Shown here: in pieces, positions 1-38,172 of the stretch
Layout: every line of letters begins with the position of its first letter
Numbering within the stretch: the stretch's first letter is position 1
Origin: Planctomycetota bacterium
Lineage (GTDB): Bacteria > Planctomycetota > Phycisphaerae > WQYP01
DNA length: 38,172 nt
NCBI GenBank assembly: GCA_021852275.1
Contig: JAJZNX010000196.1
Coordinates: forward strand, 1-38,172
Direction of reading: 5' to 3'
Made by a program: the position numbers and the translations under genes
The notes under the pieces: model-generated
The model's database searches: none
What the model was told of the DNA's origin: nothing
What the model saw: the letters and a program-made list of their open reading frames with translations, nothing else

Positions 1-1
1 A

Positions 2-268
2 CCAGGGCATTTTCGGGAAGGCCAAGCCGCACCGCCGACCGGACCGGCCACCAAAAGTACGCTCTTTACGCTGTTGCTGTGTGTACTGCTTGGCTACCTT
101 GGGGTGCACCGATTTTACGCCGGCAGGTTTCTCAGCGGTGCGATCATGTTGGTGCTGACGCTGACACTTTATGGTGCGTTTATCACGGTGCTGTGGTGGC
201 TTGTGGACTTGCTTATGATTGTAACAGGGCAGTTCCACGACGGCTGCGGCAACAAAATGCGCTGGTAA
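2..268 (+). CDS. TM2-domain membrane protein (5' truncated by window edge)
   Basis: Frame is open from base 2; LGYLGVHRFYAGRFLSGAIMLV...WWLVDLLMI matches the TM2 pattern. Confidence 0.75.
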   Translation, partial: PGHFREGQAAPPTGPATKSTLFTLLLCVLLGYLGVHRFYAGRFLSGAIMLVLTLTLYGAFITVLWWLVDLLMIVTGQFHDGCGNKMRW

Positions 269-285
269 TGCGGGCTATTGGCCAA

Positions 286-358
<73 letters not shown>

Positions 359-664
359 AGGGTTACCTAAGACCGTAGTGCAAGTGCCGTTGCCAAGCGT
401 CAAAGATGCTTGCGTCACCTGTGCATGGGCAGTTTGTAGCCGGAGTGGGCGTTAGATGCAACCATGCGGCGGTTATAGCTTTCCGGCAGGCTTGTGATAA
501 TTCCGGTCTTGGATTACAAAATAGGCTGCACAGGCGGTCGATTCGGGGTTGCCAAGCCTATTGCTTGCCCAGGTGCAAGTGTGGATGTCCAGGCAACCGC
601 GGAAGATACTCTGAGGATTGGGCTTCAGGGTTGCCAGCGGCGACGGCTGCCACGGAGCGTTTAG

Positions 665-1300
665 ATGTCAGAATCGCTGTCATCTTCGGGTCTATCCTGT
701 AATGTACTGGTGTTGAACCGGCTATACATGCCCATTCGCGTAACCAGCGCAAGGCGGGCGTTTGCCATGCTCATCAAAGAGATGGCGGAAGTTATTTCGG
801 TGGAAAATAACTGCTACCTTGCCTACAGCATTGAAGGTTGGCTGGAAATTTCCTTGCTCAAGGCTCAATACGAACGCGAGTCTCATGATTTTGTACGCAC
901 CGTAAGGTATGAAATTGCGGTACCCCGAATTATTCGTCTGCTCGGCTATGACCGGCTGCCCAAGCAGGATGTTAAACTTACGCGGCGCAACATCTATGCA
1001 CGGGATAATTCGCTGTGCCAATACTGCGGCAAAAAATTTACCACCAATGAACTATCATTGGATCACGTGATACCCAGATCGCGGGGCGGCAAGACTACGT
1101 GGGAAAATCTGGTGTGCGCGTGCGTATATTGCAATGCGAAAAAGGGCGGGCGTACGCCGGCGCAAGCCTCGATGCACTTAAGCCGCACGCCACAAAAGCC
1201 GAAGCGCAACCCGGTTATTAACATTCGGTTGGGGTCCGACAAATATTCTTCCTGGAAGCATTTTCTGGACCACGCCTATTGGAATGTGGAACTGAAATAG
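665..1300 (+). CDS. HNH endonuclease
   Basis: CQYCGKKF...LSLDHVIPRSRGGKTTWENLVCACVYCNAKKGGRTP: HNH core with paired CxxC motifs. Confidence 0.9.
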   Translation: MSESLSSSGLSCNVLVLNRLYMPIRVTSARRAFAMLIKEMAEVISVENNCYLAYSIEGWLEISLLKAQYERESHDFVRTVRYEIAVPRIIRLLGYDRLPKQDVKLTRRNIYARDNSLCQYCGKKFTTNELSLDHVIPRSRGGKTTWENLVCACVYCNAKKGGRTPAQASMHLSRTPQKPKRNPVINIRLGSDKYSSWKHFLDHAYWNVELK

Positions 1301-1397
1301 ACTTAAGCTAAAGTTTAAGGCCGGTATGATACCCGCCAGTGCGGTTGTGCAACGCGGATCAAGGCCAGGTTCGCCGATGATCGAATGACTGGAAAAG

Positions 1398-2249
1398 ATG
1401 GACTTGAAGCTTCTTGCCGAGTCAGAGGATGGTGGTTACCAACCCATTGCAGGCAACCGCAGCTGCGGATTGTACTGCAATGATTGTCGGATTGTTCTGC
1501 AGAACTCCAGACCCTGCAGCGTCGATTTTATTTATATTGATCCACCTTATTATACCAAGCGCAAGTTCCATGGCCGGGGGCGGCAGGAAGTAACTCGGCC
1601 CGGGGCTTTGCACTTTGACGACCGCTGGAAGGGCGGGCATGTTGCCTATTTGGAATTTCTAGAGCAGCGGGTGCGACTGATGCATGGTGTGCTTCGATCG
1701 GAGGGGGTACTGCTGGTGCATCTGGATTGGCATATCGTACATTATGTGAAGGTAATGTTGGATCAGATTTTTGGTATTGACAGGCTGATCAACGAGTTGA
1801 TCTGGCATTACCAGACCGGCGGAGCTTCCAGGCGGCACTTTTCGCGTAAGCACGATACTATTTTAGTGTATGGGCGGGGCGATACTTATTATTTTAACGC
1901 TTCTGTTGTGGCTGCGCCGCGCAGCTCCAAGGCTCTGCACCGAGCCAGATGGTCAAAAGGGGCCCGGATATCGAGGCAGCATACGCACAAAAATCCTGAT
2001 GATGTGATTACCATACCGGCGCTGAACCCGATGGCGGGAGAACGTACAGGATTTCCGACACAAAAGCCGCTGGCGTTGCTGGAGCTTTTGATTTCAGCTT
2101 TTTGCCCGCCGGAAGGAGTGGTTGCAGATTATTTTTGCGGATCGGGCACGACTCTGACGGCAGCCAGGCGGCTGGGACGATTCTATACCGGCTGCGATAT
2201 ATCCGCAGCGGCGGTGCGGATGGTCCGTAAAAGGTTACGCGAAAATTAA
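1398..2249 (+). CDS. Site-specific DNA methyltransferase, N6-adenine/N4-cytosine, beta-type motif order
   Basis: Motif IV (IDPPYYTKRKF) precedes FPTQKPLALLELLI and motif I (DYFCGSGTT). Confidence 0.9.
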   Translation: MDLKLLAESEDGGYQPIAGNRSCGLYCNDCRIVLQNSRPCSVDFIYIDPPYYTKRKFHGRGRQEVTRPGALHFDDRWKGGHVAYLEFLEQRVRLMHGVLRSEGVLLVHLDWHIVHYVKVMLDQIFGIDRLINELIWHYQTGGASRRHFSRKHDTILVYGRGDTYYFNASVVAAPRSSKALHRARWSKGARISRQHTHKNPDDVITIPALNPMAGERTGFPTQKPLALLELLISAFCPPEGVVADYFCGSGTTLTAARRLGRFYTGCDISAAAVRMVRKRLREN

Positions 2250-2279
2250 AGAGCAGCAGCCGGCCGGGAATGAGTGGTG

Positions 2280-2795
2280 TCAAGGCTGGCGCCTGGCCCC
2301 AAACCGTTTGGTGGGCTGAATTCGGCGGGTCAGCTTGCGCCGGGCAGGCGGGTGGTGGGAACCGTTTGGCGGGCAAAGCATGGCGCTGCGGTAGTTGTCG
2401 CGGCTATCTAAAAGATCCGCGACTGTGGCATTTTTGAGCGCCGTTTCAACACCGGCAATGGCATCATCAAGCCTGCGATGGAGCGGACAAATATCCTGTC
2501 CGTGCCAGGCTAAAGCCAGAGGACATGATTCAATGCGGCGAATGGGATCAATCACCTGAATGACATCGTAAAGACTAAGATCATGTGGATCCCGATTCAG
2601 TACAGAGCCACCATGGAGGCCACGGCGAGATTTTACCAGATTGGCGCGGCTTAATATCTGGACAATTTTAGCCAGATAACCTGCGGGTACGAGTGTAGCC
2701 TCGGCAATTTGAGAGTTGGTAGCCGGCTGATTGCCGCGAGCAGCCAGGAAGACAATCACGCGGAGCGCATATTCACTCGTTTGGCCAAAAAGCAT
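2280..2795 (-). CDS. Rrf2-family transcriptional regulator
   Basis: MLFGQTSEYALRVIVFLA...IAEATLVPAGYLAKIVQILSRANLVKSRRGLHGG is a typical Rrf2 winged helix. Confidence 0.88.
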   Translation of the reverse strand: MLFGQTSEYALRVIVFLAARGNQPATNSQIAEATLVPAGYLAKIVQILSRANLVKSRRGLHGGSVLNRDPHDLSLYDVIQVIDPIRRIESCPLALAWHGQDICPLHRRLDDAIAGVETALKNATVADLLDSRDNYRSAMLCPPNGSHHPPARRKLTRRIQPTKRFGARRQP

Positions 2796-2953
2796 AGGAA
2801 TTCCTTAATTTTAAAAAGCACACCTTGCTATCCGCATATCCAATAACTAGGATTGTAAGGGCGAAGGCGGCTGGACGCCACCTGTTTGAGGAGATGCACG
2901 GGCGGCGCAGTGAAATTGTTGCTACACGCTGTCGGACATAAAGAGGTTGATCC

Positions 2954-4333
2954 ATGAATACGCTGTGGCTTTCCCGCGTGCAGTTTGGTCTGACCATTTC
3001 TTTTCATTACTTATTTCCACCTTTAAGTATCGGATTGGGTGTGATGATGGTGACCATGGAGGCGATGTATCTTAAAACCCGCAATAAGGTTTATGAGAGC
3101 ATGGCTCGATTCTGGACCAAAATTTTTGCGCTCACGTTCGGCCTGGGAGTGGCCACTGGCATTGTGATGGAATTTGAGTTTGGTACCAACTGGGCGAATT
3201 ATTCCCGATTTGTAGGAGATGTATTTGGGGCCCCGCTGGCTTCGGAAGGAATTTTTGCGTTTTTTCTGGAATCGGGGTTCCTGGCCATTTTGCTGTTTGG
3301 CTGGGATCGGGTGGGGCCAAAGACGCACTTTTTCTCCACCATCATGGTGGCTTTCGGTTCCATTTTCAGTGCGTTGTGGATTAATGTTGCCAATTCCTGG
3401 ATGCAGACACCCGCCGGATTTCACCTGGTGCTGCACAATGGGGTACTGCGGGCACAAATCACAAACTTTTGGCAGGTAGTGTTTAATCCGTCCACGATGG
3501 ATCGGCTGGTGCATGTGCTGCTGGGGGCACTGCTGTCCGGGGCATTTCTGGTTCTGAGCGTAGGGGCGTATTATGTACTTAAACGTCGCCACGAGGATTT
3601 TGGCCGACGTTGCGTCAAAATGGCCTTGATCTTGGCGGTTGTTGGAGCGGTAGCGCAACTGGTATCAGGCGATTTTAACGCCAAGATGGTGGGAAAATAT
3701 CAACCGGCAAAACTGGCCGCATTTGAAGGACATTTTCCTGCGGACGCTCCGGCAGGCATGAGTCCTTTCGGCTGGGTGGACAGCAAAACTCAGACGGTAT
3801 ACGGCCCCAGGATACCGGGCATGCTCAGTTGGCTGATGTACTACAACACCAAAGCACCGGTTATCGGCCTGGATCATTTTCCTCCGGCGCTGCGGCCACC
3901 CGTGAATCCGGTATTTCAATCGTATCATGCGATGGTGGCCATTGGAATGGCTCTTATTCTGATCAGCCTGCTGGGCATTTTTTACTGGTGGCGGGGAACG
4001 CTGTTTCAAAAACGCTGGCTGCTGTGGATATTTGTAGTTTCCGTGGTTGGGCCGGAACTGGCCAATGAATTGGGCTGGTTTTCCGCAGAGGTGGGACGGC
4101 AACCCTGGATCGTATATGGCATTATGAAGACTTCGCAGGCGGTATCGCCGGATGTAGCTGCCGGAGAAGTACTTGCGTCCATCATTATGTTTGGGATTAT
4201 GTACGTGTTATTGGGATCGCTGTTCATATTTTTGATGAACCGCAAGATTCAGCAGGGGCCGGAAGAAGCAGCGGCCGTGCAGCCGCCGATACCTCCGCAT
4301 GTTGTTGAGGGGCACGGTCGGTTGAATGCGTAA
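2954..4333 (+). CDS. cydA: Cytochrome bd ubiquinol oxidase subunit I
   Basis: [43 protein letters not shown]; multi-pass protein followed by cydB. Confidence 0.95.
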
Positions 4334-4375
4334 CACGGCTGGTGGGGCTGGCAACAAAGTTAAGGTATCAGTATT

Positions 4376-5398
4376 ATGCATCATGAATTGAATGTAGTCT
4401 GGTTTGTGCTTCTGGGCATTTTATTCGCCGGTTACGCCATTCTCGATGGTTTCGATTTTGGCGTAGGCATGTTGCACCTGCTGGTGAAGGATGATGCCGA
4501 GCGACGTTTGCTGCTGAACTCCATCGGTCCGGTATGGGACGGCAATGAAGTATGGCTGGTAACTGGTGGAGGGGCCATGTTTGCGGCATTTCCAAATGTC
4601 TACGCCAGCCTGTTTTCAGGCTTTTATCCAGTGTTCATGCTGCTGTTGCTGGCTTTGATTTTTCGCGGGGTATCCATTGAGTTTCGGTCCAGGGAACCGA
4701 TGCGCTGGTGGCGCAATTTATGGGACACCAATTTCTTTATCGGCAGTATTTTGGCGGCACTGCTCCTGGGGGCTTTCGCCGGCAATATGGCATACGGTGT
4801 CGCATTAAATTCCCACGGGAACTATATTGGAGGATTCTGGGCGCTGTTGAACCCATACGCGCTGCTCGTGGGCATCACGACAGTGGCACTGTTTATGATG
4901 CACGGCTCGATTTATCTGGTTATGAAGACAGAAGGGGATTTGCACGACCGCCTGCGCGGTTGGGTGAATAATTCGATCATCTTCTTCATTATCTGCTATG
5001 CCACGACCACCATGGCCACATTGTTGTACGACCGGCATCTTACCAGTGAAATACGCAAACATCCGGTGTTTTTTATCGTGGCTATTTTGAATATGCTGGC
5101 AATTGCCAATATCCCGCGAGAGATATTTCACAAGCGAGATTTTCGGGCATTTTTATCCAGTTGCTTTTCAATTGTGGCACTCTTGTCACTTCTGGCCATC
5201 GGCTTGTTTCCCAATATCGTGTACGCCCGCAATAATCCGGCCAACAGCCTGACTATTTACAACGCATCGTCATCGCCCTATACGCTCAAAATTATGTGCA
5301 TCATCGCGCTGATTGGCATGCCCATTGTGCTGGCCTATACCACTTACGTGTATTGGTTATTTCGCGGTAAGGTGCGAATGGATGGGCATAGTTATTAA
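4376..5398 (+). CDS. cydB: Cytochrome bd ubiquinol oxidase subunit II
   Basis: LNVVWFVLLGILFAGYAILDGFDFGVGMLHLL...IGPVWDGNEVWLVTGGGAMFAAFP. Confidence 0.95.
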   Translation: MHHELNVVWFVLLGILFAGYAILDGFDFGVGMLHLLVKDDAERRLLLNSIGPVWDGNEVWLVTGGGAMFAAFPNVYASLFSGFYPVFMLLLLALIFRGVSIEFRSREPMRWWRNLWDTNFFIGSILAALLLGAFAGNMAYGVALNSHGNYIGGFWALLNPYALLVGITTVALFMMHGSIYLVMKTEGDLHDRLRGWVNNSIIFFIICYATTTMATLLYDRHLTSEIRKHPVFFIVAILNMLAIANIPREIFHKRDFRAFLSSCFSIVALLSLLAIGLFPNIVYARNNPANSLTIYNASSSPYTLKIMCIIALIGMPIVLAYTTYVYWLFRGKVRMDGHSY

Positions 5399-5490
5399 TG
5401 ATCTGATCATTCTCTGCGCAATAACTCAGCATAAGTAAAGTTTTGGTCTTAGGGGCTGTCAACAACTACCGGAGTCATTGCATCCCTAAT

Positions 5491-5521
5491 TTGACTCTGC
5501 CAGCCTGTTGCGACCTATACT
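5491..5521 (+). promoter_or_regulatory. Possible sigma70-type promoter upstream of the first HtrA gene
   Basis: TTGACT - 19 nt - TATACT; long spacer, sequence-only. Confidence 0.3.
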
Positions 5522-5537
5522 TTAAGCAGTAAGCAGG

Positions 5538-6644
5538 TTGGAACCAGTACCGGTCTCAGCCGTGCTTTTCGGATTGTGGCTGAAATGGCAACAGGAAAGG
5601 CGTTTTGTGATAAGACCAGTAAGTCAATGTAATAAACAGGAGCAGCCGGACGGCGGTGAATCCGTTGAAACGGCAGATCGGAAATTCGCCGCTACCGATG
5701 ACGATCCGATGGATGCCTATTCTCAGGCGGTAACGCGAGCGGTTGAGACAGTTGGGCCAAGCGTGGTGAAACTTGAAGTAACCTACGGTGAACAGATCAA
5801 TGGCGATGGCCGCGCGGGGCGCGGCAGCGGGTCAGGATTCGCCTTGACACCGGATGGTTTTATTCTAACCAACAGCCATGTGGTGCATGGGGCCGAATCG
5901 CTGCGGGTTTTGACCGCGGATGGCCAGAATGTATCGGCCCGTTTGATCGGTGATGATCCGCATACCGATCTGGCGGTGATTCGTGTGGAAGCCGACGATC
6001 TGCCCACAGCCGAACTCGGCGATTCTTCCCGGCTGAAAGTGGGCCAACTGGCCATTGCGATCGGCAGTCCGCTGGGCTTTGGAGGCACGGTAACCGCTGG
6101 TGTGGTCAGCGCGTTGGGGCGATCCTTTCGAGCAGTGTCCGGCCGGCTCATTGAAAATGTGATTCAAACTGACGCTGCGCTGAACCCCGGTAATTCCGGC
6201 GGCCCCCTGGTGTCGGGGAGAGGTGCGATAATCGGTGTAAATACCGCCGTTCTTTTGCCCGGCCAGGGACTATGCTTTGCCATTTCCTCCAACACCGCCC
6301 GGTATGTGGCATCGCATCTGATACGTGACGGCAGGGTGATACGAAGTTATATTGGCGTGACAGGGCGAAATGCGCCTATTCCGCGGCGGCTGGCACGCTT
6401 TTATAAGCTGCCGGTTGAAACTGGTGTTTTGGTGGCGACGGTGGAAGAAGCCAGTCCGGCGGATCAGGCCGGTTTGATACCATCGGATGTTATCATAGCC
6501 ATGGCCGGGCGAACTATCGCCGCGATTGATGATCTTCATCGCGTACTCACGGAGGACTTAATCTCGCGGCCTACGGGGATGGTGATCTTGCGCAGTTATG
6601 AGAGGGTGGATCTGCTTATTGAGCCGACAGCCATGCGGGAATAA
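5538..6644 (+). CDS. HtrA/DegP-like trypsin-fold serine protease with one PDZ domain (start uncertain; TTG 5538 or ATG 5709)
   Basis: Catalytic motifs TNSHVVHG, DPHTDLAVIRV, LNPGNSGGPLV; C-terminal PDZ ASPADQAGLIPSDVIIAMAG. Confidence 0.9.
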   Translation: MEPVPVSAVLFGLWLKWQQERRFVIRPVSQCNKQEQPDGGESVETADRKFAATDDDPMDAYSQAVTRAVETVGPSVVKLEVTYGEQINGDGRAGRGSGSGFALTPDGFILTNSHVVHGAESLRVLTADGQNVSARLIGDDPHTDLAVIRVEADDLPTAELGDSSRLKVGQLAIAIGSPLGFGGTVTAGVVSALGRSFRAVSGRLIENVIQTDAALNPGNSGGPLVSGRGAIIGVNTAVLLPGQGLCFAISSNTARYVASHLIRDGRVIRSYIGVTGRNAPIPRRLARFYKLPVETGVLVATVEEASPADQAGLIPSDVIIAMAGRTIAAIDDLHRVLTEDLISRPTGMVILRSYERVDLLIEPTAMRE

Positions 6645-6674
6645 GTGCATCGCACGCCGGGCAAAGCCGCATAA

Positions 6675-6841
6675 GGGGCCGTGCAGAAATAAATTCATAT
6701 TTTATGGCGCAGGAGTTTTAGCCGCCGGCGAGGCGCAAGCGACATGCATACCCTGGCAATGGGTCTGTAAGGAGCGAAGAGCGATGCCCCGCGGCCAAAA
6801 AGAACCAGCCAGAATGTGTGAAGTTATTTCTGCGCGGCCCC
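6675..6841. mobile_element. Candidate MITE-like non-coding element with imperfect terminal inverted repeats
   Basis: GGGGCCGTGCAGAAATAAATTCATAT at the left end against the inverted GGGGCCGCGCAGAAATAACTTCACAC at the right end; TAA flanks both sides (6672-6674, 6842-6844). Confidence 0.5.
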
Positions 6842-6921
6842 TAACCCCCGCCACTGGCCTTTTTCGGATCCTTGCGGTATTTATTGTCGGGGCCGCGTGG
6901 GCCGTTATTTGGAGTGCAAAC

Positions 6922-8256
6922 GTGAAAAAAGTCATGGTTCTGTCAGTTGTGCTGCTGCTGACGGCAATGTTTTCCTGGGCCGCGGGTCGCCAGGCATGGA
7001 ATCCGAGACCCAACACGGTTAATCTGCGCGACACGCTGATTGTGCAAGTGGTCAAACGACGAGGCCCTGCGGTAGTCAGCATTACGGCAAAACGGTTGGT
7101 AAGGCAGCGGGTAAATCCATTTCCCAACAATTTTTTCTGGCGGCAGTTTAATGTGGGGCCGGTGGTGCAGGTGCCGGCTGATTTTCTTGGCAGCGGATTT
7201 ATTATCCAACATGATGGCTACGTGATTACCAACAACCATGTGGTGGATCAGGCCCAGGAAATTCATGTTACGCTGGCGAACGGAAAAAGGCTTTCCGCAC
7301 ATGTCGTCGGCAGTGATCCGAGAGCGGATCTTGCCGTTTTAAAAATCGACGGTAAAGGCCCATTTCCCACCATTCCCCTGGGGTTGTCGTCCAATTTAAT
7401 GATCGGTGAACCGACCATTGCGATCGGCAACCCGTTTGGCTATTCGCAAAGTGTGAGTTCAGGCATTGTGTCGGCTATTCATCGGCAAATCATGGAACCC
7501 AATAATCCCAAGCCGCTGACCAATCTCATTCAGACGGACGCGGCGATTAATCCGGGCAATTCCGGCGGTCCATTACTTAATATCTATGGTCAGGTCATCG
7601 GCATCAATACCGCTATTCGCGGGAATGCTCAAAATATCGGCTTTGCCATTGGAGTGGACCGCCTTTCAACCTTGATTCCGCGTTTGATGAATCCGGCTAC
7701 GGTGAACAAAATTGATATACCTGTGCACCTGGCAGCCATCCGTACCATGACCGGCCCGGATGACATGCATCAAAAAATAGTGGTGGCGGGAACGCCAGGT
7801 CCTGCAGTGCAAAGCATTGACAACTACCGCACACCCACACTGATGGATGCTTATGCGGCCCTGCTGAAAGTAACGCTGGCACAAAAGGATGTAACCGTAA
7901 AATTCCGCAATGGCATGGTGCGTGAATATCGCGTCAAGCCAGCGCCTCCGCCGGCGGTGGTACTCGCCTCGGAAAAGATATTAGGAATGGGGCTGGATCA
8001 GGTAACACCGGCACTGGCTAAAACATATCATCTGGTCGCCCAAAGCGGCCTGTTGGTTACACAAATCAATCCAGGCTCGGTGGCGGCGAAAGCTGGAATA
8101 AAGCCGGGTGACGTAGTCGTGCAGATCGGCCCATATCGCGTGCGAACCTTAAACGACTTGGCTGCTCTGCTGCCGTATATGCCCAAAGCTAAAGTGGTAC
8201 GCATTGTGGTGGTGCGTAAAGGTAGATTCGGCGTCGGCTACCTGCGATTTCCATAA
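6922..8256 (+). CDS. Secreted HtrA/DegP-like serine protease with C-terminal PDZ (GTG start proposed)
   Basis: TNNHVVDQ, DPRADLAVLKI, INPGNSGGPLL triad; PDZ PGSVAAKAGIKPGDVVVQIG; start VKKVMVLSVVLLLTAMFSWAAG resembles a signal peptide with GGAG 8 nt upstream. Confidence 0.88.
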   Translation: MKKVMVLSVVLLLTAMFSWAAGRQAWNPRPNTVNLRDTLIVQVVKRRGPAVVSITAKRLVRQRVNPFPNNFFWRQFNVGPVVQVPADFLGSGFIIQHDGYVITNNHVVDQAQEIHVTLANGKRLSAHVVGSDPRADLAVLKIDGKGPFPTIPLGLSSNLMIGEPTIAIGNPFGYSQSVSSGIVSAIHRQIMEPNNPKPLTNLIQTDAAINPGNSGGPLLNIYGQVIGINTAIRGNAQNIGFAIGVDRLSTLIPRLMNPATVNKIDIPVHLAAIRTMTGPDDMHQKIVVAGTPGPAVQSIDNYRTPTLMDAYAALLKVTLAQKDVTVKFRNGMVREYRVKPAPPPAVVLASEKILGMGLDQVTPALAKTYHLVAQSGLLVTQINPGSVAAKAGIKPGDVVVQIGPYRVRTLNDLAALLPYMPKAKVVRIVVVRKGRFGVGYLRFP

Positions 8257-8321
8257 GCGCAGCGCCGCCGCCCCGGGAAGTGCGTGGGCAGAGTAGCCTG
8301 CATTTATTTTGTTCGCCTGGC

Positions 8322-8354
8322 GAAAAAACATGCCTGGCAATGGGCTGTTTTTTC
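8322..8354 (+). terminator. Rho-independent terminator after the second HtrA gene
   Basis: GAAAAAACA-tGCCtggcaatgGGC-TGTTTTTTC hairpin with T-run. Confidence 0.6.
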
Positions 8355-8418
8355 TGCTTGCCGGTTTTTGTCTGAGCGTGCGGCTGTGCCCTAAGGGAGT
8401 GCAGTCCGACCTTGCTAA

Positions 8419-8451
8419 AAGGGGCGGCAAGCTATCAACTTGTCGCCCCTT
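8419..8451 (-). terminator. Rho-independent terminator for the minus-strand coiled-coil gene
   Basis: Minus strand AAGGGGCGACAAG-ttgatag-CTTGCCGCCCCTTTT: 13-bp stem with one G-U, then T-tract. Confidence 0.7.
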
Positions 8452-8475
8452 GCAGGTCTTCATCGTAACATCAGG

Positions 8476-9888
8476 TTACCGGTGCAGCAGTGGAGGATTG
8501 TAATAACCTATCATGGCGAGAAACCGATTGGCATTCAGGATCGGTACCGACAATCTTTGGGCCTCCGCCGAAAGTCGATTGTATGTACTTTGCTCCGCCT
8601 GCCGGGCGGCAATTAAGGCCTGATTTTGTGGGAGTGCCGCGGCGGCACCGCTCAGCGATGGGGATGCGGGTTCCGCACCAAGCACGAGAAAATCGGTCTG
8701 GCTGGTAAGGTGATGGTCGATTACCCCACCCCATTTTTTGATCAAGCGAACGATTTCCAGACGACCTTGGGCGGTGGCAACATCGTTGCCATTGACTGCA
8801 AAATCACCGTAGACATAAAAATGAAATTCTCGGCCCTTTTTCTGGAAAACCGGATTGCCTATCAGGTCGCCGGTGAAAATGGACTCTCCGGTGTGGACAT
8901 GGTTGATGCGGCAAAGCGACGCGAAACGGCCCACATGCGTGACCACAATGGAACCTTTTCCGCCCCCTGAAATGCCGGAACCAACTCCCAACTGGGGATT
9001 ATAGACGGCAAATGTCAGACCAACCGGCACCTTTTGAAACTGGCCCAGGTCGATATATACCTGATTTTCGCCAGGACCAATGCCGATGATCTTTCCCTGG
9101 GCCTGAGAAAGTATGGCCCCTGCTCCTTCGGATGGAGCCTTGAATCCAGCCAATTGCTTGCGCAAATCGGAAACGACCAGATTGAGAGAGGCGAGATTCT
9201 GCTGCAACTGCTGGTTTTTTACCACTTGAGTTTCCAGATCCCGGACTGATTTTTGTTGTCCAGCGGTTATTTGCTTTTGGAAAACCGTAGCCTGCGCAGC
9301 CAGATTCCCGTTGGCCGCCGCCAACTGGGTTCTCAATTTAGCTATTTCGTCGTGGGCGGACTTGAGCTTCTGGGAAATAGTTTCAATATTATCATTGAAG
9401 GTAGTTTGTGCCGTAGCAAAGGATGTCCGTTGCACCTTCATGCGGCTTTGCAGATGTTGGATGCGAGTCTGCTGGCTTTGCACTTTGGCAGCCAGGTCTG
9501 TTACCGCCGCGACCAGCGATTTACCCGAAAGATGAGCCTGATGCAACGCGGTTGCCGCCGGCCCCGAAATCGAAGTGAGTTGCCGAATCGGCTGTTTGGA
9601 AACATGGCCGATCATCTGGCTTTCCAGCGAATCAATGCCGGAGAGCAACATCCCAACGACGGAATGGTTTTCGTTGGCGTTGGCGAGCATGGTTTGAATC
9701 ATGGGGCTTTGCATTTCTGAAGGCAAAATCACCTGATTAAGCTTGCGCGAATCCGTGACGACGGTGCGCTGGGCTTTTCCCACATGCAGATATAAAAGAA
9801 CTGCAACCGTGGTTGATAACACCCAAAGAACTACAAAGATAATCAGTGCCCAAGGGGGCGTGGACCGAGCGGTGCGAACTACTGCCAT
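8476..9888 (-). CDS. Membrane-anchored coiled-coil protein of unknown function
   Basis: One N-terminal TM (WALIIFVVLWVLSTTVAVLLYL) then long coiled coil rich in Q/L/K/A; conserved-looking C-terminal domain. Confidence 0.75.
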   Translation of the reverse strand: MAVVRTARSTPPWALIIFVVLWVLSTTVAVLLYLHVGKAQRTVVTDSRKLNQVILPSEMQSPMIQTMLANANENHSVVGMLLSGIDSLESQMIGHVSKQPIRQLTSISGPAATALHQAHLSGKSLVAAVTDLAAKVQSQQTRIQHLQSRMKVQRTSFATAQTTFNDNIETISQKLKSAHDEIAKLRTQLAAANGNLAAQATVFQKQITAGQQKSVRDLETQVVKNQQLQQNLASLNLVVSDLRKQLAGFKAPSEGAGAILSQAQGKIIGIGPGENQVYIDLGQFQKVPVGLTFAVYNPQLGVGSGISGGGKGSIVVTHVGRFASLCRINHVHTGESIFTGDLIGNPVFQKKGREFHFYVYGDFAVNGNDVATAQGRLEIVRLIKKWGGVIDHHLTSQTDFLVLGAEPASPSLSGAAAALPQNQALIAARQAEQSTYNRLSAEAQRLSVPILNANRFLAMIGYYNPPLLHR

Positions 9889-10132
9889 GGCATTATGCCT
9901 CCGTCAAGAAGGTTTCAAGCGTCGCCACCGGGGTCCACACCCACGGCTGCAGCGGTCCGCCTGTGAACCTCTACAACTATAGAATATCGCCTGCTTTGCC
10001 TGCCGGGTCAAGGGAAAACTTTCCGTAACTGCCGATGGAGCCAACCTCGGGAGGCCCCTGGGCACCCCGCATGTGGCCCACCCAGATAGTTTATCATGAC
10101 AAATTGGTTTGTTTTGAGCCATCGCACCCACT

Positions 10133-12193
10133 TTATTCAGTCTCCACAGCCGGTTTATATTGAGCGGCGAGTTTAGCCTGAAGTTGTGGTGGAACGGCGT
10201 CATAGTGGGAAAACTCCATCACAAAACTACCTTGCCCTGCAGTAAGGCTCCGCAGTTGACTATCATACTGTGTTACCTCCGCCAGGGGTGCTGTGGCCCG
10301 GACAATCGCGATGGATGGTACGGGCAAGTCCGTATGGGTAATGCGGCCGCGGCGGGTATTAAGATCGCTGGTAATCACCCCAAGAAAACATTCGGGGCTG
10401 GTGATTTCCAGAGTAACAATTGGTTCGATAAGGGCCGGTCTGGCCTTCAAAATGGCGTCGCGCACGGCAAATTTGCCGGCAATGCGAAATGCAATGTCCT
10501 TGGAATCCACGGGATGACTTTTACCGTCATGCACAATAACCCGTAAATCCTGTACCGGATATCCAGCCAGCGGACCGTGCTCAATCGCGTCATAAACACC
10601 CTTTTCGACAGACGCGATGTACTGAGATGGAATAGCCCCGCCGAAAACCTCGTTAACGAATTCCAGGCCACTGCCGCGGTCGAGCGGTTCCACCCGCAGG
10701 TAAACCTCGCCAAACTGGCCGGCCCCGCCGCTTTGCTTTTTGTGTCGATAATGCCCCTCAGCCTTAAGGCTGATTGTTTCCCGGTAGGCAATCCGCGGAG
10801 GCTGTGTGCCCACGTCAATGCCGAAGCGATTTTTCATTTTTTCCAGCATCACCCGCACGTGCATATCGCCGAGTCCATGTACGATGATCTCATGCGTCTG
10901 CGGATCGTGGGAAACCCGAAACGTTGGATCTTCTTCCACCAGTTTAGTCAAGGCGGCAGAGAGCTTGGCCTCATCACCACGGGATTTGGGCACAATGGCC
11001 ATGGAAAACATGGGCGTGGGATATTTCGGCGGCAGGGGCTTGAATTCGTCATGAAGCGTCACGGCATGGATAATCTGATCCACCTGCAAGTCTTCGATTT
11101 TTGAAACAGCCACCATATCTCCGGCGTAGGCCACTCCCGATTCCGGATGATCGCGACCCTCCACTTTGAGCACGTGGCCGGCCTTGTGAGTCTTTTTCTG
11201 TGTGCCACAGACAAAAGCCGTATTCGATTCCAGCTTGCCGCTAAGCATACGCAGCATGGCCAGTTTCCCGACATACGGATCTGTGGTGACCTTAAATACA
11301 TGAGCAAGCAGTGGTGCATTCGGATCCGCGGGGCATTCGATAATTTCTTCGGACACAGCGCCGCCGGCAGTGATCTTTCGTAACCTCTTGGGCCGGCCGG
11401 TCACGGGTGATGGCACGTCTTCAATGAGAATGTGCAGCAAATCATCGATCCCCACTTCCTGCCGGGCGGCAGTGAAGACAATGGGCACCACGTGGCCGAT
11501 ATTCATCGCCCGGATGAAGCAACTACGCAGTTCCGCCAAATCCATGGGTTGTCCGGCGAGATAGCGTTCGAGCTGAGCATCATCGATTTCAACCGTGGAT
11601 TCCACCATTTCCCGATGAATGTCGGTAACGTTTCCGAAATCCGCACGACCGGCGGTCTGATCAAAACAGTCGATAACGTCGGTGGCATTTTTACACGGAA
11701 GATTGATGCAATGAACCTCCGGTCCGAAACTGGCCTTGACCTGTTCCACCAAGGCCGGCAGATCCACGGCCTGATCTATCTTATTAATGACGATCATGCG
11801 GGCCAACCCCATTTCGCCGGCGGCGTGATACAACCGGCGACTGTTGAATTCAATGCCGCTTTGCGCGTTGATGACGATCACCGCCGTTTCCACCGCCGGC
11901 ATGGCCGCCAGGGCTTGACCGACAAAATCGGGATAACCTGGAGTATCGATTAAGTTAATCTGATGGCCCTGATGCGTAGCGTACATGAGGACGGAATTGG
12001 TGGAGTGTTTGTGCAGTCGGGCTTCCGGCTCAAAGTCTGAAAGGGTATTGGCCTGCTCCACACTTCCCATCCGCGAGATTACACCGCAACGATGGGCAAT
12101 GGCTTCTGCCAATGTAGTCTTCCCAGCCCCGGTATGACCCAGCAGGACAATATTGCGAATTTCTTCGGGCCGATAGCTGCGAGCCTGATCCAT
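10133..12193 (-). CDS. Elongation factor G-like translational GTPase (start at MDQARSY)
   Basis: P-loop GHTGAGKTT, DTPGYPDF, NKID, EF-G domains III-V (YRETISLKAEGHYRHKKQSGGAGQFGEVYLRVEPL). Confidence 0.9.
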   Translation of the reverse strand: MDQARSYRPEEIRNIVLLGHTGAGKTTLAEAIAHRCGVISRMGSVEQANTLSDFEPEARLHKHSTNSVLMYATHQGHQINLIDTPGYPDFVGQALAAMPAVETAVIVINAQSGIEFNSRRLYHAAGEMGLARMIVINKIDQAVDLPALVEQVKASFGPEVHCINLPCKNATDVIDCFDQTAGRADFGNVTDIHREMVESTVEIDDAQLERYLAGQPMDLAELRSCFIRAMNIGHVVPIVFTAARQEVGIDDLLHILIEDVPSPVTGRPKRLRKITAGGAVSEEIIECPADPNAPLLAHVFKVTTDPYVGKLAMLRMLSGKLESNTAFVCGTQKKTHKAGHVLKVEGRDHPESGVAYAGDMVAVSKIEDLQVDQIIHAVTLHDEFKPLPPKYPTPMFSMAIVPKSRGDEAKLSAALTKLVEEDPTFRVSHDPQTHEIIVHGLGDMHVRVMLEKMKNRFGIDVGTQPPRIAYRETISLKAEGHYRHKKQSGGAGQFGEVYLRVEPLDRGSGLEFVNEVFGGAIPSQYIASVEKGVYDAIEHGPLAGYPVQDLRVIVHDGKSHPVDSKDIAFRIAGKFAVRDAILKARPALIEPIVTLEITSPECFLGVITSDLNTRRGRITHTDLPVPSIAIVRATAPLAEVTQYDSQLRSLTAGQGSFVMEFSHYDAVPPQLQAKLAAQYKPAVETE

Positions 12194-12452
12194 ACAGTTT
12201 CCCTTCAGAGTAGTTTTGCCGACCGCTGGATGAGATTGTAACAAAAGGAGCGAAAATGACCATCAGCAGTCAGAGTTGCCTCTGCGATATCAGCCGCATT
12301 GAGACCGTCGTGATAGGATTCTTTGTTTCGCGGTACAAGGTGTCAAAGGCGTAGGGTTAGTTCATCGGCGGCTAAATCCATGATCGAGAGCATCGTTAAT
12401 GTTCGCCGCAGCGATGGAGATATCGCCGGTTAGTGCTCCGCAAAATTTGAAT

Positions 12453-13577
12453 TTATTTTGTGTGGCCCTTTACTTCGTGAGTAAGGGTTTGTCGCTGGAC
12501 TTCAAGTAAAAATGAATCGGCGGCGGCTAAGGAGGGAAACTCGGGTCCGCCGACATCCAGCCATACGCCGCGTGGGCCAATAGCTGCAAGCACAGCCAGG
12601 GCGTCGTCGGGATTTTCCGCCAGAATCTGGACTGCTTTGCCGGCGCTGCGGATGCGGCGGTAAACATCCATCCAAGCACTGGCAGGTCCATGTCCGGCTC
12701 CGAAAACCCACTGAATGGCATGGAGGTTCGGCAGTTCCAAAAGCAGATCGAGGTGGCGCAGAGCCTGCGGGCCATCGAGATGAAAGATACTGCGCTCCAA
12801 GGGTTGCATTTCTACGAGAATATCGGGCAAAATCATGTTGTCGGCCACCTCATCGGAAACCATGCACCAGAAATCACAACTCGGAACATAGGCCGGTCCT
12901 TGATGGTAAGACGGAGTCCAGCAGGTGCTGCCAAAACCTGCCTGTCGGATAATGGCGTATTGTCTTTTAAACGCTGCGGCAAATCCGTGGGAGACATGGC
13001 GACCTGCCTGCCGGACCAGCTCCGGAGCATCGAGAATATCTTCACACAATGCCTGGGGATCGCGCAGCGCCGCTAAAATATCATAGTTGCCATGCAAATC
13101 CGTCATTCCGACCACAAATCGCTGGTCGCAAATATCCAGAGCATAGCGCATCATGGCTTCTATGGTTTGCCAGTAGATGTTGGAAAAATCGGGCGGCGAG
13201 TCGATAATTCTCCGCCACTCGTTTTGGTGATGGACCACCGGGGAAGACCAACTGGTGTCGGGGCCGAATTCCAGCGGGCATCCGAACAGGGTGGCGGTAA
13301 TTTCCGGGCCGAGATTGGACCAGAAGATCGGCAAGGAATCGCCGGGATAAACGCGACTGGAGATGGCTTCTATGGCCGTGTCCACTACGTATTGCACGTC
13401 CATCCAGCGGTCGCGGAGCATGGCGGGTTGCGCACGTGACGGGGGCATGGCGGCGCGGGCCGGGGCTGCAACCCGGAGGGTTACAGGCGGACGATCCAGC
13501 ACCTGGCAATTCCACCAGGCTTCAAACCGGTCGATGGTACGTCCGAAATCGGGCTTCAATTGGAGTTCACGGATCAT
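12453..13577 (-). CDS. UroD/MtaA-superfamily protein (paralog 4 of the operon)
   Basis: UroD-like TIM-barrel pattern; SIFHLDGPQALRHLDLLLELPNLHAIQWV. Confidence 0.75.
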   Translation of the reverse strand: MIRELQLKPDFGRTIDRFEAWWNCQVLDRPPVTLRVAAPARAAMPPSRAQPAMLRDRWMDVQYVVDTAIEAISSRVYPGDSLPIFWSNLGPEITATLFGCPLEFGPDTSWSSPVVHHQNEWRRIIDSPPDFSNIYWQTIEAMMRYALDICDQRFVVGMTDLHGNYDILAALRDPQALCEDILDAPELVRQAGRHVSHGFAAAFKRQYAIIRQAGFGSTCWTPSYHQGPAYVPSCDFWCMVSDEVADNMILPDILVEMQPLERSIFHLDGPQALRHLDLLLELPNLHAIQWVFGAGHGPASAWMDVYRRIRSAGKAVQILAENPDDALAVLAAIGPRGVWLDVGGPEFPSLAAADSFLLEVQRQTLTHEVKGHTK

Positions 13578-13580
13578 GGT

Positions 13581-14852
13581 TTAGTCCGATCGGAGTGCCG
13601 CAGTGGTCGCGACGGAAAAAGAGTCCTTGAAATTACCAAATTCTTTTCCAGCCTGATACATCGCTTCTATATTTTCCAGTGGCGTAAAGGGAGCCAGATT
13701 ATTGCCTTCCCGCAAGACAAATAAACCTCCCTCCAGAATGCCGGACTGCATAATACGTTGCACTTCTGTGCGAATGGCGGCGGGATTGCCGGTACGCAGC
13801 AATTCCACGTGCGGACCTCCATTGATACGGACCTTGGGACCCAATTGGTGCCGCAACTTGCCAAAGTTGACCGGGAAACCGGTATCAAAAGACCAGACAT
13901 TCAATTCGTCACGAATGGTTAAAAAATGGCGGGTGGCATCTCCGCATAGATGAATGCTTCGCCGCCCGGCGGGGCACAGAGCGTCACAAAGCCAACGATG
14001 GTGCGGCAGAACGTGCTGACGGTACATATCGGTGGAAATCAGGGCGATGCTGTCGTCGGCAAAACCAAAATCTGTGACCGTCAGCGGCATACCGGTCCGC
14101 TTTCGCCAGGCGGTCATGCGCTGAATTGTGGCTTCGGTAATGAACTCGAAGAGCCGGTACAATCGTTGTGGTTCGGTCACCATGGCGGTGCACACAAATT
14201 CGGGGCCGAAAACGTTGCAGGCCACGGTCATCACGCCGTCGGTACCCAGGCCAAAGCTCGGCGTAGTGACTTCGATAGGGATATCGCAGTAGGTCTGCCG
14301 GGCCGCAAGCTCTTGGAAGTACTGAAAATAATCCCAGCCTCTGGCCATCAGCCCTCCAAATGGATCGGGCAGGCCGCGGTCCAGGATCCGCTCCGGATGA
14401 TCCGTAAATGCCGGGGTGGTGTCCGGCACCTGGCCTTCGAGATAGATAATGGGGCAGCCAAACCAACCGGCTTCGTAGTAATTTTGAAAATCCGGTGCCA
14501 GAGACCACTTCCGGGGCAGGCCGAGCTGGGCATCCTGAAGAATGTTATGGCGCGACCAGCGTTGAAATTGCAGTTGACTGTTAAACATGATCCGAGGATT
14601 TTCGGAATATTCCTGAAAGCTCACTCCCGACGGATTCGCTTGCGAATTGAAAAGAAAATAGCGTGAATTGACACCGACCACTATGGGCGTGCGAATGGGT
14701 CGGCCTTCATTAAATGCCTGCCAGACTTGCTCTACTTCGATGTTGTGTGTGGCGAAATCCAGGTGGGCCAGGTGGTCGGTTTCCAGCGAATGTGGTTGCA
14801 TGGTGGTCTGTTCCTTTTTGTGGCTGTCGTCCGACCCAGTTCCGCAAGCCAT
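13581..14852 (-). CDS. UroD/MtaA-superfamily methyltransferase-like protein (paralog 3; start may be 14801)
   Basis: SIHLCGDATRHF (HxC) and NNLAPFTPLENIEAMY near the C terminus. Confidence 0.85.
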   Translation of the reverse strand: MACGTGSDDSHKKEQTTMQPHSLETDHLAHLDFATHNIEVEQVWQAFNEGRPIRTPIVVGVNSRYFLFNSQANPSGVSFQEYSENPRIMFNSQLQFQRWSRHNILQDAQLGLPRKWSLAPDFQNYYEAGWFGCPIIYLEGQVPDTTPAFTDHPERILDRGLPDPFGGLMARGWDYFQYFQELAARQTYCDIPIEVTTPSFGLGTDGVMTVACNVFGPEFVCTAMVTEPQRLYRLFEFITEATIQRMTAWRKRTGMPLTVTDFGFADDSIALISTDMYRQHVLPHHRWLCDALCPAGRRSIHLCGDATRHFLTIRDELNVWSFDTGFPVNFGKLRHQLGPKVRINGGPHVELLRTGNPAAIRTEVQRIMQSGILEGGLFVLREGNNLAPFTPLENIEAMYQAGKEFGNFKDSFSVATTAALRSD

Positions 14853-14855
14853 GAT

Positions 14856-15935
14856 CTATCCTGGTGCTTTCAAGGTGGCGGCTGTTTCATACATGGCAAT
14901 GACATTTTCCACGGGTGTAACCGCCTGGATATTGTGGCAAGGGGCGCAGAACCAGCGGCACGATTTGAATATCTCGGCGGTTTGGCGTACCTCCTCGGCC
15001 ACCTGCTGGGGGGTGCCGAAAGGGAGTGTCTGCTGGTTGTCTATGGCACCATGAAAGGCCACCAGATGGCCGAAGTCGCGGGCCAGGGTTTCCCGTTCCA
15101 TCCCCGGACATCGCCATTGAATGGGGTTGAGCACCTCAATACCGACTGTGTCAATGAGATCCGCAATGAATGGTTGGGCCGCGCCGTCCGTATGGTAAAA
15201 AATGTGAATGTCGAAGGATCGGGCCAGATCGGCCATGCGTTTCTGATAGGGGAGAAGGAACCGACGGTAGATTTCCAGGCTAAAGAGCGGTCCGGTCTGG
15301 CCGGCCAAATCCTCCGCGACGTAGGTCATGTCGATATGACCGTGGCCGGCCTGAAAAATGCGCCGATTGTGTTCAAAAAAGAAGGCGAACATTTTTTCCA
15401 GGGCGGCTTCGACCATGCCGGTATTAAGCAGCATGTCTTCGTAAGCCTGTTCCATACCGCGCATACCGGCGTAGATGAGGAACGGCTCGTATCCACCGGC
15501 TTGAATAATGCGGTACCCATCGTCATGCTGCAATGCCTCGGTGATGGGTGAATAATCAAAATCGTCCGGGTCCGGCCAGCGAAACGCCCGTACTTGATCG
15601 GGTGTGGTCATGGAAGCCAGCGGACCGGTGGCGAATTCATCATACGCTCCGGTTCCGTAGTCGATGCGGCGGTGCCGGTTGCCCCACATATCGGCCTGTG
15701 GATCATCCGGATGAGCCTGGAGTTTCCACCGCGGACCTACCCCGCGCGGATGGTCGATATTGAGCCGCCGCCAGAGAATTTCGTCAGTGCTTCGGTGTGG
15801 CACCTCTGTACCGATGATACCAAGCTTGGCCAGTATTTTCGCGTGGAATTCGCTCGTGGCCCAGTAGTCGGTGGGTATGCGATCGGCGGGCTGCTGGTTA
15901 AGTAACGCAAGCCAGCGTTGTCGTGGTGTCATCAT
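14856..15935 (-). CDS. UroD/MtaA-superfamily methyltransferase-like protein (paralog 2)
   Basis: MTPRQRWLALLNQQPADRIPTDYW; FYHTDGAAQPFIADLIDTVGIEVLNPIQ; CAPCHNIQAVTPVENVIAMYETA. Confidence 0.9.
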   Translation of the reverse strand: MMTPRQRWLALLNQQPADRIPTDYWATSEFHAKILAKLGIIGTEVPHRSTDEILWRRLNIDHPRGVGPRWKLQAHPDDPQADMWGNRHRRIDYGTGAYDEFATGPLASMTTPDQVRAFRWPDPDDFDYSPITEALQHDDGYRIIQAGGYEPFLIYAGMRGMEQAYEDMLLNTGMVEAALEKMFAFFFEHNRRIFQAGHGHIDMTYVAEDLAGQTGPLFSLEIYRRFLLPYQKRMADLARSFDIHIFYHTDGAAQPFIADLIDTVGIEVLNPIQWRCPGMERETLARDFGHLVAFHGAIDNQQTLPFGTPQQVAEEVRQTAEIFKSCRWFCAPCHNIQAVTPVENVIAMYETAATLKAPG

Positions 15936-15944
15936 GCGGAATCC

Positions 15945-17027
15945 TTATGCATAGTGTCCATAGTTCTTGACCATACGAATGATGGCTTGATAAGTGTGCC
16001 AGCTGACCTGAGGTGGCACACTGTGATCGCTATGGTAAATGTACCCTTTGGTAGCCATGCCGGCGGCGAATTTGACCTTTATTTCCTCTTCGATGGCGGC
16101 CAGGTCGTTGGTGGCCATTTTCATCACATCGATGTTGCCGAAGAATGCAAGCTCTCGGCCATATTTCGGGCAGAGCTTGCGAATATCCACGCCGGCTTTG
16201 GCCTCAAGAGGTTGCAGACAATCAAACCCGGCTTTGACGTATAAATCCATCACGCCGTTGATATCGCCATCAGTGTGATAGATGAATTTCATGTTGTGCG
16301 CGTGGGCCCAGTCGGCGAGTCTCTTGTGATCAGGCCAGATCAATTCCCTATACATCTCTGGTGAGCACATGGTCGCATGGTTATAGGCCATGTCGCCGTA
16401 GATCCACAGGCCGTCAGGTTGAATGCCGGTGGCCATGGCGGCATCAAAGTTACGCAAAGCCTGGTCAGTAAAGGTGCGGGAAACATCGCGAACCCATTCG
16501 GGGTCTTCCACCATGGCCATGAGCGTGATTTCATCGCCCATGAGCGACCGGGTTTCTTCAAAACTTTCGACACCGGTCAGATGGCACCAGAGCTTTTTCG
16601 AACGACCCTGCCGATAGTTCCGTTTAACCGCATCCGGATCCAGTTGCAGACCGGTATCCAGCAAAGCCGGTTTGAAGGTGCGTTCCCACACATCCCGTGA
16701 GGAGCACTCAAAGCCCAGATGTTCAGGGGTTCCGCTTTTTTCTTTCCAATAACGCACGCGTTTGCCCTGGGAATCGCGCACCACGCGGGTTTGGGCGTCT
16801 TCTTCAATAAGTGTGTCCTGGCCAGGAAAAATACAGGGCCATACCCAGCACAAGCCGTGAAAGTCGCTGCCCAGCATATCTAAAACAGTCTGGGCATCGC
16901 CGGAAAGGCCTTCATCTTTCCAGCGGGTGATTGTTTCACCCCAGAAGGATTCGTGTCGCGGCACGCGGTCGTGATCCTGCCGCGTCAAGGCCCGATTCAC
17001 ACGTTCCTGGCTGGTAAGTTGGGTCAT
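15945..17027 (-). CDS. UroD/MtaA-superfamily methyltransferase-like protein (paralog 1; start at MTQLTSQERV)
   Basis: ERVNRALTRQDHDRVPRHESFW; FIYHTDGDINGVMDLYVKAGFDCLQPLEAKAGVDI; YIYHSDHSVPPQVSW. Confidence 0.9.
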   Translation of the reverse strand: MTQLTSQERVNRALTRQDHDRVPRHESFWGETITRWKDEGLSGDAQTVLDMLGSDFHGLCWVWPCIFPGQDTLIEEDAQTRVVRDSQGKRVRYWKEKSGTPEHLGFECSSRDVWERTFKPALLDTGLQLDPDAVKRNYRQGRSKKLWCHLTGVESFEETRSLMGDEITLMAMVEDPEWVRDVSRTFTDQALRNFDAAMATGIQPDGLWIYGDMAYNHATMCSPEMYRELIWPDHKRLADWAHAHNMKFIYHTDGDINGVMDLYVKAGFDCLQPLEAKAGVDIRKLCPKYGRELAFFGNIDVMKMATNDLAAIEEEIKVKFAAGMATKGYIYHSDHSVPPQVSWHTYQAIIRMVKNYGHYA

Positions 17028-17028
17028 G

Positions 17029-18279
17029 TCAATTTCCCTTAGAAAAAACTGTTGATGCGACAATCTGTGAGGTGCCGTCGGATTTGACGACCTCTCCATT
17101 GCGGCAGATCAACTGGATCTGGCGCAAAGAATTTATATCTTTGAATGGCGAACCGGCCAGGCCGATGAAATTCGCGGTTTGTCCCACGGCCACATTTGCC
17201 GGTGGTGCATTCCACAGTTGGCGCGGCACGCTCGTGGCGGCGCTGAGCACCTGCTCTACCGTCAGCCCGGCCTGCCGCAAAAACAGCAGTTCATCAATGA
17301 GGCCCGTGCCGTGCGGCACGCCGTAGCTTCCCGCGTCGGATCCGGCGACCACGGGGACTCCCTTCGCGGCGGCCCCGGCAACGTTATGAAAATGATTCTG
17401 CAAAATGGCGTGGAGTTTATCCAGGGTGGACGGGTTCCATTTGGTGACATCGGGACGGGCGAATTGAAAATAAACCGGTGCAAAAGTGGGCACCCAGGCG
17501 GTACCCTTGTCGGCCATTTTCTTAACGATGTCAGGTTCCATGAAAAAACCATGCTCAATGGAATCGATTCCCGCTTCCACGGCAATGTTAAGCCCTTCCG
17601 GCCCGTTGCAATGGGCGTAGGTTTTCAGGCTCAGGCGGCGAGCCGTGCGCACAATCAAACGTGTTTCTTCCAGGTCAAATTGCACGGGTCCCTTGACGCA
17701 GCCATTTTCGAAATCAATGATGCCGGTCAGTAGAATTTTCAAATCGTCGGCGGTGGGGGCCAGGCTCTCAATGGTTCGTTCGATACTTTCCGCATCACGG
17801 ACCTCCAGGGCCATGAAACTTCCATAGCGACCGGTCTTGCGGATGGCCCGGCCGGGACTGCGCAACTCAGGTACTACGCCGGAGGCGTGGGTAATTTCTT
17901 CTTTCAAATGAGTGTTGATACCGTGGATATCGCCGGCGTCACGGATCAGGGTAATGCCCACGGCGAGATTAGCCGCCAAGTTGACGCGACCGGTGCCAAG
18001 CATCTGCGAGCGTCCGGCGTTGAGGTAATCCTTGCGCCGGGCTAAATCCAATTCGCTGCCGTCCAGAAACAAATGGCAGTGGGCTTCGACGAGTCCCGGC
18101 ATGACAAACGCTGTGTGCAGACGCGGCGTGGTGGCTTGGATGGCTGGAACACCATCGCCAGGTAGAAGGACGCAAATGTCACGAATAATACCGTTGGTGA
18201 GGGTAAACAAATATGGACCTGCACTGTGGTTCTGCCGCCCATCAAAATAGCTTTCCGCCTGAATCAGCAGGTTATTCAT
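17029..18279 (-). CDS. Metal-dependent amidohydrolase
   Basis: HxH (EAHCHL), KTYAHCNG, DSIEHGFF and catalytic Asp AGSDAGSYG all present; start overlaps the preceding stop by 4 bp. Confidence 0.88.
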   Translation of the reverse strand: MNNLLIQAESYFDGRQNHSAGPYLFTLTNGIIRDICVLLPGDGVPAIQATTPRLHTAFVMPGLVEAHCHLFLDGSELDLARRKDYLNAGRSQMLGTGRVNLAANLAVGITLIRDAGDIHGINTHLKEEITHASGVVPELRSPGRAIRKTGRYGSFMALEVRDAESIERTIESLAPTADDLKILLTGIIDFENGCVKGPVQFDLEETRLIVRTARRLSLKTYAHCNGPEGLNIAVEAGIDSIEHGFFMEPDIVKKMADKGTAWVPTFAPVYFQFARPDVTKWNPSTLDKLHAILQNHFHNVAGAAAKGVPVVAGSDAGSYGVPHGTGLIDELLFLRQAGLTVEQVLSAATSVPRQLWNAPPANVAVGQTANFIGLAGSPFKDINSLRQIQLICRNGEVVKSDGTSQIVASTVFSKGN

Positions 18280-19166
18280 CCCTCGTCCCTTTGGTAAAGC
18301 CGGCGAACGCGCTCCAAGGTATCAAAACCCTCCAGAGCAATGGCCTGCTGGAAGCCTTGCAGCACAAAATCATCGGGCGGCAGAATGCGGTAATCGCGGC
18401 CGGGCGTGCCTAAAACAGTGTCCAGACCGTGCGGCATGGTCAGGGTGAGAAAGGCCGATTCTATTTTTACCGGTAGCGGGCTGCCATCCACCGCAACTTT
18501 AGGCAGCATGATGCCCAGATTGGAAAGCCCCACCACCAGATGAATTCCGCGAAGGTCAGCATCAGCGCCGATGAGCCGGATGGCCTCTATAGCCCGCCGC
18601 ACCAGGCCATTGGTATCCATCGCGATCGGCGTGAGCGATACATCAACAAATAAGTCCTCAGGCCCCAAGCCATAGCCGTTCGAGAGAATGTTATGCACCA
18701 TCCGATGCACGGTGGAGGCAATCTCGGTGGGCGTTTCATTGGGCACGGGTTGGCCGTCTTCCATCCGTTCAGAGGCCATGAGCACCACTTTGGCGGCGGT
18801 TATCTTGAGTACATCGAGCATATCCCAGCGCAATTCAGAAATGGAATTGACGATAGGTTTACGGCCCTGGGCTTTGGCTGGCTGCCATGCCTTGAGGCAG
18901 ATTTCCTGTACGGCCCGGTTGGGATAATCAAAAGACAGGGGCAGATGGCTGACGGCTTGCACGGCCTGGATGACATCCACCAAAAATCCGCTGTCGCGCT
19001 CCGCCCGATCTCCAATGTTAATCGTCAGGTAATCGCAGCCTTTAGCGGTCTGGGATCGGGCCAGTTCCTGGAGGCCGGAGATATCACCACCATCAAGCAT
19101 GGCCTTGGATTTGGCGAACCCCGGATTAATGCGCTCACCGATGATTTTCAGACTGGGGATGGACAT
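18276..19166 (-). CDS. Pterin-binding methyltetrahydrofolate:corrinoid methyltransferase (AcsE/MtrH/MtvA-like)
   Basis: IIGERINPGF, DYLTINIGDRAERDSGFLVDVIQAVQ, IVNSISELRWDMLDVL, VGLSNLGIMLP: MeTr barrel signatures. Confidence 0.88.
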   Translation of the reverse strand: MSIPSLKIIGERINPGFAKSKAMLDGGDISGLQELARSQTAKGCDYLTINIGDRAERDSGFLVDVIQAVQAVSHLPLSFDYPNRAVQEICLKAWQPAKAQGRKPIVNSISELRWDMLDVLKITAAKVVLMASERMEDGQPVPNETPTEIASTVHRMVHNILSNGYGLGPEDLFVDVSLTPIAMDTNGLVRRAIEAIRLIGADADLRGIHLVVGLSNLGIMLPKVAVDGSPLPVKIESAFLTLTMPHGLDTVLGTPGRDYRILPPDDFVLQGFQQAIALEGFDTLERVRRLYQRDEG

Positions 19167-20533
19167 GCGGCCCTCATACCACGAGTTTTAACAGATGAAA
19201 TAACCGTATTGGCACCAGGCTCCGGCAATAACGGTTCCGGTGGCGATGGCTTCCAATCTGATCGACTGGCCGGCAGATCGCCAACCAGGCCCGGCAGCAC
19301 CGCGTGATCCGGACCAAAGAGCATCAGATGGACGCCGGCAACGCCTGGAATGTCATAAACTTCCTCGATAATTTTGCGGGCGGCGGCCAACCCCGCGGTA
19401 ACAATATCGGGGGCCTGCTTCAAATGCCGGATCATTTCCGCCGGAAGATGTGCTCCGGGTATTTTCGGCAGCAGATCCAAAGCCTTCATGGATGTTACCA
19501 CCGGTACGCCGACAATCAGAAATACATCTTCATTCATTTTTTCCTGCCGAAACAGATCCATGAATTGACGCAAGCGTGGCACGTCAAATACCAATTGCGT
19601 CTGGATAAAATCGACGCCGGCGGCAATTTTTTGCTTGAGTCGGCGAATGGGTACGTCAATCGGCTCGGTATACGGATTAATGGCCGCACCAAGGAACGGT
19701 TGCGGGGTGGGTTGCATCGTCTCGCCGGTGAAACGGATGATGCCGGTCTGGCGCAGATACCGGGCTTCATAAATCATCAGCGCGGCATCCATGTCAAACA
19801 CCTGTTTAATCTTGGGCATCCCGCTGTAGGAATCGCCCGTCAGGCACATCACGTTATGGACATCGTTGATCTGGTTTTCAAGCAGCTCCGCGATAAAGGT
19901 GGTTCGGGTATGATCTCGACAGGTAGACTGGCAAATTGCCTCTATACCCATCTGGCCAAGTTTAACCGCCGCCATCGGTGAGGAGATCGATGGCCGGGCA
20001 TTTAAGTATGCGGTGGCGTTGACGGCGTCAAAGTGATCACGCGCCAGCAGGGCCTGACGCACAAAGCTGTCCCACCGGGCAGTGCGCGGCGCACGAATTT
20101 CGCAGGTTTTGACGAAGGCCCCGGATTTTAACCGTCGTTCCAACCGGGAGGGCGTGGCCACAGGCTGGCGAGTACGTTGTGGTCCTAAATCCAGATAGGG
20201 CAAAGGTGTGCGGCCGCTGCGGTCTGATCCGGCCAGCATATTCAGATAGGATGAGGTATTAAATAAACGGGCGTCGGGCGAGGGTAGCAATGGTGGTGTT
20301 TCCAAGGAATCACCGGCGATGCGATGGCCGATACGTACCCACACGCAACGGCGATCTGGATATACTTCACATTCTCCATGCAAGGTACCGCCACAGGGGC
20401 CATTACGCAGGCCCTTGGGGCAAGTCATGGGACAGATCAACCCGGTTTGGCTAAGCACACACTGGCCGCAGGATTGGCAGTCAAACACTAATCCCTTCAA
20501 AAAAGCTTCAATGTGAGCCACGGTTTTCTGCAT
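19148..20533 (-). CDS. Fusion of N-terminal MetV-like Cys-rich domain and C-terminal methylenetetrahydrofolate reductase (MetF-like) domain
   Basis: N-term CQSCGQCVLSQTGLICPMTCPKGLRNGPCGG...GECEVYPDRRCVWVR; C-term MTHFR barrel AGVDFIQTQLVFDVPRLRQFMD..VGVPVVTSMKAL. Confidence 0.88.
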   Translation of the reverse strand: MQKTVAHIEAFLKGLVFDCQSCGQCVLSQTGLICPMTCPKGLRNGPCGGTLHGECEVYPDRRCVWVRIGHRIAGDSLETPPLLPSPDARLFNTSSYLNMLAGSDRSGRTPLPYLDLGPQRTRQPVATPSRLERRLKSGAFVKTCEIRAPRTARWDSFVRQALLARDHFDAVNATAYLNARPSISSPMAAVKLGQMGIEAICQSTCRDHTRTTFIAELLENQINDVHNVMCLTGDSYSGMPKIKQVFDMDAALMIYEARYLRQTGIIRFTGETMQPTPQPFLGAAINPYTEPIDVPIRRLKQKIAAGVDFIQTQLVFDVPRLRQFMDLFRQEKMNEDVFLIVGVPVVTSMKALDLLPKIPGAHLPAEMIRHLKQAPDIVTAGLAAARKIIEEVYDIPGVAGVHLMLFGPDHAVLPGLVGDLPASRSDWKPSPPEPLLPEPGANTVISSVKTRGMRAACPSPV

Positions 20534-20593
20534 GGATACCTGCCTTTGCCGGATGGTGCTCTGCGTTGCGGAAAAGACGGCTGTTGAAGCCGT

Positions 20594-21232
20594 TCAGGCT
20601 GCCGCCACCAGTCTCCGTGCCGTATCTACCGCTCCGGCGGCATCGGCGGCAAAACCATCCGCGCCTATTTCCCTGGCAAAGGATTCGGTAATCGGGGCAC
20701 CGCCAATCACCACCTTTAGTCCCGGTAGATCAGCGGCTTTCAAGGCCAGAACCGTTTGTTTCATAGCTGGCATGGTGGTGGTAAGCAGGGCCGAGAGACC
20801 CACCACTTTGGCCTTATGTTCGCGGGCGGCGGCGATGAATTTCTCAGCAGGTACATTGGATCCCAAGTCCACAACGCCGAAGTTTGCCCCCTTCCACATC
20901 ATGGCGACAAGGTTTTTTCCGATGTCGTGAAGATCTCCCTGCACCGTGCCGATGACGGCCGTGAATTCCGGCTTGATACCCGCTTTCACCAGCAGCGGCT
21001 CCAGCAGGGCCATGCTTTCGCGCATGGCCCGAGCAGCAATGAGCATTTCCGGAACGAAGACCTGATTGCATTGAAACTTGCGGCCCACATCGTCCATGGC
21101 GGCTACCATGGCGGCGAGCACTTGGGCAGGCGGGGTGGCGGCTTCGATGGCCTGTTTGGTCAGACGCACCGCTTCGGCGCGGTTGCCCTTGCCGATGGCC
21201 AACGTAAGCGAATTGAGATCAACCTCTACCAT
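20594..21232 (-). CDS. Corrinoid (B12-binding) methyltransferase protein, MtaC/MtvC-like
   Basis: FVPEMLIAARAM helical cap, GDLHDIGKNLVAMM (DxHxxG), GLSALLTTTMPAMK, VVIGGAPIT; GGAG SD 8 nt before ATG. Confidence 0.95.
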   Translation of the reverse strand: MVEVDLNSLTLAIGKGNRAEAVRLTKQAIEAATPPAQVLAAMVAAMDDVGRKFQCNQVFVPEMLIAARAMRESMALLEPLLVKAGIKPEFTAVIGTVQGDLHDIGKNLVAMMWKGANFGVVDLGSNVPAEKFIAAAREHKAKVVGLSALLTTTMPAMKQTVLALKAADLPGLKVVIGGAPITESFAREIGADGFAADAAGAVDTARRLVAAA

Positions 21233-21335
21233 GACATATTCTCCATAAATAAAAGGAGGAACATGCCGACGCACAGAATAATGCTACAATTATGGGATCG
21301 GACACGCAAGTGCCAGTGGGAGGGGGCTTAAAATT

Positions 21336-21347
21336 GGCCTTCCGGCC
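21336..21347 (-). terminator. Weak possible terminator after the uridylyltransferase gene
   Basis: Minus strand GGCC-GGAA-GGCC followed by AATTTT; short stem. Confidence 0.3.
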
Positions 21348-21377
21348 TTTCGACCTCGTCAAATGCCGCCCGGGGCA

Positions 21378-22817
21378 TTATTCCAGATATACCATATCGC
21401 CGGCGGCAATGGGTGGAATGGCAGACTTTCTGGCTAAAACATCCTGTGGATACAAGGCAAAGGATGGAGCGAGTTCGATGATGCAATCAGGCGTGCCATC
21501 TGGCCGGCGGGGAATTGGGACTCCGGCTGCTTCCAGCCAGGCGGCGTTACGGATAGTGGTAATGTCGCGTGAAGAGACCACTGAATCAACACCTGTGGGA
21601 GCTTTGATCGGAGCGAATTCGTCGCTACGACTTGTCTCATAAATGATGGATCGTGTGGTGAGGGGTAACGCATCAAAAACGAAGGTTTCCATTTTAACCG
21701 CGTTAGGCTTGTCCGGTTTTATGGGCTGGCCGGAAATGGGATCAATACAAGGCACTTTTTTCTCTGCACGATGGTAGGGCAGAGCGAATCCATGGTCATT
21801 AAGTGATTCCACAAAATCCCGCCGGATGGCATGAAGGGCAATGCTGCCGGCGCGAAACCGAAGCTCGCCACTGGGGAGTCGCTGTTCGGCCAGAGAATCC
21901 GGCAGGTCTGAGTATTCAATAACGGAAAGTTTGCCGTTTGCGAGGCAGAAATTTCCGAGTTTTTCCTTGCCGAAGGCCTTGGGCAGCATTTTGCTCGACA
22001 TCTGCGCGTCATCCAGATCGTGCAGACCGATAAACAGGGGATCAATACAGCGGACAATGGGGTTATCCACTTGGAAATAACTGATTTGCTCGATCCCGCG
22101 ACGTCGCATGTCGGCGAGCGCCCCACTTTTATGTAACGCCAAAAGTGATCCGCCGTGTCCATTCGGTGATAAGGCCAGACTGGCTGGTGTTTCCAGCAAG
22201 GCTTTACCGTCAAAACTGATGGCGGGCAGCATGTCTTGCGGAAAGAACATCACCTGCTGAGGATTCAGATGGAAGTATTGATGGCTCTTCCAGAAGTTAA
22301 CTGTAGCTGCGTGGTTGATAGGGCTGGTCATTATATAAAATGGAATCGCGCGGCCATAACGTTTAGCCAGGGCCACAAGAAATTCGGCAAAGCATTGAAA
22401 AAGGGGCTTTTGACGCACGGGTGTGGCCGGAAATGTTCCTTTAGGGCCGTCCCAGCCCAGCCTGGTGCCTTGGCCGCCAGCGACAACGAAGGCGGCAATT
22501 TTTCCTTGGCGCAGCAAATCTTCGCCGCGGGCAAAGGCCTTGCGGTATTTTTCCTGTTGAGCTGCATCATTGGGTAAGTATGGGTAAACAGTGGGAGGGG
22601 ACAGGTCGTCTGGAATTTGCCAAGTCTGAGGCTTGAGTACGACGGACTGCACCAACTGGTGTACCAGCGGCCAGTCCAGGGAAGCTATCTGCCGGTCAAG
22701 TTCCGATTTTTCCAGCGAGGACAGGCGGTGGTAAAAGTTCATGAGATGCTGCTGGCCGAACTGCCTCAGCAGGTTTGACAATGCCTGGTGATCGGGAGGC
22801 GGTGGAACTGGTTGCAT
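21378..22817 (-). CDS. UDPGP-family uridylyltransferase (UAP1/AGX-like UDP-sugar pyrophosphorylase)
   Basis: VVAGGQGTRLGWDGPKGTFPATP; LSPNGHGGSLLAL; YFQVDNPIVRCIDPLFIGLH. Confidence 0.92.
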   Translation of the reverse strand: MQPVPPPPDHQALSNLLRQFGQQHLMNFYHRLSSLEKSELDRQIASLDWPLVHQLVQSVVLKPQTWQIPDDLSPPTVYPYLPNDAAQQEKYRKAFARGEDLLRQGKIAAFVVAGGQGTRLGWDGPKGTFPATPVRQKPLFQCFAEFLVALAKRYGRAIPFYIMTSPINHAATVNFWKSHQYFHLNPQQVMFFPQDMLPAISFDGKALLETPASLALSPNGHGGSLLALHKSGALADMRRRGIEQISYFQVDNPIVRCIDPLFIGLHDLDDAQMSSKMLPKAFGKEKLGNFCLANGKLSVIEYSDLPDSLAEQRLPSGELRFRAGSIALHAIRRDFVESLNDHGFALPYHRAEKKVPCIDPISGQPIKPDKPNAVKMETFVFDALPLTTRSIIYETSRSDEFAPIKAPTGVDSVVSSRDITTIRNAAWLEAAGVPIPRRPDGTPDCIIELAPSFALYPQDVLARKSAIPPIAAGDMVYLE

Positions 22818-23040
22818 GATAAACCCTTACAAGCGAATTTACGATGGGGAGTTTATCCGAACCTGGCGTAATTCCCAACAGCAATAGCACCAGAAGAGTC
22901 ATCCCGATGGCGGGGGTCATCAGCACAACGAAGCTTAGCCAGTGCAGTGGATGAAGAATGTGGAAGACCTTCTCACCGGGATTGGTAGGAGGCTCCTGTC
23001 CGCGATAACCGAAAGCGTCAATGGGGCGGAGGTGTATCAT
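22696..23040 (-). CDS. Small membrane protein, overlapping the next gene by 122 bp
   Basis: MIHLRPIDAFGYRGQ... with hydrophobic segment WLSFVVLMTPAIGMTLLVLLLLG; AAGGAG upstream of ATG. Confidence 0.4.
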   Translation of the reverse strand: MIHLRPIDAFGYRGQEPPTNPGEKVFHILHPLHWLSFVVLMTPAIGMTLLVLLLLGITPGSDKLPIVNSLVRVYHATSSTASRSPGIVKPAEAVRPAASHELLPPPVLAGKIGT

Positions 23041-23559
23041 TTTTCGACTCCTTATTAAATGGGCCAACACCTGTACACAACCAAAATTGAGCCTTATCGG
23101 AAGCTCCCGTTGTTTTGGCCTGCCCGTCCTGACCACCCGCACGGATGACCAAACCTTGTTGCGGCAGAACGGCTTTGGGCTATCTCATCGCCCACAGATA
23201 TGCCATGCAATTGGCGTGCCAAACTCAAAAAACGACTCTTGGCGGAGGAAAATAGCTTAAAACGGTGAATTTGTGGGCATCGTGATGGGGAAGATCAAGC
23301 TGCCGTGCTCCCGCACCCATGCGCAGGAGGAGATTTGCCAGGTCATTTGCCGATAGTCCGTGGCGATATTCACGGCGGATGTCGAATGCTTTTCTCGCTC
23401 CTTGGTTCTCGAAAAGGTGTGGCCAAACCTTGTAGCTAATCAGCCATTCCGATAACAATCCGCGTTCAAGCCGACGCAGGGCATCCAACCACCCCTGGGT
23501 GTTTGCCGACAGCAACTAAGTTTTCCATTTTGTCTGGTATACCTCACCAGACTTACCAG

Positions 23560-23602
23560 GGTGACATTTCTATTCCGACTAAGAGGTGACAATTCTACTT
23601 CG
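23560..23602. repeat. Two direct copies of GGTGACAWTTCTAYTYCG (25-bp period), possible solo insertion-sequence end
   Basis: GGTGACATTTCTATTCCG (23560-23577) and GGTGACAATTCTACTTCG (23585-23602). Confidence 0.4.
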
Positions 23603-23759
23603 GTACAACAGATGATTTTTGGACGCTGGCAATAGAAGTGGTTCTCGCGTAGACTACTCTGCCTCAATTTCCGGCAGGATGCCACAAAGGCCCATCGGGT
23701 CAGTGTTGCAATCCACGGAAAGTGAGATGGTTGGTTTGATTTGAAAAAAGAGGTGTGCA

Positions 23760-23963
23760 TTGCCAAAAATGAAAACCCACAAGGGAATCAAAAAACGGGT
23801 GAAGGTGACGGCTACTGGGAAAATAAAATTTCACCGGCATAACAAGGGTCATTTGCAGAGCCATAAATCGGGGAATCGTCGCCGGCGTTTGCGCGGCACG
23901 ACCACGATCACAGGGCCGTATGCCACCAAGATGGTAACTCTGCTCGGGCCGGGGGCTCGTTGA
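23760..23963 (+). CDS. rpmI: 50S ribosomal protein L35 (TTG start)
   Basis: MPKMKTHKGIKKRVKVTATGKIKFHRHNKGHLQSHKS; GAGGTG SD upstream. Confidence 0.96.
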   Translation: MPKMKTHKGIKKRVKVTATGKIKFHRHNKGHLQSHKSGNRRRRLRGTTTITGPYATKMVTLLGPGAR

Positions 23964-24045
23964 AGGCCAGCCGCAGCCAGTGTGGTGATGCGGCTTTAAG
24001 GATAAAGAACAATATCAAGACAGTAATTTTGCACAGAGGTATAAT

Positions 24046-24414
24046 ATGCCACGAGTAAGAATTGGAGCGGCACGTAAACAGCGGCACAAACGATTGCTTA
24101 AACGCGCGAAGGGTTTTGTCGGTGGGCGGAGCAAACTCTATAAGACAGCCCACGAGACATTGCTGCGGGCGGGTGCCAACCGGTTCAGCGGTCGCAAGGA
24201 AAAGAAGCGGGACTACCGCGCATTGTGGATTACGCGGTTGAATGCCGCAGCTACACAGCGCGGCTTGCGTTACAGCCAGTTCATTGACGGCCTGGCCAAG
24301 GCCAAGATTACGCTTAACCGCAAGAGCCTGAGTGAACTTGCCATTGCGGATCCGGCGGCGTTTGACCAAATTGCTGCCAAGGCTCGCGACGCCCTGGGAC
24401 TGGTGTCGGCATAA
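24046..24414 (+). CDS. rplT: 50S ribosomal protein L20
   Basis: MPRVRIGAARKQRHKRLLKRAKGFVGGRSKLYKTAHE...RRDYRALWITRLNAAA-type sequence. Confidence 0.97.
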   Translation: MPRVRIGAARKQRHKRLLKRAKGFVGGRSKLYKTAHETLLRAGANRFSGRKEKKRDYRALWITRLNAAATQRGLRYSQFIDGLAKAKITLNRKSLSELAIADPAAFDQIAAKARDALGLVSA

Positions 24415-24509
24415 TAGTCCTGCAGCCGCGTCATCCTGCCGGTGGGATGCCTCATCTACGGTCGGTTGCCGGAGAAATTGCCACGCAATTTTCAAACTGA
24501 TGACGAACC

Positions 24510-25520
24510 ATGGACTTGGAACAACTGTTAAGTTCTGCCCGCACGGAACTCTCTGCGATTTCTTCACCAGAGCAGTTGGAGTCTTTTCGTGTAAAGTATC
24601 TGGGCACCAAGGGGTTGCTCAAGGAGGCCAGTGATCAACTGCGCACGATGCCACCGGAAGGCAAGCGGAGCTTTGGGCAGCAACTCAACACCGTTAAAGC
24701 CGCGATAACAAAAGAATTTGAAGAATGTCAGGCTCGAAGAGGTTCTACCTTGGAGCCGACTGGTCCGCTGGTGGATGTTACCGAGCCGGGGGTGCTGAAG
24801 TTTGACCATTACCGGCCGGGATCACTGCATTTGATAGGGCAAACCATAGATCGGTTGATTGACTTGTTTACGATGATGGGCTTCTCGGTGGCCAGCGGTC
24901 CGGAACTGGAAGACGAATTTCATAATTTTGAGGCTCTGAATGTGCCGTTGACGCATCCAGCCCGTGATCCGCTGGATAATTTTTATCTGGAAGGATCAGA
25001 GGGTGCGCCTCTGTACATGATGCGTTCGCAAACCAGCAGTGTGCAGATACGGGTGCTGGAAAAGCAGCGTCCGCCAATTCGTATTGTGGCTCCCGGCCGG
25101 GTGTATCGTCCGGATACGGTGGATGCAACGCACAGCTACATGTTTCATCAGTTGGAGGGATTGGTCGTGGATGAACATGTTACGATGGTGGATCTTAAAA
25201 CATGTATCGATCAGTTTGCCCGCGGATTCTTCGGAGCGGAGGTGAAAACCCGTTTCCGGCCGAGCTTTTTTCCGTTTACCGAACCGAGTGCGGAATTTGA
25301 TGTCAGCTTTGAGTTTGCCGATGGTACCACGAAATGGATGGAACTGGGCGGGTGCGGTATGGTGGACCCCAATGTGTTGCGGATGGTAAACGTGGATCCG
25401 GAAAAATATGCTGGCTTTGCCTTTGGGTTGGGGATTGAGCGCGTGGCCATGCGGCGACATGGGGTGGAGGATATTCGGGCTTTTTATGAAAATGATCTGC
25501 GATTTCTGCGGCAGTTTTAG
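24510..25520 (+). CDS. pheS: Phenylalanyl-tRNA synthetase alpha subunit
   Basis: FRVKYLGTKGLLKE; HPARDPLDNFYL; MRSQTSSVQIRVLE; GRVYRPDTVDATHSYMFHQLEGLVVD; ELGGCGMVDPNVL. Confidence 0.97.
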   Translation: MDLEQLLSSARTELSAISSPEQLESFRVKYLGTKGLLKEASDQLRTMPPEGKRSFGQQLNTVKAAITKEFEECQARRGSTLEPTGPLVDVTEPGVLKFDHYRPGSLHLIGQTIDRLIDLFTMMGFSVASGPELEDEFHNFEALNVPLTHPARDPLDNFYLEGSEGAPLYMMRSQTSSVQIRVLEKQRPPIRIVAPGRVYRPDTVDATHSYMFHQLEGLVVDEHVTMVDLKTCIDQFARGFFGAEVKTRFRPSFFPFTEPSAEFDVSFEFADGTTKWMELGGCGMVDPNVLRMVNVDPEKYAGFAFGLGIERVAMRRHGVEDIRAFYENDLRFLRQF

Positions 25521-25653
25521 CGGTGAAACGCCGCCACAGGCTAACGCCGGAGGATCCGCAATTTTATAAAAGGCACAACCTGATTTTACACTGGAGTAAA
25601 GCCGCGGCTTAAAAATCCCGGCATGGTGAATTGGTCAGCAACAGGAAACCACG

Positions 25654-26538
25654 ATGGCACGCACAGAAAAATTCAATGTGGGACTGGTGCAGATGAGTTG
25701 CGTGGATCATACAGCAACCAACATGGACAAGGCTGTAGCGCTCATACGGCAGGCGGCCCAACGCGGTGCGCAGGTGATCTGCACCCAGGAACTCTTTCGC
25801 AGTTTGTATTTCTGCCAGACCCAGGATTTGCAGCTTTTTGACCTGGCAGAGACGATTCCGGGGTCGTCCACGGAAGTTTTCGGGCGGCTGGCGAAAGAAC
25901 TGGGTGTGGTGCTGGTAGTGTCGCTGTTTGAGAAACGGGCGGCGGGAATTTATCACAATACCGCAGCGGTATTGGATGCCGATGGAGCATTGCTGGGTGT
26001 GTACCGTAAGATGCATATTCCGGATGATCCGCTGTATTTTGAGAAATACTATTTCACGCCGGGGGACCTGGGCTTTAAGGCCTTTGATACGCGATTTGGC
26101 CGGTTGGGGGTTTTGATCTGCTGGGATCAATGGTATCCGGAGGCGGCTCGGCTGACGGCCATGCAGGATGTGAGCGTACTGTTTTACCCCACCGCCATCG
26201 GCTGGCATCCCCGGGAAAAGGCGGAATTTGGTGAAGCCCAGGTTAGCGCCTGGCAAACGATGCAGCGATCACATGCGATTGCCAATGGCGTGTACGTAGC
26301 GGCGGTCAACCGCGTGGGACATGAAGGAGCGACGGGTGGCGGGATTGAATTTTTCGGCAGTTCATTTATCTGTGATCCGTTCGGGCGAGTGCTGGAACAG
26401 GCGGGACGGCGGGAAGAAGAAATATTAATTGCTGAAATTGATCCTGCCCAGCAGGAAATAACGCGACGCAACTGGCCATTTTTCCGGGATCGGCGTATTG
26501 AGTATTACGGCCCGTTGACCAAGCGTTTTGGCGACTAA
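25654..26538 (+). CDS. aguB: N-carbamoylputrescine amidase (carbon-nitrogen hydrolase)
   Basis: QVICTQELFRSLYFCQTQD; YRKMHIPDDPLYFEKYYFTPGDLGFK; LGVLICWDQWYPEAARL. Confidence 0.95.
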   Translation: MARTEKFNVGLVQMSCVDHTATNMDKAVALIRQAAQRGAQVICTQELFRSLYFCQTQDLQLFDLAETIPGSSTEVFGRLAKELGVVLVVSLFEKRAAGIYHNTAAVLDADGALLGVYRKMHIPDDPLYFEKYYFTPGDLGFKAFDTRFGRLGVLICWDQWYPEAARLTAMQDVSVLFYPTAIGWHPREKAEFGEAQVSAWQTMQRSHAIANGVYVAAVNRVGHEGATGGGIEFFGSSFICDPFGRVLEQAGRREEEILIAEIDPAQQEITRRNWPFFRDRRIEYYGPLTKRFGD

Positions 26539-26607
26539 CATTCACGAGCCTGGTGCGGGTGAACAGGCTGGCCGCGAGCCTGTACCCGGTGGCTATCGAA
26601 AGGTTTT

Positions 26608-27720
26608 ATGGGCACAGTGCAGCAGAACAATTCCGTTCCTTCCAGACAGGGTTTTTCCATGCCGGCGGAATGGGACCGGCATGCCGCCACGTGGCTGGCC
26701 TGGCCGCATCATCGGGCGGATTGGCCGGGGAAATTTGGTCCGATTCCGTGGATATTTGCCGAAATTGTACGTTTGATTGCAGCCGGGGAAGTGGTGCACA
26801 TTCTGGTACAAGATGCCACTGAGCGAGCTGTGGCCAGGAAGATACTGGTGCGAAACCATGGTGAAGAATTTGGCAATGTCCGACTTCATATTCGCCCGAC
26901 CGATCGCATATGGACCCGCGATTCAGGCCCAACGATGGTGCGTCGAGGTCATGGTGCCGCAGCTCAATTAGCAGCCGTTGGCTGGCAGTTTAACGCGTGG
27001 GCAAAGTACAAAAACTATCTTCTGGACCAGCAGGTACCGCGGTTTATCGCCCGGTCGGCCGGTCTGTCTTTATATCAGCCGATGGTGAAGGGGACGGATG
27101 GAAAGCCACGGCGTTTTGTGCTCGAAGGAGGAAGCATAGATGTCAATGGCGCGGGCTGTGTTTTAACCACCGAAGAATGTTTGCTTTCGCCAAAGCAACA
27201 GCGCAATCCCGGACTGGATCAGGCGGCGGTGGAACATACTCTCTGTGATTTTCTGGGAGTGCAGAAAGTGCTGTGGCTGGGGCAGGGCATCGCCGGTGAT
27301 GATACACATGGTCATATTGATGACACCGCCAGGTTTACTGCTCCATCCACCATTGTCGCGTGTGTCGAGCCTGAGAAGCAGGATCCCAATCATCAGCCGC
27401 TGGCGGAAAATATGCGTCGGCTGAAAAAAATGCGAGATCACCGTGGACGCCCTTTTGACCTGGCGGAGCTGCCCATGCCCAAGCCGGTGATTTTTGATGG
27501 ACAGCGTCTGCCGGCGAGTTATGCCAATTTTTATGTCTGCAACGCCGGGGTGCTGGTGCCGGTCTTTAATGATCCAGCCGATGGTGCAGCACTGAAGGTA
27601 TTGGAGGCGTGTTTTACCGACCGTCCGGTGATACCCGTATATTGCCGCGATATGGCGTGGGGCTTGGGCACGTTACACTGCATGACACAACAGCAGCCGG
27701 CCGCAGCCAATGGCCGGTAA
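26608..27720 (+). CDS. aguA: Agmatine deiminase
   Basis: MPAEWDRHAATWLAWPHH; RIWTRDSGPTMV; GDDTHGHIDDTARF; GLGTLHCMTQQQP. Confidence 0.95.
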   Translation: MGTVQQNNSVPSRQGFSMPAEWDRHAATWLAWPHHRADWPGKFGPIPWIFAEIVRLIAAGEVVHILVQDATERAVARKILVRNHGEEFGNVRLHIRPTDRIWTRDSGPTMVRRGHGAAAQLAAVGWQFNAWAKYKNYLLDQQVPRFIARSAGLSLYQPMVKGTDGKPRRFVLEGGSIDVNGAGCVLTTEECLLSPKQQRNPGLDQAAVEHTLCDFLGVQKVLWLGQGIAGDDTHGHIDDTARFTAPSTIVACVEPEKQDPNHQPLAENMRRLKKMRDHRGRPFDLAELPMPKPVIFDGQRLPASYANFYVCNAGVLVPVFNDPADGAALKVLEACFTDRPVIPVYCRDMAWGLGTLHCMTQQQPAAANGR

Positions 27721-27774
27721 AAAACATCAAGCTGCAGGACGGTATTGGCCCTGTGAGTATAAAGGTAATATGAC

Positions 27775-28665
27775 ATGAGAATTTTAGTAACTGGTGGCGC
27801 GGGATTTATTGGGTCCAATTTAGCCCACACGCTGCAGGGAAAAGGTCATGAAGTAGTGGTGCTGGATAATTTTTCATCCGGCAGTTTCCGCAATCTGATT
27901 GAATTCCACGGGGACGTGGTAGCCGGCGGATGCGATAACAGGCCCGCCGGGCACTTTGACATCGTCAGCCATCAGGCATCGATTACTGATACCACCGTGA
28001 CAGATCAGTTGGCTATGATGCGCAACAATGTGGAAGGCTTTCGCACGGTACTCTCATGGGCGGCTGGATGGAAGGCGAGGGTAGTATGGGCATCGTCGGC
28101 GGCGGTGTATGGGAATTTGCCGGCACCGATGCGTGAATCCATGAAACCTTCGCCGCTGAATGTGTATGGTTATTCCAAGCTGGCCATGGAACATCTGGCC
28201 CGGCGATGGCACCAGGAAACCAAACTGCCGATTATCGGACTGCGCTATTTTAATGTGTACGGTCCGGGAGAAGGGCACAAGGGCAAATTTGCTTCGATGA
28301 TTTATCAACTGGCCCAGCAGATGAAAAAGGGGCAGAGTCCGCGAATTTTTCATGATGGTGAGCAAAGACGTGATTTTGTCTGGATCGGTGATGTGCTGGC
28401 GGCCAATTTGCTGGCCATGCAGGCTCAAGGTTGCCACGTATGCAATGTCGGCAGCGGGCAGGGGGAAAGCTTTAACTCTGTGATTGCTGAGCTTAACAAG
28501 GTTTTGAAGACGCAACTGCATCCGGATTATTTCCCCAATCCGTACGATTTTTTTCAGAAGCACACACAGGCAGACATTTCGCAGGCTCGTACTGCTTTGG
28601 GGTATGCGCCGGAGGTTGGCTTGGCTGAGGGCATTGGGCATTATCATGCCTCCGGAGCGCTGTAA
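27775..28665 (+). CDS. NAD-dependent epimerase/dehydratase (HldD/RfaD-like SDR)
   Basis: RILVTGGAGFIGSNLAHTL; SSAAVYG; YGYSKLAMEHLAR; LRYFNVYGPGEGHKGKFASMIYQL. Confidence 0.9.
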   Translation: MRILVTGGAGFIGSNLAHTLQGKGHEVVVLDNFSSGSFRNLIEFHGDVVAGGCDNRPAGHFDIVSHQASITDTTVTDQLAMMRNNVEGFRTVLSWAAGWKARVVWASSAAVYGNLPAPMRESMKPSPLNVYGYSKLAMEHLARRWHQETKLPIIGLRYFNVYGPGEGHKGKFASMIYQLAQQMKKGQSPRIFHDGEQRRDFVWIGDVLAANLLAMQAQGCHVCNVGSGQGESFNSVIAELNKVLKTQLHPDYFPNPYDFFQKHTQADISQARTALGYAPEVGLAEGIGHYHASGAL

Positions 28666-28666
28666 G

Positions 28667-29386
28667 ATGAGCCTGAGGCCAGGATGCGGTCACATGACAC
28701 AAACACCAGATGCGGATGTAGTCTGGTTTGCTCCCCTATGGCCCGGTTTTATTTCCTTGGTGGTGGTTGCTGCGGTGTTGCTGCTGAGCGGATGTGTGGC
28801 CATCAGGCCTCCGAAAATGAAGATGGCCCGCGGACCGGCACCGGGAGAGGCGGCAGTTGCCCGCTTTCTGGGCCGGCGGCCAAGTGCATTTTCCCGTTTG
28901 TTTACCGGTACGCTGGTGATGGCCCATCAGCACACGAAGGTCGTGGGGTTATGGCGGTTTCGATCACCATGGAGTTTTCGCCTGGTGGTGGCGGATATAA
29001 ATGGACGATTGCTTTTTGAGGTGCGTGCCAACTGGGCTGGCGTGCATGTGTTGCGATTAAGGCCAGGTTTTTCGAAGAAGTTGGCTTTGGCGATAGGGCA
29101 TGACTTTTCTCTGGCGACGCGGTTACCTTCTGAACGGGAGACAATACGTATAGGACGGCATCAGACCAGGATAGTGATGCGGGATGCGTGGGGGCATATC
29201 ATCATCTGGCAGTTTGCGGGGGCTGCGGGACATCTGCGGCAGATGCTGGTGCGGCGTGAGGCAGGCGATATTTTAACGGTGCAATATGATCGCTACGGCC
29301 CGGCTGGCTGGCCGGACCAGATGACGTTCTACAGGCCCGCGATGGATTACGCGCTGGAGATTCGATTTGGCCTCGTGGGGCATTAA
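28667..29386 (+). CDS. Lipoprotein, LolA/LolB-like fold possible
   Basis: Signal with lipobox VLLLSGC; C-terminal beta-rich VQYDRYGPAGWPDQMTFYRPAMDYALEIRF. Confidence 0.65.
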   Translation: MSLRPGCGHMTQTPDADVVWFAPLWPGFISLVVVAAVLLLSGCVAIRPPKMKMARGPAPGEAAVARFLGRRPSAFSRLFTGTLVMAHQHTKVVGLWRFRSPWSFRLVVADINGRLLFEVRANWAGVHVLRLRPGFSKKLALAIGHDFSLATRLPSERETIRIGRHQTRIVMRDAWGHIIIWQFAGAAGHLRQMLVRREAGDILTVQYDRYGPAGWPDQMTFYRPAMDYALEIRFGLVGH

Positions 29387-29454
29387 AATTCAGAGATCAG
29401 TCAGGCAAGTTGCATTCAACAGCAGTCTCCATTGACATGATGGGTGGGTGGAAG

Positions 29455-30603
29455 TTAAGCAGGTGGACGCAACAGGATGTGGATATCAGGTCCGAGTTGC
29501 TGGAGGACGAGGATTTTTCCTGGACAGGCCTGCGCCAGGCGTATGAATTGCCCTTCCACGGCATGGCGGGCCTGGGCATCGCCAAGAATAATGGGGGCGA
29601 TGTAGACGTGGATTTCGTCAGCCAGGTGCTCTGCCATCAGCGAAGCCATCAGTCGCGGGCCGCCTTCCACCAGAACGTTTGTCATGCCTCTGTGGCCAAG
29701 CTGTTGCAGGGCGCTGCGTAAGTTAAGGTGGCCATGGGCGTCGACATCAAGAGCTAACATTTCCACGCCGGCCTGGAGAAGCTTGTGGCGGCGGGCCAAG
29801 GCTGCGGGATCGAGATTTTTGCCATGGAACAGGAGGACCGGGATGGTAGCGGCGGTGTGCACCAGTTGCGAAGTTAAAGGCAACCGGCACTGACGATCGA
29901 GAACGACGCGGGTAGCCAGTCGTGGCGGTTTTTTATTGCCGGGCAATCGGGCGGTCAACTGTGGATTATCGGCTAACGCGGTGCCGATGCCGATGATAAT
30001 TCCATCCACCCCGGCTCGCAAAAGATGGACCTGCCTTCGGGACGCGGCGGAACTGATCCATTGGGACTGGTTGGTGCGATCAGCCACGCATCCATCCAGC
30101 GTCTGGGCCCATTTGGCAATCACGTAGGGCATGCCGGTGGCGAGGCGTTTGATGAAAGGGTTGTTGAGTTGGCGGGCCTGCTGCCGGCCCATGCCAACCC
30201 GCACTCTGATTCCCGCCCGCCGCAGTGTTGCAAAGCCATGACCACGGACCTGATGGTAAGGGTCCATCATAGCGGCTACGACGCATTTGACACCGGCATT
30301 GATCAAAGCCTGGGTGCAGGGGCCGGTTTTACCGGTATGGCAGCAGGGTTCAAGGGTTACATAGAGCGTAGCACCTCTGGCTTTGGCACCAGCCTGACGC
30401 AAAGCTTCGATTTCTGCGTGGGGACCGCCGAAGCGGCGGTGCCAACCGCGCCCTACAATGGTTTTGTCCCGGACAATAATGGCTCCCACCATGGGATTTG
30501 GCTCAACTAAGCCCCGTCCGCGGGCGGCCAGCTCCAGGGCCAACCGCATGTATTTTTCATCAGAATTTGGATTGTTCAGGGCCATTTTTAACCTCAATGG
30601 CAT
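29455..30603 (-). CDS. ribD: Bifunctional riboflavin biosynthesis deaminase/reductase
   Basis: MRLALELAARGRGLVEPNPMVGAIIV; HAEIEALRQAG; VTLEPCCHTGKTGPCTQALI; WISS; VLVEGGPRLMASL. Confidence 0.95.
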   Translation of the reverse strand: MPLRLKMALNNPNSDEKYMRLALELAARGRGLVEPNPMVGAIIVRDKTIVGRGWHRRFGGPHAEIEALRQAGAKARGATLYVTLEPCCHTGKTGPCTQALINAGVKCVVAAMMDPYHQVRGHGFATLRRAGIRVRVGMGRQQARQLNNPFIKRLATGMPYVIAKWAQTLDGCVADRTNQSQWISSAASRRQVHLLRAGVDGIIIGIGTALADNPQLTARLPGNKKPPRLATRVVLDRQCRLPLTSQLVHTAATIPVLLFHGKNLDPAALARRHKLLQAGVEMLALDVDAHGHLNLRSALQQLGHRGMTNVLVEGGPRLMASLMAEHLADEIHVYIAPIILGDAQARHAVEGQFIRLAQACPGKILVLQQLGPDIHILLRPPA

Positions 30604-30701
30604 TTTACGCCTGTATGTCGGCGGACCGATTGTTAATGCGGGGTATCTGCCGGTCGGTGCATTCCAGAGGGCACCTTGCTTTTTTTACCCCGGCCGCCTG
30701 A

Positions 30702-30707
30702 TATAAT
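30702..30707 (+). promoter_or_regulatory. Consensus -10 box (TATAAT) upstream of the secreted paralog pair
   Basis: TATAAT at 30702, followed by a TTCACG/CGTGAA hairpin in the leader and a perfect AAGGAGGT SD before ATG 30773; the -35 is unclear. Confidence 0.45.
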
Positions 30708-30772
30708 AACATGAGTGAACGATTCACGGACTTGTTTCGTGAAGGTGTAACCCATTTAAGGAGGTTCATACC

Positions 30773-31585
30773 ATGTTACACGATCCCATCACAAACGCAG
30801 GTATCCGCCGCAACCCATACCAATACATGTGGACTGTGCGTTGGAGACTTCCGGTGACGGCCTTGCTGGCTTTGCTTGGTGTGGCGCTGCTGAATAAAAC
30901 TGCGGCCAGCGCGGCAGCCCAGAGTTACAGTGTTAATACCAAAAATGCGATTCGTTACATTTTACCGCATACGCGGATGAATAACGCTCCGTTTCAGGAT
31001 GCCGTTCAATATCTGCGCGATACAACCGGAGCGAATATTTTCGTGAACTGGGCGGCATTGGAAGCGGCCGGTGTCATGAAAACAAGTCCCATCGATTTGA
31101 ACTTGAGATATGTTTCGGCAGAAGAACTGGTCAACTTGATGCTGGCGCAGGTTTCGCCACAAACGCCGCTGATTTCGTATGTGCATGACAACGTGCTGAC
31201 CATTACGACGGTGGCGGAAGCGAACCAGCGGCGGGTAACACGGGTATACGACATTCAAGATTTGATCATGACGATTCCAAATTTCACCAATTTTCCGCAG
31301 TTTAATCTGCAGTCCGCAACGCAAAACACCAGCACCAGTGTAAGCAGCGGCAGTGCAGGCTCCGCGACAAATCAGGGTAATTTATTTGGAGGTAATGGCA
31401 ACGCAGCAAGCACGCCAACTTCAACACCGGCCACCCGGGCCAAGGCGATTGTGCGGCTCATCGAGCATACGATTCATCCAAGCCTGTGGACTTCCGGTGG
31501 GGGCCAATGCACGATCACATACTTTCGCGGGCAATTGGTGGTTAGTGCACCGGTGTATGTGCAACAGCTTATCGGAGGCCGTTGA
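30773..31585 (+). CDS. Secreted protein with secretin/TonB short N-terminal (STN)-like domain, unknown function
   Basis: Signal-like N terminus; FQDAVQYLRDTTGANIFVNWAAL...LNLRYVSAEELVNLML...VLTITT. Confidence 0.7.
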   Translation: MLHDPITNAGIRRNPYQYMWTVRWRLPVTALLALLGVALLNKTAASAAAQSYSVNTKNAIRYILPHTRMNNAPFQDAVQYLRDTTGANIFVNWAALEAAGVMKTSPIDLNLRYVSAEELVNLMLAQVSPQTPLISYVHDNVLTITTVAEANQRRVTRVYDIQDLIMTIPNFTNFPQFNLQSATQNTSTSVSSGSAGSATNQGNLFGGNGNAASTPTSTPATRAKAIVRLIEHTIHPSLWTSGGGQCTITYFRGQLVVSAPVYVQQLIGGR

Positions 31586-31605
31586 GGCTTAAGGCGGGGC
31601 CAGGC

Positions 31606-32469
31606 ATGAAGCGTACAGGGCTCTGGTATTGTTTCAACTCTGGTCGGAGGGCAGCGTCGTTTCTCCGGTGCCCGTGTTCTCTGACCGGCGTGGTTATAGC
31701 TTTGGCCGGCTTGGGTCTTGCCCCGATGCTGGTACAGGCGGCGGCGGCAGCTCCGGTCAGCACCCGTCCAGCGAAAGTCATCTTCCCCAAAGATCCGAAC
31801 TTTCGGCCTGCCGAAATCGGGCGCTGTGTTTTTGTGGTTAACGATGCGGCATTGCTGGCGCATGTTGTGCCGGCGCTGGTTCTCAAGCAGGTAACTCTTC
31901 CACAGATACTGGATAAGCTTTCCCGCATGACCAAAACCAATCTCGTGGGCAGTTGGGCGGCGATGCAACGCCGGCACATTGATCTGAAACGGCGTGAGAA
32001 TGTGCGGTTGGGGGTAGCGTCTTATAGACAAGATATGGTGGCGGTCCTCAAACAGTTTGCCCCGCATGTGCACATGGTGATTACCGCGCAGGAAAATGTT
32101 TTATTTGTTACGACACAGCAGCAGGATGATGAAACACTTATTACGCGGACCTATCACCTGGAGGATTTGATTGAAAACCTGCCGCGTATCATTCGCGCCG
32201 GTACCAATCTGGAGACTTTTCGCAAACCCGGCGCGAAAAACGTCGCCCGCAAGCCGGGACCGCATCATCCCATTACCACTAATATACTGGAATTGATTAC
32301 CAATACAGTGCGACCAAGAATATGGCTGAATCATGGCGGCAAGGCCAATATCAGTGAAGTGAACGATATGGTTACGGTTACGGCACCGGCCAGTGTTCAA
32401 GCCATTCTCAAGGGGCCTTCGCATTACAATCCCAATGCGGCACCGCTTTATCTGATGGTGAATTATTGA
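31606..32469 (+). CDS. Secreted protein, tandem diverged paralog of the upstream gene
   Basis: Shared R-Y-x3-DLI and LI-x-T-(I/V)-x-P-x2-W-x3-GG...VTAPxxVQxI motifs. Confidence 0.65.
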   Translation: MKRTGLWYCFNSGRRAASFLRCPCSLTGVVIALAGLGLAPMLVQAAAAAPVSTRPAKVIFPKDPNFRPAEIGRCVFVVNDAALLAHVVPALVLKQVTLPQILDKLSRMTKTNLVGSWAAMQRRHIDLKRRENVRLGVASYRQDMVAVLKQFAPHVHMVITAQENVLFVTTQQQDDETLITRTYHLEDLIENLPRIIRAGTNLETFRKPGAKNVARKPGPHHPITTNILELITNTVRPRIWLNHGGKANISEVNDMVTVTAPASVQAILKGPSHYNPNAAPLYLMVNY

Positions 32470-34670
32470 CCGGCGGCGTGACTATTGGAAGCGGCCAGGG
32501 CGTGGATCAACCGGTGGATTTTGGCAAGCTCCCGCGGACTGAATCTGGCGGGTTCCGTGGGCGGCAATTGGGCATTTAGTTTCAGGGCCAATTGCAGTTG
32601 GGCCACGCGCTGTGCGGGTGTTAGCCCGCAGGCGGCGGTACTGACGAGGCGAAAGCGGAACCTGGCATCGGCACGGTTGAGTGCGAACATTTTCTCTACT
32701 TGTGCGGCCGGGTTTTTTCGGAGCCGCATTTTTATGGCGATGATCTGACTTAGCCAGTTTTGTGATCGGGTATCTCGTTGCAGTACGGCCTGGGCATCGC
32801 GAAGTGCGGCGGGCAGGTTACCGACGGCAAGGTTCTGGGAATACTGGTTTGCAAAGCGTGTGGGATCCCAAGGCTGAGTGCGGCGGATTATGGGTACCCA
32901 GATGAGCATGGCGGCCAGTGCGGCTCCGAGCAAACCCAATGTTCCCAAAGCTGCGCTGGGCCAGAAGAGTGTAGAACCTTTGAGCGGCGCAGAGCCCTGG
33001 TCCGTGCTTGAGGGTAAAAGTGGGGCGGTTAAGGCCCCCAGCACCATCCAAAAAAGCATGGCTACAGAACTTGTAACCTGGGCCATGTTGACTTGATCAT
33101 AGAGAAACATGCCCGCGGCTCCCAGTACTCCGGCCAGGGCGACAAAGCGGCGGAATTCGGGTTTCAGGCAGGCCCAGGCGAAAGAAGCCAGCACCATACC
33201 GATGACAGCGGCGAATCCATACAGAGTGTCGAGCAGGGCAACGTATTCCACTGTATGCCGGGTGGTGCCAAGCACCATAAAATGAATCCACCACCAGGCC
33301 AGAGCAAATAACGCCACGGCCCCGACTGACAGGGGCTGAAATGAAAGACGTGCGCGGGGCGTTGTGGGCTGAGTTTGCAGGACCAGGCTGAAATAAACGG
33401 CAATCACCGCGGCCCAGAGCACCATGGCCGGCAGGCCCATTTCCGCGGCAACTCGGACCAGTACGCTGTGCGGATTTTTAACATCTTCCGGCGCACTGGG
33501 CAGTTTGTATTGAGTATAATAATAGCCGAAGTTGTTTAATCCCACGCCCAAAAGCGGATGATGAAAAATCATCGGCACGGCACCTGTCCAATATTCCCAG
33601 CGAAACTTGAGGCTTTTGGTGGGCAGGCTGTGAAAATGAAAACCCCAGATCAATAAACCGGCTGTTCCTGCTGCAGCCAGCAGCACCACCGCGATGGCCA
33701 CGTGCCGGCGGTGGAGCGCCACCCAGTGTCGCCATCGCCATGCCGCCAACAATGCCAGCAGGCAAAGAACTGCGCTGGCCAGACCACCTTTACTTTTAGT
33801 GAAAACAACGATGGCAAGGCCGGCCAGAAAAATAACCGTCGAACAAACGGCGAGAAATTGCGGCAACGGAATATCAACCCCGTCGGCATCATCAGGATTT
33901 GGCACAGCGCGGCGAGGGGAGCGGGCTGCGGAAAAGTTACCTGATGGAGGCGGAAAAGCTGGGGGATCGGCGTTACGCGAGTTAAAGAGTGCAAGACCCA
34001 AAGCCGCCACCAGCATCAGCAGGGGGCACATGGCTTCGGCAAAGGCATCGCTGAGGTCAAAAAAACCGGTTACTTCTCGGGAATTCAATCGGCCGATATA
34101 CAGTTTCATTTCTGGAGAGTTAATTTTCCAGCCCATCTGGCGGGCATATTTCGCTTCGTGGTGGAAGAAGTAGTGAATGGTTTCAGGGATTTCCACATAA
34201 TGTTGATAAAATCCCTTCACACACAGCATGGTCAGAAAGCCGACCATGACCACTACGACCCATTGTCGCCGCCGATCGGTGGTACAGAGGATTAACATGG
34301 CCCAGCCAGACAGAAGTCCCATGCCGGCATCAAAAACACCGACCAGGGCGGCGAAACGATTGGCAGCATGAAACATACCTGCTACCGCCAGCGCCAGGAT
34401 CATCAGAATTAAAGTCAGCAGCAGCCAGGCGACTTTGCGGATTTTTTTCGCGGCGATCAAGGCCAAGCCGGTAAGAGCTAAGGTGATAATGCCGGCCCCG
34501 ACAATTTCCGCCGGACCTGGAAAATGGAGAATAGTTCGGCCGGCGCTACCCACCGTTACATGCGGTATGGTGCGGATGGTGACTTCCAGCAGGGTCATGC
34601 GCACGGCGAGAACCAGCAGCAGGCCGGAGAGAGCCGTCCAGGCCAGAAAAGTTTGCAGCCGGGATTTCAT
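32463..34670 (-). CDS. O-antigen ligase-like (Wzy/WaaL superfamily) polytopic membrane protein (start at MKSRLQ)
   Basis: Multi-pass; HPLLGVGLNNFGYYYTQYKLPSAPEDVKNPHSVLVRVAAEMGLPAMVLW; ATGA overlap with upstream gene. Confidence 0.82.
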   Translation of the reverse strand: MKSRLQTFLAWTALSGLLLVLAVRMTLLEVTIRTIPHVTVGSAGRTILHFPGPAEIVGAGIITLALTGLALIAAKKIRKVAWLLLTLILMILALAVAGMFHAANRFAALVGVFDAGMGLLSGWAMLILCTTDRRRQWVVVVMVGFLTMLCVKGFYQHYVEIPETIHYFFHHEAKYARQMGWKINSPEMKLYIGRLNSREVTGFFDLSDAFAEAMCPLLMLVAALGLALFNSRNADPPAFPPPSGNFSAARSPRRAVPNPDDADGVDIPLPQFLAVCSTVIFLAGLAIVVFTKSKGGLASAVLCLLALLAAWRWRHWVALHRRHVAIAVVLLAAAGTAGLLIWGFHFHSLPTKSLKFRWEYWTGAVPMIFHHPLLGVGLNNFGYYYTQYKLPSAPEDVKNPHSVLVRVAAEMGLPAMVLWAAVIAVYFSLVLQTQPTTPRARLSFQPLSVGAVALFALAWWWIHFMVLGTTRHTVEYVALLDTLYGFAAVIGMVLASFAWACLKPEFRRFVALAGVLGAAGMFLYDQVNMAQVTSSVAMLFWMVLGALTAPLLPSSTDQGSAPLKGSTLFWPSAALGTLGLLGAALAAMLIWVPIIRRTQPWDPTRFANQYSQNLAVGNLPAALRDAQAVLQRDTRSQNWLSQIIAIKMRLRKNPAAQVEKMFALNRADARFRFRLVSTAACGLTPAQRVAQLQLALKLNAQLPPTEPARFSPRELAKIHRLIHALAASNSHAAGQ

Positions 34671-35785
34671 AACAGATGATCTCCCACGCGCTCCAGGATT
34701 CCGACAATAACCAGAATGGCGACGCACTGCGTGGCAATGAGGATGGCTCCAGCGTTGTTGGTCAGGGCAAGCAGCGGCGCGGAAATGCCACTGGCCAGTG
34801 TAACAGCATAAATAACCAGTACCGCACCCCGCTGCGTGAAACCATGCCGCGTCAGGCGGTGGGAAAAATGATTCACATCGCCCTGCATGGGGCTGCGATG
34901 CCGCCAGAGCCGTATGGCAATGATCACGAAAAAATCATACAGAGGCACGGCGGTAACAATCAGCGGCATAAAGATGGCCCACCACTTTGAGCCACTGTGG
35001 TAGTAGGTGGTGCGAATGGTAAGCGCCGCGAGAAAAAAGCCCAAGACCATGCTGCCGCCATCGCCCATGAAAATCGCCGCAGGTGGAAAGTTGTAAAATA
35101 AAAAGCCCAGTGTTGCACCCAGATACAACAGCAAAAGCCCGCAGATAAACCATTGACCGGCGTGCAGGGCCGCCAGAAAAAACATGAGTCCGCAGATAAG
35201 CGCCACCCCGGCGGAAAGACCGTCCATGTTGTCCATAAAATTAAAAGCGTTGGTCAGTATGACGATCCATAGGATGGTGGCGATGCCGGAGATTAATTCT
35301 CCACCGGGGAACATGTGATCCAGCAGGGTGAGAATGCGAAAGCCGCCGGGGGCGGCAAATTCGCCGCCGATGACCAGGGCGGCAGCAATGACAATTTGTC
35401 CTACAAGTTTGGGCACAGCGGCCAAGGGCCGGCGATCATCCAGTAATCCGAGCAGATGGATGGCGGCGGTGCATAAGAACAAGACCAGAGCCAGTGCGCG
35501 ATGGGCCAGCAATCCGGGAATTTCCACGGTTACGGACCTTGGCAGCACATGGGGCAGCCATGGCTGTTCCAGCAGTGGAGTGAAAATAATCGCAGCCAAT
35601 AATGGCAGGCCAATGCCGCAGAAAATGGCCATACCACCATTGCGTGGTTTGGCCGAGAGATGAACTTTGCGTTGGCCGGGCTGGTCCATCATTCCCAGCC
35701 GCGGTGCCAACCGAACGGCAATGGCCGTACCTATGGTGGAAAGTCCCAAGGCCGCAACAAACAATACCAGGCCCAAAATCAACAT
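34667..35785 (-). CDS. MraY/WecA-family undecaprenyl-phosphate sugar-1-phosphate transferase
   Basis: NAFNFMDNMDGLSAGVALI; FLFYNFPPAAIFMGDGGSMVLGFFLA; multi-pass. Confidence 0.9.
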   Translation of the reverse strand: MLILGLVLFVAALGLSTIGTAIAVRLAPRLGMMDQPGQRKVHLSAKPRNGGMAIFCGIGLPLLAAIIFTPLLEQPWLPHVLPRSVTVEIPGLLAHRALALVLFLCTAAIHLLGLLDDRRPLAAVPKLVGQIVIAAALVIGGEFAAPGGFRILTLLDHMFPGGELISGIATILWIVILTNAFNFMDNMDGLSAGVALICGLMFFLAALHAGQWFICGLLLLYLGATLGFLFYNFPPAAIFMGDGGSMVLGFFLAALTIRTTYYHSGSKWWAIFMPLIVTAVPLYDFFVIIAIRLWRHRSPMQGDVNHFSHRLTRHGFTQRGAVLVIYAVTLASGISAPLLALTNNAGAILIATQCVAILVIVGILERVGDHLL

Positions 35786-35856
35786 GAAAACGTCCTACAC
35801 CAGATACCGCCAAGTTCGCCCCGGTTCGGGCTTTGCAATCTTTACTGCTGAGATCA

Positions 35857-36417
35857 TCAGCCTCTGCCACCCGGGCCTAATTTTTGCTGGATTAACTTCA
35901 AATAAGTTTCTCGGGCCTGGGTCAAAAAATTCAGGGCCACGGGGGTTTGATAATCCGCGTAGGTCCACGGCCATGGCGTCCATCCGCTTTTGCTCCAGTG
36001 AAGCGTTACCTCGCCATAAATACCGTCGCCTAAATATACCCGGTGGCTGTGGTCCTTGGTGGAGGCCAGGATTACTTTAAACCGGTTGAGATACCCTGGA
36101 TCAATGTTAACAGGGCGGCGCGGCCCATGGGGGAATTGCCGGGCCAGCACAAGCTCGGCCTTGTTGGTCTGGTGTTTGCAGCGGCTTAATTGTTCCGGGG
36201 CAAACAGGGTACTGAAACAAATCCACTGCCGTAACAAACCCTGGCCCATTTCATCGTCATAATATGAAGTAAAAGTAAATGGCAGGGGATCTGAGATTGC
36301 GTCTATAGGCCCGTAGCAGTCCATCAACTCGCGGCGAGCGGCTTCGAGCTGGTCTGTGTTTGCGGCTAAGAGGCCGGCAAACTGCAACACTGGAAAGGCG
36401 GGAGTGGCAATTCCCAT
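35857..36417 (-). CDS. DUF4416-family protein (start uncertain, 36450 or 36417)
   Basis: YGPIDAISDPLPFTFTSYYDDEMG; RRPVNIDPGYLNRFKVILASTKDHSHRVYLGDGIYGEVTLHW; PWTYADYQT. Confidence 0.85.
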   Translation of the reverse strand: MGIATPAFPVLQFAGLLAANTDQLEAARRELMDCYGPIDAISDPLPFTFTSYYDDEMGQGLLRQWICFSTLFAPEQLSRCKHQTNKAELVLARQFPHGPRRPVNIDPGYLNRFKVILASTKDHSHRVYLGDGIYGEVTLHWSKSGWTPWPWTYADYQTPVALNFLTQARETYLKLIQQKLGPGGRG

Positions 36418-36840
36418 GTGAACTCCAGTAAAAAACAGGCTCATCGCCATGCCGCGGCGATGGGCGGAATTTCGCCGTACATTTTGTGGTGGGAGTTGGC
36501 GAAAGCTGGTCCACCTGTAACAACTGCCAAACCGTAACCGCAGCGGCAGCGGCAGGCAAGCGTACCGCGAAGCAAGAGAATCTGAAACATCCGATTGGGG
36601 CCGTTGCTGGTTTCAAAAAATTGCAGCCCATGGTATAAAATTTGAATGTTGCCGTCGAAGTTGTCCGCTGGTAAATCGAGGTACATTCTGAAGTCAGGAT
36701 GTGTACAAATTAAAGTTGTATTGGTCAGCGATCAGCGGTCAGCAGTCAGCAAATTGGTTCAGGGTAAGATTAGCAAGACTAACAATATCATCCAACATTT
36801 TTTTACGAGGAGTCAAGAAGAAGGAGTCGGAAGATACGTA

Positions 36841-36914
36841 TTCACCGCAGAGACGTCCCGATGACTAAATGTTGTTATAGGCAAGCGGGATAAACTGCGG
36901 GCGCAGAGAACGAC
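36841..36914 (+). repeat. 74-bp dispersed repeat, copy A
   Basis: Identical over 74 bp to 37633-37706. Confidence 0.95.
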
Positions 36915-37058
36915 TGGGAAGATTGAACCACCAGGTACACAAAGGCACACAAAGGACGGAACGGTCATAATCGTTGCTCCAGATAGAGTGCGAGCCGGTG
37001 CCGCGACGGGGCCACGCGGCCTGCACGCCGCGAGAATCCCGATGGAACGCTCGTGTGG

Positions 37059-37226
37059 CATCGGGATTTCGGCATCCTGCCTTCCCGATGTGTGGCTCCT
37101 ACCCCATCGGGATTTCGGCATCCTGCCTTCCCGATGTGTGGCTCCTACCCCATCGGGATTTCGGCATCCTGCCTTCCCGATGTGTGGCTCCTACCCCATC
37201 GGGATTTCGGCCTCCTGCCTCAACGT
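37059..37226. repeat. 46-bp tandem repeat, 3 full units plus a partial 4th
   Basis: CATCGGGATTTCGGCATCCTGCCTTCCCGATGTGTGGCTCCTACCC units at 37059, 37105, 37151; partial at 37197. Confidence 0.97.
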
Positions 37227-37450
37227 GGGAGGAAGTAGAGTAGAGCGCAAGGAATGCGGTGCTGTTTTCGCTGCGGGCGTTGCGGCGATGCACGTATTTA
37301 CTTGTCAGACGGAACGGACCGGGCTGCGCAAGGCAGGGCGGCCTTCTTCGGGGGTTCCGCTGGATGATAGTAGGCAGGGTATGGAGGGGGATAAGGCGAA
37401 GCGGTCAGCTTTCAGCGATCAGTCCCGATGGCTTTTTCCCTAACACATAG

Positions 37451-37535
37451 AGGATTTCGGCATCCATGCCTTCCCGATTGGCGACTCCTGTCACATCGGG
37501 ATTTCGCCATCCATGCCTCAACGGGGAGGGAAGCG
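37451..37535. repeat. Degenerate second block of the 46/47-bp repeat
   Basis: GGATTTCGGCATCCATGCCTTCCCGATTGGCGACTCCTGTCACATCGGGATTTCGCCATCCATGCCTCAACGGGG. Confidence 0.75.
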
Positions 37536-37575
37536 ATCAGCGGTCAGCTTTCAGCGATCAGCTATCGGCGGTCAG
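37534..37575. repeat. (GCGATCAG)(CGGTCAGC)(TTTCAGC) short-word repeat; related copies near 36724-36750 and 37401-37424
   Basis: gcgatcagcggtcagctttcagcgatcagctatcggcggtcag. Confidence 0.8.
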
Positions 37576-37632
37576 GGAAAACGACGAGATTAAACATGAA
37601 GGGACGAAGGCACGAAGATAAGGCGACGGGGA

Positions 37633-37706
37633 TTCACCGCAGAGACGTCCCGATGACTAAATGTTGTTATAGGCAAGCGGGATAAACTGCGGGCGCAGAG
37701 AACGAC
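37633..37706 (+). repeat. 74-bp dispersed repeat, copy B
   Basis: Identical over 74 bp to 36841-36914. Confidence 0.95.
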
Positions 37707-37739
37707 AGGGCGCGGCTACGCCGCGAAACGGGAGAATAT

Positions 37740-37812
37740 TTCACCACAGGGGACATCCCGATGACAGAATGTTATTAAAGGCAACCGGGATAAACTTCGG
37801 ACACAAGAGGCG
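37740..37812 (+). repeat. 74-bp dispersed repeat, divergent copy C
   Basis: tcaccacaggggacatcccgatgacagaatgttattaaaggcaaccgggataaacttcgg. Confidence 0.85.
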
Positions 37813-37817
37813 GGCCT

Positions 37818-37888
37818 CACGCAGAGACGTCCCGATGGCTAAATGTTATTAAAGGCAACCGGGATAAAATCCGGACGCAGAGGACGAC
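37818..37888 (+). repeat. 74-bp dispersed repeat, divergent copy D
   Basis: cacgcagagacgtcccgatggctaaatgttattaaaggcaaccgggataaaatccggacgcagaggacgac. Confidence 0.88.
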
Positions 37889-38172
37889 AGGGGCGCGCCG
37901 CGGGCCTTCTCTATTTTCCACCACGGATGACACGGATCGCGGGATATTCGGTTGTCAAAGAGCGCTGCGCGGTACTTTGGTGCGAGCGGGTCTTGTCTAT
38001 TTACGTATAGGCGCAGCATGAGCGGGGATAAATACGTGAGGAGACACAAGGCGGAAGACAGGAGGCATGAGGTGGGTTTCCCAGGGGGAGTTGCTCAGGT
38101 TGATCTTGAGCGACTCATGTGTTGCTCAAGTTGCGGCCGGGCGGAAATATGCGATTTCATGGGGCTTTTGAT

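Follow-up and report, generated by a model that had tools for sequence, protein, structure and literature searches.

A conserved planctomycete operon predicted to encode corrinoid- and H4folate-dependent demethylation, with an amidohydrolase among its core genes

Introduction

Most known cases of corrinoid-dependent demethylation with folate as the acceptor come from acetogens, methanogens and a small number of methylotrophs. The Mtv, Odm and Mto systems (MtvABC, OdmABCD and MtoABCD) of acetogens and Methermicoccus share a common logic, in which a methyltransferase I (MTI) of the UroD superfamily is combined with an MtgC-like corrinoid protein, a MeTr-like methyltransferase II (MTII) and a RACo-type activator with an N-terminal 2Fe-2S domain; two MtoB genes are found in one Mto operon (PMC8630106). 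The chloromethane dehalogenase CdmBCA of Acetobacterium likewise has a separate MTI, corrinoid protein and MTII, and no amidohydrolase is mentioned for it (PMC13222342). The cmu system of Methylorubrum CM4 and Hyphomicrobium MC1, which couples methyl transfer to H4folate oxidation in a respiring bacterium, comprises the UroD-corrinoid fusion protein CmuA, the MTII CmuB, the UroD-like CmuC, MetF2, the amidohydrolase-family protein HutI, FolD and PurU (PMC3621897, PMC4949252). HutI aids growth on chloromethane but is not required for it (PMC4949252). Type 1 mlp clusters, which have been reported only from obligate anaerobes, combine several UroD homologues with a single corrinoid protein and an activator of the RACo type, and lack an H4folate methyltransferase (PMC10418091).

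Here we describe an eight-gene operon in a contig of 38,172 nucleotides from an uncultured Planctomycetota bacterium (JAJZNX010000196.1, positions 1 to 38,172; hereafter the window). The gene set very probably uses B12 proteins to take methyl groups from a compound and pass them to folate. Its core recurs in several bacterial phyla, and a widespread demethylation system may thus still await a function. If this is true, the operon would add a B12-dependent methyl route, which in some members may start from lignin-type compounds. It also raises the question of what task is performed by the amidohydrolase encoded 3' of MeTr, with a parallel question for HutI in cmu.

Results and discussion

Organization and conservation of the operon

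The preliminary description of this DNA had listed eight consecutive minus-strand genes, and all eight open reading frames were confirmed between positions 12453 and 21232, together with their spacing. In the direction of transcription, they encode a corrinoid protein, a MetVF fusion, MeTr, an amidohydrolase and four UroD-type proteins, UroD-1 to UroD-4 (Table 1). The intergenic distances in this order are 60, -19, -4, approximately 0, 9, 3 and 3 bp; the overlaps of 19 bp between MetVF and MeTr and of 4 bp between MeTr and the amidohydrolase are exact, and an apparent overlap of 71 bp between the amidohydrolase and UroD-1 vanishes when UroD-1 starts at the internal Met24 (approximately 17030). 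The corrinoid protein starts with an ATG at 21232, and its frame is open as far as a GTG at 21274. Pfam searches revealed two B12-binding domains, a MetV-like domain followed by MTHFR, Pterin_bind, Amidohydro_1, and URO-D in three of the four UroD genes.

Table 1. Predicted products of the eight operon genes and their positions in the window.
Product	Position	Strand	Domain or basis
Corrinoid (B12-binding) protein, methyl carrier	20594..21232	-	PF02310 + PF02607; NCBIfam MtgC/MtbC-like
MetVF fusion: MetV-like Cys-rich N-terminal domain + methylene-H4folate reductase	19148..20533	-	PF12225 + PF02219 (Pfam)
MeTr-type methyl-corrinoid:H4folate methyltransferase	18276..19166	-	PF00809
Amidohydrolase-superfamily hydrolase, complete binuclear metal site	17029..18279	-	PF01979
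UroD-type protein 1, metal motif HTDG	15945..17030	-	PF01208; likely start Met24, ORF open to 17099
UroD-type protein 2	14856..15935	-	PF01208
UroD-type protein 3	13581..14852	-	PF01208
UroD-type protein 4, divergent family	12453..13577	-	AlphaFold model

We found the same eight-gene order in three congeneric genomes (G002, G003 and G004; copies L055-L057, which are metagenome-assembled genomes labelled Planctomycetota), with proteins 84-99% identical to those of the window. A fourth congener, represented by a 69%-complete assembly (G001), keeps at least UroD-2, UroD-3 and UroD-4. As judged from the gene order that these three genomes share with the window, the set is a conserved operon. The genomes compared are mostly metagenome assemblies, and the window's own assembly is 82% complete. 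The operon is flanked by a UDPGP-family gene upstream, on the same strand, and an EF-G-like gene downstream. No riboswitch was found near the operon with Rfam. Promoter-like sites numbered 14 compared with 7.8 in shuffled sequence (sd 3.6), and as this excess is modest, we do not claim a promoter.

Corrinoid protein, MetVF and MeTr

The corrinoid protein contains the base-off motif DLHDIG (DxHxxG), of which D, H and G were invariant in 30 relatives. The MetVF relatives that adjoin MeTr genes elsewhere were 62-95% identical to the window protein. In the PDB, MeTr was related to 2yci and 2e7f, which are methyl-H4folate:corrinoid/FeS protein methyltransferases, and to 4o0q/4o1e. Residues D80, N107, D175 and N216, which we take from AcsE to form the pterin pocket, were invariant in 43 MeTr sequences.

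The four UroD-type proteins

The divergent UroD-4 showed no Pfam, NCBIfam or PDB match at the sequence level. A model of UroD-4 computed with AlphaFold from a 24-member family alignment had a mean pLDDT of 92.3, compared with 47 for a 6-sequence version whose Foldseek matches were meaningless. The best PDB matches of the model were MtaA (4ay7, methylcobalamin:coenzyme M methyltransferase, E 1.6e-8) and uroporphyrinogen decarboxylases, with TM scores of 0.54-0.61 by query length. Additionally, two members of the family matched PF01208 weakly (best E 5e-5), and comparison of the UroD-4 and UroD-1 family profiles produced an alignment at E 2e-5, whereas an unrelated control reached 0.31; shallow alignments gave nothing usable in this profile comparison. 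Members of the UroD-4 family occurred in 82 of the 299 genomes of the class, and RACo was present in 36/38 genomes with the family versus 17/63 without it (Fisher p 4e-12, uncorrected for relatedness, and on the assumption, suggested by their numbering, that the 101 genomes searched for RACo are among the 299 of the class). Given the structure match, the weak URO-D matches, the profile alignment and the co-occurrence with RACo, UroD-4 is UroD-like, and the earlier count of four UroD-type proteins stands, with URO-D domains in three and a modelled fold in the fourth.

We then consider how these proteins relate to others of the superfamily. The UroD-1 family aligned with the UroD encoded next to RACo on contig C143 of the same genome. 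UroD-3 alone found MtaA (4ay7) in the PDB at E 5e-5, and it was the window UroD that was most often the weak best match to the single UroD of proteobacterial clusters, at 18-21% identity; by this measure, the UroD proteins of the window and the proteobacterial one are not orthologous. A mixed profile placed the proteobacterial UroD closest in the PDB to CdmB (9rui, E 2e-49), a match that rests on the proteobacterial profile members. Named reference MTI sequences compared with the window UroDs were CdmB, MtaA and CmuA, CdmB being the sole sequence of the Mtv/Odm/Mto clade among them, and the subfamily placement is partial.

Activator, folate route and host metabolism

The preliminary description had noted no RACo, which is correct for the window and not for the genome: one RACo was found on another contig than the operon (C143:20870-21649, 239 bits), and its product combines the domains Raco_middle and RACo_C_ter with a CX5CX2C motif at the N terminus. 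This gene adjoins a UroD gene whose 68% identical relative is part of a MeTr-amidohydrolase cluster in another genome (G014), and this ties the RACo/UroD locus on C143 to the operon. RACo was present in 10/10 MeTr-positive genomes; within the window's own family, it was present in 7/7 MeTr-positive genomes compared with 4/21 others (Fisher p = 2.8e-4, uncorrected for relatedness). In three Phycisphaerales genomes, it neighbours the corrinoid gene in divergent orientation, and in many Proteobacteria it lies between the corrinoid protein and MeTr genes.

The search for acetogenic and folate genes showed that acetyl-CoA synthase (acsB/CdhC) and formyl-H4folate synthetase (Fhs) are absent from all ten of the genomes that carry the system, of which eight reach 90% completeness, in line with the earlier suspicion that the host is not a classical acetogen. 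FolD is encoded in the window's own genome, as is a PurU-like protein (238 bits, below the family cut-off of 286), and a FolD gene lies 3' of the amidohydrolase gene in two other loci (L077 and L096). Cytochrome bd, also recognized earlier, is represented in the window by subunits I and II at 2954-5398. With acsB and Fhs absent, and with FolD and a PurU-like protein encoded by the window's genome, the methyl groups are likely oxidized or assimilated, with methyl-folate oxidized through MetVF, rather than used in acetogenesis.

Proposed mechanism and comparison with known systems

As evident from these results, the parts of a three-component corrinoid/H4folate system were all found: a UroD-fold MTI, a DxHxxG corrinoid protein, a MeTr with an intact pocket and a genomic RACo. 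In the mechanism that we propose, one or more of the UroD proteins (methyltransferase I) would take a methyl group from a substrate that is probably O-methylated and load it onto Co(I) of the corrinoid protein, and MeTr (methyltransferase II) would pass it on to H4folate. MetVF would then oxidize methyl-H4folate to methylene-H4folate, which may enter serine synthesis or yield formate through FolD and the PurU-like enzyme, and the RACo encoded on C143 would re-reduce corrinoid that has been oxidized to Co(II). We assign a probability of about 0.72 to the operon being a corrinoid- and H4folate-dependent demethylation module of this kind. The domain content supports the earlier view of a corrinoid/H4folate methyl-transfer operon; we infer catalytic activity, the demethylation direction, the substrate and the role of the amidohydrolase, and since UroD-type methyltransferases are reversible, the direction is not fixed by sequence.

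On this basis, the operon would function like the Mtv/Odm/Mto O-demethylases and Cdm and appears to be a variant of the corrinoid/H4folate methyltransferase systems, with a RACo-type activator as in the Mtv, Odm and Mto systems. Unlike Mtv, Odm and Mto, it includes a MetVF fusion and a conserved amidohydrolase within the operon, has four UroD genes of different subfamilies, is predicted to operate without acetogenesis or methanogenesis, and has its activator at a separate locus in the genome. Neither the CmuA fusion and MtrH-type CmuB that mark cmu nor the defining features of type 1 mlp clusters and of the acetogenic Wood-Ljungdahl pathway were found.

The nearest parts list is nevertheless that of cmu, and a cmu-type use of halomethanes would have UroD and the corrinoid protein dehalogenate CH3Cl or CH3Br, MeTr and MetF continue the pathway, and the amidohydrolase act as the counterpart of HutI. 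UroD-2 is 29% identical to both the N-terminal part of CmuA and CmuC of Methylorubrum CM4 (E ~2e-13), and the corrinoid protein is 34% identical to the C-terminal part of CmuA. However, MeTr has no similarity to CmuB (annotated as MtrH-type) detectable by BLAST, the window contains no UroD-corrinoid fusion, and no RACo gene is annotated in the cmu flanks examined; the amidohydrolase matches HutI at 24% identity, less well than it matches many unrelated amidohydrolases, and we found no special kinship of the two. We consider this reading improbable. A search of plasmids for CmuB with MeTr as the query found relatives at ~23-29% only and no cmu. A type 1 mlp-type cluster would explain the pattern of several UroD paralogues, one corrinoid protein and an activator, but MeTr and MetVF lie in the operon core, cytochrome bd is encoded in the genome, and the H-C-C zinc triad is absent from UroD-2 and UroD-3, the two proteins that align with MtaA, which makes such a cluster very improbable.

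The homology of MeTr and the corrinoid protein to MetH modules, together with the reversibility of the reactions, would also fit a split B12-dependent methionine synthase, in which these two proteins supply the folate and B12 modules, with homocysteine or another acceptor being methylated by the UroD proteins in the reverse direction; a homocysteine S-methyltransferase gene is even present in one verrucomicrobial cluster (L066). The window's own genome, however, has on C161 a MetH-like frame that is full-length at 1217 aa, the homocysteine methyltransferase domain is otherwise absent from the annotated core clusters, and MetVF, sometimes with FolD, in the clusters fits oxidation of methyl-folate, so that we rate this possibility lower again. 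Least probable of all is demethylation of N-methyl or quaternary amines such as betaine. The corrinoid protein scores best with the MtgC/MtbC models of betaine and dimethylamine systems, below their cut-offs, but the known methyltransferase I of those systems belongs to the MttB/MtgB family and not to UroD, and Pfam found no MttB/MtgB-family methyltransferase in the operon.

A constant core with exchanged UroD genes

An alignment search with MeTr across 85,462 species genomes yielded 45 loci at 42-99% MeTr identity, and the core genes were found in Planctomycetota, Verrucomicrobiota, Lentisphaerota, Actinobacteria and Proteobacteria. Within the flanks of these loci, the amidohydrolase was present in 43/45, RACo in 33/45 and MetVF in 31/45. 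Another family of the class (L046-L048, which appear as Phycisphaerales metagenome-assembled genomes in L062, L063 and L065) keeps the order corrinoid protein, MetVF, MeTr and amidohydrolase in three genomes at 57-66% identity; its UroD genes belong to other subfamilies than those of the window and are placed after the amidohydrolase. The usual proteobacterial order is (MetVF)-corrinoid protein-UroD-X-RACo-MeTr-amidohydrolase, where X is a protein of approximately 230 aa with no Pfam match. Carriers of the cluster include the culturable Azospirillum sp. TSO22-1 (L083) and Paramagnetospirillum caucaseum SO-1 (L096). An extra gene lies beside RACo in two of the three Phycisphaerales genomes, encoding a DUF1638 protein in the annotated one (L062). 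Strong correlations (r 0.74-0.90) were found among the distances of MeTr, RACo, the corrinoid protein, MetVF and the proteobacterial UroD. Thus, the co-conservation of all eight genes holds within the genus and not beyond it: the conserved core consists of the corrinoid protein, MetVF, MeTr and the amidohydrolase, and the UroD genes are exchanged.

The amidohydrolase is the most faithful partner of MeTr and is encoded directly 3' of it in 43 of the 45 loci, across five phyla. The two loci without it are one in which the contig ends at this point (L067) and that of Herbaspirillum sp. ST 5-3 (L068), which has MeTr, the corrinoid protein and RACo together with FolD. The more distant MeTr proteins in the search list (26-36%) showed no match to an operon-type amidohydrolase. 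The six metal ligands H67, H69, K181, H223, H243 and D315 were invariant in 38 sequences, and the PDB relatives included amidohydrolases such as 8ihq and the Xaa-Pro dipeptidase 2qs8. The distances of the amidohydrolase were the least congruent with those of the other components (r 0.41-0.69). We infer that it is a house-keeping enzyme working on the folate side or on a shared product, and not one that recognizes a single substrate. It was also considered as a substitute for an absent folate cyclohydrolase or PurU, an idea that we set aside since FolD and a PurU-like protein are encoded in the genome.

We found no description of the MeTr-amidohydrolase pair in the full-text literature, a body of text that mostly excludes subscription papers and preprints. 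Tentatively, and at somewhat less than even odds, the pair is the hallmark of a class of corrinoid/H4folate demethylation systems that has yet to be described and that spans several phyla and largely non-acetogens. The hydrolase would then be a working part that acts, for example, on a form of folate or on a methyl donor that is blocked, the interchangeable UroD set would determine the substrate range, and HutI of cmu would represent the separate recruitment of a like enzyme.

Candidate substrates

A zinc-ligand rule links a His-Cys-Cys site to thiol and selenol methyltransferases, and this site is also found in type 1 mlp clusters (PMC10418091). It was not seen in any of the window UroD proteins: when UroD-2 and UroD-3 were aligned to MtaA, the third Cys ligand was absent and UroD-2 had HxD in place of HxC, and UroD-1 and UroD-4 contained the motif H-x-D-G. 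Because the ligands depart from His-Cys-Cys, this pattern speaks against thiol or selenol substrates under the same rule (PMC10418091), and it is compatible with O-methyl donors. For the planctomycete, a methoxylated aromatic and, only slightly less likely, a methylated sugar or other O-methyl compound are candidate substrates that we put forward with low confidence, and a halomethane is improbable; other compounds share the remainder.

The neighbourhoods of the proteobacterial and actinobacterial clusters offer a further clue. VanA-type oxygenases were encoded near six of them (five detected by Pfam and one, L082, by BLAST clustering), and one VanB-like reductase and one LigB ring-cleavage enzyme were also found. 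Because of these nearby genes, methoxylated aromatics are plausible substrates in that branch. The clue is not simply transferable to the planctomycete since the window UroDs are not orthologues of the proteobacterial UroD, and no aromatic-degradation genes lie beside the window operon. A CoA-ligase-like gene and genes for branched-chain-type binding proteins were also observed near the proteobacterial and actinobacterial clusters. Among the Phycisphaerales, one genome has a heparinase-like gene close to the cluster, and another has a SASA-esterase gene there.

Genomic surroundings of the operon

The EF-G-like translation factor gene that lies downstream of the operon in the window also adjoined it in the congeneric genome G004, where it was 98% identical; in G002, another congeneric genome carrying the operon, no EF-G-like gene was seen adjoining it. 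The place of the carbon-nitrogen hydrolase/deiminase-type pair beside the operon was kept within the genus. The cytochrome bd oxidase mentioned in the preliminary description was borne out by Pfam matches to both subunits. Additionally, the same genome contained five more UroD-family genes beyond its two corrinoid loci, and the one on contig C58 showed approximately 50% identity to the amidohydrolase-adjoining UroD genes of Phycisphaerales.

Variants of the related gene clusters

In 23 proteobacterial and actinobacterial MeTr-amidohydrolase clusters (among loci L070-L099), RACo was immediately preceded by a gene for a protein of approximately 230 residues, and a DUF1638-type protein occupied a similar position in PVC and some Burkholderiales clusters. 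The ETF alpha/beta pair and the MTHFR-like gene ahead of MeTr in the Lentisphaerae cluster L069 suggest a flavin-linked MetF route there; the genes of L089 were arranged much as in L069, a likeness of layout alone.

Features of the window, its genome and related clusters
Feature	Location	Strand	Remarks
Cytochrome bd oxidase (both subunits, I and II)	window 2954-5398	plus	PF01654, PF02322
EF-G-like translation factor	window 10133-12244	minus (as operon)	directly downstream of operon
Paired genes for a carbon-nitrogen hydrolase and a peptidyl-arginine (agmatine) deiminase-type protein	window 25654-27720		
Additional UroD-family genes	contigs C58, C191, C33, C93, C115 (L050-L054)		own genome (G000)
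~230-aa protein preceding RACo (examples)	L083:7526-8110; L092:7395-8087		no Pfam match
ETF alpha/beta pair and MTHFR-like gene	L069:7513-9975		upstream of MeTr; Lentisphaerae cluster
Homocysteine S-methyltransferase	L066:5828-6718		between corrinoid protein and DUF1638 genes; verrucomicrobial cluster
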